Of a stretch of 64,000 bases of DNA, positions 1 to 64,000 are shown piece after piece. The position numbers and the translations under genes were made by a program. The stretch spans positions 2,533,430-2,597,429 of the forward strand of contig NZ_CP133268.1 of NCBI RefSeq assembly GCF_030915385.1, in the 5' to 3' direction. How positions within the stretch are numbered: position 1 is the stretch's first letter; every line of letters begins with the position of its first letter. The notes under the pieces were generated by a model. That model searched no databases and was not told where the DNA came from. It was given only the letters and a program-made list of their open reading frames with translations. This DNA is from Neobacillus sp. PS3-12 (GTDB lineage: Bacteria; Bacillota; Bacilli; Bacillales; Cytobacillaceae).

Positions 1-65
1 CTGTAATAAAGCGTACACTAACCTAATTTTGGTACCAGTATTTTTTCCTCTATAATTACTTATAT

Positions 66-1298
66 TTATAACCAATAAATTTTATTAAAGCGCCATATTA
101 ATGTAAGCCTAGAAAGGCCATACCTTTTCAAAATCTTTCCCTCTATTGTTGTCATGTTACATTCATTCTTATCTGGATATAGTGCGGTAATATACGCCAA
201 ATACCTCTCTCCATTACGTTTCGTATACTTAACAAAATCTCGGTGATAAAAACCATAAATCGTGTCGATTTTCTTTTGGGATCATTTTCTCATTGGTTTT
301 ATAACCCAATTTTTGATATCACATTGTTTAGGCCTAACAATTGAGCCAGAAATAACAATCGCATCATTGGCATGTGTCTTTTCAACTCCCCAATCAATGC
401 GTTTATTTGCGGTATCCCCACCTGTAGTCTGAGAAACTGGAGCTATATTTTTTAACTTAGTTTGGAGAAAAGTTTTTCCTTGCATCACATGCATTGCATC
501 AGCAAAAATGATTTTTCTGCTTTTTATTTTTTGGTAGAATCTCTTAGTATGAGCTAACTCATCACTTGTAACCTTTTCATGACAAACAGAACACAGGGTG
601 ATTAAGTTATGAACAGAATCGCTCCCACTTAATCTTCTTGGAATAATGTGATGTACTTCTAGTCGAGTGTTTGTCAATCCACAATCCTGACAAGTATTTT
701 GATCACGAAGTAACACCGCTTTTCGAATATTTTCATCTAAGCGATTGCTTTGTTGATATTCCCATCTGTATGGTTTATAGCCTTTTTCCAATGCGCGAAT
801 ATCAATGAAAACATCTTCTAAATAAATATGGTCGATTCTTATCCATTTCTGAAGTTGTTTGACCACTCTTAAAATAGAATACTTCTTTTGTTTGATACTT
901 GTCGGAATTCGTCCCTCCCGTTTGGAGGAAGAACGATTGTCAAATCGGGCTTGTCTGTATTTTTTATGCTGTCTTCTGTATCGACGGTATCCTTTCCTTA
1001 CAGACATTTTTTCTTTTACATCTGTCCGTAGTTCAATTGTTCCTTTTAATACAGGTTTATTTCTGGTCTTACACTTTTGTACTAAAGCGATCCCTACAAA
1101 TTTCGATCCATCATCAATCCCTAGATGCACTTGTGAAGTGTCGATTTCATCTCCAGGGATCTCTTTTTTTAGTTGAATCACCATAGGAAATTTACTTTTC
1201 AATACAGTTTTTTGTTTTCGGATTAAGTACCATGCACGATTTTCTTTTGTTGGAGATAACTTGTTGCCTTGTGAATCTACCACAAAACAATAGGTCAT
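66..1298 (-). pseudogene. iscB: IscB RNA-guided nuclease, interrupted by in-frame TGA
   Basis: IscB proteins are omega-RNA-guided DNA nucleases of IS200/IS605-type elements and relatives of Cas9. The first 338 codons show a PLMP-type N-terminus (about residues 5-43), RuvC-I with GIDDGSK (Asp62), an arginine-rich bridge helix (101-122, the RRXRR region), RuvC-II with Glu161, an HNH domain (203-243: two CxxC-type pairs, HH at 216-217, Asn231) and RuvC-III HANDA (His309, Asp312). A TGA at 282-284 then stops translation, but the same frame stays open for 71 more codons to a TAA at 66-68. These encode the usual C-terminal target-adjacent-motif-interacting domain (GFYHRDFVKYTKRNGE, then LKRYG and WRFNKIYWL). 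The intact protein would be about 410 aa, a normal IscB size. No transposase is seen. A CGA-to-TGA or similar substitution is inferred; the truncated product would lack its C-terminal domain. Confidence 0.85.
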
Positions 1299-1727
1299 TT
1301 CTGACCAACCTCCATTATGGGATTTTTCCTCCTTGCCAAAGTCAATGGACAGGACATGTTATTTCGGTGTTGGGTTTCCAAACCCTAGGAAACGGTCTTC
1401 CTCATAACTAACAGAGCAGCAGACTGGTGGACACATCCACAGGTGTTTCTTTACCTTATCCACTAACGTAGTTCATCATGCTATTTCCTTTTCAGGAAAC
1501 TACACTCACTTAGGCTTGAAAGCACGAAGCAGTCTCATACAAAATGACTGGGTTTCATTTTAATACGATTTAGATGTATTTGATATGGTTTTTTCTTAAA
1601 CTGATTCGAGCTCCTATTAAACATAAAAAGGTAAGGAGTACTGCTTCCCTACCTCTGCCCAGGCGAACGGCTTTCGACACTATATGCTCCCTCGCGGTAT
1701 TCCGCGTTTCGCCAGTTACATATAGTC
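1299..1727 (-). ncRNA. HEARO / omega RNA upstream of iscB (boundaries approximate)
   Basis: HEARO RNAs lie directly upstream of iscB-family genes and act as the guide-bearing omega RNA. This 430-nt stretch is non-coding and rich in inverted repeats: an 8-bp stem 1679-1686/1719-1726 enclosing a 5-bp GC hairpin (1693-1697/1702-1706), an 8-bp stem with one G-U pair at 1630-1637/1646-1653, a two-part stem at 1468-1503, GTGGA/TCCAC at 1427-1440, and GGGTT/AACCC at 1372-1385. The identity rests on position, length and structure; I did not match a covariance model. In IscB systems the guide lies at the 5' end of the RNA, which here would be just beyond 1727. Confidence 0.65.
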
Positions 1728-1847
1728 TTTTAAATTTATTTCATTTTAACAAATTTTCTATCAATATACAACTTTTTAATCCTCTTAATCTGAATTTTTT
1801 GTAAAAAAATGCGGTAGTAATTTTTGGATTTGATGTGAGCCTTTTTG

Positions 1848-2519
1848 TTACTTCACCATTCCATTGCGTAGAGCCGTTACTACCACCTGTGTCCGATCTT
1901 CACAGCTAAACTTTTGCAGGATCCGATGCACATGCGACTTGACGGTGCCCTCGGTGATCATTAGTTTCTTGGCGATCTGATCATTTCTTAAACCATAAGC
2001 CATTTCTTGCTAAATTTCCTGTTCTCGTTCTGTTAAAGACTCAAATGACGATGGAGATTGTTTTTCTTGAAAAACAAAGTACGTTCCCGTTGCAATTCTT
2101 GATAGAGCAGAAGCAGCTAAGCTCGTTCTATATACCGCCTCACCGCGAAATGCCGAACGAATCGCATCCAACATATCCTCTACATCCGCATCCTTCAACA
2201 AGTAACCCACAGCTCCTGTGCGAATTCCTTGGTATATGTACTCCTGATCATCAAAGGTCGTTAAGATAACAATCTTTGTTTGTGGCAGACGCTTCATGAT
2301 TTCTTCTGTCGCTTCAATTCCTGACATGGATGGCATCTGGATATCCATTAGAATAACATCTGGCTGGGATTTAAGCGCCATTTCAACCGCTTCTTTTCCA
2401 TTTGTTGCTTCACCGCTAAGCTTCATATCATTTTGTAATCCAATTACATATCCAAAACCTTGCCGAATCATCACCTGATCATCAACGAGCAAAACATGTA
2501 TCCTCTCTTCAGCTGGCAA
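1848..2519 (-). pseudogene. NarL/LuxR-family response regulator with in-frame TAG in the HTH domain
   Basis: The receiver domain is complete: acidic pair DD in LLVDDQ, phosphoacceptor Asp in LMDIQMP, Thr in ILTTFDD and Lys in LLKDAD. A TAG at 2010-2012 then interrupts the LuxR-type helix-turn-helix right after LTEREQEI. The same frame continues for 54 codons with the rest of a normal HTH (IAKKLMITEGTVKSHVHRIL) to a TAA at 1848-1850. TTG-to-TAG is the simplest explanation. TTG at 2519 is preferred as start because GAGGG lies 8-9 nt upstream; the frame is open further, into the kinase gene. The partner is the histidine kinase just upstream. If the stop is real, the protein cannot bind DNA. GGTAGTAA/TTACTACC arms (1813-1820, 1877-1884) followed on the minus strand by a T run may terminate the operon. 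Confidence 0.8.
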
Positions 2520-2535
2520 AATGAATCCCTCTTTC

Positions 2536-3678
2536 CTATTGCGGAATCGCTGCAATTATTTTGAATCCATGTGGTTCAACAGTCGAGTATTTTAGCTGTC
2601 CGCCTTTTTCTTCAAGTCTCAGCCTCATGCCCTTCAATCCGAAGCCCTCGGTAACTTTTTGACCTTTTTCCAATTTACCATTATCTTGAATGCTCAGTAA
2701 CACAAGATTTGACTCCTTTTTTAGCATGACATTCACCTCAGTGGCTTGGGAATGACGAATAATGTTGGTGAGAGCTTCCTGAAGTACTCTAAACAAAATT
2801 CCATAGACCTCATCATTTATATCCTCTTCGTTTATTTCTGATTGAAATTGATATTGAATAGTGGAAGTTGACTCCATGCGCGAAAGCAACGCTTTTAATG
2901 GGATGACTCCTGAACTGGACTGGTCATCTGCTAAAGAATGTACAGAAATGCGAATATCGTGAAGGCCCTGACGAGCAACAGCCAACATTTCTTCAAGTGA
3001 TTTTTCAGCTTTCTCGGGTTCTTTTTTTAACATAAATTTTAATGCCTGCATTTGAACGATTAACGATGTCAAGCTATGTCCAATAGCATCATGAATGTCT
3101 CGGGCAATCCGCGTCCTTTCCTCCAAAATGGCATATTGCATGGCAGTCATTGAGGCCTCCTGTAGTTGATTATAAGCCTCTTGAAGTTCCGCCAGATGCT
3201 GCTTGTCCAATTCAATCATTTCATTACGCTGCATTCTGGTACGGATTAAAAAGTACAAAATGATGGAGAAGAGAATGAAAGATAGGATACTAAAAAAATT
3301 ATCACTTCCAAAGCGGATATAAAGCATGGCTGTGACAAACATGGCAGCCATGCCCGTAATGGGGGACTTTGATAAAGATAATTGCATCGAAATGGAGATC
3401 ATCACGATCGTTAGAAAATAAATCAGTTTGACGTCATGATTCCAAACTAATCCTGCACTGACTTCAATGGCAACTGCTGATGCTGCGATAATTAGACGTG
3501 AAGTAGTCCACTTTGATTTAGGAAAAGTCAGGATGACGGTAAATGTTATCCCAATCAAGATGTTTAAAAGAACCTTTGGCATGGAGCCGTAAAAAAGATG
3601 GTTCACGTACATTAGGATTAAGATAATGAGGCTGCTCACTAGCTTTCTTTTAAATGATTGGTATTCTATTATCGACAT
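2536..3678 (-). CDS. Sensor histidine kinase, HisKA_3 (NarX/DesK-type)
   Basis: A 380-aa membrane sensor kinase. The first 145 residues hold about five or six hydrophobic segments, a short coiled-coil linker follows (155-185), then the HisKA_3 dimerisation/phosphotransfer domain with EERTRIARDIHDAIGH (phosphoacceptor His196). The C-terminal ATPase domain has an N-box region (LFRVLQEALTNIIRHS) and GFGLKGMRLR. This kinase class phosphorylates NarL-type regulators, matching its downstream neighbour. GGAGTG stands before the ATG, 14 nt after the CcdC-like gene, so the three genes probably form an operon. The signal is unknown. In B. subtilis the YdfHI pair controls an RND/MmpL exporter, ydfJ; the mmpL gene next door makes a similar link possible, but this is inference. 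Confidence 0.85.
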   Translation of the reverse strand: MSIIEYQSFKRKLVSSLIILILMYVNHLFYGSMPKVLLNILIGITFTVILTFPKSKWTTSRLIIAASAVAIEVSAGLVWNHDVKLIYFLTIVMISISMQLSLSKSPITGMAAMFVTAMLYIRFGSDNFFSILSFILFSIILYFLIRTRMQRNEMIELDKQHLAELQEAYNQLQEASMTAMQYAILEERTRIARDIHDAIGHSLTSLIVQMQALKFMLKKEPEKAEKSLEEMLAVARQGLHDIRISVHSLADDQSSSGVIPLKALLSRMESTSTIQYQFQSEINEEDINDEVYGILFRVLQEALTNIIRHSQATEVNVMLKKESNLVLLSIQDNGKLEKGQKVTEGFGLKGMRLRLEEKGGQLKYSTVEPHGFKIIAAIPQ

Positions 3679-3692
3679 CCTGATTCACTCCA

Positions 3693-4226
3693 TTAATCTG
3701 TCTGTAACATACGTTTTTGCTTGCGCAGTAAGAAAATATAATAAATGACATAGTAGGCGAACATGATTAGCATAAGTCCGGCTGTCCAGGAATTTCCCAT
3801 CGCCCCACTCATATTTTGGAAACTATTCGCCTGTCCTTGCTGGTAACTGGATAAACCGCCTTGGGAATATAAAGAATAAAAGCGGTAAAAAAGCCGTGCT
3901 AGAAAAATAACCGTAACAGTGCTGCCAATCCAAGTGTTTGGACGGTAATACAGCCGTCCATCCCGTTGTTCAAAGTTGGTAATATTAGCGCTATAGTAAG
4001 CCAATACAACTCCAATCAGAATCCCGATTATATCGGAAATAAAGCTTATTGGGTGGGAAATCGAACCTGTTGTAAATAATAGGCCAACGACCAATAATAA
4101 TATTGTCCGAAACACTAAATTCCCTTTTCTAAGCTCCTGCCAGCCGATATTGCGGCGAACACGCCGATAGATACTAAAAATGATGGCTGCCGCTATGATA
4201 ATAATGCTGTAAAAATGTTGATTCAT
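3693..4226 (-). CDS. CcdC-like (DUF1453) integral membrane protein
   Basis: A 177-aa protein with four likely membrane segments: residues 5-20, 40-55, 60-80 and 150-168. An additional weak hydrophobic stretch spans about 100-117. The RRVRRNIGWQELRKGNLVFRT region between the first two segments and the YYSANITNFEQRDG motif resemble CcdC/DUF1453 proteins. A strong GGAGG precedes the ATG. It is the first gene of a likely three-gene unit with the kinase and regulator, 14 nt before the kinase. Its role may be in sensing or in membrane stress; nothing in the sequence fixes it. A cytochrome c biogenesis role, suggested by the family name, is not supported because no ccdA or resA is nearby. Confidence 0.65.
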   Translation of the reverse strand: MNQHFYSIIIIAAAIIFSIYRRVRRNIGWQELRKGNLVFRTILLLVVGLLFTTGSISHPISFISDIIGILIGVVLAYYSANITNFEQRDGRLYYRPNTWIGSTVTVIFLARLFYRFYSLYSQGGLSSYQQGQANSFQNMSGAMGNSWTAGLMLIMFAYYVIYYIFLLRKQKRMLQTD

Positions 4227-4423
4227 TTTGGTTCCTCCCCCAAAACAATATTTTTACCTAAAGTATTATCCAATTATTACCTTAATACCTTTTTTCTCTC
4301 CAAATAAAGCAATACTTTATGCTCATTTTCATAAAGCATCTCCTTTTGTGAATCGACTAACTCTAGATAGATTTTTTAATAAAACATATCTATCTAGAGT
4401 TAGATATCTGCTGAACCAATTCA

Positions 4424-4696
4424 ATTACCATTGGGCTGTTTTTTTCTTCTTCTCGGGTATTGATAAACATTCTCTATTCCCTTGGGTCTGTGATTTTCTC
4501 TTCCTCAGGCATCGATGAGCCTTCTCAATTCCCTTGAGCCTAATTTTTTCTCCTCATCGGGCATTGATGGACCCTCTCGATTCCCTTGAACCCGAATTTT
4601 TCTCTTCATTGGGCATTGATAAACTTTCTCAATACCCTTGAACCTGAGTTTTTCCGTTCTTCGGGCATTGATGAGCACTCTCAATTATCATTAGTC
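4424..4696. repeat. 52-bp tandem repeat, about five copies
   Basis: A core (C/T)GGGCATTGAT recurs with an exact 52-bp period: copies start at 4454, 4506, 4558, 4610 and 4662 (the last partial), and a degenerate half copy precedes the first. Each unit carries CTCAATTCCCTTGA and a T-rich tail. Because 52 is not a multiple of three and stops occur, it is not coding. It fills most of the 523-bp gap between mmpL and the CcdC-like gene, that is, the 5' region of the two-component operon. Confidence 0.9.
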
Positions 4697-4702
4697 CTCC
4701 CT

Positions 4703-4741
4703 AAAAAAGGCAGTCTCCGCTCATTAAAGGAGACTGCCTTT
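4703..4741 (-). terminator. Intrinsic terminator after mmpL
   Basis: A 13-bp perfect stem (4706-4718 with 4729-4741) with a 10-nt loop; on the minus strand it is followed by a run of T. It lies 9 nt after the mmpL stop. Confidence 0.9.
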
Positions 4742-4749
4742 CATCTATT

Positions 4750-6981
4750 CTATAAACCAATTTCCTTATTCACTTTTTCTTCCTGCTTTTTCCACAGTTT
4801 TCCCGGCCAAAATGCATATCGGCCAAGGACGGTTGTGATGGCTGGAACTAATAGTGGACGCACCACAAAGGTATCAAGAAGAACACCAATGGCAGTTACG
4901 AGCCCGAATTGCAGCAAGACTTGAATAGGCAGAGTTGCTAAAACAGCAAAGGTTCCTGCTAATATTAGACCAGCGGAGGTAATGACACTGCTCGTTTCAC
5001 TAACGCCATTCGCTATTGCTTGTCGGTGCGGCTGGGTACATTTGTTTTTCCATATACTTGAAATCATAAAAATATTGTAATCCTCGCCCAGAGCGACCAA
5101 GAAAACAAAGGCATATAACGGAATCAGAGCTGATATTGCTGGCTGCCCCAGCCCATTATGAATTAAGAGCCATCCTGCTCCTAGAGCAGATAAATAGGAT
5201 AGTAAAACAGTAATAATCAGATAAACCATCGCCACTACCGAACGTAAATACATGAGCAATAGTGCAGCAATAATCACTATCACGACTGGAATAATTACCT
5301 TCATATCATGATTAGTTGCCTGTTGTGTGTCATAGAGTTTTGATGTTTCCCCGCCGATCCAATAATGTTTTGGGGGATCAATGCCTGATTTAGATAAAGT
5401 GTCAGAAACCCTTTTTGAAATAACTGCGATTGAGTCGACTAATTTTGTATCGTACGGATTTCCTTTTAAAACAACGTTATAGGATTGATAGTTTGCATCT
5501 TTCTTTCCTTTTACCGGGTCCTCAACATGGTCCACGAAAGAAAGTTTGCTAATCTGCTCTTTTATTTGAGGATCCTTACCCTCCGAATTGACAATGACTT
5601 GAACAGGCGCTAAATCGCCAGGAGCGAAATGCTTTGTCATTAATGTAAATCCTTCAAGTGAGGGCATATCCTTAGGAAATGAATCTAACAAGTTTTGCGT
5701 ATATTGAATGTTTGGAACTGACAACGCCAATCCACCCAGAATGACAACACTCAAGATGATAACTGTCCATGGCTTTCCAACCACAAAGTTCCCTAATTTC
5801 CTGCTAAATTTACTATGTGCCACACGTCTGCGATATTTCTTGCCTTTCTTAGCCTCCAATTCCGCCAACATTTCCTCTGTTCTTGGAATAAACGGGAAAA
5901 ACGATACTCTTCCAAAAATCGCGAGCAATGCCGGGAGCAAAGTTAAGGCAGTAATGCCCATAATAAGAATGGCTAAGCTAAAAGGAACCGCAAATCGCTG
6001 AAATGACCCAAACTGCGCTAACAATAAGGTACATAAGCTCAATACAACTGTAATGGCGCTCACCATAATGGCGCCTCCTGAATGCCTGATTGCCTTCTGA
6101 AGAGCGATAAATTTATCTGATTCCTCAAGCAAGCATTCTCTGTATTTTGATACTAAAAATAAGCAATAGTCTGTTCCCGCGCCAAATAAAAGCACGGTCA
6201 TTATCGAGGTTGCCTGGGAATCAACGGTAATAATGCCCTGTTTAGCTAAAAATCCAAGAACTGGTCCTGCCAATCCATTTGCGAATACTACTCCAATAAG
6301 CGGGATAATAGCAAGAATGGGTGAGCGATAAAGCAGAATCAACAAGATTAGTACAATTAGAATTGTCGATATTAATAACGTAACATCCGCTTTGCCAAAA
6401 AGCGCTGTTGCATCGGTTGCAATCGCTACGGGCCCTGTAAAACGAACATGCAAGCCAGCATCACTTAAATTTTTTTCAAAATTGAGGTTTGATTTCTGCG
6501 CTCTTAAATAGCTTTTTAAGTCAGTCTGATTGGCAGCCAAATCATCTGTACTGGCTTTCTTTTTCATAAAAATAGGAGTCACAATTGCTGTTCCATCTTT
6601 AGAGGCATTTGATTTCAAAACTTGACTCGGTACATTGCCGAGCGGCGGAATAAAGTTTTGGGCTGACAATGGGTCTTTATCCAAATGTTTATAGAGATTA
6701 GTTATTAATTGATAATCCTGATCCGTTAATCCGCCATCACGGTACCAGACAAGGAGCAACGGTGTCCCTGTATTATTTGGAAACTGTTCTTTTGCCACTT
6801 TTTCTGCTTGGACAGAAGTGACATTGCTTGGTAAATCTGATGCCCCATTATTCAACACTTTATTTACATTTGGAAAAATGGAGGAAAGCAAGCCGACCAC
6901 AATAATCCATACAGCAAGTGTTACCCATCTTCCTTTGCGGCTGGAAACAGCCTCAACAAAATGAATGAGAATATTTTTCAC
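4750..6981 (-). CDS. MmpL/RND-family exporter (YdfJ-like)
   Basis: A 743-aa membrane transporter with the MmpL layout: one N-terminal membrane helix (about 18-38), a large extracytoplasmic domain, a five-helix block (about 200-360), a cytoplasmic loop rich in basic residues, then the same arrangement repeated (helix near 405-425, external domain, helices about 570-725). The conserved GAGTDYCLFLVSKYRE and ALGEDYNIFMISSIW motifs, which carry the intramembrane Asp residues of the proton relay, are visible. The family exports lipids or toxic compounds. GTG start with GGGGAAG upstream. A sigma-A promoter at 7038-7066 overlaps a palindrome that the divergent TetR protein probably binds. Confidence 0.9.
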   Translation of the reverse strand: MKNILIHFVEAVSSRKGRWVTLAVWIIVVGLLSSIFPNVNKVLNNGASDLPSNVTSVQAEKVAKEQFPNNTGTPLLLVWYRDGGLTDQDYQLITNLYKHLDKDPLSAQNFIPPLGNVPSQVLKSNASKDGTAIVTPIFMKKKASTDDLAANQTDLKSYLRAQKSNLNFEKNLSDAGLHVRFTGPVAIATDATALFGKADVTLLISTILIVLILLILLYRSPILAIIPLIGVVFANGLAGPVLGFLAKQGIITVDSQATSIMTVLLFGAGTDYCLFLVSKYRECLLEESDKFIALQKAIRHSGGAIMVSAITVVLSLCTLLLAQFGSFQRFAVPFSLAILIMGITALTLLPALLAIFGRVSFFPFIPRTEEMLAELEAKKGKKYRRRVAHSKFSRKLGNFVVGKPWTVIILSVVILGGLALSVPNIQYTQNLLDSFPKDMPSLEGFTLMTKHFAPGDLAPVQVIVNSEGKDPQIKEQISKLSFVDHVEDPVKGKKDANYQSYNVVLKGNPYDTKLVDSIAVISKRVSDTLSKSGIDPPKHYWIGGETSKLYDTQQATNHDMKVIIPVVIVIIAALLLMYLRSVVAMVYLIITVLLSYLSALGAGWLLIHNGLGQPAISALIPLYAFVFLVALGEDYNIFMISSIWKNKCTQPHRQAIANGVSETSSVITSAGLILAGTFAVLATLPIQVLLQFGLVTAIGVLLDTFVVRPLLVPAITTVLGRYAFWPGKLWKKQEEKVNKEIGL

Positions 6982-7037
6982 TATTCTTCCCCATTTCCTT
7001 CTGGAATTGTTTTTTAGCTAAAATTTTTATATCATTA

Positions 7038-7066
7038 ATTATATATACTGGTTAGTTAATTTTCAA
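7038..7066 (-). promoter_or_regulatory. mmpL promoter with embedded TetR-type operator
   Basis: On the minus strand TTGAAA and TATAAT are separated by exactly 17 nt. The spacer contains the inverted repeat ACTGGTTAGT (7047-7056), a typical TetR half-site layout. Repression of mmpL by the divergent tetR product is inferred. Confidence 0.65.
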
Positions 7067-7094
7067 AACTTATTTCTTAAGGCGGGCAGATAAA

Positions 7095-7721
7095 ATGGCA
7101 AAGGAAAAAACACGCCGAGCACTCGGCAGACCGAAAGCATCAGGAAATGAAAGACCAACAAAAGAAATCATCCTGCAGACAGCTACCCACCTCTTTTTAA
7201 GGGATGGCTTCCAAAAAGTTTCCGTCGATGATATTGCCAAAGAGGCCGGCATGACCAAAGCCACTGTTTATTATTACTTTGAAACAAAAGCAGAGCTGTT
7301 TAAAGAAGCCATGGTAAGCTTAATGGAGCGAATTCGGGGGCATATTGTTCAATTTCTAAGGACTGACGAACCTTTATATGACAGACTTTACGATGTCATA
7401 CTTGCTCACTTGCAGGCAACAAACACGTTTGACTTGGAAGGCTTTATGCGTGAATCGAGAACTTCCCTTTCAATGGAACAAATTCAGGAAATAAAAATTG
7501 CCGAGGAAAATATGTTTGACAGTATTGAACAAGCATTCATAGAAGCCATGGAAAAGGGGGAAATCCCCAGCATTCACGCAAAGTTTGCCGCACATTCCTA
7601 TATGGCCTTAGCCAAGGTTGGAAATTACAAACAAGCGGATGGCACTTCTTTTTTTTCAAGCATTGAGGAAACAGCAAAGAACATCTTACATGTTTTTTGG
7701 TGCGGATTTTTTGATCAATAA
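7095..7721 (+). CDS. TetR/AcrR-family transcriptional regulator
   Basis: A 208-aa repressor. The N-terminal helix-turn-helix (about residues 22-68) has the family pattern GFQKVSVDDIAKEAGMTKATVYYYFETKAEL shortened here to its key parts: VDDIAKEAGM, then TVYYYF. The C-terminal ligand-binding domain is all-helical and without recognisable specificity. AAGGCGGG precedes the ATG. It is divergent from mmpL with a 113-bp gap carrying the mmpL promoter and operator, so it most likely represses mmpL and perhaps itself; the inducer is unknown. Confidence 0.9.
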   Translation: MAKEKTRRALGRPKASGNERPTKEIILQTATHLFLRDGFQKVSVDDIAKEAGMTKATVYYYFETKAELFKEAMVSLMERIRGHIVQFLRTDEPLYDRLYDVILAHLQATNTFDLEGFMRESRTSLSMEQIQEIKIAEENMFDSIEQAFIEAMEKGEIPSIHAKFAAHSYMALAKVGNYKQADGTSFFSSIEETAKNILHVFWCGFFDQ

Positions 7722-7840
7722 TCCTCTCAATAAAATCAAAATAAAATAAATTGTTTAAGCGAATCTGCCTGTTTGTCCATTCTTTTGATTTTATCTTTCA
7801 TACAATATTGTAAAATCATAGAGAAAGGATGTACCCTTAA

Positions 7841-9370
7841 TTGTTTATTATTTCTTGCTTAATCGGTCCTATTTCACTAGCAAAACGTTACTTAAAGGCA
7901 TTTAGAATTCGAGAGAAAGCTGCTAAATATTATAAACAACTTCCTCTTTACTCCCATGCTTGTAATGGTGATGATATAAGATATTCAAATAAAATGGCAA
8001 GTTTTTCAAAAGCACTGCCACATAACAAACATGGTGAAGTTGATTGCCATGCGTATAAAAAATACATGGAGGCCTTAAAAACAGGAAACCATAATGATTT
8101 TGAAAAAATACCACTTGGGGGAACTAGTAAATTTGTTAATCCACAAGCCGCATATTCATATGAGTTAGTCGGACCAGATAGTCATCAATTAGTGATCCCG
8201 CCACCACCTTCCTTCCATAGTGCGGAAGCAGCCTCTGAAATGGTGGAGTTATATTGGCAGGCCCTCACACGCGATGTTCCTTTTAGCGAATATGCTACTG
8301 ATCCTTTAACAATCGCCGCAGCCAAGGAACTTTCTAGTTTAACCGAGTTTCGGGGTCCAAAGTTCAATGGAATCGTCACTCCAAACCTTTTATTCCGTGC
8401 TAACCTTCCTGGGGCTATAGATGGGCCATACATTTCACAATTTCTTTGGATGGACATCCCTTATGTTGCTGCGACAATCAAACAGCAGTATCGCTCAACC
8501 CAATCGGGCGATAACCATTTAACCTCCTATCAGGATTGGATGGATGCGCAAAACGGCACATTAGTTCAACATGATGTTGATTATTCCACGCCTCGATATC
8601 TTTTAGATGGACGGGCTTTAGCAGAATATGTTCACCATGATTATTCTGTTGAAGATGGCTTAACGCCATGTTTAATCCTCTTGAGTTATGGCAGACAGGC
8701 ATTGGCCCCTTCAAAACCTTATCATCATTCTGACACCCAAGTTGGATTTGCTGATTTTGGATCCCCTCATATTTTAGATTTTGTAACTAGAGCAGCACGG
8801 CCGGCACTGGAAGCAGCATGGTTTCAAAAATGGCTCGTCCATCGCCGTCTCCGTCCAGAGGAGTTTGGCGGAAGAATCCATCACAAATTAACGGGTGCTG
8901 CCTTTTATCCAATTAATCACGAGGTATTGAACTCAGAAGCTGTCTTTCGGGTGTATAACAAATATGGCACCTATTTTCTTCCACAGGCCTATCCAGAAGG
9001 CTGTCCTCCTCATCCTTCCTATCCTTCAGGACATGCAACCTTTATTGGGGCAATGGTAACCATGCTAAAGGCATTCTTTAATGAGGAATTCGTCATTCCA
9101 AATCCAGTGATCCCCTCTAAAGATGGAATGTCCCTAATTCCTTATAAAGATGCGCCGCTTACCGTTGGCGGAGAGTTGAACAAGCTTGCCTATAATATTG
9201 CTCTTGGACGGGACACAGCTGGGGTTCATTATCGCAGTGATGGGGTTAATGGGTTAAAGCTCGGTGAAATGGTTGCTATTGGCATCCTAAGAGATTATCG
9301 GGAAACCTATCATAAAGAATTTAAAGGGTTCTCTCTAACCACATTCGATGGGGTTAAGATTACTATCTAA
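7841..9370 (+). CDS. Vanadium-dependent haloperoxidase-like / PAP2-superfamily protein
   Basis: A 509-aa protein with the metal/phosphate-binding signature of vanadium haloperoxidases and PAP2 phosphatases: KWLVHRRLRP (330-339), PSGH (395-398) with the acid-base His398, and GRDTAGVHYRSD (456-467) with Arg457 and His463, the position that ligates vanadate. The spacing between Arg457 and His463 equals that of fungal chloroperoxidase (R490-H496). The Lys-to-Arg spacing is one residue longer than in the classical motif, and Ser of the SR pair is Gly. TTG is the probable start because AAAGGATG lies upstream and no ATG is in frame nearby. It is a single gene; whether it halogenates or is a phosphatase cannot be told from sequence. 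Confidence 0.75.
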   Translation: MFIISCLIGPISLAKRYLKAFRIREKAAKYYKQLPLYSHACNGDDIRYSNKMASFSKALPHNKHGEVDCHAYKKYMEALKTGNHNDFEKIPLGGTSKFVNPQAAYSYELVGPDSHQLVIPPPPSFHSAEAASEMVELYWQALTRDVPFSEYATDPLTIAAAKELSSLTEFRGPKFNGIVTPNLLFRANLPGAIDGPYISQFLWMDIPYVAATIKQQYRSTQSGDNHLTSYQDWMDAQNGTLVQHDVDYSTPRYLLDGRALAEYVHHDYSVEDGLTPCLILLSYGRQALAPSKPYHHSDTQVGFADFGSPHILDFVTRAARPALEAAWFQKWLVHRRLRPEEFGGRIHHKLTGAAFYPINHEVLNSEAVFRVYNKYGTYFLPQAYPEGCPPHPSYPSGHATFIGAMVTMLKAFFNEEFVIPNPVIPSKDGMSLIPYKDAPLTVGGELNKLAYNIALGRDTAGVHYRSDGVNGLKLGEMVAIGILRDYRETYHKEFKGFSLTTFDGVKITI

Positions 9371-9589
9371 AAATATAACTGCCCCTTAGACATTGCCAAA
9401 TGATCACAGCCAAAAACTAAAATAGGTCTTAAGTCTTAAGAAAATTCCTTCCAGAGCCGTTTATACAACTTTATTGATTTCGGTACAATATCTTTATCGA
9501 TTAAAGTTTTTAATTGTACATTGAAACTTTTTTCGCGGGAAGCCGTATATTGTATTACCAATATAGATAAAAATAGAGGAGAATTTTCG

Positions 9590-10003
9590 ATGAAAAAATT
9601 AATGATTGCTTTTGTTTTACTTTTCACCTTGATTGTTCCAAGTATGACGGAAGCAAGAGGATTTAGCGGGGGACATAGTTCGATTAGCCATAGTTCTTCT
9701 TTTGGGACTCATTCTTCTACAACAAGATCAAGCAACACATACCGCTCTGGATACAAATCACCTTCGAGCAATGTATCGAGGTCAACATATAAAAGTACTC
9801 CAACTTCCAAACGAAGTAGCTTTTGGAGCCATGCAGCGGCATTTGGAGCAGGAACATTTTTTGGAAGTATGTTTCACCCCTTTGGCGGACATTACTACGG
9901 ACAGTCCTATGGTTTTTCTATGTTTGGGTTACTCTTTGACATCCTGATGATTCTCGTTATTGTTTGGGTCATTAAAAAGATTTTCAGAAGAAGAAGGTAT
10001 TAA
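9590..10003 (+). CDS. Small Ser/Gly-rich exported or membrane-anchored protein
   Basis: A 137-aa protein of unknown function. It has a signal peptide (MKKLMIAFVLLFTLIVP, likely cleavage near EARG), a low-complexity Ser/Thr/His/Tyr-rich stretch (about 25-85), a Gly/His/Phe/Tyr patch (88-110), one C-terminal membrane helix (about 112-128) and a basic tail ending KKIFRRRRY. The ATG at 9590 is chosen because of AGAGGAGA upstream; the frame is open further upstream without a better start. It is followed 4 nt later by the YxcD-like gene, whose ribosome site lies inside this gene's last codons, so the two are co-expressed. Composition resembles other small Bacillus surface proteins, but no family is recognised. 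Confidence 0.7.
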   Translation: MKKLMIAFVLLFTLIVPSMTEARGFSGGHSSISHSSSFGTHSSTTRSSNTYRSGYKSPSSNVSRSTYKSTPTSKRSSFWSHAAAFGAGTFFGSMFHPFGGHYYGQSYGFSMFGLLFDILMILVIVWVIKKIFRRRRY

Positions 10004-10007
10004 TACA

Positions 10008-10307
10008 ATGGAATTACTATTTAATGAACAGGATCTCGTGGATAGTGTTTGTGTGTATACTGCATCAAAGGAATACACCCATCCAGAAAACATCGATGTT
10101 GAGTTGGCCTTTAATCCATCCTTTGGATTTTCTGCAACGGCTAGAATACACGGCCAGGCACGAACCCTACATGAACAAGATCTGATTGACGCGGTATCCT
10201 ATTACTTACATGACTACCATAACTTCGATCCAGATCGGCTCTTGATAGACATGCGATTCAGCGAAACTGAAGGCGTCACTGCATCCATTCAAGTAAGGAA
10301 TTTTTAA
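10008..10307 (+). CDS. YxcD-like DUF2653 family protein
   Basis: A 99-aa soluble protein with two related halves: NEQDLVDSVCVYTA near the start and HEQDLIDAVSYYLHDYH in the middle, each followed by a beta-rich segment ending in ASIQVRNF-type strands. This matches the DUF2653/YxcD family of Bacillus, whose function is unknown. The start is the ATG at 10008, with AGAAGAAGG overlapping the end of the preceding gene. Nothing links it to a pathway beyond co-expression with the small exported protein. Confidence 0.75.
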   Translation: MELLFNEQDLVDSVCVYTASKEYTHPENIDVELAFNPSFGFSATARIHGQARTLHEQDLIDAVSYYLHDYHNFDPDRLLIDMRFSETEGVTASIQVRNF

Positions 10308-10316
10308 AAGCGTAAA

Positions 10317-10346
10317 GCATTGGGAGCAAAATCCCAATGCTTTTTT
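10317..10346 (+). terminator. Intrinsic terminator after the yxcD-like gene
   Basis: GCATTGGGA pairs with TCCCAATGC across a 6-nt loop, followed by TTTTTT. Confidence 0.9.
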
Positions 10347-10369
10347 ATTTGTTCATTCGTAAATAAAAT

Positions 10370-10400
10370 TGAAAAATAGTGAAAGACTAAAGTCTGACTA
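10370..10400 (+). promoter_or_regulatory. Candidate sigma-G promoter of the ger operon
   Basis: TGAAAA and CTGACTA separated by 18 nt resemble the sigma-G pattern TGAATA-N17/18-CATACTA (10 of 13 positions). Germinant-receptor operons are normally transcribed by sigma-G in the forespore. Confidence 0.4.
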
Positions 10401-10442
10401 CCAAATATTTCAACTATTACCTTATTTACCAAAGAGGACATA

Positions 10443-12041
10443 ATGATGGATTGGAAAAAACGGATGCGAAGGGCCTTTCCTAAGAAGGCGGATATGGATT
10501 TTCCGCAAGAAAAAGAAGTTGAGAAAAAACGGAATGTACAAGACACTCTTTCCAAAAATCTGCAGGAGAATACCACTTTCCTGCAATCCATCTACAATAA
10601 TTGTCCAGATGTTATTTTCCGAACGTTTTTAATCGGAAATTCTTTAAGAGCTGTTCTTATTTATATTGAGGGTCTCTCAAATGTTGAAGAAATCGATAAG
10701 AATGTGCTGAGCCTGCTTATCAACCTGGAAGTAGGAATGGTATTAGATTTTTCGACTCTTGGAGAGAAACTCCCTGTTTCAAAAGTAAAACAAGTAGTTA
10801 AGATTCAGGAGGTCATTGAACAAATTTCCGTAGGAAACCCTGTCGTTCTCATCGATCAGCAATCACATGGGCTCTCGATGGGGTTAGCCAAATTTGAAAA
10901 ACGCTCTATCGAAGAACCAAGTGCAGAATCCGTTGTCCGCGGGCCAAGAGATGGTTTTACGGAAACATTAAGCGTCAATACGGCGATGTTGCGCCGAAAA
11001 TTAAAAAGCCCTAATTTAAAAATGAATACCATGAGCATTGGCCGCTATAGTCAAACACAAGTTGCCGTTATGTATATTGATGGGCTTGTTGACCAAACAC
11101 TCTTGGAGGAGGTCAACAACAGATTAAGCCGTATTGATGTTGATGGTGTTCTGGAGAGCGGTTATATTGAAGGGTTTATCGAAGATTATCCTTATTCTCC
11201 TTTTCCACAGATGTTAAACACTGAACGGCCCGATGTGGCGGCAGCACATTTATTAGAAGGCCGATTTGTTATTTTAGTGGATGGGACACCATTTGTCATT
11301 ATTGCACCCATTACCTTTTACTCTTTTTACCAAGCTGCTGAGGATTATTACCAACGGTTTTTGATGGGTACGTTAATTCGCTGGCTGCGTTATCTGTTTT
11401 TACTGATTGCTTTGTTGCTGCCGTCTACCTATGTAGCGATCCTTACCTTTCATCAGGAAATGGTCCCAACAATCCTTTTATTGAGCGTTGCCAAATCTAG
11501 AGAGGAGATTCCTTTTCCAGCCTTGGTTGAGGCACTTATTATGGAAATTACATTCGAAGCATTAAGGGAGGCTGGACTCCGCTTACCAAAGCAGGTTGGT
11601 TCAGCGGTCAGTATTGTTGGGGCATTGGTAATTGGACAAGCAGCTGTGTCGGCAGGACTTGTCTCAGCACCAATGGTAATGGTTGTTGCGATCACAGGGA
11701 TTGCCTCCTTTTCAATCCCCCGTTACAATGCGGCGATTGCGATTCGAATGCTTCGTTTCCCGATTATGTTCATGGCAGGAACATTGGGGCTCTTAGGAAT
11801 CATGCTTAGTCTCATTACGATCATTATTCATTTAAGTACGATTCGATCATTTGGCGTACCATACTTATCACCGATGGCACCAATGAAAGGGAAAGAAATG
11901 AAGGATGTATTGATGAGGGCGCCGTGGTGGTCTCTGAAAACACGTCCTCGGTTAACAGGGAATCAGAACACATATCGGCAGGCAAACGGGCAAAATCCAA
12001 GTCCAACCAGAGAAACAAAACAGGAGATGAACAAAACATGA
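10443..12041 (+). CDS. Spore germinant receptor subunit A (GerA family)
   Basis: A 532-aa GerA/GerKA/GerBA-type subunit. After a charged N-terminus comes a large hydrophilic domain (about 45-290) with LRAVLIYIEGL and QVAVMYIDGLVDQ, then four or five membrane segments (about 300-480) including TFHQEMVPTILL and the conserved AREEIPFPALVEAL-like segment SREEIPFPALVEAL, and a proline-rich basic tail. A subunits help recognise nutrients in the spore inner membrane. It overlaps the B-subunit gene by 4 nt (ATGA). The ligand specificity cannot be deduced. Confidence 0.95.
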   Translation: MMDWKKRMRRAFPKKADMDFPQEKEVEKKRNVQDTLSKNLQENTTFLQSIYNNCPDVIFRTFLIGNSLRAVLIYIEGLSNVEEIDKNVLSLLINLEVGMVLDFSTLGEKLPVSKVKQVVKIQEVIEQISVGNPVVLIDQQSHGLSMGLAKFEKRSIEEPSAESVVRGPRDGFTETLSVNTAMLRRKLKSPNLKMNTMSIGRYSQTQVAVMYIDGLVDQTLLEEVNNRLSRIDVDGVLESGYIEGFIEDYPYSPFPQMLNTERPDVAAAHLLEGRFVILVDGTPFVIIAPITFYSFYQAAEDYYQRFLMGTLIRWLRYLFLLIALLLPSTYVAILTFHQEMVPTILLLSVAKSREEIPFPALVEALIMEITFEALREAGLRLPKQVGSAVSIVGALVIGQAAVSAGLVSAPMVMVVAITGIASFSIPRYNAAIAIRMLRFPIMFMAGTLGLLGIMLSLITIIIHLSTIRSFGVPYLSPMAPMKGKEMKDVLMRAPWWSLKTRPRLTGNQNTYRQANGQNPSPTRETKQEMNKT

Positions 12042-13147
12042 TCGAAAAAGGAAAAATTTCCGGCTCGCAAATGGCGATTATGATGAACCCTGCTATTTTT
12101 GCAACTGTTCTGCTATTAGTACCTGCCATTACAGCGAAACATGCTCGTCAGGACATGTGGTTATCTCCCATTTGGGCTTCTCTTGTTGGATTTACGGCTG
12201 TTTTTTTAGCCTATAAACTAAACAAGCTTTATCCCCAACAAACACTTGTCGAATATAGTGAGTTAATCTTAGGAAAGGTCTTTGGCAAGATTATCGGGGC
12301 ATTGTATTTATTTTTTTATTTACATGTTTCCGGCATTGTTGTTCGTGAATATGGGGAATTCGTTGCTGGCACATTTCTTCCGCATACTCCTATGGTATTT
12401 GTTTTTGGGACCATGCTTTTAGTTTGCTCCTTTGCGGTTTATGGCGGACTGGAAGTAATCGGTAGATGCTCTGAAATTATTGTCCCAGTTGTCCTTCTTT
12501 TGTATCTGATGATTTTTATCATGCTGATCAAGGATTTACATATTCAGAACATGTTTCCCATGATGGAAGATGGGCTCACACCTTCCTTTTTAGGATCAAT
12601 TGTTCCGCAAAGCTGGTTCAGCGAGTATATTCTGATTACTTTTTTCTTACCTTACTTAGCTGATCAAAACAAAGGGCTTAAATGGGGAATGATCTCAGTC
12701 GCAAGCGTCATGTTCTTTATGGTTTTAACCAATTTCACTTCCCTACTATTATTCGGGAATTTATCATCTAGGTTAACCTATCCCGTTATGGTAGCAACAC
12801 GATATATTAGTATTGCTGAGTTTTTAGAACATCTGGAGGCAATTGTAATGGCAATATGGGTCGCAGGAACATTTATCAAAATTACAGTCTTTTATTACGC
12901 CTTAGTTCTTGGAACTGCCCAGTGGCTGAAGCTAACGGATTTTCGGCCGCTCGTTTTTCCAATTGGATTTTTACTCATCGTTTTTGGTATTTGGTCAGCA
13001 CCCAATTTACAGGAACTTGCCCATTTTCTTAGCACTTCAGCAGCGTTTTATTTTCTATCCATCCAAATTATCTTCCCGATCATCCTTCTGCTAATTGCGT
13101 TAATCCGAAAAAAATTTCAGCAGAAGAATGAGATGACAGCAGGATGA
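12038..13147 (+). CDS. Spore germinant receptor subunit B (GerAB/APC-like permease)
   Basis: A 369-aa integral membrane protein with ten predicted helices of the amino acid/polyamine permease fold, the B subunit that binds the germinant. The start MIEKGKISGSQMAIMM is typical of the family. The ATG at 12038 overlaps the A-subunit stop (ATGA) and has GGAG upstream; the frame is open 38 codons further but those lie inside the A gene. Its stop overlaps the C-subunit start. Confidence 0.95.
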   Translation: MIEKGKISGSQMAIMMNPAIFATVLLLVPAITAKHARQDMWLSPIWASLVGFTAVFLAYKLNKLYPQQTLVEYSELILGKVFGKIIGALYLFFYLHVSGIVVREYGEFVAGTFLPHTPMVFVFGTMLLVCSFAVYGGLEVIGRCSEIIVPVVLLLYLMIFIMLIKDLHIQNMFPMMEDGLTPSFLGSIVPQSWFSEYILITFFLPYLADQNKGLKWGMISVASVMFFMVLTNFTSLLLFGNLSSRLTYPVMVATRYISIAEFLEHLEAIVMAIWVAGTFIKITVFYYALVLGTAQWLKLTDFRPLVFPIGFLLIVFGIWSAPNLQELAHFLSTSAAFYFLSIQIIFPIILLLIALIRKKFQQKNEMTAG

Positions 13148-14346
13148 AGTCCCCTAAAATATCCCGCTGGCTAACCTTTTTATTCATAAGCATTATCGTT
13201 CTGCTTTTGTCTGGCTGCTGGGACAGAAAAGAAGTAAATGATTTGGGTTTAGTTACAGCAGCAGGCATCGATAAAATATCGGATAAAACGATTGAGCTTT
13301 CCGTTCTCGTCTATATTCCAAAAAGCGCAGGCAGCCAGCAAAGTATGGAAGGCGGCAGTGGCGGCGTCAGTTCTCAGACTTTAGTGCGCTCAGCAACAGG
13401 TGTTACGATAGCCGATGCCATGTCAAAGCTCCAGGAAAAATTGCCGCGTCATATCTTTTGGGGCCATACAGAAGTATTTATCTTCGATGACAAATTAGCC
13501 AAGATGGGGCTTGCTAAACAAGTTGATTTTATTATCCGCCATCCTCAGCTTCGTGAGCGGTCACAAATCTTTATTACCCATCAAAAAGCTAAAGAAGTTT
13601 TGGGTTTGCTTCCCCCTTTGGAACGAGATTTAGCTACCGTTCTCCGTGAGTTAGAATCACTCAGGATGGGAATGGAAGTAACTGTCAAAGATTACGCTGA
13701 AAAGCTAATTAGTGATTCCAAGGATACAGCCGTTCCATATATTAGGATGTTACCTCCACAAGAAGGAAAAAAGAAAAGAGAAACAATTGCCTACATTTCT
13801 GGAACCGCTATTTTCAAGAAAGATAAAATGGTCGGCAAAATTGACGCATCCGTTACCAGAGGGGTATTGTGGCTGCGAAATGAAATTCAGCTTGCAACCG
13901 TTACGGTAAAACCAAAAGAAGCCAATGGATATGTCTCCTTAAGTTTATTAGAAGCATCATCCGAATTGGTTCCTAGTTTCGAGCATGGAAGATGGAAAAT
14001 GGTCTTTAGAACCGATGCAGAAGCTGATGTCGTTCAAAATACAACACAATTAGATATGACCAATCCGAAAGTAATCAAAAGCCTGCAGCGACAATTAAAA
14101 AAGGTCATTGAAGACAAAGTGAATTTAGCACTGACAAGTGTACAAAAAGATATGAAAGCAGATATTTTTGGTTTTGGAGATGCCTTCCACAGAAAATATC
14201 CCGCCTTATGGAAAAAACAGAAAAACCGCTGGAATGAAATTTTCCCAAATATTGATGTAACAATCGATTCAAATATTAAAATCCGCAGGCAGGGTATGAA
14301 TTCTGTACTATCTTCCATTTTTCCAAAAGAGGTGAATGAAAAATGA
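13144..14346 (+). CDS. Spore germinant receptor subunit C (lipoprotein, GerAC family)
   Basis: A 400-aa lipoprotein: basic N-terminus, hydrophobic core and lipobox LLSGC (Cys25), followed by WDRKEVNDLGLVTAAGID, the hallmark of GerC/GerKC. Domain I and the C-terminal domain are complete (400 aa is the usual length). The mature protein is anchored to the outer face of the spore inner membrane and is required for receptor function. It overlaps gerB-type and small D-type genes by 4 nt on both sides. Confidence 0.95.
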   Translation: MKSPKISRWLTFLFISIIVLLLSGCWDRKEVNDLGLVTAAGIDKISDKTIELSVLVYIPKSAGSQQSMEGGSGGVSSQTLVRSATGVTIADAMSKLQEKLPRHIFWGHTEVFIFDDKLAKMGLAKQVDFIIRHPQLRERSQIFITHQKAKEVLGLLPPLERDLATVLRELESLRMGMEVTVKDYAEKLISDSKDTAVPYIRMLPPQEGKKKRETIAYISGTAIFKKDKMVGKIDASVTRGVLWLRNEIQLATVTVKPKEANGYVSLSLLEASSELVPSFEHGRWKMVFRTDAEADVVQNTTQLDMTNPKVIKSLQRQLKKVIEDKVNLALTSVQKDMKADIFGFGDAFHRKYPALWKKQKNRWNEIFPNIDVTIDSNIKIRRQGMNSVLSSIFPKEVNEK

Positions 14347-14567
14347 GAATGGTGCCTTTATTTTTTAGTACTGTTATTGTCATTTTTATGTTTCTTTTCC
14401 AATGGCCGAAAATAAACCAAAATCAAAAAAAAGAAAAGGCAGCATTTATCACCCTGACCCTATTAGGATGGCTGCTTATTAATTTTCTTTTCATTTTTCC
14501 AAATACACCAGGGCCGACGGAATTCATTGATTTCATGTACAAGCCGCTTGGACGACTTTTAGAGTAG
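14343..14567 (+). CDS. Small two-helix membrane protein, probable receptor D subunit
   Basis: A 74-aa protein with two membrane helices (about 5-20 and 36-54) separated by a KINQNQKKEK loop. It starts inside the C-subunit stop (ATGA) and ends the operon. Some Bacillus germinant-receptor operons carry a fourth gene for a ~75-residue, two-helix D subunit that modulates receptor activity; size, topology and position fit this. The family assignment rests on context more than on sequence motifs. Confidence 0.75.
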   Translation: MRMVPLFFSTVIVIFMFLFQWPKINQNQKKEKAAFITLTLLGWLLINFLFIFPNTPGPTEFIDFMYKPLGRLLE

Positions 14568-14601
14568 AAAAAGCATTTTTACAGGAAGTACGGAAAGAAA
14601 A

Positions 14602-14617
14602 TGTTTCATGTGAAACA
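14602..14617. promoter_or_regulatory. parS-like site (one mismatch)
   Basis: TGTTTCATGTGAAACA differs from the Bacillus parS consensus TGTTTCACGTGAAACA at one position. It is intergenic, 48 kb from parB. Near-consensus sites with one mismatch can bind ParB. Confidence 0.65.
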
Positions 14618-14655
14618 TATTTAAGCAAAAAAGGATCATTTCAGAAGGTTAAATA

Positions 14656-14689
14656 AAAAAACAACATGTTGCAAAGGCATGTTGTTTTT
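14656..14689. terminator. Bidirectional terminator between ger operon and DUF2269 gene
   Basis: AAAAACAACATG and CATGTTGTTTTT form a stem with a 9-nt loop and T runs on either strand. Confidence 0.85.
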
Positions 14690-14700
14690 GCTTATTACCA

Positions 14701-15156
14701 TTAAAATGGTTTAGTAATCATTAGAGTAATGATGATGATAAAAATGAAGTTTTCAAGGTATTCACACCTGAATAATCTTTTTGCTAAAGGATAATACTCT
14801 TGTGGAATTTCTTCCCCCTGATAGGAATTTAATAGAGATTTAATCGGTATTGACCTTGGTGATAATGCCAGCGGGCCTAACGCAAGGGAGATTAAAAAGA
14901 GAATAAGACTTGTTACATACCATCCCATATGGAAAAGGTATTGGTTGATTGAACCCATGATCAAACCTGTAATCAGTAATAGAGTCCCGCCTATCATAAC
15001 GTAAATATGGAGCTTATTCCTGATCGCATAGGCATGCCTTAATTCTGTCATTGTTTTCCCTGATTTTACAACTGTCGTCAGTATAAAGCCCGGACCCATT
15101 CCAATAATCGCCGAAAATATATGGATAAATACAATCACATTATAAAAAAGACTCAC
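14701..15156 (-). CDS. DUF2269-like integral membrane protein
   Basis: A 151-aa protein with four hydrophobic segments (about 5-27, 50-68, 76-98, 130-149). The first contains FIHIFSAIIGMGPGF and the loop TELRHAYAIRNKLHIY, as in DUF2269 proteins, which are uncharacterised and sometimes heme-related. Its stop lies directly after a bidirectional terminator and it is transcribed alone. No function is assigned. Confidence 0.7.
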   Translation of the reverse strand: MSLFYNVIVFIHIFSAIIGMGPGFILTTVVKSGKTMTELRHAYAIRNKLHIYVMIGGTLLLITGLIMGSINQYLFHMGWYVTSLILFLISLALGPLALSPRSIPIKSLLNSYQGEEIPQEYYPLAKRLFRCEYLENFIFIIIITLMITKPF

Positions 15157-15379
15157 GTATAACCCTCCTCACTCTATCGCTATCATTTTATCATAACCCT
15201 ATTTTTTATAGTAAAATCAGTGGCGATATTCATAAAATATTTAAAAGTTATGGATTGTTCATAAACCTAAATTTTAATAAATAAAATTTTGTTATCAAAG
15301 TTGATAACTTTTTCTGATTATTCCTATCAAAGAAACAACTGTATAATTTTGTTAAAAATAATATTGTAGGGAGATTAAT
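15157..15379 (+). promoter_or_regulatory. Upstream region of the RraA-family gene
   Basis: An A/T-rich 223-bp gap between divergent genes. It holds a palindrome GTTATCAA/TTGATAAC (15291-15308) with a T run behind it, and a TATAAT at 15342-15347 without a good -35. The palindrome may be an operator or a terminator-like leader element. Confidence 0.35.
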
Positions 15380-16000
15380 ATGGAATCCATTATTAAACAA
15401 TTTAAGGAAATTCCGACGACTTGCATTTCAGATGCGATGGATGGGCTAAATAACATGAATGCAGCAATCAAACCGCTCAGAGAAGAATACAAGTTTGTGG
15501 GAAGAGCTCTAACCGTTAAGATGCCTGTTGGTGATAATTTAGCTGTATTAAGAGCCATCAGAGAAGCCCAACCAGGGGATATTATCGTTGTAGATGCTAA
15601 AGGAGACCAGTATCGAGCCATAGCCGGAGACTTTGTTGTGGGGATGGCACAAACACTTGGTGTGGGTGCCATAGTCGTTGACGGTGTGATACGTGATATT
15701 GAAGGAATCAAAAAACTAAATTTCCCTGTCTTCTCCAGAGGGACGACTGTGGCGGCAAGCGGAAAAGCTGGTACAGGTGAAATTGACGTTCCCATTTCCT
15801 GTGGAGGAACAGCCGTTAATCCTGGAGATATTATTGTTGGTGATGCGGATGGAGTAGTGGTGATCCCACAATCTGAAGCAGAACCGATCCTTAGAAAATC
15901 ATTGGATAAATTGAAAAAAGATGAAGCAAGAGAAAAGAAAGTCTCAGGAAATATTGAGGCGATTAAGGAATACTTAGATAACATGCTCAGTAAATATTGA
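15380..16000 (+). CDS. RraA-family protein (HMG/CHA aldolase-like)
   Basis: A 206-aa member of the RraA/MenG-like fold family, whose characterised members are 4-hydroxy-4-methyl-2-oxoglutarate aldolases, oxaloacetate decarboxylases or RNase E regulators. Visible motifs: DAMDG near residue 17, GDNLAVLRA, the substrate/metal loop GDFVVGMAQTLGVGAIVVDGVIRD with the RD pair, and GDADGVVVIP. A GGGAG ribosome site precedes the ATG. The 3' end is altered: a 43-bp tandem duplication replaced a TAA stop by TAT-TGA, adding one residue. Monocistronic. The real substrate is unknown. Confidence 0.85.
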   Translation: MESIIKQFKEIPTTCISDAMDGLNNMNAAIKPLREEYKFVGRALTVKMPVGDNLAVLRAIREAQPGDIIVVDAKGDQYRAIAGDFVVGMAQTLGVGAIVVDGVIRDIEGIKKLNFPVFSRGTTVAASGKAGTGEIDVPISCGGTAVNPGDIIVGDADGVVVIPQSEAEPILRKSLDKLKKDEAREKKVSGNIEAIKEYLDNMLSKY

Positions 16001-16038
16001 GGCGATTAAGGAAAACTTAGATAACATGCTCAGTAAAT
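15953..16038 (+). repeat. 43-bp tandem duplication at the 3' end of the RraA-family gene
   Basis: Positions 15953-15995 and 15996-16038 are identical except for one base. The second copy ends in the TAA that would have closed the original frame; after duplication the gene reads into the second copy and stops at its TGA. Confidence 0.95.
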
Positions 16039-16047
16039 AATTGTACA

Positions 16048-16080
16048 AAAAATAGGAAAGGGGAGCCCCTTTCCTATTTT
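16048..16080. terminator. Bidirectional terminator between the RraA-family gene and aspA
   Basis: AATAGGAAAGGG pairs with CCCTTTCCTATT (loop GAGC), with A and T runs on the two sides; it serves the converging genes. Confidence 0.9.
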
Positions 16081-16091
16081 TATAGTCAATC

Positions 16092-17522
16092 TTAATCTCT
16101 TTCCAGCAAAGAAGCGCCTGCAATTCCGGGATGTGTCATTTCATATGGGTCCAAAATTAAATCTAGTTCCTCTTCTGTTAAAACATCATATTGCAAACAG
16201 AGTTCCCGAATTGGTGCCCCTTTTAGAATCGCCTCTCTTGCAATTCGTGCAGCAACTTCATAGCCAATATGCGGATTAACTGCTGTAATTACCCCTGCAC
16301 TTTTTTCCACATACTCTTTTAATCTATCCTCATTTGCTTTGATTCCTTTTACGCAATGGTCCGTAAATACCCCGAAAGCATTATTCATAATGCTGATTGA
16401 TTGCAGCAGATTAAATACGAGGACAGGTTCCATTACATTCAATTCAAGTTGGCCTGCTTCTGATGCAAGACAGATCGTATGGTCATTCCCTATTACTTGG
16501 AATGCTACCTGGTTAATCACTTCCGCCATCACTGGATTTACTTTTCCAGGCATGATCGAAGAACCAGGCTGTCTAGCAGGCAAGGTAATTTCCCCAAGCC
16601 CTGCTCTTGGACCTGATGCCATTAATCGCAAATCATTGGCTATTTTCGACATATTCATCATACAAACTTTCAATGCAGCAGAAACTTCTGTATAGGCATC
16701 TGTATTCTGTGTTGCATCAACAAGATGTTCAGCTCCAACTACCGGGAGCCCGCTGATGTCTTTAAGATGCTTTACGACTAATTCTATATAACGAGGGTCG
16801 GCGTTTAATCCCGTTCCGACCGCTGTTGCACCCATGTTCAATTCATATAAGTGCTGGCGGGATTGTTTAATCCGCTTAATATCACGTTCAATGACTCGGC
16901 TATAGGCTTCAAACTCCTGGCCAAGACGGATCGGCACAGCATCCTGAAGATGGGTGCGCCCCATTTTAATCACATGATCAAACTCTTGCCCCTTTTGTTT
17001 AAAAACTGAATGCATCGCTTCCATGGTCACTAATAATTTTTCCAAAAGCTTTAGGACTGCAATATGAATGGCTGTTGGAAATGAATCATTCGTTGATTGG
17101 GACATATTGACATGGGTATTCGGGCTACAATGGTAGTAGTCCCCCTTTTCCTTCCCAAGTATTTCAATCGCACGGTTAGCAAGAACTTCGTTTACATTCA
17201 TGTTGATTGAAGTTCCTGCTCCGCCTTGTATCGGATCGACAATAATTTGGTCATGCCACTTTCCTTCTATCATTTCATCGGCTGCCTTGACAATCGCTTC
17301 CCCAATGCCGGAATAGAGACGTTTGACATCCATATTTGCAAGTGCTGCGGCCTTTTTCACAATGGCCATAGCTCTAATTAATTCTTCATGAATTCGATAC
17401 CCTGTAATTGGAAAGTTTTCAATTGCACGTAATGTTTGAACTCCATAATAGGCTTCAGCTGGAACTTCCTTTGAACCTAAAAAGTCTTTTTCTGTACGCA
17501 TTTGGTTCTTGTTGGTTGTCAT
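16092..17522 (-). CDS. aspA: Aspartate ammonia-lyase (aspartase)
   Basis: Aspartase catalyses reversible deamination of L-aspartate to fumarate and ammonia. The 476-aa protein has the fumarase/aspartase order: GSKEVPAEAYYG at the N-terminus, SPNTHVNMSQSTND, GRTHLQDAVP, and the mobile catalytic loop GSSIMPGKVNPVMAE (about 319-333 of this start). The ATG at 17522 is preferred over one two codons upstream because GAGGAG then has normal spacing. A sigma-A promoter lies at 17670-17697 and a strong cre-like site at 17568-17581, downstream of the start point, suggesting CcpA road-block repression. No ansA asparaginase gene is next to it, unlike the B. subtilis ansAB operon. Confidence 0.93.
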   Translation of the reverse strand: MTTNKNQMRTEKDFLGSKEVPAEAYYGVQTLRAIENFPITGYRIHEELIRAMAIVKKAAALANMDVKRLYSGIGEAIVKAADEMIEGKWHDQIIVDPIQGGAGTSINMNVNEVLANRAIEILGKEKGDYYHCSPNTHVNMSQSTNDSFPTAIHIAVLKLLEKLLVTMEAMHSVFKQKGQEFDHVIKMGRTHLQDAVPIRLGQEFEAYSRVIERDIKRIKQSRQHLYELNMGATAVGTGLNADPRYIELVVKHLKDISGLPVVGAEHLVDATQNTDAYTEVSAALKVCMMNMSKIANDLRLMASGPRAGLGEITLPARQPGSSIMPGKVNPVMAEVINQVAFQVIGNDHTICLASEAGQLELNVMEPVLVFNLLQSISIMNNAFGVFTDHCVKGIKANEDRLKEYVEKSAGVITAVNPHIGYEVAARIAREAILKGAPIRELCLQYDVLTEEELDLILDPYEMTHPGIAGASLLERD

Positions 17523-17567
17523 ATACATTCTCCTCTGTTTTGCGAATTCTTGGATTTCGCCCCATTT

Positions 17568-17581
17568 ATGAAGCGCTTACA
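17568..17581 (-). promoter_or_regulatory. cre-like catabolite repression site for aspA
   Basis: TGTAAGCGCTTCAT on the minus strand matches the consensus TGWAARCGYTWNCW at 13 of 14 positions. It lies in the aspA leader. Confidence 0.55.
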
Positions 17582-17669
17582 TGCAGTGCTTTCCTCCACC
17601 ACTGCAATTGGTCATCCTCATAAACCTCATCCCCCATTTATTTCCTCAAAACGCGTATTTCTAATTATT

Positions 17670-17697
17670 ATTATAGAACTAAATTGGAATAAATCAA
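17670..17697 (-). promoter_or_regulatory. Sigma-A promoter of aspA
   Basis: On the minus strand TTGATT and TATAAT are spaced by 16 nt, about 150 bp before the start codon. Confidence 0.6.
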
Positions 17698-18012
17698 TAC
17701 AATGTATTCGTTTCGCGTACTTTTCCTGTTGAAATTTTAATTGTCATAAAAGGAATTTTTTAAAATTAAAATAATACTTATGAAAAGGGGAAAAAATCTA
17801 TTTACTTTTATAAAAAACAATATAATATTAGGTTGGTTTCAATTTATTACAAAATCATTTCAAAAAATTTGATATATTTTTACAATCTTGCAAATACCGA
17901 CAAATTTTGACTTTACTATCTATTAAAATAGTAGTAATAACTAAAATTGGAATAAATTAGAGACAGCGAGAGATTTTCACTTTTGGATTTTAGGTAAGCG
18001 GGAGGAAGTCTT
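17698..18012. other. Non-coding gap between divergent aspA and L,D-transpeptidase
   Basis: Very A/T-rich with no open frame of note. A TTGACT at 17907 lacks a well-spaced -10. No repeat or hairpin of note is seen. Confidence 0.5.
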
Positions 18013-19458
18013 ATGGAAACAATGGCGAATGAATCAGTTGAAGAATTGAGCAGAAAAAGGGGGAACCCACCCAAGTGGTTTGCAAATTGGAAAATTATCA
18101 CTCCTGTTATTCTCATTATTGCACTCGCATTTGCAGGAATCTACTATTATCAGTCAACTCGATTCAATGCGCACATCACGATCAACCATATAAATGTTGG
18201 CGGCCTAACTGCTGACAATGCGATTGAAAAATTAGCATCAGCCGATTTAATAAATGATGTCTATATTGGAGAAGAGCAAATATACAACGGGGAAAATACA
18301 AAAATGGGATTTTCAAACAAAGACCTTTCGGAGGTTAAAAAGCTTTTAAAAAAACAGTGGACCTTTTTCCCTTCCTCAAAGGCAAGCGATTATTCGCTCG
18401 TACCAGCTGAAATAGACGGAAATCGAAGCCAAACAATAAAAAAAGAAATAGAGGATAAACTCACTTCCATAAATAAGGGCTTACAAGCTCCACAAGATGC
18501 GGAGGCGCAATTAGTCCAAGGGAACATTACTGTCTCTAAAAGCATAGGTGGGAAACAGTTAGATACAGTCCGTTTACTAAAGGAATATGAGAAGCAGGCA
18601 TACAGCAGTGAGGTCCATCTTAAACCCGTTTATATCCAACCTATTAAAGAAGATAGCCAAATTGTAAAAAATGAGCAAAAAATACTGCAGGAGCTGCTGC
18701 AACAAACCGTGGATTATAAGGTACAAGAGCAAGTTTACTCTTTAAAAGCCAGCGATTTAATTAAAAATGCAACTGTGTCCAAAGATATGAAGGTTACGAT
18801 TGATCCGACTGAAATCAAAAACAAGCTTACGGAAGTTAACAATTCTCAGTCAACCTTAAATAAAGATTTCCAATTTAAAACCCACACAGGTGCGGTTATA
18901 TCGGTAAGAGGGCAAGGTTATGGCTGGGCAATAAAAGTGGATAAAGAAGTGCCGCTTATTAAGGAAGCTTTTGAAAAAGGGACTAAATCTATTTCTGCTA
19001 CGAATATTTACGGAAATGGCTGGAGTAATGAACAGATCGGCTATGAAACAACAGCGAATAATGGCATTGGTGATACGTATGCAGAAGTATCGATTGCCGA
19101 GCAGCATATTTGGATCTATAAAAATGGCCAATTGGCAGTCACGACAAATGTGGTGACAGGCAGACATAACACCCATGAAGATACACATACTGGCGTTTAT
19201 TATATTCTTTTTAAACGATCACCATCCATACTCAAAGGAACGTCCGTAGGCCATGGAGGAGCATATTCGGTTAAGGTAGATTATTGGGCCCCATTTACGA
19301 ACGATGGCCAAGGCTTCCATGATGCTAGCTGGCGTACTAACTGGGCAAGCAATGCCTACATTGGAGCAGGATCAGGTGGCTGCGTCAACACTCCGCCAAG
19401 TATTATGAAAACTGTCTATGATAGTCTTAGTACCCACGAGCCGGTTATCATTTATTAA
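18013..19458 (+). CDS. L,D-transpeptidase with peptidoglycan-binding-4 domains
   Basis: A 481-aa membrane-anchored cell-wall enzyme. A cytoplasmic N-terminus is followed by one membrane helix (about 28-46), then two PG_binding_4 (VanW-associated) modules (about 50-340) and a C-terminal YkuD L,D-transpeptidase domain (about 355-481). The catalytic motif reads SGGCVNTP (Cys457) where most of the family has SHGC; His is replaced by Gly, a variant seen in this Gram-positive subgroup. Upstream catalytic-site elements GTSVGHGG and HDASWR are present. It would form 3-3 cross-links or attach proteins to the wall. GGGAGGAAG precedes the ATG. Monocistronic. Confidence 0.88.
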   Translation: METMANESVEELSRKRGNPPKWFANWKIITPVILIIALAFAGIYYYQSTRFNAHITINHINVGGLTADNAIEKLASADLINDVYIGEEQIYNGENTKMGFSNKDLSEVKKLLKKQWTFFPSSKASDYSLVPAEIDGNRSQTIKKEIEDKLTSINKGLQAPQDAEAQLVQGNITVSKSIGGKQLDTVRLLKEYEKQAYSSEVHLKPVYIQPIKEDSQIVKNEQKILQELLQQTVDYKVQEQVYSLKASDLIKNATVSKDMKVTIDPTEIKNKLTEVNNSQSTLNKDFQFKTHTGAVISVRGQGYGWAIKVDKEVPLIKEAFEKGTKSISATNIYGNGWSNEQIGYETTANNGIGDTYAEVSIAEQHIWIYKNGQLAVTTNVVTGRHNTHEDTHTGVYYILFKRSPSILKGTSVGHGGAYSVKVDYWAPFTNDGQGFHDASWRTNWASNAYIGAGSGGCVNTPPSIMKTVYDSLSTHEPVIIY

Positions 19459-19467
19459 TAAAGAAAA

Positions 19468-19483
19468 CTCGCCGATTGGCGAG
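19468..19483 (+). terminator. Hairpin just after the L,D-transpeptidase gene
   Basis: CTCGCC pairs with GGCGAG across GATT, 10 nt after the stop, without a T tail. The clear terminator is the next hairpin. Confidence 0.4.
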
Positions 19484-19536
19484 CCCCTTAGGGCGAAGAC
19501 AGAGGCGTAGTTGCACTTTCTTATTAGCCCAAAAAC

Positions 19537-19569
19537 GGCTGGCCTAATTATTTTGGGCCAGCCATTTTT
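19537..19569. terminator. Bidirectional terminator between L,D-transpeptidase and lysR-type genes
   Basis: GGCTGGCC (19537-19544) pairs with GGCCAGCC (19556-19563), then TTTTTA; AAAAAC on the other side gives a T run for the minus strand. Confidence 0.85.
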
Positions 19570-19577
19570 ACTATTCA

Positions 19578-20462
19578 TCAACCACGCTTTGACTCCAATG
19601 TCTCAATAAAGTTCACAAATGCCTTCACAACATTCCAGTCCAACGACTCCTTATGGTAATACATCCATGTTCGGCGTAAGATCGGATTGCCCTTTTGGTC
19701 GGTTAAATCTATTTTATATAAGTCTTCTATATCCCTGAGCATACCGCTGGACAAAATCCCATAACCCAATCCATTTAAAACCATTTCCTTACAAGTTTCA
19801 ATATGGTCTACATCAATGCTGATATAAGGCCGGTGTGTATAGTTTTCGGCCCACCAATGATCGATTAATTGTTTTAATAAGAAATCCCCACTATGGTGAA
19901 TTCTTGGGAGATTAGGCAAATCAGCCATATCAATCGGTTCCCTTGAAGCAACGGACATGGTTTCTTCAAACATTATATGTTTCTTTAGACCTTTATTATT
20001 ATAATCTCCCCGAACAAAGCCGATGTGGACATCCTTATTGTGTATAAGTTGAGCTATATCTTTGCTCCAGCCTGTCGTAATTTTGAATTCAACATGAGGA
20101 TACTGTTCTTTAAATAATTTCAGAATATGCGGCAGTTCATAATTAGCAAAAAAATTGGATACACCCAATTTCAACGTACCCGTAACTCCATTTTCTGCGT
20201 CGTTACTCATACTTTGGACACGCTCTTTGATTTTATGATAGCGAGATAGAGTTTCATCAGCACATTGAACAAGAAACTCTCCCTGCGGTGTAAAATGAAT
20301 TCCTCTGCTTTCACGAGTTATGATTTGAACGCCTAATTCCTCTTGCATATGCTTGATACGATTTGTTAATGCAGGCTGCGTAATGAACAAAAGCTTGGCT
20401 GCTTTCGTAAGGTTTTTCTTACTATGAAGGACCTTCAGTATTTCCCAATCACGGTAATCCAC
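19578..20462 (-). CDS. LysR-family transcriptional regulator
   Basis: A 294-aa regulator with an N-terminal winged helix (about 1-60: NLTKAAKLLFITQPALTNRIKHME-like, here KHMQEELG) and a substrate-binding domain starting near residue 92 (GTLKLGVSNFF). Length and layout are typical. It is divergent from a 52-codon gene at 20652, which is its likely target together with itself. The effector is unknown. Confidence 0.9.
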   Translation of the reverse strand: MDYRDWEILKVLHSKKNLTKAAKLLFITQPALTNRIKHMQEELGVQIITRESRGIHFTPQGEFLVQCADETLSRYHKIKERVQSMSNDAENGVTGTLKLGVSNFFANYELPHILKLFKEQYPHVEFKITTGWSKDIAQLIHNKDVHIGFVRGDYNNKGLKKHIMFEETMSVASREPIDMADLPNLPRIHHSGDFLLKQLIDHWWAENYTHRPYISIDVDHIETCKEMVLNGLGYGILSSGMLRDIEDLYKIDLTDQKGNPILRRTWMYYHKESLDWNVVKAFVNFIETLESKRG

Positions 20463-20651
20463 TTTTCTCTCTCCAATTTCATGATATAAAAAATATTTAT
20501 ATTTCGATATAAAAATTAAGCATTTTATTTATTTCTATTATTGCACTATCATAAGTATGTAGCAATTAACAATTACTTCTAGAAATCCTGGAGTACTCTC
20601 CAGAAAAAAATAAACGAGCATAAGAAGATTATAAAAATTGGAGGAATTATT

Positions 20652-20810
20652 ATGTGGATTATCACTCAATATTTGGATTCTAATATTTCTATGTTTGAAT
20701 TTGAAACGGAAGAAGAAGCAAGAGAGGCACTTAAAAACCTGAATGGCTGCAAAATTCTTTCTGAAGTCATCTATTTCAATGATCCTTGTTTTCAGCAGGA
20801 AGCAGCTTAA
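20652..20810 (+). CDS. Small conserved-looking protein of unknown function (52 aa)
   Basis: MWIITQYLDSNISMFEFE begins a 52-residue acidic protein with an EEEAREALKNL helix and a CKILSEVIYFNDPCF end. GGAGG stands 8 nt before the ATG and an intrinsic terminator follows the TAA, so it is a genuine monocistronic gene. It is divergent from the LysR gene. The shape (beta-strand, helix, strands) recalls small phage- or SPbeta-type Bacillus proteins, but no family is recognised. Confidence 0.7.
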   Translation: MWIITQYLDSNISMFEFETEEEAREALKNLNGCKILSEVIYFNDPCFQQEAA

Positions 20811-20850
20811 GATATTCGCATTCTAATAGTTCAGTAGAATTTTATCAAAA

Positions 20851-20883
20851 AGACTTCCCACTAATAGTGAGAAGCCTTTTTTT
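20851..20883 (+). terminator. Terminator of the 52-aa gene
   Basis: CTTCCCACT and AGTGAGAAG pair (one mismatch) and are followed by seven T. Confidence 0.8.
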
Positions 20884-20931
20884 GATATAATCATAGAACA
20901 TTTATTCTATGATTATTATATTGGCCTGATC

Positions 20932-22467
20932 TTAATGCGCACCTACTAATTCAAGGCTTCTATCTTCAACCTGTATCGGTTGGTGATCGCTGAGACTGAG
21001 CGCTCGTTCTGTTGAAGAGTGAAGTTTATGGAAAAGCTCTGGGTTGTCCACTAATGATAGACCATAAGAAGGAATCATTTCCTTTATTTTTGGTTCCCAT
21101 GCTTTTAAATGTTGCGGGAAGCATTTCTTCATTACCTCAAGCATGACGGAAACAGCCGTTGAAGCACCAGGAGAAGCGCCAAGTAATGCAGCAATCGATC
21201 CATCTTCGGCACTAATAACTTCTGTACCAAATTGAAGGGTTCCTTTGCCTGCAGCAGTATCCTTAATAACTTGTACACGTTGACCTGCTACCACAATATC
21301 CCAATCTTCGCTTTTAGCACTAGGAATAAAATCCCTTAATTCTTCAATACGTTGCTCTTTCGAAAGCATCAGTTGCTGGATCAAGTATTTTGTTAATGGC
21401 ATGTTTTTGGCTCCCGCCGCTAACATTGTTATCACATTATTCGGTTTCACAGAACTTATTAAATCCATATTAGACCCTGTTTTTAAGAATCTCGGTGAGA
21501 ATCCTGCAAACGGTCCAAATAGTAATGATTTTTTGTTATCGATAAATCGTGTATCAAGATGCGGCACTGACATTGGCGGAGCACCTACTGCAGCTTTGCC
21601 GTATACTTTTGCATGATGCTGCGCAACAACCTCCGGATTGTTACATACCAGGAATAGTCCACTTACAGGGAACCCTCCAATATGTTTACTTTCAGGAATG
21701 CCCGTTTTTTGCAGTAATGGCAAGGAGCCGCCGCCGCCGCCGATAAAGACAAATTTTGCAGTATGTCGTTCGACATCGCCGCTGGCATTACGCACTTTTA
21801 ATTCCCATAGGCCGTCACTGGTACGCTTAATATCATCCACTTGATGTTTGTAATTGATAGCAACATTTTTATTTTCTAGGTGGTCAAATAATTTGCGAGT
21901 TAAAGCGCCAAAGTTAACATCCGTTCCAGAGTCAATCTTGGTAGCCGCTATTGGTTCCTTCGATGTACGGCCTTCCATAATAAGCGGAATCCATTCCGCC
22001 AATTTTTTCGGATCCTCTGAAAACTCCATCCCTTGAAACAAAGGATTGTTTGAAAGCGCTTGGAAACGTTTTTTCAAGAACTCTACATTTTTATCCCCTT
22101 GTACCAAACTCATATGCGGCAATTGTTTGATAAACTCATTCGGATTACCGATCAAATTGTTGTTTACAAAATAGGACCAAAATTGTCGAGAAACCTGAAA
22201 CTGTTCATTAATTTTAATTGCTTTACTAATATCTATAGACCCGTCTTGCTTTTCTACGGTGTAGTTTAGTTCACACAGTGCCGAATGCCCCGTTCCCGCA
22301 TTATTCCACTCATTGGAACTTTCCTCTCCCGGGTTTGCAAGTTTCTCAAACACTGTAATTTTCCAGTCCGGTACTAATTCCTTCAGCAGTGATCCCAAAG
22401 TTGCACTCATGATACCGGCACCAATTAAGATAACGTCTGTTCCTTGTCTGTTACTCATTTTCCCCAT
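20932..22467 (-). CDS. mqo: Malate:quinone oxidoreductase
   Basis: A 511-aa FAD-dependent, membrane-associated enzyme that oxidises malate to oxaloacetate and reduces quinone, by-passing NAD-dependent malate dehydrogenase. The FAD Rossmann motif [14 protein letters not shown] lies at 12-25, followed by the family motifs [18 protein letters not shown] and [12 protein letters not shown], and the C-terminal [10 protein letters not shown]. Length is as expected (about 500). Two ATGs, 9 nt apart, could start the protein; AGGGG favours the first. The 5' region holds a small inverted repeat and a short open frame that ends at the ribosome site. Monocistronic. Confidence 0.93.
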
Positions 22468-23012
22468 CCTTATCCCCTAGGTTTGCAGAAAGGATGCAGT
22501 GCTCCTGCTTGGGCGTTATAGCAAGCCAGGCGGGACCTATTCAACACCTTTTCTGTATTAAATATAAACATTTCATAGTATATCACAAATTTTTAAAATA
22601 TTAAAATATTTACTAATTTTGTAGATTTAAGGCGAATTGCAAATATTTAAAATACCAAAATATCAGATGTAAAAATGAGTCTAGATGTTGTACATATTTA
22701 TAGCGATTAAATACCTTGTCACAAATTGTACAAATTTGTTGCCTACTATATATAATGAACCCTAATTCACAAATTTGCAACATTTTTAGTTTTTTTATTT
22801 AAATTTTATTTAAATTTGTTCTTTACTTTGGTAAGATAAAGAGTTTTTACTTAACACTAACTCTTAGATTTTCATTGAATCTAGTTCCAAATGCTTATTG
22901 GTATTCACTTTAGCAGTAATGCAGCTATTGATGCTATTATTTATTAAATTTAATCAAAAAAAAACTGCCAATCTGGCAGTGAAATACTATTGAATTCTTT
23001 TATGCCCCAACC
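22468..23012. other. 545-bp non-coding gap upstream of mqo
   Basis: Near mqo, on the minus strand: a stem CCTGGCTTG/CAAGCAGG (22522-22530 with 22504-22511) and a 24-codon frame from a TTG ending TAA 1-2 nt before the mqo start codon. Further away: an inverted repeat ACAAATT/AATTTGT (22731-22737/22743-22749), and a weak promoter TTGTGA-N16-TATATT. The rest is A/T-rich without features, up to the terminator at 22953. Confidence 0.4.
22953..22980 (-). terminator. Terminator of the 23.0-kb oxidoreductase gene
   Basis: CTGCCA/TGGCAG with an ATC loop, followed on the minus strand by nine T. Confidence 0.85.
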
Positions 23013-24029
23013 TTATTTCAAGTCTTTAACTCCAGTTTCTAATATTTCCATTTGCAGCAGTGTCTGTTCGTCTGTAATCGTTTTATCTTTACCATTTATG
23101 ATGGCTTCATACAAATCATCATATACTCTTCCATAATCACCATTTACGGATTTCACTTTTTCTTCGTGGATTGTACCTTCTTCATCGATATTGGTCAGTA
23201 CACCGTAATGATTTATTGTATCTACACCAAAGTCTTTGTTATCAGGCATGTAAAATAACTTTAAATGTTCTTCCTGACGATCTTTGGAATGTTTCACAAA
23301 GCATCCCTTTTTGCCATAAACGACAAAGCTTGGTCTTTCTTTAAGCCTAAAATAACTGGATTTTACAGATACCTTTAACGTGCCATAATATAAATCTAAA
23401 TCAAAATAATCATTCATTCTTCCTTGTCCTAATAATTGCCTTACATCATAATGTATATGATCCGGCTTGCCAAAATAGCTGATGACCTGATCCAGTGTAT
23501 GACAGCCATGTCCATATAAAAATGATTCAACAGGATTAAAAGAATGAACAGACTCAGGTACTTCGGGACGAAAATAGTCATAATGCATTTCCACTTCCAG
23601 CAAGTCTCCCAGTTTGCCCTCTTCAATGACTTTTTGAACCGTTAAAAAATCACTATCAAAACGTCTGTTTTGATACGTCTGAACAATTAATTCTTTCTCT
23701 CTAGCCATTGCAAATATTTCTTTTGCCTGTTCTGTGGTTTCCATAAAAGGCTTTTCAACCAAACAGTTTTTATTATGTTCTAATACTAATTTTGTGTATT
23801 CATAATGACTGTCTAGTCTTGTGCAAACCACAATGAGTTGAATGTCCTTGTCATTTAATAACTCATCTAAATCAGAAGTATAATTCACTCCTGTAATCCT
23901 ATCCCAACTTTCATGCTTAGGATTTCTTTGATAAATTGTTTTTACCTTTATATTTTTTCTTTGCAGTACGAACGGCAGATGATATCTATTAGTGCTTTTC
24001 CCGTTTCCAATATAACCAATAGTAAGCAT
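23013..24029 (-). CDS. Gfo/Idh/MocA-family oxidoreductase
   Basis: A 338-aa NAD(P)-dependent sugar dehydrogenase-type protein. The N-terminal Rossmann domain starts GYIGNGKSTNRYHLPF (a GxxGxG variant), the family motif EKPFMETTEQA is at about 92-102 with catalytic Lys in VEKP, and the C-terminal beta-sheet domain includes GCHTLDQVISYFGKP with the conserved His and Asp. It follows manZ by about 90 bp in the same direction, so it may modify the sugar imported by the PTS; the substrate is unknown. A terminator follows. Confidence 0.88.
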   Translation of the reverse strand: MLTIGYIGNGKSTNRYHLPFVLQRKNIKVKTIYQRNPKHESWDRITGVNYTSDLDELLNDKDIQLIVVCTRLDSHYEYTKLVLEHNKNCLVEKPFMETTEQAKEIFAMAREKELIVQTYQNRRFDSDFLTVQKVIEEGKLGDLLEVEMHYDYFRPEVPESVHSFNPVESFLYGHGCHTLDQVISYFGKPDHIHYDVRQLLGQGRMNDYFDLDLYYGTLKVSVKSSYFRLKERPSFVVYGKKGCFVKHSKDRQEEHLKLFYMPDNKDFGVDTINHYGVLTNIDEEGTIHEEKVKSVNGDYGRVYDDLYEAIINGKDKTITDEQTLLQMEILETGVKDLK

Positions 24030-24064
24030 AGCAGCCCCCTTAAAATATATTTACAAAGATGTAA

Positions 24065-24106
24065 AGCACCTCCTAAAATGATAGGTTTATCAGATCAGAA
24101 GGTGCT
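24065..24106 (-). terminator. Weak inverted repeat after manZ
   Basis: AGCACCT/AGGTGCT with a 28-nt loop, TTTACATCTTTG behind it on the minus strand. It may only partly end man transcripts. Confidence 0.35.
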
Positions 24107-24115
24107 GCTTATTTA

Positions 24116-25027
24116 TTACATTAAGTGTATTAGGTGGAAAACGATACCAACCGCGAATAATCCAAGAATCATAACGATTGGAGAAACTTTCTTCTTAAGC
24201 AACCACATACAAAGGAATGTGATTAGCAATCCAGCTAAACCAGGAATTAAGCTGTCCAAGTTGCCTTGTAAAGTAGTTACTTTAACTGGTTCTAATGAAA
24301 GACCGCCAGCTTGCTGTTCTAATGCAGTTTTAATCCCTTGTGCTCCAGCAGGTAAGTTAGTCCAGTCGATATAAGCACCTTTGGAAAGTTTAACTGTGGA
24401 TACAACTGGCGTGAATTTTACCGATACCCAACGGTTAACGAGTGAACCAAGGATAAACATACCCAGGATGGATGCACCTTTTGTAATATCTTGAAGTAAT
24501 CCCCCAGATAAGTCATCAGTAATTTTTGAACCAGCTTTGTAACCAAATTCTTGCGTATACCACGTGAAGCCCATCCGAATGAGATTCCATAAAACGAAGA
24601 AAATAATCGGCCCAAGGATGTTACCGGTCAAAGCAAGAGAAGCACCTAACGCACCAAGGATTGGTCTAACCGTGAACCAGAAAACTGGATCCCCGATACC
24701 TGCTAAAGGCCCCATCATACCGACTTTAACCCCTTGAATGGCTGTGTCGTCAACCGGCTTACCATTTGCACGTTCTTCTTCAAGCGCTAAAGTTACGCCA
24801 ATAATAGGTGAAGCTACATATGGGTGAGTATTAAAGAACTCCAAGTGACGCTTTAGTGCAGCAGATTGGTCTTCTTTTGTTTTATATAATTTCTTGATTG
24901 CGGGAATCATTGAATATGCCCAGCCACCGTTTTGCATACGTTCATAGTTCCAAGAACCTTGAATGAAGGTTGAACGCCACCAAACAGAAATACGATCTTT
25001 TTTTGATAATCTTAATTCATTTGCCAT
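24116..25027 (-). CDS. manZ: PTS mannose/amino-sugar family component IID
   Basis: A 303-aa IID subunit of a mannose-fructose-sorbose-type phosphotransferase permease; with IIC it forms the membrane channel. The N-terminal hydrophilic half has the family motif GSWNYERMQNGGWAYSMIPA, then PLAGIGDP; membrane segments occur at about 170-200 and at the C-terminus (about 260-300). Preceded by GGAGGG, 18 nt after manY, in the order IIAB-IIC-IID. Sugar specificity within the family (mannose, glucosamine, GalNAc, GlcNAc) is not visible, but the NagR-type operators nearby favour an amino sugar. Confidence 0.92.
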   Translation of the reverse strand: MANELRLSKKDRISVWWRSTFIQGSWNYERMQNGGWAYSMIPAIKKLYKTKEDQSAALKRHLEFFNTHPYVASPIIGVTLALEEERANGKPVDDTAIQGVKVGMMGPLAGIGDPVFWFTVRPILGALGASLALTGNILGPIIFFVLWNLIRMGFTWYTQEFGYKAGSKITDDLSGGLLQDITKGASILGMFILGSLVNRWVSVKFTPVVSTVKLSKGAYIDWTNLPAGAQGIKTALEQQAGGLSLEPVKVTTLQGNLDSLIPGLAGLLITFLCMWLLKKKVSPIVMILGLFAVGIVFHLIHLM

Positions 25028-25045
25028 TTTTATGCGCCCTCCTTC

Positions 25046-25852
25046 TTAGTAACTATCAATAATATCGCCTAGTGGATCACCAGAGTTTGAGCCTCCGCCA
25101 TTACCTGAACCGCCTTGTTTCGAAAGCGCTAAATAGATAAGGGCAAGAGCCACACCGATTGCACCAAGACCGATAAGTGTAATTTGTGAAATACAGGCTA
25201 GTACAAAACCAATCACGAAGAATGGCCATACTTCTTTTGTAGCCATCATGTTAATAACCATTGCATAACCAACAGCTACGACCATTCCCCCACCGATTGC
25301 TAAACCGCCCGTCAACCAAGTTGGCATAGATGAGAGTAAGTGACTAACCGGACCTGCACCAACGGCTACGATTAATAAAGCTGGGATGGCAATACGTAAC
25401 CCCTGCATGCAGATCGCAACTATTTGCCAAAATTCAACTTTCCTGATGTTTCCTTCTTGAGCTGCAGCATCCATAAAGTGGACGATTGCTGTTGCAAGAG
25501 TACGAACGATGATTGTCAATAAAAGGCCAGCAACTGCAAGCGGAACAGCAATCGCAATCGCAGAAGCCACACCAGCCTTACCTTGTCCACTTAAAACTAA
25601 AATAATTGCAGATGCAACTGATGCTAACGCAGCATCCGGAGCTACGGCAGCTCCGATGTTTGCCCAACCTAAAGCAATCAGTTGAAGAGTACCACCTAAG
25701 ATAAGACATGGTACTAAGTTTCCTGTAACTAAGCCAATTAACGTACAAGCAACTAGTGGTTGGTGGAATTGGAATTCATCCAAAATCCCTTCCATACCAG
25801 CTAAAAATGCTACGATAAAGACTAATATTATTTGAATCACATTCAAATCCAT
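25046..25852 (-). CDS. manY: PTS mannose/amino-sugar family component IIC
   Basis: A 268-aa polytopic IIC component. It begins MDLNVIQIILVFIVAFLAGMEGILDEFQ, seen here as AFLAGMEGILDE, with FHQPLVACTLIGLVTGN following, the sugar-binding region of the family, and ends in a Gly/Asn/Ser-rich tail (GGSGNGGGSNSGD) of low complexity. It lies 28 nt after manX and 18 nt before manZ; all three are co-transcribed. Confidence 0.92.
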   Translation of the reverse strand: MDLNVIQIILVFIVAFLAGMEGILDEFQFHQPLVACTLIGLVTGNLVPCLILGGTLQLIALGWANIGAAVAPDAALASVASAIILVLSGQGKAGVASAIAIAVPLAVAGLLLTIIVRTLATAIVHFMDAAAQEGNIRKVEFWQIVAICMQGLRIAIPALLIVAVGAGPVSHLLSSMPTWLTGGLAIGGGMVVAVGYAMVINMMATKEVWPFFVIGFVLACISQITLIGLGAIGVALALIYLALSKQGGSGNGGGSNSGDPLGDIIDSY

Positions 25853-25880
25853 GATTATTAATCCTCCGTTTTCTCTGGAT

Positions 25881-26855
25881 TTATTTTTGTTTTTTTAACT
25901 CTACTTGGGCCTTCTTGATAATTTCGCCCATGTCGCCTTTTGAATCGTTCGGAACTTTACGTACATCGAAGTTCAAACCAAGTTCTTTTAACTTTGCGAA
26001 AGTATCAATATCAGCTTGGCTAAAGGCCAACACTTTATTCGGTTGAACTTTACCAGGTGAGTGTGCCATAGAACCAACGTTAATTGTCTTCAATGGAACG
26101 CCACCTTCAACCGCTCTAAGCGCATCTTGCGGGTTTTCGAAAAGAAGTAACGCGCGCTGGCCACCGAAGTGTTGATCATCATTGGCAAGTTCGATCATTT
26201 TACTAATAGGAACAACGTGTGCCTTTACACCTGGAGGAGCAGCCTGCTGAATTAATTTCCTACGAAGTTCATCCTTAGCTACCGCATCAGATACAACGAT
26301 AATACGTGTAGGCTGTGTAGTTTTTGTCCAAGCAGTCGCTACTTGTCCGTGAAGTAAACGAGAGTCAATACGTGCTAACACGTATTCAAATTTACCAGGA
26401 GCGCCTGCATTTGATGGTTTTGCAGCAACTGGTGCAGTTGATGCTGTTACTGGTTCTAATGCTTCTGGTCTTACTTTAACCCCTTCTTTAGCGGTTCCCA
26501 AAATATTTGCGGCAATTTCATGCGCTGTGTTCATCGAGAAGCGTGATGCAAAAGCTTCAATCAACATTGGTAAGTTCAAACCAGCAACGATTGCCCATTT
26601 ATCTTTGTGTTCTTCAAACAAGCCGTTGGCTTGGTTGAAAGGAGTTCCACCCCAAAGATCGACTAAGAATAATACTTCGTCTTGGTTGTCGAATGAGGCG
26701 ATTGCTTCTTCCATTTTTGCCTTTACATCATCAGGTCCTTCGCTCGGCATTAATGTAACAGCTTTTACATTTTCTTGTTTTCCAAAGATCATCTCTCCAG
26801 ATTGCAAGATACCAGTGGCAAATTCACCGTGAGTAGCAATGATAATTCCTACCAT
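25881..26855 (-). CDS. manX: PTS mannose/amino-sugar family component IIAB
   Basis: A 324-aa cytoplasmic fusion of IIA (1-130) and IIB (about 155-324) joined by an Ala/Pro-rich linker (137-152). IIA carries the phosphorylated His9 in IIATHGEFA; IIB carries His169 in RIDSRLLHGQVATAW. Phosphate passes from HPr to IIA, IIB and the sugar. AGGAGG precedes the ATG. The gene has its own promoter at 27170-27198 and a leader of about 308 nt that contains cre-like sites and a terminator-like hairpin. Confidence 0.93.
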   Translation of the reverse strand: MVGIIIATHGEFATGILQSGEMIFGKQENVKAVTLMPSEGPDDVKAKMEEAIASFDNQDEVLFLVDLWGGTPFNQANGLFEEHKDKWAIVAGLNLPMLIEAFASRFSMNTAHEIAANILGTAKEGVKVRPEALEPVTASTAPVAAKPSNAGAPGKFEYVLARIDSRLLHGQVATAWTKTTQPTRIIVVSDAVAKDELRRKLIQQAAPPGVKAHVVPISKMIELANDDQHFGGQRALLLFENPQDALRAVEGGVPLKTINVGSMAHSPGKVQPNKVLAFSQADIDTFAKLKELGLNFDVRKVPNDSKGDMGEIIKKAQVELKKQK

Positions 26856-26898
26856 CTTTTTACCTCCTGTTATTATTGTTACAGCTTTTTCAGCTCAC

Positions 26899-26912
26899 CT
26901 AAAGCGGTTACA
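26899..26912. promoter_or_regulatory. cre-like site before manX
   Basis: CTAAAGCGGTTACA matches the CcpA consensus at 11 of 14 positions; 44 nt before the start codon. Confidence 0.4.
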
Positions 26913-26932
26913 GTTTCAACAAAAAAACAACA

Positions 26933-27024
26933 AAAAAGGCATGAGCAAAAAGTCGATTTAATGAAGGTTTGGGTATAGAATGCCCCTAATACTTCATTTC
27001 AATCAATACTTTTCACTCATGCCT
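26933..27024 (-). promoter_or_regulatory. Long terminator-like hairpin in the man leader
   Basis: On the minus strand GGCATGAGTGAAAAGT pairs with ACTTTTTGCTCATGCC, enclosing AATGAAG/CTTCATT and GGG/CCC, and is followed by TTTTTTG then more T. The arms lie about 90 nt apart, so this is a three-part stem ending in an intrinsic-terminator tail, inside the manX leader. It could be an attenuator, but no antiterminator or ligand site is recognised. Confidence 0.55.
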
Positions 27025-27070
27025 GATCGAATCAGTAACACGTAAAAAATAATGGCTATTCAAATTTATT

Positions 27071-27086
27071 TTGCAAGCGCTGTTAA
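27071..27086. promoter_or_regulatory. cre-like site in the man leader
   Basis: TAACAGCGCTTGCA (minus strand) matches the CcpA consensus at 12 of 14 positions, downstream of the man promoter. Confidence 0.45.
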
Positions 27087-27169
27087 TGAAGTGCTAAAAA
27101 AACAGCTTATGCATCAAAAACAATCTTCTTCAGTGTTTGCTGCATCACCTTAATGAGCTTACATGAGTG

Positions 27170-27198
27170 ATTGTAGCACACGGATATTCCTCTTTCAA
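27170..27198 (-). promoter_or_regulatory. Sigma-A promoter of manXYZ
   Basis: TTGAAA and TACAAT separated by 17 nt on the minus strand. Confidence 0.65.
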
Positions 27199-27255
27199 GA
27201 GGAAAGTTATTGTTCTTAAATTTGTAACAGTATAATAATTTTGAATTTTTCCCAA

Positions 27256-27283
27256 CAAAAAAAGACAAGTTCCACTTGTCTTG
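27256..27283 (-). terminator. Terminator of manO
   Basis: AAGACAAG/CTTGTCTT with a short loop and seven T after it on the minus strand. Confidence 0.85.
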
Positions 27284-27295
27284 TATGTAAAAACA

Positions 27296-27667
27296 TTACT
27301 TTTTAAATTTACTGGTAAAACTGCGTTTGATTACATCAAAGAAGCTTAATGATTGGACCATATGATTTGGATCAACGTATTCACGAATTGCTCGCAAAAC
27401 TTTTTTCTGCTCTTTAGATGAAAATGTATACGTCCCATTTCGCTTAGTTTGGATAGCATAACGTGGAATCCATTTCCCTTTGAACATGACGGATGCGATT
27501 ACGTAATCAACTTCTTCCCAGGGGATTTGAATAAACTTACGAGTATCACGACTATTGAAGAATTCAAATCCCTTGTCCCCGATCATGATCTTACCGTATT
27601 CTGCTATTCCCATTTGTGAGATCGCATCAATAACTAAATCAACTTTTGTATTGATTGATTGGACCAT
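27296..27667 (-). CDS. manO: DUF956 family protein, ManO
   Basis: A 123-aa protein of the DUF956/ManO family, normally the last gene of mannose-family PTS operons and of unconfirmed, probably regulatory, function. Motifs seen: GKIMIGDKGFEFFN, IQIPWEEVDYVIASVMFKGKWIPR (shown here as IPWEEVDYVIASV and GKWIPR). Unusually it lies upstream of manX with its own promoter and terminator, rather than after manZ. Confidence 0.88.
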   Translation of the reverse strand: MVQSINTKVDLVIDAISQMGIAEYGKIMIGDKGFEFFNSRDTRKFIQIPWEEVDYVIASVMFKGKWIPRYAIQTKRNGTYTFSSKEQKKVLRAIREYVDPNHMVQSLSFFDVIKRSFTSKFKK

Positions 27668-27703
27668 TTGCTTTACTCCATTTCATTCTTTTAATAAATA
27701 ATT

Positions 27704-27732
27704 ATTATACGGCGTTTTGTCACTTTAAGCAA
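27704..27732 (-). promoter_or_regulatory. Sigma-A promoter of manO
   Basis: TTGCTT and TATAAT with 17-nt spacing on the minus strand, 37 bp from the start codon. Confidence 0.6.
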
Positions 27733-27770
27733 AAAGTATTTAGGACAAGGATGATTGTTAAATTGAGGTA

Positions 27771-27785
27771 GATGTCTATACCAAT
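27771..27785 (-). promoter_or_regulatory. NagR (dre) operator, site 1
   Basis: TGTCTATACCA, the exact inverse of the second site's TGGTATAGACA, as in NagR/YvoA dre sites. It lies about 40 bp upstream of the manO -35 box. Confidence 0.6.
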
Positions 27786-27858
27786 AAATAGAATTTATTT
27801 TGGTAAATTCTTTGTTATACCGTAAGTTTTAAGATAAATCCTTTTTTACCAGCTAAAA

Positions 27859-27874
27859 AATGGTATAGACAACT
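27859..27874 (+). promoter_or_regulatory. NagR (dre) operator, site 2
   Basis: AATGGTATAGACAACT; the core TGGTATAGACA overlaps the -35 hexamer of the nagA promoter. This is the usual NagR operator type of Bacillus nag genes. Confidence 0.7.
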
Positions 27875-27893
27875 ATATATCACAAATGATAAT
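27866..27893 (+). promoter_or_regulatory. Sigma-A promoter of nagAB
   Basis: TAGACA (5 of 6 with consensus) and GATAAT, 16 nt apart, 32 bp before the nagA start codon, overlapping a dre site. Confidence 0.5.
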
Positions 27894-27924
27894 ATTTAGA
27901 GAGTCTAGAAAGGATGTAATCACA

Positions 27925-29124
27925 ATGACTTCAAATTTTAAGGCTATTTTGCTCAAGGGCATCCAAATATATTCTGAAGGTAAATGGATTGAAAATGGCT
28001 ACATAAAAATAAAAGATCAAAAAATAGTGGAAGTAGGGCGGGCAGAAAATCTTTCCTTGCAGGAAGAGTTTGAGGTTCTTGACCTTCCATTACAATATAA
28101 AGTTGTTCCTGGCTTTATTGATGTTCATATTCATGGAGCAAACGGAGCAGATACAATGGACGCTACGAGAGAAGCTCTAGATATAATGACGCAAGCACTT
28201 CCGGGTGAAGGTACCACAAGCTTTTTGGCAACAACAATGACACAGGAAGAAAAGCAAATTGAAAAAGCTTTAGTGAATGCTGGTGAGTATATCAAGGATC
28301 ATCAAACACCCGGAAAAGCAGAAATACTGGGAATCCATCTCGAGGGTCCCTTTGTGAATCCAAAAAAGGCTGGAGCTCAGCCGATTCAATATATTATTGA
28401 ACCAAATCTTGAGCTGTTTAAAAAATGGGAACAACTTTCAGGACAAACCATAAAGCTGGTAACACTTGCACCTGAACAGTCAGGCGGCCTTGAGATGGTC
28501 CGATACTTAAAAGCAAACGGGATGATTGCTTCCATCGGCCATACTGATGCAACTTATGAAGAAGTGCTAAACGCCATTGATGCCGGAGCAAACCATGTTA
28601 CTCATTTATACAATCAAATGAGGGGTTTGCATCATCGGGAACCAGGTGTTGTTGGAGCAGCCTTTTTAAAAGAAGAGCTAAAAGCAGAATTAATTGTAGA
28701 CGGGGTTCATGTTCATCCGGAAATGGTGAAACTGGCCTACAAGCAAAAAGGAAAAACAGGGCTCATTTTAATTACCGATTCCATGCGGGCCAAATGCTTA
28801 AAGAATGGACATTATGATTTAGGCGGTCAAGATGTTACGGTTCAAAATGGAAAAGCAGTCCTTAGTGACGGAACTCTTGCAGGAAGTATCTTGAAATTAG
28901 GCAAAGGGGTTAAAAATATTATGGCATTTACAGGCTGCGGGCTTGAAGATGCTGTTGAAATGGCGGCTGTAAATCCAGCGAAGCAATTGAATGTTTTTGA
29001 TCGAAAAGGAACCATTTCCGAGGGAAAAGACGCAGATCTTGTAATTCTAGACGAAAACTATGACGTCTATATGACGTTATGCCGAGGGCAAGTGGCTTAT
29101 TCAAAGGAGGAAAACACAAAATGA
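27925..29124 (+). CDS. nagA: N-acetylglucosamine-6-phosphate deacetylase
   Basis: A 399-aa amidohydrolase that removes acetate from GlcNAc-6-P to give glucosamine-6-P. Metal-binding HxH is in DVHIHGANGADT; LEGPFVNPKKAGAQ, GHTDATYEE, HLYNQMRGLHHREPG and ITDSMRA (the catalytic Asp) follow in the family order. The ATG at 27925 has AAAGGATG upstream; the frame is open 13 codons further. The stop overlaps the nagB start (ATGA), so the two are translated together. Its product feeds nagB. Confidence 0.93.
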   Translation: MTSNFKAILLKGIQIYSEGKWIENGYIKIKDQKIVEVGRAENLSLQEEFEVLDLPLQYKVVPGFIDVHIHGANGADTMDATREALDIMTQALPGEGTTSFLATTMTQEEKQIEKALVNAGEYIKDHQTPGKAEILGIHLEGPFVNPKKAGAQPIQYIIEPNLELFKKWEQLSGQTIKLVTLAPEQSGGLEMVRYLKANGMIASIGHTDATYEEVLNAIDAGANHVTHLYNQMRGLHHREPGVVGAAFLKEELKAELIVDGVHVHPEMVKLAYKQKGKTGLILITDSMRAKCLKNGHYDLGGQDVTVQNGKAVLSDGTLAGSILKLGKGVKNIMAFTGCGLEDAVEMAAVNPAKQLNVFDRKGTISEGKDADLVILDENYDVYMTLCRGQVAYSKEENTK

Positions 29125-29857
29125 GGATTATTGAAGCCAAAGATTACCAAGATATGAGTAAGATTGCTGCCGACTACATGATAAAAAAGGTATGTAGCTT
29201 TCCAAAACTGAAACTTGGCCTAGCAACAGGCGGAACTCCTATTGGCATCTATTCAAATTTAATTGCTGACCATCAGAAAAATGGGACTTCCTATCATGAT
29301 GTTACCACTTTTAATCTGGATGAGTATGTTGGACTCTCAGCTCATGATCCAAATAGTTACCGCTATTACATGAACCATAATTTATTCGATCATATTGATA
29401 TTCAAAAAAACAACACATTTGTTCCGCATGGAGATGTGGTCGATATTCAAAGAGAATGTGCTGTTTATGAAGATTTGCTTCAAAAACATAAAGGAATTGA
29501 TTTACAGATTCTCGGAATTGGTAAGAACGGTCATATTGGATTTAATGAACCGGGAACATCCTTTGAATCTGAAACCCATGTGGTGGAATTAACTCCTTCA
29601 ACTAGAAAAGCCAATGAAAGGTTTTTCAACAGCTTAGAGGAAGTACCGACAAAAGCAATTACAATGGGTATTGCCACCATCATGAAAAGCAAAGAAATAT
29701 TGTTACTCATTTCCGGGGAACAAAAAAAGAAGCACTCGAAAGACTTTTGACCGAAAATGTGGATGAAAGTTTTCCGGCATCAGTGCTTAAAAAACACCCA
29801 TATGTTACAATAATTGCAGATAAGGCGGCTATTGCTGGTTTAAAAATTCACAGTTGA
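29121..29857 (+). pseudogene. nagB: Glucosamine-6-phosphate deaminase, frameshifted near the 3' end
   Basis: NagB converts glucosamine-6-P to fructose-6-P and ammonia. Residues to about 200 are normal: GLATGGTPIGIY, NLDEYVGLS, GIGKNGHIGFNEPG and STRKANERFF. After SGEQKK the frame runs off at a run of seven A (29722-29728) and stops at 29750. Eight A would restore 245 codons, with EALERLLTENVDESFPAS continuing to the TGA at 29855-29857. A homopolymer slip, real or a sequencing error, is the simplest cause. It starts at the ATG overlapping nagA. Confidence 0.85.
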
Positions 29858-29951
29858 GGTTCTTCCTCTCTGTGTCTTTTTAAAAGAAACGAAATGCTGG
29901 TTTGTGAAGGATAGACATATATTTTTCACATTGGAAATGGTCTTTTACTTT

Positions 29952-30136
29952 GGCTGTGTTAAAGGAAAATTGTTGATTTTTTCACTCTGTTGATTGGAGC
30001 GGAGGGCACTCGACTCCTGCGGGATATAGAGGCGTCTTCCGACCCCACAGGCGCCAAGGCGCCGAGGAGGCTCCAGGACCTCCCCGCGGAAAGCGAGTGC
30101 CTGGAGCGGAAATCAACAGACTAATTTAACACAGCC
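29952..30136. mobile_element. MITE-like element with 12-bp terminal repeats and 8-bp target duplication
   Basis: A 185-bp non-coding element between nagB and nagR. Perfect terminal inverted repeats GGCTGTGTTAAA/TTTAACACAGCC flank it, and the 8-bp direct repeat TTTACTTT abuts both ends (29944-29951, 30137-30144). Inside are nested inverted repeats: CTGTTGATT/AATCAACAG, GGCACTCG/CGAGTGCC and GGCGCCAAGGCGCC. The GC-rich interior is much richer in G+C than its surroundings. Similar interspersed elements are common in Bacillaceae. The 8-bp duplication would fit mobilisation by an ISL3- or IS4-type transposase supplied in trans, which is inference. Confidence 0.85.
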
Positions 30137-30172
30137 TTTACTTTAAATAGAAAGGATGCAGTGGAGAGGAAA

Positions 30173-30895
30173 ATGATTAAAAAGGATTCCCCCATCCCGA
30201 TCTATTATCAACTTCAAGAGCTCCTAAAGGCTTTAATTGACAAGGGTGAATTAATGCCCGGAGATGTAATTCCTACTGAAAGAGAGTATGCTGAAAAATT
30301 TCATATCAGTCGGATGACAGTAAGACAAGCTTTAACCCAGCTTGTTAATGAAGGATATTTACATCGAATTCAAGGAAAGGGCACATTTGTATCTGAACGA
30401 AAAATTGAACAACCCCTTTACCGTTTAAGAAGCTTTACAGAAGATATGGAGTCCAGAGGACTAAAACCTGGCAGTCAATTAATTTCTTTTGAAATTATTC
30501 CCGCAACCAGCCAAATTGCTTCACAGCTTGGCATTCAGGAATATGCGCCCATTTATGAAATTAAACGGATTCGTTTGGCTGATGATGTTCCAATGGCCTT
30601 GGAATCCAGCTATATCTCGGCAAACCTTGTGAAAGGCTTAACGGAACAAATTGTTAAAGAATCTGTTTATTCATACATTGAAAACCAATTGAACCTTGAA
30701 ATTGATGAAGCTTCACAAATCATTGAAGCATCGATTGCCAATCAAGTGGAAGCTAAATTTTTAAAAATAAAAAAAGGCTCTCCCATCATGCTCATTCAAC
30801 AACAAACCTTTTTAAAGGACGGAACTCCTGTTGAATATGTTAAATCCTCATATCGAGCTGATCGGTATAAATTTATGATCAAAATGAAACGGTGA
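30173..30895 (+). CDS. nagR: GntR/HutC-family regulator NagR (YvoA)
   Basis: A 240-aa repressor of the HutC subfamily. The winged helix (about 1-70: SPIPIYYQLQELLKALIDKG shown in part, then EYAEKFHISRMTVRQAL) is followed by a UTRA effector domain (about 80-235) that binds GlcN-6-P or GlcNAc-6-P in NagR. The ATG at 30173 with GGAGAGG is preferred over a GTG 12 nt upstream. The neighbourhood nagA-nagB-nagR is that of B. subtilis, and dre-type sites lie upstream of nagA. A MITE separates it from nagB, so its transcription from the nag promoter may be altered. Confidence 0.9.
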   Translation: MIKKDSPIPIYYQLQELLKALIDKGELMPGDVIPTEREYAEKFHISRMTVRQALTQLVNEGYLHRIQGKGTFVSERKIEQPLYRLRSFTEDMESRGLKPGSQLISFEIIPATSQIASQLGIQEYAPIYEIKRIRLADDVPMALESSYISANLVKGLTEQIVKESVYSYIENQLNLEIDEASQIIEASIANQVEAKFLKIKKGSPIMLIQQQTFLKDGTPVEYVKSSYRADRYKFMIKMKR

Positions 30896-31034
30896 AATAG
30901 AGGGGAATAAGTTTTTCTTTGACTTTCCCCTTTTGTATTTCTTAAAACATTGGGTTTCATATTCCACTTGATCTCCCCCTTATTTTTATCCCCTTTACTA
31001 TGAGTTTACTATTTGCTTTTTGGAGGAATGAGGC

Positions 31035-31951
31035 ATGAAAAAACTGAGGATTGGTATTGTAGGGTTAGGAGATATAGCTCAAAAGGCTTATTTACCCATT
31101 CTCTCAAAGGAACAGAATTGGACGATATCTGGAGCATTTTCTCCAAATGAAAAAAAACGAAATTCCATCTGTTCCCAGTACCGAATCGATCCCTTTCAAA
31201 GTTTAGAAAACTTGTGTGACCAAAGTGATGCATTATTTGTTCATAGTTCAACCTCATCACACTTTGAGGTTGTGCGTTATCTTTTGAATAGGGGAAAAGA
31301 TGTCTATGTTGACAAACCTCTTGCAGAAACAGTGGAACAAGCCGAAATTTTAGTGGATTTAAGTCAAAAGTATAACAGAAAATTAATGGTTGGCTTTAAT
31401 AGAAGATTCGCACCGATGTATGTAAAAGCAAAGGAAGACTGTCAAGACATTGCTTGGGTCAGGATAGATAAATACAGGAAAAATAATATTAGTAATAGTT
31501 TTTATGCAGATTCACTTTTGGACAGTTATATCCATCTCATTGATACAGCAAGATGGATCGGTGATGGCCAAATTAGCTTAAAAGATGGGCATGTTCATCA
31601 AAATGAAAATAACAATTTGGTCTATTCCCATCATAGTTTTCAAGCAAAAAGTGGCATGCAGATATTCACAGGGTTTCACCGAAGTGCAGGTACAGGATTA
31701 GAGCTTTTGGAAATAGTGAATATGGGAAAAATTATTAGGGTTAAAGACCTTCATACCTTTGAAATTGAAGAAAGTGGCGAATTAAAAATAACAGAAACCG
31801 GTTATGGGAGACAATCCTTAAAGAAAAAGGTTTCGAGGGAGCCATAAATCATTTTATTTTTTCGATACTGGGAGATACTGCTCCAATTGTTGACGGCTTA
31901 GAGGGCTTAAAGAGCCAAGAGTTAATGAGGAGCATTATAGAACAATCCTGA
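31035..31951 (+). pseudogene. Gfo/Idh/MocA-family oxidoreductase, frameshifted
   Basis: The first ~265 residues form a normal Gfo/Idh protein (IGIVGLGDIAQKAYLPIL, VDKPLAETVEQAE, FNRRFAPMY), then the frame shifts near 31803: ITETGY continues as GRQSLKKK to a stop at 31847, whereas one added T restores WETILKEKGFEGAINHF and a normal end at 31949-31951. The intact protein would be 305 aa. Preceded by GGAGG, it is 140 bp after nagR, in the same direction, and ends before a terminator. Unlike nagB, this indel is not in a long homopolymer. Confidence 0.8.
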
Positions 31952-31960
31952 TTATGTTTA

Positions 31961-31987
31961 AAGCGGTAGCAATGCTACCGCTTTTTT
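31961..31987. terminator. Bidirectional terminator at 31.97 kb
   Basis: AAGCGGTAGC/GCTACCGCTT with an AAT loop and TTTTTT, between converging genes. Confidence 0.9.
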
Positions 31988-32001
31988 CACACGCTTCAGT
32001 T

Positions 32002-34119
32002 TTATAAAGAAACATTATTTACAGAGGTCTGTAAAAAGTTTACAAAAAAAGTACTTCCCTCTACGCTCGTTTGAATTTCAATTTTTGCATTATGACGGGC
32101 AGCTATCGCATAACTTACACCCAGTCCCAACCCAGTCCCTTTTTCCTTGGTAGTAAAGAAGGGAGTACCCAACTTTTCTAATACTTCTGGCTTTATACCT
32201 TCCCCTTGATCCACAAATGCAAGAATCACACAACCATTTTCCTTGTACGTTCTAATGGTTAGAGTTTTTCCCTCTTCCATTGCTTCTAACCCATTACGGT
32301 ATAAATTTATAATTAATTGGCGTATCTCATTTCGGTTTAATAATAATTTAGGGATTGTCTGAGTATCAATTTTTACATATTTATTTTGGTTAAACGCATC
32401 AATCTCAATTAACGGAGCTATATCATATAAGATTGAATTTAAACTCAACTCTTGTAAATCTGACGTCCTCGTATTACTCATCGAAAGGAATTCCGTTATG
32501 ATGGAATTTGCACGGTCCAGCTCTTCAATCATTATGCCTATGTATTGTTTATATTTCTCAAAGTTATTTGCCTCCTTTAAAAGCTGCAAAAAACCTCTTA
32601 CGGTAGTCATCGGATTCCTTATCTCATGGCTGATGCCCGCTGCCATCTGTCCTATTAACTGCAGGCCAGATAACCTTTTTAATTCCTTCTCATACTTCTT
32701 TTTCTCTGTAATGTCTTTAATAAGGGCGCAAATGCCATCGCCGTCCGGGTAAGCAACTATTTCATACCAAGACCCGTTTAAAGTGGAGGTAAATTCAAAA
32801 TGCACAGGTATGCGTTCCATCATAACCTTATTCAATTCTTTATAACTTGCTGTACCAACAACCTTTGGAAAAGCCGTCCAAATATTCTTGCCTAATAGAT
32901 CTTTTGCAAGTATTTCAGAGTGTAAAAAATGCTGTTTATTTATATTGGTAATTCTCCACTCTTTACTAAAGGAAATAAAACCTTCAGACATACTTTCAAT
33001 TACGTTGTTTTTATTCTTAATAACTTCTTCCAGTTGCTTTGTCCGCTCTTCTATCATATTTTCCAGTTCATTCATATAAAGCAGACTTGATAGTGTGGAT
33101 GCGGTTGCATCAACGATTGATTGTGACAACCGAATTTGAGATTCTGTAAAAGATTGTTCCTTTTTTTCAAGATTGGCAATGGCTATGATTCCTAAAACAT
33201 TTCCCATTGAAACCAATGGAATCAAAAATAAACTTTTAACAGAGTGTTTGCGGCAAATTTCTTGATTAAACCTTTTATCTGCCAACACATCAGGGATAAA
33301 GATAGATTTCATTGTTTCAATTACCAATTGAATCCCAGCATCATAGCATTTGTTTAGGTTTATCGTTTCACTTTTCTCACGCCAGCGCTCTTTATCATCG
33401 TCGTTACTTGATTCTATCTTAATAGCGTTATCGGCTAAAGAATTGAACAGTTGAAACTCTATACAATCATTGTTCAAAATTTTTCTTAAGTATAGAAAAC
33501 ATTTATCAATACTTTCCTGTATGGAGGAGCACATGGAAAGATCCCGTGTCACATCAAGTAACAGCTGCTTTTCTGAAATTAGATTTTCCTTTTGCTTTAA
33601 ATAATTTGCATTTCGGATGGCCACTGCTGCCATATTCACATAAGCTTCAACACTTTGAATTTCAAATTTTGTAAGAACCATTACGGTTCCATAATTAAAC
33701 AAAAAAGCGAGACCATACAACTCTTCCTCAAATGATATGGGAATGGCTAGTATAGACTTAATTTGAAAGGCATGAACAGGTATGGGGTCGGGCCGACTAT
33801 CCTTTGAGGTATCAGATATGTAGATTGTTTTCTTCGTTGTAATCACTTCTCTTGCTAGTAAATCAATTTCAGGATCAATTACCTGCGAGTCAAGCTTCAC
33901 TCCATTCATGGTATCCGGCTTTCCAACATATCCTCTGAATTTCCCATCTCCAATTGGTAAAAAAATACCTACTGCATCGCATTGGACGATTTCTTCAGAT
34001 ATTGCCGTCGTTACATGCTCCAACACTTCACGTAATTCCAGCTTGGAATTAATTAATTTTGTTAGATTTGCTAGTCGTGAATACCTCGTATGATCCATAG
34101 ACATCTCCATTTTCCCCAA
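32002..34119 (-). CDS. Soluble sensor histidine kinase with GAF and PAS domains
   Basis: A 705-aa kinase without membrane segments: two GAF domains (about 15-175 and 190-355), a coiled coil (345-375), a PAS domain (about 375-470), a HisKA domain with GISHEIRNPMTTVRGFLQLL (His498) and an ATPase domain with an N box, DQGEGI (G1) and GTGLGLGVSYAI (G2). This layout resembles sporulation-type orphan kinases such as KinE, which phosphorylate Spo0F; no response regulator is adjacent. The role in sporulation is inference only. A terminator follows. Confidence 0.85.
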   Translation of the reverse strand: MGKMEMSMDHTRYSRLANLTKLINSKLELREVLEHVTTAISEEIVQCDAVGIFLPIGDGKFRGYVGKPDTMNGVKLDSQVIDPEIDLLAREVITTKKTIYISDTSKDSRPDPIPVHAFQIKSILAIPISFEEELYGLAFLFNYGTVMVLTKFEIQSVEAYVNMAAVAIRNANYLKQKENLISEKQLLLDVTRDLSMCSSIQESIDKCFLYLRKILNNDCIEFQLFNSLADNAIKIESSNDDDKERWREKSETINLNKCYDAGIQLVIETMKSIFIPDVLADKRFNQEICRKHSVKSLFLIPLVSMGNVLGIIAIANLEKKEQSFTESQIRLSQSIVDATASTLSSLLYMNELENMIEERTKQLEEVIKNKNNVIESMSEGFISFSKEWRITNINKQHFLHSEILAKDLLGKNIWTAFPKVVGTASYKELNKVMMERIPVHFEFTSTLNGSWYEIVAYPDGDGICALIKDITEKKKYEKELKRLSGLQLIGQMAAGISHEIRNPMTTVRGFLQLLKEANNFEKYKQYIGIMIEELDRANSIITEFLSMSNTRTSDLQELSLNSILYDIAPLIEIDAFNQNKYVKIDTQTIPKLLLNRNEIRQLIINLYRNGLEAMEEGKTLTIRTYKENGCVILAFVDQGEGIKPEVLEKLGTPFFTTKEKGTGLGLGVSYAIAARHNAKIEIQTSVEGSTFFVNFLQTSVNNVSL

Positions 34120-34303
34120 TCCTCATCTATTACCAACTTTTCGTCTCTTTTACGATACAATAAAACTATGTCTATTGTCTTCTTATTATTGTAATCTAAA
34201 CTTACTAACAAATTAACTATATTTTTTTAACTCTATTCCCGTTTTCCCTTATTTTTATACATTAAGGAAATTGGTTATAGGGAAATGTTGTTACGTAATA
34301 AAG

Positions 34304-34340
34304 GGATGTCTCAAAAGGGTTTAGCCCCATCGTGACATCC
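34304..34340 (-). terminator. Hairpin downstream of the nanE remnant
   Basis: GGATGTC/GACATCC with an inner GGGG-type stem; on the minus strand CTTTATT follows. It could end the old nanE transcript. Confidence 0.45.
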
Positions 34341-34397
34341 TCCAAATGTTTATTATAAACGGGTAATGCCTCTTGATTAACTTGATCAAACTTTCTT

Positions 34398-34607
34398 TTA
34401 TTCTGAAATTTGTGCCGCAAACCGAGCCGTAATTTGCTGCGGACGTGTAATCGCGCCTCCAACAACTGCAGCATATGCCCCTATTTCAAGTACTCTTTTT
34501 AGCATTTCAGGGGTTATGATATTGCCTTCAGCAATAACTGGAATTGACACTTCTTTTAAAACTTCTTTTAAAAAGGCAAAGTCATTATCATAAATAAAAG
34601 AGAAGTT
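34398..34607 (-). pseudogene. nanE: Remnant of N-acetylmannosamine-6-phosphate 2-epimerase
   Basis: About 69 codons on the minus strand encode the C-terminal third of Nan[19 protein letters not shown], then [20 protein letters not shown] and [12 protein letters not shown], ending at TAA 34398-34400. A stop (TAG) lies at the upstream end and no start or N-terminal part is present within the gap. NanE normally is about 220-230 aa. A deletion has removed the rest, leaving a scar next to the kinase gene. Confidence 0.8.
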
Positions 34608-34699
34608 CTAATTAAAACGATATTTTAGATATATTCCCCCTTCCTTTTACTCCAATCCCATCACCACTAATGGTTGTAGCACTTTTGGTGGTAATCCCT

Positions 34700-34709
34700 C
34701 AATTGACTA
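34700..34709 (+). promoter_or_regulatory. CAATTGACTA motif upstream of the padR-type gene
   Basis: This 10-mer recurs in a palindrome before the ABC permease gene (35578-35587), pointing to autoregulation by the PadR protein. Confidence 0.4.
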
Positions 34710-34765
34710 CAAATAAAATTTACGAGAGAATATATAAATAATGCATGAAAGAAAGGGGGATTTCA

Positions 34766-35284
34766 GTGGAACATCGCTCACTAATTCTGCTTGGGTTACT
34801 CATGGGACAAAGTCAACACGGATATCAAATTAATGAATTTATTGAAAGAAACTTAAGTACAGTTACAGATATGAAAAAGCCTACTGCTTATGCTACTCTG
34901 GATAAGCTAAATCAAAAGGGATATATAGATATTCAGTTAGAACAAGAAGGAAATAGACCCACCCGAAAAGTGTACTCTATAAATGAAAGCGGCCGAAACT
35001 ATTTTTATCAATTACTATTGGATAATCTGTCTTCTTCGGAAAGTGTTAATTACCAGGGAGATATAGGGTTAATGTTTATTGATTTTCTTCCGATGGATAA
35101 AGCAATACCGGCCTTGAAGGAAAGATTAAAGAAAAACAAAAAACTAATAGATCTATTTAACCAAACTCCTGTACATGGAATACGAACTGGTGTTAATCTT
35201 GCAGTCAAACATAAAATTACAATGTTAGAAGCAGAAGTTGCCTTTCTTGAAAAGAATATTCAACATCTTCTTCATTCGGATTAA
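34766..35284 (+). CDS. PadR-family transcriptional regulator
   Basis: A winged-helix regulator of 172 aa from the GTG at 34766, which has AAAGGGGG at proper distance; a more distal ATG at 34745 has none. The DNA-binding part has SLILLGLLMGQSQHGYQI and AYATLDKLNQKGYI, and a C-terminal dimerisation helix region (about 105-172) with LKKNKKLIDLF. It is followed by a terminator. PadR regulators often control adjacent exporters; a palindrome shared with the next operon supports this. Confidence 0.85.
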   Translation: MEHRSLILLGLLMGQSQHGYQINEFIERNLSTVTDMKKPTAYATLDKLNQKGYIDIQLEQEGNRPTRKVYSINESGRNYFYQLLLDNLSSSESVNYQGDIGLMFIDFLPMDKAIPALKERLKKNKKLIDLFNQTPVHGIRTGVNLAVKHKITMLEAEVAFLEKNIQHLLHSD

Positions 35285-35301
35285 ATTTTATATGAATCAA
35301 A

Positions 35302-35326
35302 GGAACCGACCGTGGGTTCCTTTTTT
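35302..35326 (+). terminator. Terminator of the padR-type gene
   Basis: GGAACC/GGTTCC with a 7-nt loop and TTTTTT. Confidence 0.9.
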
Positions 35327-35346
35327 ATTTGAATCTCAAGAACAAA

Positions 35347-35490
35347 AGGCGCAAGCGCCCGTTTAGCTACGTATGGGCTGGAGTGCTCCAACTGAGATAA
35401 AGGAAACACGGAGAGCGTTAGCGCATTCGTGCTTGACTTATCGTAGGGCGGAGAGCGAAGCCCACTAGCAGTTGGGCGCTGGAGCTGGAT
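35347..35490. repeat. Interspersed structured repeat (GGCGCAAGCGCC type)
   Basis: A GC-rich island (about 145 bp) starting with GGCGCAAGCGCC and ending with GGGCGCTGGAGCTGG, containing the hairpin GGGC/GCCC (35455-35473 region). Repeats of this layout, with the same opening and AAAGGAAACACGG in the middle, are scattered in many Bacillus genomes. It is not coding. It lies between a terminator and the ABC-operon promoter region. Confidence 0.7.
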
Positions 35491-35571
35491 TCAGAAAACT
35501 ATTTCAAGTTATCCACAACAAGTAATTTTAAAATTTCCTAATCAATAAAAAATTATTATATTTTAACCATA

Positions 35572-35587
35572 TAGTCACAATTGACTA
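35572..35587. promoter_or_regulatory. Palindromic operator upstream of the ABC exporter operon
   Basis: TAGTCACAATTGACTA, a perfect 6-bp inverted repeat with a CAAT spacer, 74 bp before the permease gene. Its right half also occurs before the padR-type gene. Confidence 0.5.
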
Positions 35588-35660
35588 ATCAATAACAAAC
35601 TAGTATACTTTTAATAATCACACGTGATTAATCGTGTTTACATTAAAGGAGTGACGTACA

Positions 35661-36782
35661 TTGTTTCTTGCTATAAAAGAGTTAAAGCATGGTAAATTAC
35701 GGTTTCTGATGATTGGCGTTATAACAGTCCTGATTGCTTGGCTGGTATTCATTCTATCTGGGTTAGGAAACGGCCTTTCCACTCTTAGTGCGGCAACATT
35801 TAAAAATATGGATGCCAATTATGTGACTTTTGAAGATGGATCAAGATCCTCTATGAGTCGATCGTTATTGAGTGAATCATTGGCAGAGAAACTAGAAAAC
35901 CAAGCTAATGTTTCAGCTGTATCAGCAATGGGTGCGACCATGGGAACCGTACTTAATAATTCTGATTCTGATGATAAGGAAAAAGTAGATATTGCCATAT
36001 TGGGAATAACACCAGGTAGTTTTCTGGAACCCAATGTGATTGATGGAAAGCCACTTCAAGCTAAAAAATCTTTGGAAGTTATCGCTAATGATACTTTAAA
36101 GAAAAAGGGCTTTAAGATTGGTGACACGCTGAAGATCGAAGGATCATTAGAAAAAATGAAAATTGTAGGGTTTGTTAAAAATGAAACATACAATCATTTA
36201 CCTGCCGTTTTTACTACCCTGGATAAATGGCGCTCTATTCAATTTGCAGCACCTGGTTCTGATAAAGGAATTGAGAAACCTGTAAATGGGATTATGCTCC
36301 AAGGGGAAAATGTCGACTCAGTGAAAATAAAACAGCTATTCAAAAATACCGATACAGTAACCAAGGCTGCAGCCATACAAGGAATGCCTGGTTATAAAGA
36401 AGAAAATGGCACGATTACGATGATGCTTGCTTTCCTATTGGCCATCTCGGCATTTGTACTGGGTGCATTCTTCTACGTACTTACCTTACAAAAGTCAAAT
36501 CAATTTGGCATATTGAAAGCCATTGGCGCCAGCAATCGTTTCCTTGGAAGAGCCATTGTATCCCAAGTATTTCTACTATCCTTTATTAGTATTGTAGCAG
36601 GAATCTTGTTAACCTACGGGACAGCCCTTATTCTTCCGGATGAAATGCCATTTTCACTCGATCTTAAATTAGTTGTCCTTTATGCCCTACTATTACTTGT
36701 GATTTCAATTTTAAGTTCATTAGTTTCCGTTCGAAAAATCACAAAAATAGACCCACTTCAAGCGATCGGGAGGATGGAATAA
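35661..36782 (+). CDS. FtsX/MacB-type ABC permease (HrtB-like)
   Basis: A 373-aa permease with an N-terminal membrane helix (about 15-38), a large periplasm-side domain (about 45-245) and three C-terminal helices (about 255-282, 300-325, 335-360) connected by QFGILKAIGAS. This is the layout of HrtB-type heme exporters and other FtsX-family permeases; the start MFLAIKELKHGKLRFLMIG is close to HrtB-type proteins. TTG is the start (AAAGGAGTG upstream). The stop overlaps the ATPase start by one base (TAATG). Heme export is inferred from the neighbouring HmoA-like gene and not proven. Confidence 0.82.
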   Translation: MFLAIKELKHGKLRFLMIGVITVLIAWLVFILSGLGNGLSTLSAATFKNMDANYVTFEDGSRSSMSRSLLSESLAEKLENQANVSAVSAMGATMGTVLNNSDSDDKEKVDIAILGITPGSFLEPNVIDGKPLQAKKSLEVIANDTLKKKGFKIGDTLKIEGSLEKMKIVGFVKNETYNHLPAVFTTLDKWRSIQFAAPGSDKGIEKPVNGIMLQGENVDSVKIKQLFKNTDTVTKAAAIQGMPGYKEENGTITMMLAFLLAISAFVLGAFFYVLTLQKSNQFGILKAIGASNRFLGRAIVSQVFLLSFISIVAGILLTYGTALILPDEMPFSLDLKLVVLYALLLLVISILSSLVSVRKITKIDPLQAIGRME

Positions 36783-37495
36783 TGTCAGGAATACAATTTA
36801 AAAATGTCTCAAAACTGTATCAACAGGGTGAAAATCAAGTTCTTGCCCTTGATGAAATCTCTCTAACGGTGGAACAAGGTGAGTTTATTGCCGTCATTGG
36901 CCCATCAGGTTCAGGAAAAAGCACATTTCTAGCTATTGCAGGAGCATTGCTTCATCCATCTAAAGGTGAGGTCATTCTTAACGGTAAGAACCTTAATGAA
37001 TTAGAACCTAAGGATTTAGCGCAATTGCGGCTGGAGGAAATAGGATTTATCTTACAAACTAGTAATCTTGTCCCCTATTTAAATGTTCTAGAACAATTAC
37101 TTGTCGTGAAAAGAATGGCAGGGAAACTTGCAAAAGAGGATAAGGAATATGCAAAGGAATTATTACAAAATCTCGGTTTAGCAGCAAAACTGGAAAAATT
37201 ACCTGAACAGCTATCTGGAGGAGAACGACAGCGTACTGCAATTGCTCGTGCTTTTATGAACAATCCATCAATTATTCTGGCAGACGAACCAACAGCTAGT
37301 CTTGATTCAAAAAGGGCTCATGAAGTGGTTCAACTCATAGCCAACGAAGCAAAAACAAGAAACAAAGCAGCGATTATGGTTACCCATGACGAACGAATGC
37401 TAGAATACTGCGATCAAGTGTATCGAATGGAAGATGGCAGACTTAAACATGATGATTCTTTCAGTCATGAAAAGTTGAAGACAAATTTATACTAG
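36782..37495 (+). CDS. ABC transporter ATP-binding protein (LolD/HrtA-like)
   Basis: A 237-aa ATPase with Walker A GPSGSGKST (about 38-46), Q-loop near LQTSNLVPY, signature LSGGERQRTAIARA (about 141-154), Walker B IILADEPTASLD and H-loop VTHDE. It partners the permease encoded just upstream (one-base overlap), as in the MacB/HrtA family. The HmoA-like gene follows after 37 nt. Confidence 0.9.
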   Translation: MSGIQFKNVSKLYQQGENQVLALDEISLTVEQGEFIAVIGPSGSGKSTFLAIAGALLHPSKGEVILNGKNLNELEPKDLAQLRLEEIGFILQTSNLVPYLNVLEQLLVVKRMAGKLAKEDKEYAKELLQNLGLAAKLEKLPEQLSGGERQRTAIARAFMNNPSIILADEPTASLDSKRAHEVVQLIANEAKTRNKAAIMVTHDERMLEYCDQVYRMEDGRLKHDDSFSHEKLKTNLY

Positions 37496-37532
37496 ATAAA
37501 CATCTGCATAGAAAATTAGGGAGGAATAATCC

Positions 37533-37853
37533 ATGATAATTGTAACAAACAAAATTAAAATGAAATTAGGTTTCGCTGCAAAGATGGCCCCAATGTTCAC
37601 AAGACCAGGTGCTTTACAAAAAATGGAGGGTTTTGTAAAAGTCGAAGTTTTAATTACTAAAAATCTCACAGAATATGATGAGCTGAATGTAAATATGTAT
37701 TGGAACACTATTGAAGACTTTACCCAATGGAAAAATAGCGATGCTTTCAAAGAAGCACATACAGGACCAACTAAAGCTGAACAAGATTCACCTATCTTGG
37801 GAAGTGAAATCATTATTTCTGAGGTTGCTTCGACTTTAGAATCAAATGCATGA
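37533..37853 (+). CDS. Antibiotic biosynthesis monooxygenase-domain protein (HmoA-like)
   Basis: A 106-aa single ABM/IsdG-fold domain. Features similar to B. subtilis HmoA heme-degrading monooxygenase: MIIVTN start, GFVKVEVL, a WNTIEDFTQWKNSDAFKEAH segment (given here as WNTIEDFTQW and FKEAH) with the heme-ligand His of the family. GGGAGG precedes the ATG. Position behind an HrtBA-like exporter suggests heme homeostasis. A similar domain in enzymes of other pathways is the main alternative. Confidence 0.78.
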   Translation: MIIVTNKIKMKLGFAAKMAPMFTRPGALQKMEGFVKVEVLITKNLTEYDELNVNMYWNTIEDFTQWKNSDAFKEAHTGPTKAEQDSPILGSEIIISEVASTLESNA

Positions 37854-37978
37854 TTACTTTCTTTGGCAACTTGTGGTCAGTTCTTCTGGTACACTAAAGA
37901 TTTCACGCATATTACTCTAATTCAGTTAACCACACAATTTGTTATATGAATTTATAAAGCACACTAGACAAAAAAGGT

Positions 37979-38021
37979 AGGCTAAACAAATGTGTCATAA
38001 ATAATATATCTTGTTTAGCCT
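37979..38021. terminator. Inverted repeat between the HmoA-like gene and rlmH
   Basis: AGGCTAAACAA/TTGTTTAGCCT with a 21-nt loop; on the minus strand followed by ACCTTTTTT. It separates converging genes. Confidence 0.7.
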
Positions 38022-38076
38022 ATACTTTTGTACAAATTTTCTGACCTATAAATGGAATTCGTGTGAAAAACTGCTT

Positions 38077-38556
38077 CTATTTATGGTACGGTTCACCCCG
38101 ATTAATCCGAAAAGCACGATAGATCTGCTCCACAAGAATGAGCCTCATGAGTTGGTGGGGGAAGGTCATTTTTGAAAATGAAAGCTGATCATTTGATCGT
38201 CTTAAGACTTCATCACTAAGTCCTAATGATCCGCCAATTACAAACGCCAACTTACTTTTGCCGTAGGTTGCTAACTTATCCAGCGAATCTGCCAACTCCT
38301 CGGATGATTGCATTTTTCCATTGATCGCTAAGGCAATCACATGGGTATCCTGGCTGATCTTGGCCAAAATTCTCTCGCCTTCTTTTTGTTTCACCTGCTC
38401 CATTTCTAATTCACTTAATTCTTCTGGTGCCTTTTCATCAGCAACTTCTATGATTTCCACTTTTGCATAGGAGGTTAATCGTTTCAAATATTCCTCAATG
38501 CCTTGTTTCAAATACTTTTCCTTTAGTTTTCCGACCGTAACTATTGAGATATTCAC
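38077..38556 (-). CDS. rlmH: 23S rRNA (pseudouridine-1915-N3)-methyltransferase RlmH
   Basis: A 159-aa SPOUT methyltransferase (YydA in B. subtilis) that modifies 23S rRNA position 1915 on the 70S ribosome, using S-adenosylmethionine. The knotted SAM site [13 protein letters not shown] and the C-terminal [20 protein letters not shown] region (here [13 protein letters not shown]) are complete; length is exactly that of E. coli and B. subtilis homologues (155-159). Immediately upstream is the DnaA-box cluster, as in B. subtilis yydA-yycS. Confidence 0.95.
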
Positions 38557-38602
38557 AATTCACAGCCCTTTACATATGTTTTACAAACAATTTACAAACA
38601 AC

Positions 38603-38769
38603 TTATCCACAGGATTTATCCACATATCCACATTTTCTATCCACATTTTGTGTCAGATCATTCGTTCGCCACAACATATGTAGCAGGTTTTGGGCAATAT
38701 TCACAGGTTGTTGATAAGTTATCCACATCTAATTTTGTGAATATCGGAAATGTCTCGCACTTATCCACA
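38603..38769. promoter_or_regulatory. DnaA-box cluster
   Basis: Four perfect TTATCCACA boxes in the same orientation (38603-38611, 38616-38624, 38719-38727, 38761-38769), and at least four with one mismatch (38624-38632, 38637-38645, 38697-38705, and an inverted one at 38736-38744) in 167 bp. Bacillus subtilis has DnaA-box clusters outside oriC, including one near yydA (rlmH), which help control DnaA availability. Confidence 0.85.
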
Positions 38770-38819
38770 ATTGTATCTAAGGCAATCTCTACACACTCTT
38801 CACAGCAATAAATCTTCAT
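38658..38819 (-). CDS. CxxH/CxxC small protein (TIGR04129 type)
   Basis: A 53-aa protein: MKIYCCEECVEIALD at the start and TCEYCPKPATYVV near the end, giving two cysteine pairs that could bind zinc. Homologues sit between rlmH and htrC in many Bacillus genomes. GGGTG lies 9 nt before the ATG. Two DnaA boxes (38719, 38761) are within the coding sequence. Function unknown. Confidence 0.8.
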   Translation of the reverse strand: MKIYCCEECVEIALDTIVDKCETFPIFTKLDVDNLSTTCEYCPKPATYVVANE

Positions 38820-38861
38820 CTTTGTTTCACCCTTCTATTCATGACTCTTCATGTATCATAT

Positions 38862-38899
38862 CAAAAAAAAAGCAGGAATGTCTCTATTAATAACATTCC
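38862..38899 (-). terminator. Terminator of htrC
   Basis: GGAATGT/ACATTCC with an 11-nt loop, then on the minus strand TGC and nine T. Confidence 0.85.
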
Positions 38900-38913
38900 G
38901 CTCTTTATCTTTG

Positions 38914-40200
38914 CTATTGCGTAGAATCCGAGGTCAGTTTTAATGTTGTTTCTTTTAGTTTCCCGTCTCTGTAAAACTTCACAGTCATTTGGTCACCAAT
39001 CTTCTTGTGTTGGTACAAATGCTTCCTAAGATCAATCACATCGTTGATTTTTTTACCATCCAATTCAACAATAACATCCAATTCCTTTAACCCAGCACGG
39101 GCCGCTGGCGAACCTGAAACAACCTGTCTTAATGCTACCCCATAGGTTACATTGCCTGGAAGTTTCAATGCCTCTTGTTGATAATAAGCAGGGATTTCCG
39201 CAACTGACTTTAAATCAACACCCATATATGGGCGTTTTACACTTCCATACCTTTCAAGATCATTAATGATGGGTTTCGCAGAATTAATCGGAATAGACAA
39301 TCCAATCACTTCGACGGCTTCCTGGGATATTTTCATTGAATTAATACCGATTACTTGACCATCAATATTAATGAGGGCGCCGCCACTGTTCCCCGGGTTA
39401 ATGGCGGCATCCGTTTGTAATACCTCTGATTGCCAATCAACTACTCCATCTTGGTTAATATCCATTGGAATGGTTCGGTTTACATCGGAAATAATCCCTT
39501 GAGTTACCGAGCCAGAGAAGGTTGGTCCTAATGGATTTCCAATCGCAATCACTGGTTCCCCAACTTTTAATCGGTCAGAATCACCAAATTCCGCAACCTG
39601 TTTAATTTTACTGCCATCGACCGTAACGACCGCTAAATCAGTCCAAATATCACTTCCTAACAGCTTGGCAGGGAGCTTTGTCCCATCATCTAATGTCACC
39701 TCAAGCTTTGTGGCGCCCTCAACAACATGATGGTTTGTCACAACATATGCTTGGTTTCCATCATTTCTATAAATGACTCCTGAACCTGTTCCAGTTGCTT
39801 CCTCACCGCTACTATTTTCGCCAGTACTTCCATTCCCGCCATTTTCACTGTCAGACCAAAAGTTAGAGGTATTGGATTGAATATTGGTAATTCCAACAAC
39901 AGCATTGCTGGTTTTTTGAACAGCTTTGGTTGTACTTGTATTCACATCGACAGTGACTTGCTTTTGAATTACTTCATTACTTGTATTCGGAGCCTTATTC
40001 GCAGTTGCATTATTGCTAGTTTGGTTATTCGGGATCACATCATGGTGTGTGAAAGAAGGGAGTGCAATAATCATCAGAAACGCACCTAAAATAGCTCCAA
40101 CTAATCCAGCTAAAAAGTATCCGCTCTTTTTTCTTTTTGATTGATAGCGTCCTTGAGCATGGTCATCATAATAACCCAAAGTAAACCATTCCTCTCTCAA
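38914..40200 (-). CDS. htrC: Membrane-anchored serine protease HtrC (DegP/HtrA family)
   Basis: A 428-aa trypsin-like protease with one N-terminal membrane helix (about 28-48), a Ser/Asn/Thr-rich linker, the protease domain and one C-terminal PDZ domain (about 325-420). The catalytic triad is visible: His158 in TNHHVV, Asp188 in TDLAVV and Ser272 in GNSGGAL. It handles misfolded exported proteins. It is the last gene after walJ, separated by a terminator-like hairpin. Confidence 0.93.
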   Translation of the reverse strand: MREEWFTLGYYDDHAQGRYQSKRKKSGYFLAGLVGAILGAFLMIIALPSFTHHDVIPNNQTSNNATANKAPNTSNEVIQKQVTVDVNTSTTKAVQKTSNAVVGITNIQSNTSNFWSDSENGGNGSTGENSSGEEATGTGSGVIYRNDGNQAYVVTNHHVVEGATKLEVTLDDGTKLPAKLLGSDIWTDLAVVTVDGSKIKQVAEFGDSDRLKVGEPVIAIGNPLGPTFSGSVTQGIISDVNRTIPMDINQDGVVDWQSEVLQTDAAINPGNSGGALINIDGQVIGINSMKISQEAVEVIGLSIPINSAKPIINDLERYGSVKRPYMGVDLKSVAEIPAYYQQEALKLPGNVTYGVALRQVVSGSPAARAGLKELDVIVELDGKKINDVIDLRKHLYQHKKIGDQMTVKFYRDGKLKETTLKLTSDSTQ

Positions 40201-40255
40201 AAGATTGCTATTTATAGCTTGGCTTAATAAAAACGTTTATAGTCTTCTTATGCAT

Positions 40256-40295
40256 AAAAAAGAGTGAAATTGCTAAATAAGCAACCTCACTCTTT
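40256..40295 (-). terminator. Terminator after walJ
   Basis: AAAGAGTGA/TCACTCTTT with an inner stem; on the minus strand TTTTTTA follows. It ends the walRKHIJ operon. Confidence 0.85.
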
Positions 40296-40323
40296 GTATT
40301 TCCGATATTCATTTCTTATAAAC

Positions 40324-41118
40324 CTAAACTGCCGTTAAAACGGTTGGTGTTTTGGGATCTGTATCATAGACCTCAAACTGTTCACCGACGATAATGCCTC
40401 GTCCGGCAAGTGTCTGAGTTACTGACATTCTTGCCAGCTCTTTCATATTATTATCAAGACTCAAATGGGCGAGGTACACTCTTTTCGTGTTATCACCAAT
40501 TACATCACTCATTGCAATGGCAGCATCTTCGTTGGAAACATGACCTACATCGCTTAAGATTCTTTGTTTAATATTCCAAGGGTAACGTCCCATTCGTAAC
40601 ATCTGGACATCATGATTAGACTCAAATATATAGATATCTGCATTTGAAATAATCCCTTTAACCCGATCACTGACGTAACCAGTATCGGTAATAAGGACAA
40701 TCTTTTTACCGGAATTATGAAAGACGTAGAACATTGGCTCTGCTGCATCATGGGATACTCCAAATGACTCAATATCCATTGATCCAAAACTCTTTACATT
40801 TTCCATATTAAAAATAAACTTCTGCTCGGTTGGAATTTCACCAATATGCCCTTCCATGGCACGCCATGTTTTTTCATTTGCATAGATTGGCAGATTGTAT
40901 TTACGGGCGATGACGCCAATTCCTTTAATATGATCACTGTGCTCGTGGGTGACAAATACACCAGATAGCTTACTAATATCCCGATCAATTTGCTGAAAAA
41001 GTGCTTCCATTTGTTTACCGCTAAATCCGGCGTCAACAAGGAAGGAGTGCTGTCCATCTTCTACAAAGAACGCATTTCCGGTACTCCCGCTCGCTAGCAC
41101 ACTAAACTGTAATGACAT
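40324..41118 (-). CDS. walJ: Metallo-beta-lactamase-fold protein WalJ (YycJ)
   Basis: A 264-aa cytoplasmic metallo-hydrolase with the HxHxDH metal motif in [10 protein letters not shown], plus GFSGKQME and GYVSDRVK. WalJ acts on DNA (5' exonuclease-type) and co-ordinates cell-wall and division events. The ATG at 41118 ([15 protein letters not shown]) is preferred to GTG at 41127 because GTGGAG lies at proper distance and the protein then has the 264-aa length of B. subtilis. It starts just after the walI stop. Confidence 0.93.
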
Positions 41119-41123
41119 GTTAT

Positions 41124-41917
41124 TCACTCCACTGCCTTATTTTCATCACTATTAAAATCAATGACTTGTCCTTCAAAAGCATTAACGAAAAGGTCTTCTT
41201 TATCATTCACAACAACCCGCCAGGTTGGTGTTAATACTTGTGAAGCAGCAAGCTGGACCAAAGTTGAATATCCTAATTCAATATTGGTAATTTTACTTTT
41301 TGCTTTAAGCAAACCCTTTTGATGCAAGGTTTCGATCGCATTTAACGGAGGAAGTACTTCCTCATTCGTTGCCATCTTGTCCAAACCGGTCAAATAGGTT
41401 TGTTCATATGAAGTAATCCTATTATCTTTACTGATATTTAACGTGACCGTTCCACTTATATCTTTATAGAATTCTTTATTTTCATATTGCTGATAAAACG
41501 TAATCGTACCCTTTTTATCATTTTTGCTAAAAAATTGATAATGGTCACCATAGAGAATATTTTCCCTTAAAAAAGAAGTGACCTCTCTAACACTAAATTT
41601 CGAGCTTAATTGGACTGGCTTTGCAAAGGCTGCCTCAATCGTTGTGGCATCTTTAAGATAAGCCATCTGCCCCTTTAATTTATCAAAATCCTCTTTGGTA
41701 AAGATTTTCGGCTTGGCGCTGATATACTGCTCTTTTGCCGGGTCTTTGGAAGCTCTATATACTTAATTTCATCTGCTTTCAACTTATCCTCAAAGGTTGC
41801 TTCGGTTGCAAATTCATATTTATTATTATCGCGAATTTTTATGAACTGATAGAAGAGATAAACATCTAAAATCAGGAAGGTCAAAATAAAGATCGTTTTA
41901 ATCTTACTCCAATCCAT
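41124..41917 (-). pseudogene. walI: Two-component regulatory protein WalI (YycI), frameshifted
   Basis: WalI is a membrane protein that with WalH modulates the WalK kinase. The first 55 residues are normal (a membrane helix in FILTFLILDVYLFYQF, then LKADEIKYIELPK), then the frame shifts near 41745-41747. One extra A in CTTCCAAA restores LPKDPAKEQYISAKPK and a continuous 264-codon protein down to AVE at 41124, the expected length being about 280. The rest of the protein is intact in the second frame. walI is conserved and accompanies an essential system, so a sequencing error is plausible. Overlaps walH by one base (TAATG). Confidence 0.85.
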
Positions 41918-43233
41918 TATTCAGTCCCCTCCATTTCATCCATTGGAAGCTGTTCCCACTGTTTATTGTATTGATAAAACCAGACGGGCTCCATGAGGAT
42001 TATTTTAGACTCCTTTGTATCTCTTTCAAGTTCATAACCTAAAACAATATTTCCTAACATTTCTGGTTTAAAGCCTGGCAGGCTTTGCAGATACTGTAAA
42101 ACAGTATGGCCTGATGGACGGGTGACCTTTTGCATTTCTGTCTTAAGCGGGACCTCTAATGAAATATTCGAACGGACATACTTGTTAATTTCATTTTTTC
42201 CCCAAGTTTCTTTAATTTCTGAGAGTCCATCTTCATTAAAAGCCGGATACCCTTCTTCACTAAACAAACGAAAGGTAACATGATGAGAAGTATCCTCTTT
42301 TTCAACATACCTGTAAGAATCTATCCATCCTCCATGTTCATTGACAAAGTCGATGCTTCGTTTCAATAGGCTCTTTGAATTTTCCATATAATACCCTGCT
42401 GCTGTCGGGTTTACATACAAGAGCATATTGGTATTATAGTCAATGGTCATTTTACTAGATCCATTTGTATACTCTTCACTATTTGAGAGTATGGTTTGTT
42501 TGACAAAGCTAGGATCAGTGAATAAGGCGTCTTTAAACTCCTCGGAATTCAGGGTTACAGGTAAATATTTATATACCGTCATTTCCGTTGGATCCTCAGG
42601 TAAGAATATGGTGCGTTTATCTGGGAGATTATAGCTAAAATAACTTGGGTATCTACTGGCATCTTTATAGAAATCTTTATTAAAGTCATTGAGTGATGAA
42701 GATGATATATGACTGGAGTAAACCTGCTGATTGGTAGTTGAAACAAAATATACAACTCCATTTCGATTGTCCAGACTTTCCGCATTAATAATAATTCGAT
42801 CAAAATCAAATGATGGAATTTTCTTCCCAGAAAAACTTAAAACATTTCGGTATAATTCAATTGGAACACCTGCTGGAAAAATAATTTCTACATTGCCATT
42901 TTCATGGATCCATTCATTTAAATTGTTTGGCCGATCAGCAAAGATTTTTACGTCAGAAAAACTCCAGCGGCTTACCTCTTTAATTAGTTTATCAAGCTCA
43001 TCTGTTCTTGTTGTTCCATAGTTTTTGCCTTGCTTGTGATACAATACCATATCAGGTCTGACAATTTTTTTAACCTCTTGTTTTTCACTCATGGTTACTT
43101 CGGCAACTGTATTATTTTTTTCCATAGTGGCGTAATTAGGCTGGTAGGTCCAAAGATTCCAGGTTAATAAAATACTTAACAATACCAATATTGACAATAT
43201 GGCCGTTTTGATTGTTTCGTATCTCATACCCAC
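41917..43233 (-). CDS. walH: Two-component regulatory protein WalH (YycH)
   Basis: A 438-aa protein: short cytoplasmic N-terminus, one membrane helix (about 9-27) and a large extracytoplasmic domain. In B. subtilis it forms a complex with WalI that down-regulates WalK. The end overlaps walI and the start overlaps the walK stop, giving translational coupling. Length agrees with Bacillus homologues (about 455). Confidence 0.92.
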   Translation of the reverse strand: MGMRYETIKTAILSILVLLSILLTWNLWTYQPNYATMEKNNTVAEVTMSEKQEVKKIVRPDMVLYHKQGKNYGTTRTDELDKLIKEVSRWSFSDVKIFADRPNNLNEWIHENGNVEIIFPAGVPIELYRNVLSFSGKKIPSFDFDRIIINAESLDNRNGVVYFVSTTNQQVYSSHISSSSLNDFNKDFYKDASRYPSYFSYNLPDKRTIFLPEDPTEMTVYKYLPVTLNSEEFKDALFTDPSFVKQTILSNSEEYTNGSSKMTIDYNTNMLLYVNPTAAGYYMENSKSLLKRSIDFVNEHGGWIDSYRYVEKEDTSHHVTFRLFSEEGYPAFNEDGLSEIKETWGKNEINKYVRSNISLEVPLKTEMQKVTRPSGHTVLQYLQSLPGFKPEMLGNIVLGYELERDTKESKIILMEPVWFYQYNKQWEQLPMDEMEGTE

Positions 43234-45050
43234 TCATCCTCTTCTGAAGGCTCGTAGGGAAGAGAGAATAAAATTTCAGTTCCCTTTCCTTCTTCACTTT
43301 TCACCCAAATACTTCCGCCATGTGCTTGGACCATTTCTTTCGCAATGGCAAGACCTAAGCCTGTTCCGCCTAATTTTCTTGACCTAGCCTTATCAACCCG
43401 ATAAAAGCGGTCAAAGACTTTTCCAATATTCTCTTTTGGAATTCCGATTCCCTGGTCTTTTATACTAACAATAATTTTATCTTCCTCTTCTTTAACGAAA
43501 AAGGTTATTTGTCCGCCTTCAGGTGAATACTTCATCGCATTTGATATGATATTATCCAGAACCTGTGTTAATTTATCTTCATCAATTTCAATCAAAATGG
43601 CTTCCTTTGGAAGACTTCGTTTAAAGGTAACATGCTGCTCCTTTGTCATTTCAAAGCGGTCGATAATTCGATCAAAAAACTCGACAAAGTTTACCCACTC
43701 TTTGGAAAGCTGATAATCAGGACTATCCATTTTGGAAAGCTGGAGGAGGTCGTTAACGAGACGAATCATTCGCTCTGTTTCATTGCGTGTCACTTCTAAA
43801 AAGTTCGGTGCAACTTCTTCATCCTTCCAAGCACCATCTTCTAAAGCCTCTAAATAACTCCTCATCGTTGTTAAAGGCGTTCTTAATTCGTGCGACACAT
43901 TGGAGACAAATTCACGTCTTTCCATGTTGATTTTTTCTTGCTCCGTAATATCATGAAGGACCGTAATTAATCCGTTGACAAATCCTGTTTCCTTTTGAAT
44001 AACGGAAAGGTTGGCCCGTAAAATATAAGGCTTGTTTTTTGTACTATAATCTAAAATAAGCGAATCATTTACCTCGATGAGCTCTTCGAACGTATAGGTG
44101 TCGCTCAATCCTAACAAGGTAACAATCGGCTGAGAGACGACTGTTTCACGTGAAACATCCAGCATCTCTAATGCTGGATCATTGATTAAAATGACTCGGC
44201 CCTTCCGATCGGTTGCAATCACTCCATCCGTCATATAGGACAAGACAGAAGAGAGCTTTCTTCTTTCACCTTCCGTCATTGCCTGGGCTTCCTGAAGTTT
44301 TTTTGTTAAATTATTAAACGTGATCGCCAATGTTCCAATTTCATCATAGCCGTAAACTTTCACTTTCCGTGAAAAATTTCCTTTTGTCATCGCTACGGCT
44401 TGCCTTCTCATATCCGATATCGGCCTGGTAATCGTTCTTGCCAATAAGATTCCCAACAACGCAGTAATGGAGAGAGCAATACCAGTACCTGTGGCAAAAA
44501 TTCCATTAATGGTTTTCATTTGAGCAAATACACTTTCAATTTTAGCAACAAGATAAATCGATCCGATCACTTTTTTACCAGATTTAATTGGTGATGCTAG
44601 CACCCAGATGCGATGCCCGGTCTGCGGGTCAATTAAGATACTGCTTTGTTCTTCCTCTAAAGCAAGCGAACGTTTCACTTTGAGTTCCGTTGTTCTTTGA
44701 CCGACGACTCCCTGATTGTTTGGGTCGGAGGTTCCTAGAATCTTTAGTGATCGATCAATAATCCGAACTTCGGAAATATCAACAGCTGAAAAATCCCTTA
44801 AGACCTTTTTTATATCCTCTTCAAGGGTTGGGTCCTGTGGATTCCTGTCTTTATCCATTTGTTCGACAACATTATAGGCAAGTAAATTGACCCTTTCTTT
44901 TATCGAAGTCTGAAAGTTTGTCGTTAATGTTGCTTGCAGCTGTTTCACAAAATAAACTCCGATTATTTGCATGGCTACCAAAATAAGCAATACATAAATA
45001 ATGACAAACTTCACATGTATTGATTGAAAAAATCCTACCTTTCTCATCAA
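43224..45050 (-). CDS. walK: Sensor histidine kinase WalK
   Basis: The 608-aa essential cell-wall kinase: membrane helices at about 12-32 and 183-203 flanking an extracytoplasmic Cache-type domain, then HAMP (about 204-257), PAS (about 260-370), HisKA with NVSHELRTPLTTMRSYLEAL (His387) and HATPase with DQGIGI and GTGLGLAIAKEMV. It phosphorylates WalR. A perfect parS site (44142-44157) lies within the coding sequence. Starts 4 nt after walR. Confidence 0.96.
   Translation of the reverse strand: MMRKVGFFQSIHVKFVIIYVLLILVAMQIIGVYFVKQLQATLTTNFQTSIKERVNLLAYNVVEQMDKDRNPQDPTLEEDIKKVLRDFSAVDISEVRIIDRSLKILGTSDPNNQGVVGQRTTELKVKRSLALEEEQSSILIDPQTGHRIWVLASPIKSGKKVIGSIYLVAKIESVFAQMKTINGIFATGTGIALSITALLGILLARTITRPISDMRRQAVAMTKGNFSRKVKVYGYDEIGTLAITFNNLTKKLQEAQAMTEGERRKLSSVLSYMTDGVIATDRKGRVILINDPALEMLDVSRETVVSQPIVTLLGLSDTYTFEELIEVNDSLILDYSTKNKPYILRANLSVIQKETGFVNGLITVLHDITEQEKINMERREFVSNVSHELRTPLTTMRSYLEALEDGAWKDEEVAPNFLEVTRNETERMIRLVNDLLQLSKMDSPDYQLSKEWVNFVEFFDRIIDRFEMTKEQHVTFKRSLPKEAILIEIDEDKLTQVLDNIISNAMKYSPEGGQITFFVKEEEDKIIVSIKDQGIGIPKENIGKVFDRFYRVDKARSRKLGGTGLGLAIAKEMVQAHGGSIWVKSEEGKGTEILFSLPYEPSEEDEWV
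44142..44157. promoter_or_regulatory. parS site within walK
   Basis: TGTTTCACGTGAAACA, identical to the Bacillus parS consensus; a nucleation site for ParB and for SMC loading. Confidence 0.92.
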
Positions 45051-45053
45051 TGA

Positions 45054-45767
45054 TTACTCCTGTTCTGGATTCCTTAAATAGTAACCAACTCCCCTTCGGG
45101 TAACAATCCATGTAGGATGACTCGGACTATCCTCAATTTTTTCCCGTAATCTTCGAACGGTAACATCTACTGTTCGAACATCACCGAAGTAATCATAACC
45201 CCAAACGGTCTGCAGCAAATGTTCCCTTGTCATAACTTGCCCAATATGCTTGGCAAGGTAATGAAGCAATTCAAACTCACGATGAGTTAATTCGATCGTT
45301 TCACCCCGTTTTGACACAATGTAAGCATCCGGATGTATCACAAGTGAACCAATTTCAATTTCATTCGTATCTTCTTCTTCTGTTGGTGCAGGACCTGTCA
45401 AGGCCTGATGTCGCCTTAGGTTTGCCTTCACCCTGGCAATTAATTCTCTTGTGCTAAAGGGCTTGGTGACATAATCATCTGCACCCAATTCAAGACCAAG
45501 CACTTTATCAATTTCAGAGTCCTTCGCAGTCAACATGATAATGGGCATATCATATTTTTTACGAACTTCGCGGCAAACTTCCATTCCATCTCGAAGCGGC
45601 AGCATGATATCAAGCAAAATGATATCTGGTTGAACTTCTTCGACCATGTTTAACGCTTCATTTCCATCATAGGCACAATAAACCTCAAAGCCCTCTTTTT
45701 TTAAGTTAAACTGCAAAATATCTGCAATTGGCTTTTCATCATCAACAACTAAAACTCTTTTATCCAT
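45054..45767 (-). CDS. walR: Response regulator WalR
   Basis: A 237-aa OmpR/PhoB-family regulator: receiver with DD at 9-10, phosphoacceptor Asp53 (LLDIMLP), Thr and Lys in LTAKDSE and KPFS, and a C-terminal winged helix (about 130-232) with [30 protein letters not shown] (key parts given: YDYFGD and [11 protein letters not shown]). It controls cell-wall hydrolase genes and is essential. First gene of walRKHIJ. Confidence 0.96.
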
Positions 45768-45921
45768 CGTATCAGTCCTTTCATAAAAAGGTATTTATTC
45801 AGCGGATCTTTGCGCTTAAAATCACACTCATACTATTTTACTTTACCATTTTATAGCGTGTAATTCATCTTTTAGAAACAATTGGCTTTTATTTTTGTAA
45901 CTTATTGGAAAATCAGAAAAG

Positions 45922-45940
45922 CCTCTAGTACACCTAGAGA
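45922..45940 (-). terminator. Terminator of the M23 peptidase gene
   Basis: CTCTAG/CTAGAG with a 5-nt loop (45923-45939); on the minus strand CTTTTCTGATTTT follows. It precedes walR. Confidence 0.7.
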
Positions 45941-45951
45941 CTTTGTCTATG

Positions 45952-47229
45952 TTATTTTTTAATATAGCTTAAGGGATCTTGGAGGGCTCCATTTTTGTAT
46001 ACTTCAAAGTGTAAGTGAACACCCGTTGCATCGCCTGTTGCCCCCATTACGCCGATGGCTGATCCTTTTTCTACCGTTTGTCCTGTTTTTACACCAATCG
46101 AGGAAAGGTGGGCATATACGGTTTGATATCCATTTTGGTGATTAATCACAATTTTATTTCCATATCCGCCGTTATCCCAGCCCGCGGATACAACGACCCC
46201 ATTGTCAGCGGCTTTAATGGTTGGATTACTTGGTCTTGCTATATCGATTCCTTTATGCAATTTCCCCCAGCGATAACCCATTGTACTGGAGATATATCCA
46301 CCTACAGCAGGCCAAGCAAAACTGCCTTCACCACGGGATGGAATGACTTTTGTTCCTTTCACAACAATTTGGTTAACTGGCTGTTTGATGATATCTTGCT
46401 TCGTAACATCCTTTTTAACCGCTGTTCCATTTTGCTCTATTACGTGATAGGTAACACTTTGTAGTCCAGCCTGTCCTGTTTGACTAACTTTTGATTCACC
46501 ATTTGCCACATTGGGATCTTCTTTAACTTCTGTCTGGTATGGAATTTCCTCTTGCTGATTAAACTCCTTTTCAACAACGACTTCCACAAATGGCTTTGGA
46601 ACTGTTACGTTTAGCTCCTGGTCAATCTGTAGAACGGAATTTTCTGTTAATCCAGGGTTTAAAGCAATTAAATTGGTGATTTTTAATTGATGTTCACTGG
46701 CAATGGTGCCAAGAACATCTCCTTGCTTAACCTTGTATTTTGTTTCTTCCAAGGTTCCTTTTTGTAAAAAACTTACTGCTTGATCAAGTGACAGTATTTG
46801 ATCAGGTTCAGCTTTTACCTCTTCAATGGCAGCATCTGCTGAAAGATGAAGATCAAGAATGCGGGTTTCGTTTTGCCCTAATGGCTGTTCAGATGTACTT
46901 TTTGCTTCAACCGCTGTTAATTGGTCCTCATTTACATACTGAAGTTTTAGTTTTTTGATTACATCTTGTGCAGTGTTTTTACTATCTAAATAGACAACAG
47001 GTTTTCCATCAATAACAATGGCTGCTGCTTGCGCTTTATGATCAATGGCCTTTGCAGTCTTTTTTACTTTATGTGAGTCGTTCGCTGTTGAGAGTTTTGA
47101 ATTGTTTGCTAAGGCGACTGGATTTGTGTGGAAAGCTAATGCTGCAATGGTAACAGAAATGATTATAGATTTTTTGAATGGGGAATTAATTAGTTTCATT
47201 GCCTTGTTCGTGAAATTGGTAAACCTCAT
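45952..47229 (-). CDS. Exported M23 metallopeptidase with LysM and G5 domains
   Basis: A 425-aa peptidoglycan endopeptidase. A signal peptide (about 1-41), a LysM module (about 163-212: YKVKQGDVLGTIASEH), a G5 domain (about 215-295) and a C-terminal LytM/M23 domain (about 305-425) with HKGIDIA (HxxxD) and HLHFEV (HxH) zinc ligands. The domain set indicates a cell-wall hydrolase that acts on cross-links. It lies directly upstream of walR and has a WalR-type motif in its promoter region, so it may be part of the WalR regulon. Confidence 0.92.
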   Translation of the reverse strand: MRFTNFTNKAMKLINSPFKKSIIISVTIAALAFHTNPVALANNSKLSTANDSHKVKKTAKAIDHKAQAAAIVIDGKPVVYLDSKNTAQDVIKKLKLQYVNEDQLTAVEAKSTSEQPLGQNETRILDLHLSADAAIEEVKAEPDQILSLDQAVSFLQKGTLEETKYKVKQGDVLGTIASEHQLKITNLIALNPGLTENSVLQIDQELNVTVPKPFVEVVVEKEFNQQEEIPYQTEVKEDPNVANGESKVSQTGQAGLQSVTYHVIEQNGTAVKKDVTKQDIIKQPVNQIVVKGTKVIPSRGEGSFAWPAVGGYISSTMGYRWGKLHKGIDIARPSNPTIKAADNGVVVSAGWDNGGYGNKIVINHQNGYQTVYAHLSSIGVKTGQTVEKGSAIGVMGATGDATGVHLHFEVYKNGALQDPLSYIKK

Positions 47230-47349
47230 TACATATCCTCCTGAATCTCGGGAAACAAATCTCTAAGAATAGCATTCTATGAGAAAGCGTTTTATTTGAC
47301 TTTTTTACTTTACCATAATTCAGCAAAAAATTATGGTAAATTCAGAGAA

Positions 47350-47366
47350 TGTAACATAATTGTATA
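47350..47366. promoter_or_regulatory. WalR-box-like site upstream of the M23 gene
   Basis: TGTAACATAATTGTATA: two TGTWAH half-sites 5 nt apart with one mismatch, reading on the plus strand. The rest of the 367-bp gap is A/T-rich and shows no other clear feature. Confidence 0.45.
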
Positions 47367-47561
47367 AAAACTGACATTTTACAACAATTATTAGGATTAA
47401 ATTGGTAATTAATAATTAAAGGGGATATAGGATAAACCTTATATATCAGTAGTTAAAGGGATCTATAAATAAAATCTAACATTCTACAAACTGTGACAAA
47501 AGCGCCAATCTTTTGTAAGAAAAAGGATGTAATATTACGACAACATTACAATGAAGGCAAA

Positions 47562-47588
47562 ATAAAAAGAGCCTGCATTTGCAAGCTC
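47562..47588 (-). terminator. Terminator of the tRNA cluster
   Basis: GAGCTTGC/GCAGGCTC (imperfect) on the minus strand, then TTTTTATTTT. Confidence 0.8.
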
Positions 47589-47596
47589 CCTTGAGA

Positions 47597-47669
47597 TGGC
47601 TCGGGACGGAATCGAACCGCCGACACAAGGATTTTCAGTCCTTTGCTCTACCGACTGAGCTACCGAGCC
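47597..47669 (-). tRNA. tRNA-Phe (GAA)
   Basis: A complete cloverleaf: acceptor GGCTCGG/CCGAGCC, anticodon loop CTGAAAA with GAA, T-loop GGTTCGATTCC. No CCA encoded. Last of four tRNA genes on the minus strand. Confidence 0.96.
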
Positions 47670-47709
47670 ATAATTTAATTAATTCACTAATCTTTTACTT
47701 ATGTAAAAG

Positions 47710-47787
47710 TGGCGGTCCAGGACGGGACTCGAACCCGCGACCTCCTGCGTGACAGGCAGGCATTCTAACCAGCTGAACTACCGGACC
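47710..47787 (-). tRNA. tRNA-Asp (GTC)
   Basis: Acceptor GGTCCGG with CTGGACC (one wobble), anticodon loop CTGTCAC with GTC, T-arm GCGGGTTCGAGTCCCG. The CCA end is encoded. Confidence 0.96.
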
Positions 47788-47858
47788 ACTTTATTTTATT
47801 AATGGCAGTCAGCAAGGAGACCGTCCTTGCCAGTCACTTGCCAACCACCAAATGCCGA

Positions 47859-47930
47859 TGACCCCTACGAGATTCGAACTCGTGTTACCTCCGTGAAAGG
47901 GAGGTGTCTTAACCGCTTGACCAAGGGGCC
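47859..47930 (-). tRNA. tRNA-Glu (TTC)
   Basis: Acceptor GGCCCCT/AGGGGTC, anticodon loop CTTTCAC with TTC, T-loop GAGTTCGAATCTC. CCA is not encoded. Confidence 0.96.
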
Positions 47931-47943
47931 ACCATGATAATAA

Positions 47944-48019
47944 TGGTGAGCCATGAAGGACTCGAACCTTCGACCCTCTGATTAAAAGTCAGATGCTCTA
48001 CCAACTGAGCTAATGGCTC
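47944..48019 (-). tRNA. tRNA-Lys (TTT)
   Basis: Acceptor GAGCCAT/ATGGCTC, anticodon loop CTTTTAA with TTT, T-loop GGTTCGAGTCC; CCA encoded. First of the cluster. Confidence 0.96.
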
Positions 48020-48060
48020 GTACTTAAGTAATATTCGTATCGTTCTTGACGACGTTTTTA

Positions 48061-48090
48061 ATATTACCATAGCTATTTCATAAAATGCAA
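48061..48090 (-). promoter_or_regulatory. Promoter of the tRNA cluster
   Basis: TTGCAT and TAATAT, 18 nt apart on the minus strand, about 42 bp before tRNA-Lys. Confidence 0.45.
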
Positions 48091-48144
48091 TAGCTTTTTT
48101 AATTTTTTTTATGAAATAAAAAAATAAATGTAAATTTTAAAGAT

Positions 48145-48169
48145 AATGCCCTCCAAATCGGAGGGCATT
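48145..48169 (-). terminator. Terminator of purA
   Basis: AATGCCCTCC/GGAGGGCATT with a 5-nt loop, followed by ATCTTT on the minus strand. Confidence 0.85.
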
Positions 48170-48184
48170 TATATTCCGAAGTCC

Positions 48185-49474
48185 TTACAGTCTCCAAGGG
48201 TTGCTTACGATGTTTGTTTGTTCACGTGCAGGTCCAACAGAGAAGGTTGATAAAGGAATCCCTGTAAGCTGAGAAACACGTTCTATATAGTGGCGGGCAT
48301 TGGCAGGAAGCTCATCTAATGACTTGCAGCTTGTAATATCCTCTGTCCAGCCTGGAAGCTCTTCGTATACAGGCTCACATTTTTTCAAAATATTTAAGTT
48401 TGCTGGATATTCATCAATTAATTGACCATCGTAGCGGTATGCTGTACAAATTTTAACTGTTTCTAATCCAGTTAATACGTCAATGGAGTTAAGAGATAGG
48501 TCCGTAATTCCACTAACACGGCGGGCATGGCGAACCACGACACTGTCATACCAGCCAATGCGGCGTGGACGTCCGGTTACTGTTCCATACTCACGGCCAA
48601 CTTCACGAATCCGATCGCCGATTTCATTATTTAATTCTGTAGGGAATGGACCGTCGCCCACACGAGAAGTGTATGCTTTGCAAACACCCACTACATGATT
48701 AATTTTTGTTGGGCCTACACCGGAACCAATCGTTACGCCGCCAGCTACAGGATTGGAGGAAGTAACAAACGGATAGGTACCCTGATCGATATCAAGCATT
48801 ACACCTTGTGCACCTTCAAAAAGTACACGGCGGCCTTCATCCAAGGCATCATTAAGGATAACGGATGTATCGAGAACATATTGCTTAATTTGCTGGCCAT
48901 ATTCAAAATACTCTTCCAAAATTTCTTCTTTTGTAAAGCCGGTTGTTTCATAAACCCGTTCGAGCAAACGATTCTTTTCTTTTAGGTTTTTTTCAAGCTT
49001 TTCTTCAAATACTTCACGGTCCAACAGGTCAGCCATCCGAATACCTACACGTGCTGCCTTATCCATGTAGGCAGGGCCAATTCCCTTCTTCGTTGTTCCG
49101 ATTTTATTTTCACCTTTATTTGCTTCCTCAACCTCATCCAATTTTAAATGATAAGGGAGGATGACATGCGCACGATTGCTGATGCGAAGATTATCAGTTG
49201 TAATACCTCTTTCATGAAGACCTGCAAGTTCCTCTACAAGTGATTTTGGATTAACAACCATACCGTTGCCGATCACACAAATCTTTTCCTTATTAAAAAT
49301 CCCTGATGGAATCAAACGCAATTTATATGTTTCACCGTTAAATTTTATCGTATGGCCTGCATTATCTCCACCTTGATAGCGGGCAACAACCTCAGCATTT
49401 TCCGAAAGAAAGTCGGTAATTTTACCTTTTCCCTCGTCTCCCCATTGTGTACCAACAACTACTACAGATGTCAT
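48185..49474 (-). CDS. purA: Adenylosuccinate synthetase
   Basis: A 429-aa GTP-dependent enzyme converting IMP and aspartate to adenylosuccinate in AMP synthesis. It begins [17 protein letters not shown] (P-loop GDEGKGK), then [45 protein letters not shown]-type segment (shown as [11 protein letters not shown]) and [14 protein letters not shown] before the ATG. Two PurBox-like motifs lie upstream, as expected for a PurR-regulated gene. Confidence 0.96.
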
Positions 49475-49566
49475 TTAGAGCACCTCCAAGTTTATTTAAA
49501 CATATATGTAATATCATTTTTTAACCCAAAAACAGTTTACCAATTTTACTACACTAAAGTCAATCT

Positions 49567-49612
49567 AAACACGAACAATTTATATTAAACTATTAATTTA
49601 TGTTCGTAAAAT
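49567..49612. promoter_or_regulatory. PurR control region of purA (two inverted PurBoxes)
   Basis: ACGAACAAT and its inverse ATGTTCGT, 30 bp centre to centre, 95-140 bp upstream of purA. PurR binds such paired CGAA-containing boxes. Confidence 0.6.
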
Positions 49613-49626
49613 ATTAATATACTAAA

Positions 49627-49659
49627 AAAGGATTAACCTATTAAACTGGTTAATCCTTT
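49627..49659 (-). terminator. Terminator of dnaC
   Basis: AAAGGATTAACC/GGTTAATCCTTT with a 9-nt loop and TTTTTTAG on the minus strand. Confidence 0.92.
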
Positions 49660-49666
49660 ACGAATT

Positions 49667-51031
49667 CTATGCGCCCGCAGGCACCATGGAATCGTCAAAA
49701 CGCCTTTCGAGGTTGACGAATTTATTATATTCCTTTACAAAAGCAAGCGAAACCGTTCCTGTCGGACCATTACGCTGTTTTGCTATAATAATTTCAATGA
49801 TATTTTTGTTCTCTGATTCTTTATCATAATAATCATCGCGGTAGAGGAAGGCTACAATATCGGCATCCTGCTCAATACTACCTGATTCACGAATATCGGA
49901 CATCATCGGCCGCTTATCCTGACGCTGCTCTACACCACGGGAAAGCTGTGAAAGGGCAATGATAGGCACTTGAAGTTCACGCGCCAGCTGCTTTAATGAC
50001 CTTGAAATTTCTGATACTTCCTGCTGGCGGTTTTCACCTGATCGGCCGCTTCCGAGAATCAACTGTAAGTAATCAATTAAGATCATTCCTAAACCATGTT
50101 CCTGCTTTAAACGGCGACATTTTGCACGGATATCATTCACCCGTATCCCAGGAGTATCATCAATAAAAATCCCGGCATTTGACAAGCTTCCCATTGCCAT
50201 TGTCAGTTTACCCCAGTCTTCATCCGTTAAAGAGCCTGTCCTTAATCGCTGGGCATCAATATTTCCTTCGGCACAAAGCATACGCATGACTAGCTGCTCC
50301 GCACCCATCTCAAGACTAAAAATCGCAACATTTTCACCTGTTTTTGTCGCAACATTTTGGGAGATATTCAAGGCAAATGCTGTTTTACCAACAGATGGAC
50401 GGGCTCCAACGATAATTAAATCGTTGCGCTGGAATCCTGCCGTCATCTTGTCTAGTTCGGTAAAACCTGTGGCGATCCCGGTAATCTCACCAACACTGGC
50501 ATGCATGGACTCAATATTATCATATGTCCGAACAAGGACATCTTTAATGTTATGGAATGCACCGGCATTTTTACGTTGTGCTACCTCTAAAATACTTTTT
50601 TCAGCTTCACTTAAAACTGTTTCTACTTCATCCTCACGAGTATATCCATCCTGAGCAATGTTTGTAGCCGTTCTGATTAATCGGCGAAGCAATGATTTTT
50701 CTTCTATTATTCTAGCATAATACTCCATATTCGCTGCTGTTGGCACTGAAGCAGCAAGTTCACTTAAATAACTAACACCGCCAGTATCTTCTAAAAGTTT
50801 GGCGGCAGCAAGTTCTTCAGTAACCGTAATTAAGTCAACAGCTTTGCCTTCATCATTTAATTTTAACATCGCATTAAATATCTTTTGATGGGCAGCACGG
50901 TAAAAGTCTTCGGGTATTAAAATCTCAGAAGCTAATGTTAGGGAAGATGGTTCCAGAAAAATGGCACCTAAAACAGCCTGTTCTGCTTCAATATTTTGCG
51001 GGGGAATGCGGTCTGCAAACACATCACTCAT
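49667..51031 (-). CDS. dnaC: Replicative DNA helicase DnaC (DnaB family)
   Basis: The 454-aa hexameric replication helicase, called DnaC in Bacillus. N-terminal primase-binding domain (about 1-150) with PQNIEAEQAVLGAI, then a RecA-like ATPase with Walker A GARPSVGKTAFALN (about 208-221), Walker B LILIDYLQLI-type MILIDYLQLI and SDIRESGSIEQDAD. Length is identical to B. subtilis. Transcribed with rplI and gdpP upstream, after a 230-bp gap that contains no further gene. Confidence 0.96.
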   Translation of the reverse strand: MSDVFADRIPPQNIEAEQAVLGAIFLEPSSLTLASEILIPEDFYRAAHQKIFNAMLKLNDEGKAVDLITVTEELAAAKLLEDTGGVSYLSELAASVPTAANMEYYARIIEEKSLLRRLIRTATNIAQDGYTREDEVETVLSEAEKSILEVAQRKNAGAFHNIKDVLVRTYDNIESMHASVGEITGIATGFTELDKMTAGFQRNDLIIVGARPSVGKTAFALNISQNVATKTGENVAIFSLEMGAEQLVMRMLCAEGNIDAQRLRTGSLTDEDWGKLTMAMGSLSNAGIFIDDTPGIRVNDIRAKCRRLKQEHGLGMILIDYLQLILGSGRSGENRQQEVSEISRSLKQLARELQVPIIALSQLSRGVEQRQDKRPMMSDIRESGSIEQDADIVAFLYRDDYYDKESENKNIIEIIIAKQRNGPTGTVSLAFVKEYNKFVNLERRFDDSMVPAGA

Positions 51032-51265
51032 ATAAAAACCTCCATTCTAAGAGGAATAATTAATCAAAAAGGCGGCGCGAGCGCAGCCACACTATCCAAG
51101 TCATCTAAATGAATCTATTTCTTTAACAAGAGCTGGTTCAGCAACTGCATATTTGCGAAGCTCCGCCCCTTTTCCTTTGGAAAAGAGAAAAAGTGACCAG
51201 CTACAACCGATCACATTTACCTCTACTATCATATCATGTTTATTTTAAAAGTGAATGGGTAAAAA

Positions 51266-51715
51266 TTAGTTTCCTTCTTTGACATGTACATCCAAAACAG
51301 CCGTTACTTCATGATGCAGCTTAACTGGTACCTTTGTATGGCCAAGTGTACGAATCGCATCTGCCAATTCCATTTTCCTTTTGTCGATTTTGATACCGTG
51401 TTTTTTTTGTAATTCTTCAGATATTTGCTTTGTTGTAATCGATCCGAATAACCGTCCGCCCTCACCAGCTTTTGTTATCAACTCAACGGTTACTTTTTCG
51501 ACAGCTTCTTTTAATTTTTTTGCTTCAGCAAGTTCTTCAGCTGCTAGTTTTTCCTCTTTTTTCTGTTGAGCTGAGAGTAAGCTCATGCTAGATTGATTTG
51601 CCTCAATTGCCAAACCTTGTTTTATTAAGAAGTTATGGGCATAACCATCCGCTACATTTTTCACTTCACCTTTTTTACCTTTTCCTTTAACATCCTTTAA
51701 AAAAATAACTTTCAT
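51266..51715 (-). CDS. rplI: 50S ribosomal protein L9
   Basis: A 149-aa two-domain ribosomal protein: [18 protein letters not shown] with the conserved NFLIKQGLA, a long central helix and a C-terminal RNA-binding domain. Its ATG overlaps the gdpP stop (ATGA). It joins domain V of 23S rRNA near the L1 stalk. Confidence 0.97.
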
Positions 51716-53685
51716 CCTTTTTTTCCTCCTTCAATGTATTCGTCAATTGCTTGTTTAAGCATCTCTTCAGCCTCTTCAATGGATACACCTGAAAGCTGTG
51801 TAGCCGCATTTGTGAGATGGCCGCCGCCTCTAAGGTGTTCCATTATGACCTGAACATTGATATCCCCGAGTGACCTGGCACTAATTCCAAGCTGCTCTTC
51901 GTTTCGTTTAGCAATGACAAAAGAAGCTACAACACCATCTAAAGTTAACAAGGTATCCGCTGCCTGCGCAATTAATACCTGATCATGAATTTGTTGATCA
52001 CTTCCAGTGGCAATAGCAATGCCATCTTTATAAAAATCGACTGTTTCAATTAACTTCGACCTCTTTAGATAGGAATCAATATCTTCTCGCAGGAATTTTT
52101 GAACAAGAACGGTATCAGCACCCTGCGCCCTTAAGTACGATGCAGCATCAAATGTTCGTGAACCCGTTCGCAATGTAAAGCTCTTTGTATCCACAATGAT
52201 CCCTGCTAAAAGGGCGGTTGCCTCAAGCATATCGATTTTTCCGCGCTTTGGCTGATATTCCAAAAGTTCTGTCACCAATTCAGAGGTAGAGGAGGCATAT
52301 GGCTCCATATAAACTAACAGCGGATTTTTAATAAAGTCTTCACTGCGACGGTGATGATCAATGACAACAACCTTATCAATCCTACTAAGGAGCCGTTCCT
52401 CAATAACAAGACCTGATATATGTGTATCAACAACAACAAGTAACGTTTTATCGGTGGCGATTTCTAATGCTTCCTCAGGGCTTATAAAATAGGAAAGTAC
52501 CTCTTCATTTTGACGAATTTCCTTCACAAGCCGTTTGACACCGGTATCAATTTCTTGAAAGTTTACAACAATATAGGCATCTTTCTGGTTCATTTGGGCA
52601 ACCTTATAAATCCCAATTGAAGCACCAATTGCATCCATATCAGGGTTTTTATGCCCCATGATAATAACCTTATCACTCTCAGTAATTAATTCTTTTAACG
52701 CATGAGAGATAACCCTTGCCCGCACTCTCGTTCTCTTTTCAATTGGATTTGTCTTGCCTCCGTAAAACTTCACCTTCCCATCTGCCTGCTTAATGACAAC
52801 CTGGTCGCCACCGCGGCCCAGTGCTAAGTCGAGACTCGATTGAGCAAGCGTTCCTAATTCAGGAAGGGAAGAGACCCCTGTACCCACACCAATACTTAGA
52901 GTAAAAGAAACATTTTGTTTCGATGTCATTTCTCTCACATCATCAAGGATGGCGAATTTTCTTGTTTCAAGATTTTGCAGAATACCTTCATTAAAAACAG
53001 CAATAAAGCGTTCTGATGAGATCCTCTTAAAGAAAATACCATTTTCTTGGGCCCATTTATTAAGAATGGAAATAACCAGGTTATTTAAACTACTGCGCAT
53101 CTGGTCATCCATTCCTTGTGTCAGTTCATCATAGTTATCCAAAAAGATGATCGCAATAGCCGTTCGCTCATTACGATACATTTTTTCAATCTCTGCCTGT
53201 TCCGTTACATCAAAAAAGTAAAGAAGTCGTTCATCCCGTTTTAAAATTACACGGAATTTCCGATCATGAAGCATAATAATTTCCGTTTCCACTTCCTGTT
53301 TGATCAATGGGATAAGCGATTCAGCCACATTATAGAGGGATCTCCCGGCTAATGTATCCTCATCAAAGCATGAAGCAAGAAAGGGGTTTGTCCACTCAAT
53401 AACATACTCATCGTTTATCAGCATAATCCCAATTGGCATCTCTAACAGAGCTTCCTCGCCAACTCGCTTGATTCGATATGACAAGGTTGCAATATATTCT
53501 TCCAATTCTTTTCTCTGACGTCTGTCAATGGAAAACATATAGTAAATCGGCAATACCATTGCCAGCAACCCTGCTAAACTTAATATCCAATTATACATGA
53601 ACAAGATGATCAGAAGCACTACTGTAATGCCTGTTAACCCGTAAAAGGGATATCTAATCGATCGCTTTTCTAAAAATGTAGGCAT
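51712..53685 (-). CDS. gdpP: Cyclic-di-AMP phosphodiesterase GdpP (YybT)
   Basis: A 657-aa membrane protein: two membrane helices (about 10-55), a PAS-like domain (about 75-150), a degenerate GGDEF domain (about 170-300) and a DHH-DHHA1 phosphodiesterase (about 340-655) with [15 protein letters not shown] and VVIDHHRR. It hydrolyses c-di-AMP to pApA and controls wall and osmotic homeostasis. Length matches B. subtilis (659). Confidence 0.95.
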
Positions 53686-53703
53686 CGTTTATCGCTCCTA
53701 TTG

Positions 53704-54648
53704 TTACACTTGTTTTTCATTACGCTTTCGCAGTCCGAAACCTAAATCAATTATACCTAATATCCCTATAATATAAAGAAGAATTGGCATGATGAATGAG
53801 ACCACAACGATTATGATAGGCAAGGACTTGGATGCACCTCTTTGATAGAAATAATAAAAGATAAAGGTTAACCCTTGAAAAAGCATAAATAACTGCAAAA
53901 TATAAGAAAGATTGATTAACGCTGTGCTCAAGTATGTGCCGGTTTGCGGATGAAATACCATCTGTAAGAGCATGACTATTAGATAGTACCATAGAAGGCT
54001 CCTTGGGAGGCTAATTTCTCTAAAGGGCTTCCAATTCTCCATATTGATTCCAAATCTTTTCAATACAGGCAACGCCAGCAACTGAATGAAGAAAACAGCA
54101 ACAAACGATGAAATAACAAATAAACTTGGAACTAGTGTTTTAATTAAATCTAATGCTTGCTCAAATTGTTTTAGAACCTTTTGGCTTTCTTGTTGTTGAC
54201 CAAATCCCTTAAGAATATCCGATGAAGTTGATAAAGAGTCACGCATTGTTTTAATTAATTCATCGATAAAGTTAAAATGGAAGAGAGCAGCACTTACTAC
54301 ATATTGAATAATTAAGCTCAGTAAAAAAATAAACGAGCCTGCAATTAGTATTGCCGTTCTGCTTTTGTTTTTTTGGATTAAATAACCCATTACTGCCCCG
54401 GTAATACCGTATGTAAGTGTAAGCGGCAATGCAACAATCGTACCTGCAATAAATGAGATCAGAAGCCCAGCAACCGTAAAAACAAGGATGCTTTTCAAAT
54501 CATTTTTTGCAGCAAATAAAATAAACGGCAATGGTAAAACAAAGTTAACGATCATACCAATTACTGGTGCATAGATGGTAATTAATAATAAAACAGTAAA
54601 AGCTGCTAAAAGGATGGCTCCTTCGGTTAATTTACGTACATTATTCAA
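53704..54648 (-). CDS. yybS: YybS family (DUF2232) integral membrane protein
   Basis: A 314-aa polytopic membrane protein with about eight segments and a basic C-terminus. Family DUF2232; function unknown, though it is conserved between rpsR and gdpP. It starts about 120 bp after rpsR, which has its own terminator, and 19 nt before gdpP. Confidence 0.88.
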   Translation of the reverse strand: MNNVRKLTEGAILLAAFTVLLLITIYAPVIGMIVNFVLPLPFILFAAKNDLKSILVFTVAGLLISFIAGTIVALPLTLTYGITGAVMGYLIQKNKSRTAILIAGSFIFLLSLIIQYVVSAALFHFNFIDELIKTMRDSLSTSSDILKGFGQQQESQKVLKQFEQALDLIKTLVPSLFVISSFVAVFFIQLLALPVLKRFGINMENWKPFREISLPRSLLWYYLIVMLLQMVFHPQTGTYLSTALINLSYILQLFMLFQGLTFIFYYFYQRGASKSLPIIIVVVSFIMPILLYIIGILGIIDLGFGLRKRNEKQV

Positions 54649-54726
54649 CTCTTCACCCCATAATTCATTAAACCCTTATCCCTATATTGTAGCTAGTTGA
54701 GAACTTTGATTCAACTAAAAAAGAAA

Positions 54727-54756
54727 AAGGCAGCAGGGACATGCCCTGACTGCCTT
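54727..54756 (-). terminator. Terminator of the rpsF-ssbA-rpsR operon
   Basis: AAGGCAG...CTGCCTT with an inner AGGG/CCCT stem; on the minus strand TTTTTCTTTTTT follows. Confidence 0.88.
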
Positions 54757-54767
54757 CTTTCTACTTA

Positions 54768-55043
<276 letters not shown>

Positions 55044-55046
55044 TTA

Positions 55047-55565
55047 TTAAAATGGTAGATCATCATCGGAAATGTCAATTTGACCGTTTCCTGCGAACGG
55101 ATCCTCATCCACTCTGGTAAAACCCTGATTGTTATTATTGTTATTGTTATTGTTTTGTCGTTGATTCTGATTGCTGCCGCCATATGGATTTCCTGATGGT
55201 TCCATAGGTGGGGCACCATAATCGTTGCCTCTTCCGCCGCCTGCGGATCCTTTAGGCTCAAGAAACTGAACATTGTCTGCTACAATCTCGGTAAAATATT
55301 GACGTTTTCCATCTTGCTCGTAAGTACGAACCTGAATTCTTCCGTCTACACCTGCCAAGCTTCCTTTTTTCAGGAAGTTTGCAACATTTTCTGCTGCCTT
55401 GCGCCAAACGACAATATTAAGGAAGTCTGCTTCTCGTTCACCTTGCTGATTTGAAAATTGACGATTTACAGCAAGTGTGAAGGTAGCAACAGCAACACCA
55501 TTTGGTGTGTATCTTAATTCAGGGTCTTTTGTTAAACGACCAACAAGTACACAACGATTGATCAT
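55047..55565 (-). CDS. ssbA: Single-stranded DNA-binding protein SsbA
   Basis: A 172-aa tetrameric SSB: N-terminal OB fold (1-108) [19 protein letters not shown], a flexible Gly/Asn/Gln-rich linker with an Asn repeat and a C-terminal acidic tip DISDDDLPF that recruits partner proteins. The ATG at 55565 is chosen over an earlier TTG; the 172-aa length equals B. subtilis SsbA. AAGGAG precedes it. Confidence 0.96.
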
Positions 55566-55636
55566 CAGAATCAACTCCTTTTCTCCAAGTAATGTTTCAT
55601 ACGAAACATTTTTTTCGAAAATATTTATATCAAGTT

Positions 55637-55924
55637 CTATTCTTCTTCTTTAATTACGATGTGGCGAATGATATCTTCGCTGATCTTTGCTAGACGGTCA
55701 AATTCTTGAACCGCAGCTGGTGTAGATGTTATAGTTGCGATTTGGTAGTAACCATCACGGAAATCATTGATTTCATATGCAAGACGGCGCTTACCCCAAT
55801 CTTTTGTTTCTACTGTCTCCGCACCGTTATCTTTAAGAATTGTGCTGAAACGCTCAACTAGAGCTTTTTTCGCTTCATCTTCAATGTTTGGGCGGATGAT
55901 GTACATAACTTCGTACTTTCTCAT
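55637..55924 (-). CDS. rpsF: 30S ribosomal protein S6
   Basis: A 95-aa ribosomal protein, [19 protein letters not shown] at the start and [13 protein letters not shown] in the middle. The ATG at 55924 follows GGAGGTGACAGTG; 95 aa is the B. subtilis length, so the open frame further upstream is not used. First gene of rpsF-ssbA-rpsR; a hairpin in its leader fits S6:S18 autoregulation. Confidence 0.97.
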
Positions 55925-55939
55925 CACTGTCACCTCCTT

Positions 55940-55970
55940 TTGGTCTAAACGGCCCTTATCGGGCAAGGAG
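55940..55970 (-). promoter_or_regulatory. rpsF leader hairpin (S6:S18 regulatory element)
   Basis: TTGCCCGATAAGGGCCG forms GCCC/GGGC (55952-55964) with a CCG, just before the S6 ribosome site. A conserved S6:S18-binding leader RNA occurs at this place in many bacteria; I judge by position and a small stem. Confidence 0.45.
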
Positions 55971-56062
55971 CAATTGTTCATTACTCACAAGGTAAAAGTA
56001 TAGCACAGCTCTTCCTGAAAAGCAATGCCCATCACTATTTCCCGGACAATAAAATACAAAAT

Positions 56063-56084
56063 GCTCCACAGAAATCTGCGGAGC
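56063..56084 (-). terminator. Terminator of ychF
   Basis: GCTCCGCAG/CTGTGGAGC with an ATTT loop, then ATTTTGTATTTT on the minus strand. Confidence 0.88.
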
Positions 56085-56094
56085 AAGTGAAATA

Positions 56095-57195
56095 TTAAAC
56101 ATTAAAACGGAAGTGCATGACGTCTCCGTCTTTTACTTCGTACTCTTTACCTTCAAGTCTTACTTTACCTGCTTCTCTGGCAGCGACCATGTTTCCGCCT
56201 GCTAATAGATCTTCATAGGATACAGTTTCAGCACGGATGAATCCACGTTCAAAGTCAGTGTGAATAATTCCTGCACATTGTGGTGCTTTCATTCCTTTGC
56301 GGAAGGTCCATGCGCGGACTTCCTGAACACCAGCAGTAAAGTAAGTTGCTAAACCAAGCAAATGATAGGCAGCGCGGATTAATTGATCAAGACCTGATTC
56401 CTTAATGCCAAGCTCCTGCAAAAACATTGCTTTTTCTTCACCTTCAAGTTCAGCAATTTCCTCTTCAATTTTTGCACAAACAACAATCACTTCTGCTTGC
56501 TCAGCAGCAGCAAATTCACGAACCTTTTGAACATATTCATTTGCAGATGGATCGGCCACTTCATCTTCACCAACATTGGCTACATAAAGAACTGGTTTGA
56601 TTGTTAATAGGTGAAGTCCTTTCACAATCTTTAATTGTTCATCATTAAATTCAACGGTACGAGCTGGTTTCTCTTCCTCAAAAGCATCACGAAGCAAGGA
56701 AAGAACTTCATATTCAGCCATTGATTCTTTATCTTTTTGTTTTGCTAACTTCTCAACACGAGCAATTCGTTTTTCTACAGATTCCATGTCGGCCAAGATT
56801 AATTCGAGGTTAATCGTTTCAATATCAGAAATAGGATCAACTTTACCGGCAACATGGGTAATGTTTTCATCCTCAAAGCAACGGACAACCTGGCAGATTG
56901 CATCTACCTGGCGAATGTGGGAAAGAAACTTATTCCCTAAACCTTCTCCTTTGCTTGCACCTTTTACAATTCCGGCAATATCCGTAAATTCAAAGGTAGT
57001 AGGAACTGTTTTTTTTGGCTGAACAAGCTCTGTCAGCTTGTTTAAACGCTCATCAGGAACCTCAACAACACCTACATTTGGGTCAATCGTACAAAAGGGA
57101 TAGTTGGCAGATTCTGCACCTGCCTGGGTAATTGCATTAAACAATGTAGACTTACCGACATTTGGTAAACCAACAATACCTGCAGTTAAAGCCAT
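56095..57195 (-). CDS. ychF: Redox-regulated ATPase/GTPase YchF (YyaF)
   Basis: A 366-aa Obg-family P-loop protein: G1 GLPNVGKST (about 8-16), G3 DIAGIVKGAS, coiled-coil insert (about 130-200) and a C-terminal TGS domain (about 280-364). YchF hydrolyses ATP and associates with ribosomes. Length is as in B. subtilis (366). Confidence 0.96.
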   Translation of the reverse strand: MALTAGIVGLPNVGKSTLFNAITQAGAESANYPFCTIDPNVGVVEVPDERLNKLTELVQPKKTVPTTFEFTDIAGIVKGASKGEGLGNKFLSHIRQVDAICQVVRCFEDENITHVAGKVDPISDIETINLELILADMESVEKRIARVEKLAKQKDKESMAEYEVLSLLRDAFEEEKPARTVEFNDEQLKIVKGLHLLTIKPVLYVANVGEDEVADPSANEYVQKVREFAAAEQAEVIVVCAKIEEEIAELEGEEKAMFLQELGIKESGLDQLIRAAYHLLGLATYFTAGVQEVRAWTFRKGMKAPQCAGIIHTDFERGFIRAETVSYEDLLAGGNMVAAREAGKVRLEGKEYEVKDGDVMHFRFNV

Positions 57196-57312
57196 TCCTA
57201 TGTCACTCCTCTAAAAAAATATCTATCCATAAGTTTTTCATTATGTCAAAAATAAAAAAGTCTCCCACAATTATAGTTATTAAATGAGGAAAAGACAAGT
57301 TTCCAAAAGAAA

Positions 57313-57333
57313 ACAGCCGCTTATGCAGCTGCT
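57313..57333 (-). terminator. Terminator-like hairpin at the end of yyaE
   Basis: CAGCTGC/GCGGCTG (one mismatch) followed by TTTTCTTTT on the minus strand; it overlaps the last codons of yyaE. Confidence 0.5.
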
Positions 57334-59318
57334 TAAAATTTTTCAATATTGACGAGACAATCATATAATGTGCTTCCTAGTCCGTTGTCAGAAGCCCGAC
57401 TGGATGTCAGCGAATTAATCGGACCACCGAATTTGCTCCAAATTCCTTCATCAATATTGATTGTATTAGGATGAATTTTTATATTTAATGAAGCAATACC
57501 TGTTACTTCACCGCGATCGTTCCAAACTCTTATATTATCTCCATTATTCAACTGAAGATTGTTAGCAATGTTTTCTGCTATCTCAACCTTAACAACAGGG
57601 TTATTTCCCCATAGTTGATAATTCTGCGAGTGATTCGATCGCAATGGATGGATCGTTAGCAAATGGTAGGGATATTTATTTGCCAGTTCCGAGTCTGACC
57701 ATTTAGATTCCATCGGAAGAGAAAGCTTTATACGACCATACTTGCTGGATGTGAATTCGTACTTTCCAGTAGGCGTCTGAAAATGATAATCCGACCAAGG
57801 AACCTTTTTAACTGGTAATTCCAAGGTATGCTCATTTTTCAGCTTTTGAAGAGTTAAACCTTTTTCAGCGAGTGGCTTTAAACACATCTTGAGCCATTCC
57901 TCTCTTGAAAAATCAAAGTCCTTACCAAATCCAAGCCTGTTTGCAAGCTGCGTCCAAATCCACAAGTCTGATTTTACTTCCCCTGGTGCTTCGACAAGTT
58001 TGGGACCATAATTAATATAATGATGGTACATGGACGAATAATATAAATCTTCTTCCTCAAATGCGGTTGTTGTTGGCAAAACATAATCAGCCAGTTGGGC
58101 AGTGTCTGTCATATATTGCTCGATAACAACAAGCGTAGAAATAGAAGAAAAAGCCTTTTTGACGACGGATGAATCCGGAACCTGGGTAAGCGGATTGCCA
58201 CATGTAACAAAAATCATCTCGATACTTGGATTACTAGCTGTTAATATTTCCTCTGCTTGTTTCATGATTGGAAAACTTCTTTGTGTATCTTTACGTTCTG
58301 GTAGGGTCAATTCCTCAAAAGCAAAACTCTGACCCACTTGAAGGTTGGCGTAATTGGCTCCGCCCCCAGGAATGCCAATGTTTCCACTTACAGCAGCCAA
58401 AGCATCAATGAGACGAATCGTGTTGCCTCCATTGCTGTAACGTTGCATGCCAAGGCCCATATATGTTCCTGTCGGCTTCCCGGCATAAACTCTAGCTAAA
58501 AAAGTGATCCTTTCGATTGGAACTTCCGTTATTTCACTGATTTTCCCAAGGGAAATTCCATTAAGCAATTCTGCTAAATCTGAAAAACCGTAAGTATGAT
58601 CCTCTATAAAGTCATGGTCCTCTAACCCTAAGCGAAGAATTTCCTTTATAATACCCGCAGCAAGCAAACCGTCCATTCCAGGCTTTATCGAGATATATTG
58701 GTCCGCAATTTTCGCTGTACTATTATAGATCGGGTCAATGACATATATCTTGGTACCACGTTTTTTTGCTTCGAGGAGCTGCTCATAAAAGTGCATGTTA
58801 GTACGGGCAACATTTCTTCCCCAAATAATAATATTTTTACTATTTATAAGGTCTTCCGGAGCATGTGCGCAGGCATTCCCGAAATCCCATTTTTGTGCTT
58901 CAATTCCTGAACCCCAGCAGAGTGAACCGATTAACTCTGTGACACCGCCATAAAGGTTAAAAAAACGCTGATCAAGGTTTTTCAATATACCATTATTTGC
59001 ATAATCATGACTATGAAGGACAGCGGTGCTTCCATATTTATTTTTCACTTCTACTAATCTATCAGCAATTTCATCCAGAGCCTCTTGCCATGAAATAGGT
59101 TTAAATTCGCCCTTTATCTTCTTTAATGGCTGGAGCAGCCGCTGAGAAGAGTTTGCCCTCATTTCCAGCATGCGGCCACGGCCGCAAATTTTGCCCATTG
59201 TTATTGGGTGGGAGGGGTCACCATCAATTTTTATGACTTTTCCATTTTCGACTGTAACTTGAAAGCCACAGCTATCCCAGCAGTTTAATGGGCATGCTGA
59301 TTGAAATCGTTCAGACAA
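57333..59318 (-). CDS. yyaE: Molybdopterin oxidoreductase (YyaE-like)
   Basis: A 661-aa member of the DMSO-reductase family. The N-terminus has a [4Fe-4S] motif (Cys9, 13, 17 and 45: CPLNCWDSC and ICGRG), followed by Mo-bisPGD binding domains: WGRNVARTN, DPIYNSTAKIAD, MYMGLGMQR-type TYMGLGMQRYSNG and NPLTQVPDS, and the C-terminal molydopterin dinucleotide-binding domain starting near LLTIHPLRSNHSQNY. No signal peptide, so a cytoplasmic enzyme. Conserved in this place next to ychF in Bacillus; substrate unknown. Confidence 0.9.
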   Translation of the reverse strand: MSERFQSACPLNCWDSCGFQVTVENGKVIKIDGDPSHPITMGKICGRGRMLEMRANSSQRLLQPLKKIKGEFKPISWQEALDEIADRLVEVKNKYGSTAVLHSHDYANNGILKNLDQRFFNLYGGVTELIGSLCWGSGIEAQKWDFGNACAHAPEDLINSKNIIIWGRNVARTNMHFYEQLLEAKKRGTKIYVIDPIYNSTAKIADQYISIKPGMDGLLAAGIIKEILRLGLEDHDFIEDHTYGFSDLAELLNGISLGKISEITEVPIERITFLARVYAGKPTGTYMGLGMQRYSNGGNTIRLIDALAAVSGNIGIPGGGANYANLQVGQSFAFEELTLPERKDTQRSFPIMKQAEEILTASNPSIEMIFVTCGNPLTQVPDSSVVKKAFSSISTLVVIEQYMTDTAQLADYVLPTTTAFEEEDLYYSSMYHHYINYGPKLVEAPGEVKSDLWIWTQLANRLGFGKDFDFSREEWLKMCLKPLAEKGLTLQKLKNEHTLELPVKKVPWSDYHFQTPTGKYEFTSSKYGRIKLSLPMESKWSDSELANKYPYHLLTIHPLRSNHSQNYQLWGNNPVVKVEIAENIANNLQLNNGDNIRVWNDRGEVTGIASLNIKIHPNTINIDEGIWSKFGGPINSLTSSRASDNGLGSTLYDCLVNIEKF

Positions 59319-59369
59319 GTTTCACACCCCCAATTCAACCTTTTTATTTTAGCATAATATAAATAAGTC

Positions 59370-59411
59370 AAAAAAAGAAGCATGATGCTGACATCAATCA
59401 GCTTCATGCTT
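59370..59411 (-). terminator. Terminator of the DUF951 gene
   Basis: AAGCATGA/TCATGCTT with an inner GCTG/CAGC stem, then CTTTTTTT on the minus strand; the left arm includes the end of the DUF951 frame. Confidence 0.88.
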
Positions 59412-59594
59412 AACTAAGACTTTCTTCATTTTTCTTGAAAACTCTCTTCTTGGAATCAAGACGCTATGTGAACAGCCTTCACATTTAATTCTTACATCCA
59501 TACCCATACGTATTATTTTCCATCGATTGGTCCCACATGGATGCTGCTTTTTCATTTCAACAATATCATTGAGTGCAAACTCTTTTTCTTCCAT
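59394..59594 (-). CDS. DUF951 family small protein
   Basis: A 66-aa protein with three conserved cysteines (Cys20, 38, 41), MKKQHPCGTNRWKIIRMG and CEGCSHSVLIPR. It is a zinc-ribbon-like domain; DUF951 proteins are found next to mscS and ychF in Firmicutes and their function is unknown. Starts 14 nt after the mscS stop in the same direction. Confidence 0.88.
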   Translation of the reverse strand: MEEKEFALNDIVEMKKQHPCGTNRWKIIRMGMDVRIKCEGCSHSVLIPRREFSRKMKKVLVKHEAD

Positions 59595-59608
59595 TTATAT
59601 ACACCTCT

Positions 59609-60496
59609 TTATACACTTGGTTCTTTTTGTTGTTCACCATCTCTTGTGTACATAACAACACGTGGAAATGGAATTTCTATCCCATTTTCATCAAGTTTCA
59701 GTTTAATTTCTTTTCTGATTATCCTAGCAATATAAAAGTGTTTCATCGGCAGGGTTTCAGCAACGATTCTTAAGACAATTTCAGAAGGGCCAAGATTTTG
59801 AATTCCTAAAAGATCTGGTGTCTTAACTAAATCCTCATATTGCTCTGGAAGTTTTTCAAGTAGTTCTTGAATAACTCTTTCAGCTCTTTCAATATCCTCT
59901 TCATATGCTATTGCAACATCTATAGCTGCAACACTGTTATTTAAAGAAAAGTTTGTTACTTGGTTGATTGACCCATTTGGTAAAATATGTAGCTCGCCTG
60001 TCCAACTTTTTATTTTGGTTGTTCGTAAACCAATTGCTTCTACATCCCCTTCAAATTGGCCAACACGAATATGATCTCCGACAGAAAATTGATCTTCAAA
60101 AATAATAAAAAATCCTGATAGTATATCTTTGACCAAACTTTGAGCTCCAAAACCAATTGCTAAACCTACAATTCCCGCCCCAGCCAACAAGGCCTTTACG
60201 TCAATTCCTAAAACGGAAAGAATCATCATAAATACAATAAAGTAAATGACATACGAAAGCACATTATCTAATAGCTTTGAAAGTGTCTCTTCACGACGTT
60301 CAGATGTTCTCAATGGAGAACGGTCCCTAATTTTAAATATATTGTGGATTGTTACTTTTCCAATGCGGATGATAATGTTCGCAACTGCAACTATGATGAT
60401 AATTTTAATGATTCCTGTACCAATAGTAACCCATGTTTTCTCATCTAAAAAATCAGTTATCAGCTTTTGAGAAACACCGATTTGAGAAATATTCAT
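59609..60496 (-). CDS. Small-conductance mechanosensitive channel (MscS family)
   Basis: A 295-aa MscS: three membrane helices (about 25-45, 75-95, 100-125), the pore helix region ALLAGAGIVGLAIGFGAQSLVKDI with the Gly/Ala-rich pattern, and the cytoplasmic beta domain with FEDQFSVGDHIRVGQFEGDVEAIGLRTTKI (key part VGDHIRVG). It opens on membrane tension to release solutes. Co-directional with DUF951. Confidence 0.93.
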   Translation of the reverse strand: MNISQIGVSQKLITDFLDEKTWVTIGTGIIKIIIIVAVANIIIRIGKVTIHNIFKIRDRSPLRTSERREETLSKLLDNVLSYVIYFIVFMMILSVLGIDVKALLAGAGIVGLAIGFGAQSLVKDILSGFFIIFEDQFSVGDHIRVGQFEGDVEAIGLRTTKIKSWTGELHILPNGSINQVTNFSLNNSVAAIDVAIAYEEDIERAERVIQELLEKLPEQYEDLVKTPDLLGIQNLGPSEIVLRIVAETLPMKHFYIARIIRKEIKLKLDENGIEIPFPRVVMYTRDGEQQKEPSV

Positions 60497-60576
60497 TATT
60501 ATTTTCCCCCTGCAACCTACTATTTCAAAATCTATTTTAACAATTTTTTTTTAGAGATAGAAGTTTTTAAAGAAAA

Positions 60577-60607
60577 TGTATAGATTATTTAAAATGTTCG
60601 TATACTG
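60577..60607 (+). promoter_or_regulatory. Candidate sigma-G/F promoter of yyaC
   Basis: TGTATA (60577) and TATACTG (60601) are 18 nt apart; close to TGAATA-N17/18-CATACTA. Sporulation genes such as yyaC may use it. Confidence 0.35.
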
Positions 60608-60635
60608 GTAATACTAATATTAGGGAGTGGACTGA

Positions 60636-61248
60636 ATGAATCTAAAATCCCTTTTCTGACAGGAGGGCAAGTACCAGGATTTTCCATGAAGAAGATCAAG
60701 CTGCAGACAACCTGGCTCAAGAATTACTTTCTTTTTTCCCGGTAATGACAAGGCGCCCGATTGTTTTTGTCTGTATAGGAACTGATCGTTCTACTGGTGA
60801 TTCATTAGGACCACTTGTTGGGACATTACTACAAGAGAAAAAACTTCCGTCATTTTATATTTATGGTACATTAGATGACCCTATACATGCTGTAAACCTA
60901 GAAGAAAAATTAAAAGAAATTAACGAAAAGCATTTTCACCCCTTTATTATTGGTATTGATGCCTGCTTAGGCAGATATAAAAGTGTAGGTTTTATTGAGG
61001 TAGGAAATGGGCCTGTAAAACCAGGAGCAGGTGTAAACAAGGAACTGCCTGCTGTTGGTCATATCCATGTCACAGGGATTGTAAATGTAAGTGGCTTTAT
61101 GGAGTTTTTTGTCCTCCAGAACACACGACTTAATATCGTCTTGAAAATGGCAAAAACAATTGCAAACGGAATCGATCAAGCAAATCGACATTACACAAAG
61201 AAGTCCGACTGGCTAGATTTTGAGGAAACTTCTGTAAATAACAATTAA
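60636..61248 (+). pseudogene. yyaC: YyaC (DUF1256, spore protease-like), frameshifted at the 5' end
   Basis: The conserved domain (IGTDRSTGDSLGPLVG, KPGAGVNKELPAVGHIHVTGIVN) resembles the germination protease GPR. The proper ATG at 60636 with GGGAGTGG is followed by MNLKSLF and a TGA, because a run of four T at 60652-60655 should probably be three; then MNLKSLSDRRASTRIFHEED continues into the downstream frame without stops and gives 203 aa, the usual length. As given, only an internal ATG at 60745 (167 aa) would be used. The product is produced in sporulation. Confidence 0.85.
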
Positions 61249-61250
61249 AA

Positions 61251-61319
61251 AAAGGCAAGTATCTTTGATTGACTATACACATTATAACAATTCAAAGATA
61301 CTTGCCTTTTTATTTTAAA
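61251..61319. terminator. Bidirectional terminator between yyaC and DUF554 gene
   Basis: An 18-bp stem AAAGGCAAGTATCTTTGA/TCAAAGATACTTGCCTTT with a 23-nt loop and T runs on both strands. Confidence 0.9.
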
Positions 61320-62028
61320 GGAACCGATGATAGTAATATAAAATCGTAACAATTATGGCTGTAACGACAATACCCGGTAAAAAATTGGCTACTTTTATTT
61401 TGATTTTCCCTGTTAGATTTAAACCGATCGCAAAAATCATGATACCGCCAACAGAGGTCATTTCATTAATAAATTGAGTCATTAAGGCATGTGGAATAAC
61501 TTGATTGATTTGAGTAGCAAATGCAGCGATGCTTCCTTCATAAATCAAAACTGGAACTGCAGAGAAGATGACACCAATTCCAAGGGTTGTTGTTAAAATA
61601 AGGGCCGTAAATCCATCAATAATCCCCTTTGTATACAAAACAGCATGATCACCGCGAATCCCGCTGTCCAAAGCACCAATGATTGCCATAGCACCAATGA
61701 CAAAGATGAGCGTTGCCGTAACAAAACCCTCAGATATACTTCCTGTTCCATTTGAACCAACTTTCTTTTCCAGCCATCCGCCGAGATCATTTAGCTTCTC
61801 CTCCAGCTGCATCAATTCACCAATGACTGTACCTATGACCATACTCAAAATCACGATTAGAAAATTGTCACTCTTCAATCCCATTTGTAATCCTAAAACC
61901 ATAACCGTAAGGCTGATCGCAAACATAACGGTTACCTTCATGCTCTCTGGAATACGATTTAGCCATTTGCCAAGCAATGAACCAATAATAATTAACACAC
62001 CATTTACTAGTGTTCCTAATAAAAACAT
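61315..62028 (-). CDS. DUF554 family integral membrane protein (YdfK-like)
   Basis: A 237-aa protein with about seven helices. MFLLGTLVNGVLIIIGSLLGKW at the start and the family motifs GVGQMGLKSD-type GLQMGLKSDNF and GAMAIIGALDSGIRGD are clear. DUF554 proteins are predicted transporters of unknown substrate. Located between yyaC and parB, as often in Bacillaceae; monocistronic. Confidence 0.85.
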   Translation of the reverse strand: MFLLGTLVNGVLIIIGSLLGKWLNRIPESMKVTVMFAISLTVMVLGLQMGLKSDNFLIVILSMVIGTVIGELMQLEEKLNDLGGWLEKKVGSNGTGSISEGFVTATLIFVIGAMAIIGALDSGIRGDHAVLYTKGIIDGFTALILTTTLGIGVIFSAVPVLIYEGSIAAFATQINQVIPHALMTQFINEMTSVGGIMIFAIGLNLTGKIKIKVANFLPGIVVTAIIVTILYYYHRFL

Positions 62029-62200
62029 TTACCTGTCACCTGTTTTTCCAATTGTCGAATTTTATCAATAATCCTAACCTATCATGATTATATTAAAAGT
62101 GCAAGATTTGTAATTGTATTGTTAGGTATCTGAAGCACTTGAACAGAGTCAACTGTGTACGAAGGTAATCAGATTAGCATTCTGAGAGCAAAAAAATAAA

Positions 62201-62226
62201 CCATCCTTGATGGCTTAGAAGGATGG
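62201..62226 (-). terminator. Terminator of parB
   Basis: CCATCCTT/AAGGATGG with TTTATTTTTTT behind it on the minus strand; overlaps the parB stop codon. Confidence 0.85.
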
Positions 62227-63081
62227 CTCTTCATCTAGAAGTTCTAAAATTCGCTCTAAATCCTCTTTAGAGAAGAATTCAATTTCAATTTTACCTTTAT
62301 TTTTTGTTTGTTTAATATTGACCGTTGTCCCAAATCTTTCTCGTAAGGAACTTTCACGTTCCTTTAAAAAGAGATCCGCTTTAAGCTCAGGCTTTTTTGT
62401 TTCACGTGAAACATTTTCGTTTAATTGCTGGATTAACTTTTCAAGCTGACGGACATTTAAATTCTCTTTTACGATCTTTTCCACCAAAGAAGGGAGTTTA
62501 TTCTTCTGCCTAAGACCTAACAGAGCACGGCCATGTCCCATTGAAATGGTTCCCGCTGAAATGAGCTCTTGAATTTTAGCTGGCAATGATAGGAGGCGGA
62601 TATGATTGGCAATGTGCGGTCGGCTTTTTCCCAACCTTTTTGCCACTTCTTCTTGCGTCAAGTTCAGCTTTTCCATTAATGTTTGGTAAGCCATACCTTC
62701 TTCAATCGGATTTAAATCTTCCCTTTGCAGGTTTTCCAGTATCGCTAATTCCATCATTTGCTGTTCAGAAAGTTCCCGTACAATCGCCGGAATTTTATCC
62801 AGTTTTGCTTCCTTTGCTGCACGGTAACGTCTTTCGCCCACAACAATTTCATAACCTTTAATGCTTTTTCTCACCACAAGCGGCTGCAAAATACCATGTT
62901 CAATAATGGATGCTTTTAACTCTTCGATTGCCTCTTGATCAAAGGTTTTCCTTGGCTGATAAGGATTAGGCCGCAAATCTTTCAAGCTAAGTTCCTGAAT
63001 CATCTCATCATTACTAGCATCAATAGCAGGAAGTAATGCATCCAGTCCTTTTCCTAAACCCTTTCCTAAACCTTTAGCCAT
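62215..63081 (-). CDS. parB: Chromosome-partitioning protein ParB (Spo0J)
   Basis: A 288-aa CTPase/clamp DNA-binding protein. N-terminal ParB/sulfiredoxin CTP-binding domain with NPYQPRKTFD, VVGERRYRAAK (box II), then the HTH (about 140-200: EVAKRLGKSRPHIANHIRLL) and C-terminal dimer domain. It loads onto parS and recruits SMC. The gene carries a perfect parS site and its start overlaps parA by 8 nt. Confidence 0.96.
   Translation of the reverse strand: MAKGLGKGLGKGLDALLPAIDASNDEMIQELSLKDLRPNPYQPRKTFDQEAIEELKASIIEHGILQPLVVRKSIKGYEIVVGERRYRAAKEAKLDKIPAIVRELSEQQMMELAILENLQREDLNPIEEGMAYQTLMEKLNLTQEEVAKRLGKSRPHIANHIRLLSLPAKIQELISAGTISMGHGRALLGLRQKNKLPSLVEKIVKENLNVRQLEKLIQQLNENVSRETKKPELKADLFLKERESSLRERFGTTVNIKQTKNKGKIEIEFFSKEDLERILELLDEEPSF
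62398..62413. promoter_or_regulatory. parS site within parB
   Basis: TGTTTCACGTGAAACA, perfect consensus, inside the parB coding sequence as in B. subtilis. Confidence 0.95.
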
Positions 63082-63835
63082 TCGATACCACTTCCTTCGC
63101 CAATTCTACATATACTTCTGCACCACGTGACTTAGGATCGTAGGTAATAATCGGTTCTCCATGACTTGGAGCTTCACTGAGTCTGATATTCCGAGGAATA
63201 ATCGTTTTGTATACTTTATCCTGAAAATACTTTTTCACTTCTTCAATAACTTGAATACCTAAATTTGTTCGTGCATCTAACATCGTTAACAATACGCCTT
63301 CAATTTTCAAATCATGGTTCAAATGTTTTTGAACCAGACGTACTGTATTCAAGAGCTGACTTAACCCTTCCAATGCGTAATACTCACATTGAACTGGGAT
63401 CAATACTGCATCTGAAGCAGTTAGAGCATTAATTGTTAATAGTCCTAATGATGGAGGACAATCAATAACAACATAATCATAGTTGTCTTTCACTTCTTCA
63501 AGCGCCCTTTTTAAACGGACTTCCCTTGAGATCGTCGGAACCAATTCAATTTCAGCACCTGCTAATTGAATGGTTGCTGGTATGGCATACAAATTCTCAA
63601 TGGTTGATGATTTAATAACATTTTTGGCTTCCACATCATCTACTAAAACATCATATATACATTGATTTACTTCTGCCTTTTCAATCCCAATCCCACTTGT
63701 TGCATTGCCCTGTGGGTCAATGTCAACAAGCAAAACCCGTTTTCCTATATATGCTAAGCAGGCACTCAGGTTAACAGCGGTTGTCGTTTTACCGACTCCC
63801 CCTTTTTGATTCGCGATTGCAATCACCTTGCTCAC
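63074..63835 (-). CDS. parA: Chromosome-partitioning ATPase ParA (Soj)
   Basis: A 253-aa deviant Walker ATPase: IANQKGGVGKTTTAVNL (signature lysine pair in KGGVGKTT), DIDPQGNATSG, and VIDCPPSLGLL. It works with ParB in origin separation and regulates DnaA. Length is the same as B. subtilis Soj. The 8-nt overlap with parB indicates an operon. Confidence 0.97.
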   Translation of the reverse strand: MSKVIAIANQKGGVGKTTTAVNLSACLAYIGKRVLLVDIDPQGNATSGIGIEKAEVNQCIYDVLVDDVEAKNVIKSSTIENLYAIPATIQLAGAEIELVPTISREVRLKRALEEVKDNYDYVVIDCPPSLGLLTINALTASDAVLIPVQCEYYALEGLSQLLNTVRLVQKHLNHDLKIEGVLLTMLDARTNLGIQVIEEVKKYFQDKVYKTIIPRNIRLSEAPSHGEPIITYDPKSRGAEVYVELAKEVVSNG

Positions 63836-63959
63836 GAGATCACCTACCTTTATCTACTAGACTAGTATCCATAAGAATAGCCATGTTATTTATTTTATCA
63901 CGAAACTGAATCGATGGAGTTTTTTTTCTAAAAATTAAATCATAAGTTTCAAAAAATAA

Positions 63960-63988
63960 GCGGAACCTAATCGTACTTTAGGTTCCGC
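63960..63988 (-). terminator. Intrinsic terminator at the window edge
   Basis: GCGGAACCTAA/TTAGGTTCCGC with a 7-nt loop, then TTATTTTTTG on the minus strand. It ends a gene just beyond the window, perhaps noc. Confidence 0.85.
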
Positions 63989-64000
63989 CTATTCCTATAT

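What the first reader, a model, noticed from the sequence alone, without database searches (positions are those of the whole stretch)
66..1298. IscB with an in-frame TGA before its C-terminal domain
Seen: a TGA at 282-284 divides an otherwise complete 410-codon IscB; the 71 codons after it keep the same frame and encode the family's C-terminal domain (GFYHRDFVKYTKRNGE, LKRYG). Known: this domain contacts the omega RNA and target-adjacent motif. So either a recent nonsense mutation inactivated it, a minimal 338-aa form is made with all catalytic motifs, or UGA is read through. One base separates this from an intact RNA-guided nuclease.
Basis: partly seen in the sequence, partly recalled or inferred. 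Interest (0 to 1): 0.65.

Follow-up and report, generated by a model that had tools for sequence, protein, structure and literature searches.

The report
Interrupted IscB element before serA
A small RNA-guided nuclease gene in a Bacillus-like genome carries a premature stop and is probably freshly broken (or misread); more interesting is that it belongs to a group of mobile elements that seem to insert into the ribosome-binding sites of host genes.

Summary
On the minus strand a 338-codon IscB (1298-282) ends at a TGA (284-282), and 71 further codons stay in frame to 66 and encode the conserved C-terminal domain. All 14 aligned relatives have a sense codon there. The lesion looks recent, or is a base-calling error: constraint behind the stop resembles that before it, the omega RNA keeps 77 of 78 covarying pairs, and the window holds two other broken genes. 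I found nothing that favours readthrough.

The surroundings were more informative. The gene lies in a 1.6 kb element inserted between a ZTP riboswitch and serA. Empty sites at three loci place the junction right after AGGAG, the Shine-Dalgarno core; in 9 of 13 insertions a start codon follows within 13 nt. Twelve of 15 copies carry GGAGGTGA and then a paired hairpin abutting the displaced gene, so they might rebuild the ribosome-binding site they split (inferred). The window's own copy sits at an AGGAG that is not serA's own site, and its terminal Shine-Dalgarno is eroded. The TGA is ordinary; the insertion habit may be a new variant.

The parts
282..1298 (-). IscB ORF as encoded: 338 aa (RRXRR/PLMP region, RuvC, HNH), ends at the premature stop
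282..284 (-). in-frame TGA; sense codon (Arg, His or Lys) in 14 of 14 aligned relatives
66..281 (-). 71 open codons of the C-terminal (wedge/TAM-interacting) domain, then the family's usual stop
1299..1610 (-). left end of the element and omega RNA scaffold; 78-pair covarying fold, first stem starts at the element tip. Rfam HEARO hit at 1321-1556 is below its gathering score (35.9 against 83)
1611..1630 (-). left flank, expected omega RNA guide (CTTTTTATGTTTAATAGGAG); ends in the AGGAG after which the element inserted
   Evidence: the guide role is inferred
1..65 (-). right end of the element: eroded Shine-Dalgarno (AGAGGAAAA) and terminal hairpin; the tip lies about 12 bases left of the window start (ends uncertain by up to two bases)
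1650..1729 (-). ZMP/ZTP riboswitch of the serA leader, now separated from serA (which lies left of the window) by the element

Best explanation
This is a recently interrupted copy of a 1.6 kb IscB element that has no transposase of its own. The element inserted co-directionally into the serA leader, between the ZTP riboswitch and serA. The nonsense codon removes the C-terminal wedge/TAM-interacting domain; the 338-aa product keeps the RuvC and HNH motifs but should no longer recognise a target-adjacent motif, so the nuclease is most likely inactive. Shown: the stop, the open and conserved frame behind it, the paired omega RNA, the insertion point. Inferred: that the base is real, that loss of the domain abolishes activity, that the guide is the flank ending in AGGAG, and that mobility needs a transposase in trans.
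For: Sense codon in 14 of 14 aligned relatives and 9 of 9 compared by codon. Codons behind the stop have dN/dS 0.07-0.13 against 0.08-0.15 before it over nine pairs. The omega RNA of ours forms 77 of 78 pairs of a fold that no shuffle of 500 matches. One copy only in its genome. The empty site in G001 shows the junction. The C-terminal domain is an independent, confidently predicted beta domain (pLDDT 72-89 for residues 341-400, in a model that is weak overall, 55).
Against: No reads were available, so the base itself is unproven. The same window has a frameshift in yycI and a TAG in a response regulator, which would also fit a sequence with errors. dS is near saturation in most pairs, so cannot date the stop closely. 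Another close copy has its lesion in the same domain (L040), which might hint that this domain is dispensable.
Confidence: 0.6

Rival explanations
1. The TGA is a sequencing or assembly error and the gene is intact in the cell.
For: Everything else in protein and omega RNA is intact. yycI, found whole in G001, is frameshifted in the same window at a short A run, and a neighbouring response regulator has an in-frame TAG.
Against: Of 29 G001 ORFs that match the window only yycI is truly broken. Two of the three lesions are substitutions, not indels. The element's eroded right-end Shine-Dalgarno is not a one-base error.
Confidence: 0.22
2. A minimal 338-aa IscB is made and still has a function, such as omega RNA binding, without TAM recognition.
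For: RuvC and HNH motifs and omega RNA are kept. Among ten close copies (ours, L003, L034-L041) two have a protein lesion and both lie in the C-terminal 71 of 410 codons.
Against: The open frame behind the stop is still under constraint-like conservation, which a long-established short form would not need. Two lesions are too few. The family keeps the domain in 14 of 14 aligned relatives.
Confidence: 0.1
3. UGA is read through and some full-length protein is made.
For: The frame behind the stop is open and conserved. Leaky UGA in Bacillus is recalled from general knowledge, not from a call.
Against: No aligned relative has a stop there. The window's other lesions are a TAG and a frameshift, which UGA readthrough does not explain. 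The Rfam scan of window 1-6000 at E up to 1 listed no recoding element.
Confidence: 0.05

Closest known systems
HfmIscB (PDB 9k2z) and other IscB/HEARO nucleases of OMEGA systems, e.g. OgeuIscB
   Same: Domain order, HNH and RuvC regions, omega RNA directly upstream with the guide at its 5' end; read through, the protein aligns with 9k2z over 410 residues.
   Different: The window's copy stops before the C-terminal domain; its element ends and AGGAG junction differ from the NTGA-type group.
NTGA-type IscB/IsrB elements (e.g. L016, L018, L019 in the same family; DtIsrB)
   Same: Same nuclease type and omega RNA position.
   Different: In 3 of 7 more distant loci looked at, ATGA lies just right of the apparent right end (by eye), in line with the NTGA motif reported for IsrB (PMC9581776 passage); the clade here abuts AGGAG on the left and mostly G on the right.
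Non-autonomous IS200/IS605-type elements
   Same: No own transposase, terminal hairpin, insertion 3' of a short fixed sequence (PMC7290912 passages).
   Different: The short sequence is the Shine-Dalgarno core, and a Shine-Dalgarno motif lies next to the terminal hairpin in 12 of 15 copies. Membership in IS200/IS605 was not shown.

Membership tests
IscB (RNA-guided nuclease) | RRXRR/PLMP-RuvC and HNH domains | tested here: met
   PF14239 3.4e-47, PF01844 3.4e-12, NF040563 288.6 bits against cutoff 175
IscB (RNA-guided nuclease) | C-terminal wedge/TAM-interacting domain in the protein | tested here: not met
   encoded in frame but behind the TGA; so this copy is filed as an interrupted IscB gene, not as a working IscB
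IscB (RNA-guided nuclease) | omega RNA directly upstream | tested here: met
   78-pair covarying fold in 13 copies, 77 pairs in ours
HEARO RNA (Rfam RF02033) | score at or above Rfam's gathering threshold | tested here: not met
   35.9 bits against 83, E 8.6e-5; relatives of the clade score 31.9-45.5
IscB (RNA-guided nuclease) | guide taken from the left flank of the element | tested here: inconclusive
   first stem starts at the element tip and the flank is fixed by three empty sites; no RNA data
IscB (RNA-guided nuclease) | RNA-guided DNA cleavage | not testable with these tools
   needs an assay
IS200/IS605 transposons | Y1 transposase in the element | tested here: not met
   no transposase ORF beside IscB; the genome holds two partial Y1 matches, one with a stop
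IS200/IS605 transposons | insertion 3' of a fixed tetra- or pentanucleotide without duplication | tested here: inconclusive
   AGGAG left of the element at three loci with empty sites, no duplication needed; the ends leave up to two bases of freedom
Recoded UGA (readthrough) | stop conserved in relatives | tested here: not met
   0 of 14 aligned relatives

The most novel reading that the evidence does not exclude
This IscB clade is a ribosome-binding-site element. It inserts inside Shine-Dalgarno sequences (AGGAG|G), so its omega RNA guides end in the Shine-Dalgarno core. Its right end (GGAGGTGA, then a hairpin, then CCAG) rebuilds the site: the hairpin folds away about 50-90 nt and brings the element's own Shine-Dalgarno to about 10-14 unfolded nt from the displaced start codon, so the host gene, sometimes an important one, stays translated. 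The guide then cuts uninterrupted alleles and keeps the element in place.
Probability: 0.35. Interest if true: 0.65.

Novelty: new variant of a known kind. Interest (0 to 1): 0.4.

Why it matters
The stop codon alone matters little: it marks one copy as probably dead. The element family matters more. If an RNA-guided nuclease element targets the Shine-Dalgarno core and carries a replacement, it would be a transposon made harmless at the level of translation, able to enter operons (by my reading of the ORFs: before hemC, nadB, an ATP synthase subunit) without silencing them. It would also account for these elements lying directly upstream of start codons, and the reconstitution could be tested with simple reporter fusions in a laboratory Bacillus.

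Tried and rejected
Rejected: a fixed internal guide. Rfam places the 5' end of HEARO at 1556, which left about 54 conserved bases before the element tip and suggested a constant guide. The 66-69% relatives showed that this stretch is the first omega RNA stem, so the guide is the flank as usual.

Rejected: the UGA as part of a general code change; the window's other lesions are a TAG and a frameshift. Rejected: a restart that supplies the C-terminal domain; the first ATG in frame behind the stop lies late in the domain (by eye; GTG and TTG were not examined). Rejected as true breaks: stops in two further alignments (TetR-like at 6987-7712, oxidoreductase at 57336-59333), which lie upstream of the likely start codons.

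Of little use: the AlphaFold model of the read-through protein has mean pLDDT 55, and I did not search it against structures. A search for further copies by omega RNA DNA in 193 genomes gave the known copies and one 60-base fragment. Promoter-like matches around the element do not exceed shuffles (7 against a mean of 6.6). PADLOC gave only weak HNH-type matches. The scan of genome contigs returned two loci, L003 being the same genome as G022.

Full report
What is there. On the minus strand, window 1298-282 encodes a 338-aa IscB (NF040563 288.6 bits, cutoff 175; RRXRR and HNH in Pfam). It ends at a TGA (284-282). The next 71 codons stay in frame to a stop at 66-68 and read SQKKIDTIYGFYHRDFVKYTKRNGE...LKRYG.... 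With the stop masked, the 410 residues align end to end with HfmIscB, PDB 9k2z (490 bits).

Relatives. A search of 193 held genomes of the family found, besides G000, ten genomes with an IscB copy or fragment at 57-80% identity over the matched part (G156 and G192 with more than one). A sample of 397 genomes of the order gave two more genomes at E up to 1e-80 (G244 with three copies, G453). The window's genome has one copy, and the only other held genome of the genus, G001, has none. The codon at the TGA position is a sense codon in 9 of 9 close copies compared by codon and in 14 of 14 relatives in the protein alignment (Arg, His or Lys). None of the matches at 57% identity or more has a stop inside the part aligned to residues 1-338. 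L040 (genome G121) has a frameshift in its C-terminal domain. So among ten close copies (ours, L003, L034-L041) two have a protein lesion, and both lie in the last 71 of 410 codons.

Age of the lesion. A Nei-Gojobori comparison of ours with nine relatives gives dN/dS 0.08-0.15 for codons 1-338 and 0.07-0.13 behind the stop (41 codons only for L040); the value behind the stop is lower in 6 of 9 pairs and higher in 3. The 28 control pairs without ours and L040 show no systematic difference between the two parts either (by eye). dS is near saturation in most pairs, so this says only that the part behind the stop is not visibly relaxed. The omega RNA alignment of 13 copies gives 78 predicted pairs, 32 with a change on both sides, and 0 of 500 shuffles reach it on any measure. 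In ours 77 of 78 pairs form. The stop is either recent or a base-calling error.

Error or mutation. From 79.5 kb of G001, 29 ORFs of 100 aa or more match the window. Three alignments contain a stop; in two it lies upstream of the likely start codon, and one gene, yycI, is truly frameshifted in ours near 41740, at a short A run. A response regulator without a counterpart in that stretch is cut by an in-frame TAG at 2012-2010 before its DNA-binding part. These fit either a sequence with errors or real decay. I put a real mutation at about 0.6 and an error at about 0.22.

What the truncation does. The C-terminal domain is described as TAM-interacting in PMC9755519 (section 9 read). Passages of PMC9581776 on IsrB name the wedge and TAM-interacting domains, and a passage of PMC13180657 gives the wedge domain a part in TAM recognition and HNH placement. 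In the AlphaFold model of the read-through protein, weak overall (mean pLDDT 55), residues 341-400 form a beta domain with pLDDT 72-89. A product ending at residue 338 should lack TAM recognition; that it is inactive is inference.

Surroundings. Downstream, left of the window, lies serA, and upstream at 1729-1650 a ZMP/ZTP riboswitch (63.1 bits, gathering 39). In related genomes the riboswitch precedes serA at 5 of 8 serA loci examined; one of the other three has a glycine riboswitch. In G001 the leader reads ..AATAGGAGGGGATAGG.. without any IscB; in ours ..AATAGGAG, the element, then TGGATAG... The element thus entered the serA leader in the same orientation as serA. It has no transposase ORF. 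Its genome has two partial Y1 transposase matches, one with a stop; the nine other genomes searched have one to seven matches each. serA keeps a Shine-Dalgarno of its own near its ATG.

Insertion habit of the clade. Two more empty sites fix the junction. hemC: G019 (L082) reads ACTAGGAGGCTTTTTATG, the occupied L003 reads ACTAGGAG + element + GCTTTTTATG. icmF: G022 (L091) reads GAGAGGAGGAGAACGATG, the occupied L039 reads GAGAGGAG + element + GAGAACGATG. The junction lies after AGGAG, with up to two bases of freedom because the ends repeat. Left flanks were read in 13 copies, but the search pattern contained GGAG, so only the three empty sites are independent evidence. A start codon opening at least 60 codons lies 6-9 nt after the right end in 9 of 12 independent insertions (L003 and L038 counted once). 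L079 was dropped because a second right end follows it; it too precedes a gene that looks like minD. L013 was not in that count and shows no such start by eye, which makes 9 of 13. The misses are ours, L040, L080 (followed by a frame of 53-56 codons) and L013. Background: in the window plus the G001 stretches (partly homologous to each other) 54 of 226 AGGAG sites and 24 of 65 AGGAGG sites have such a start 3-13 nt on. Against these, 9 of 12 has binomial chances of 0.0003 and 0.008. Selection against insertion into genes could by itself produce such an excess. Gene names beside the insertions (nadB, an ABC permease, hemC, icmF, fdhA, an ATP synthase subunit) are my reading of the ORFs.

Right end. 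Between the IscB stop and the flank, 12 of 15 copies carry GGAGGTGA directly before a hairpin whose outer pair abuts the flank; L034 and L079 have GGATGTGA, and ours AGAGGAAAA. The hairpin appears in the predicted fold of 14 of 15 copies; L079 is the exception. In 12 copies whose pairs were counted inwards from both ends, the outer five pairs form in 12 of 12 and pairs 7 and 9 form in 12 of 12 with several pair types; pair 12 forms in 10. The outermost pair uses the first base right of CCAG, which may belong to the host. Folded away, the hairpin (51-89 nt) leaves about 10-14 nt between GGAGG and the displaced start (my count). I infer that the element could rebuild the ribosome-binding site it splits. 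A hairpin bridging Shine-Dalgarno and start codon is recalled for phage T4 gene 38; one search listed no paper that I used for it. The competing reading is that the hairpin serves only a transposase, as in IS605 elements (passages of PMC7290912), and that the adjoining Shine-Dalgarno is incidental.

Other IscB groups. Of seven more distant loci looked at, L016, L018 and L019 have other ends with ATGA just to the right, by eye, like the NTGA motif of IsrB. L004 and L042 (59% and 57%) do not show the ends described here. The AGGAG habit therefore seems to belong to the clade from about 64-66% identity upwards.

Print. Listings of searches showed no account of IscB elements in Shine-Dalgarno sites. 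Likely sources (Altae-Tran 2021, Kapitonov 2015, Weinberg 2009, Meers 2023) are not held, so I do not claim that it is unpublished.

Verdict. The TGA is present in the sequence given and is most likely an ordinary recent loss of function, or an error. Readthrough and a minimal working protein have little support. The element family around it is worth following.

Noticed in passing
window 2010-2555, minus strand (frame continues to about 1848): A LuxR-type response regulator is cut by an in-frame TAG just before its DNA-binding part; the frame stays open behind it.
   Followed up: partly
window 41127-41917, minus strand: yycI is frameshifted near 41740 relative to G001, at a short A run.
   Followed up: partly
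window 1650-1729, minus strand: A ZMP/ZTP riboswitch, found before serA in 5 of 8 related serA loci, now stands before the omega RNA and IscB, so these might be transcribed under ZTP control.
   Followed up: partly
L078 961-3754: An element of this clade sits between the HEARO RNA (153 bits) and the IscB-like ORF of a different IscB element: one element nested in another.
   Followed up: no
L079, right of the element: A second right end (Shine-Dalgarno, hairpin, then CAGGAGCAGCCGATG) stands directly before a gene that looks like minD.
   Followed up: no
L041 4724-5053: The copy before an ATP synthase subunit gene has lost the 5' half of its omega RNA but keeps an open IscB of 409 codons.
   Followed up: no
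L011 3438-3496 (same place as L040): A SECIS_3-like element (60.4 bits, gathering 63) lies downstream of the G121 copy, in what looks like a formate dehydrogenase gene.
   Followed up: no
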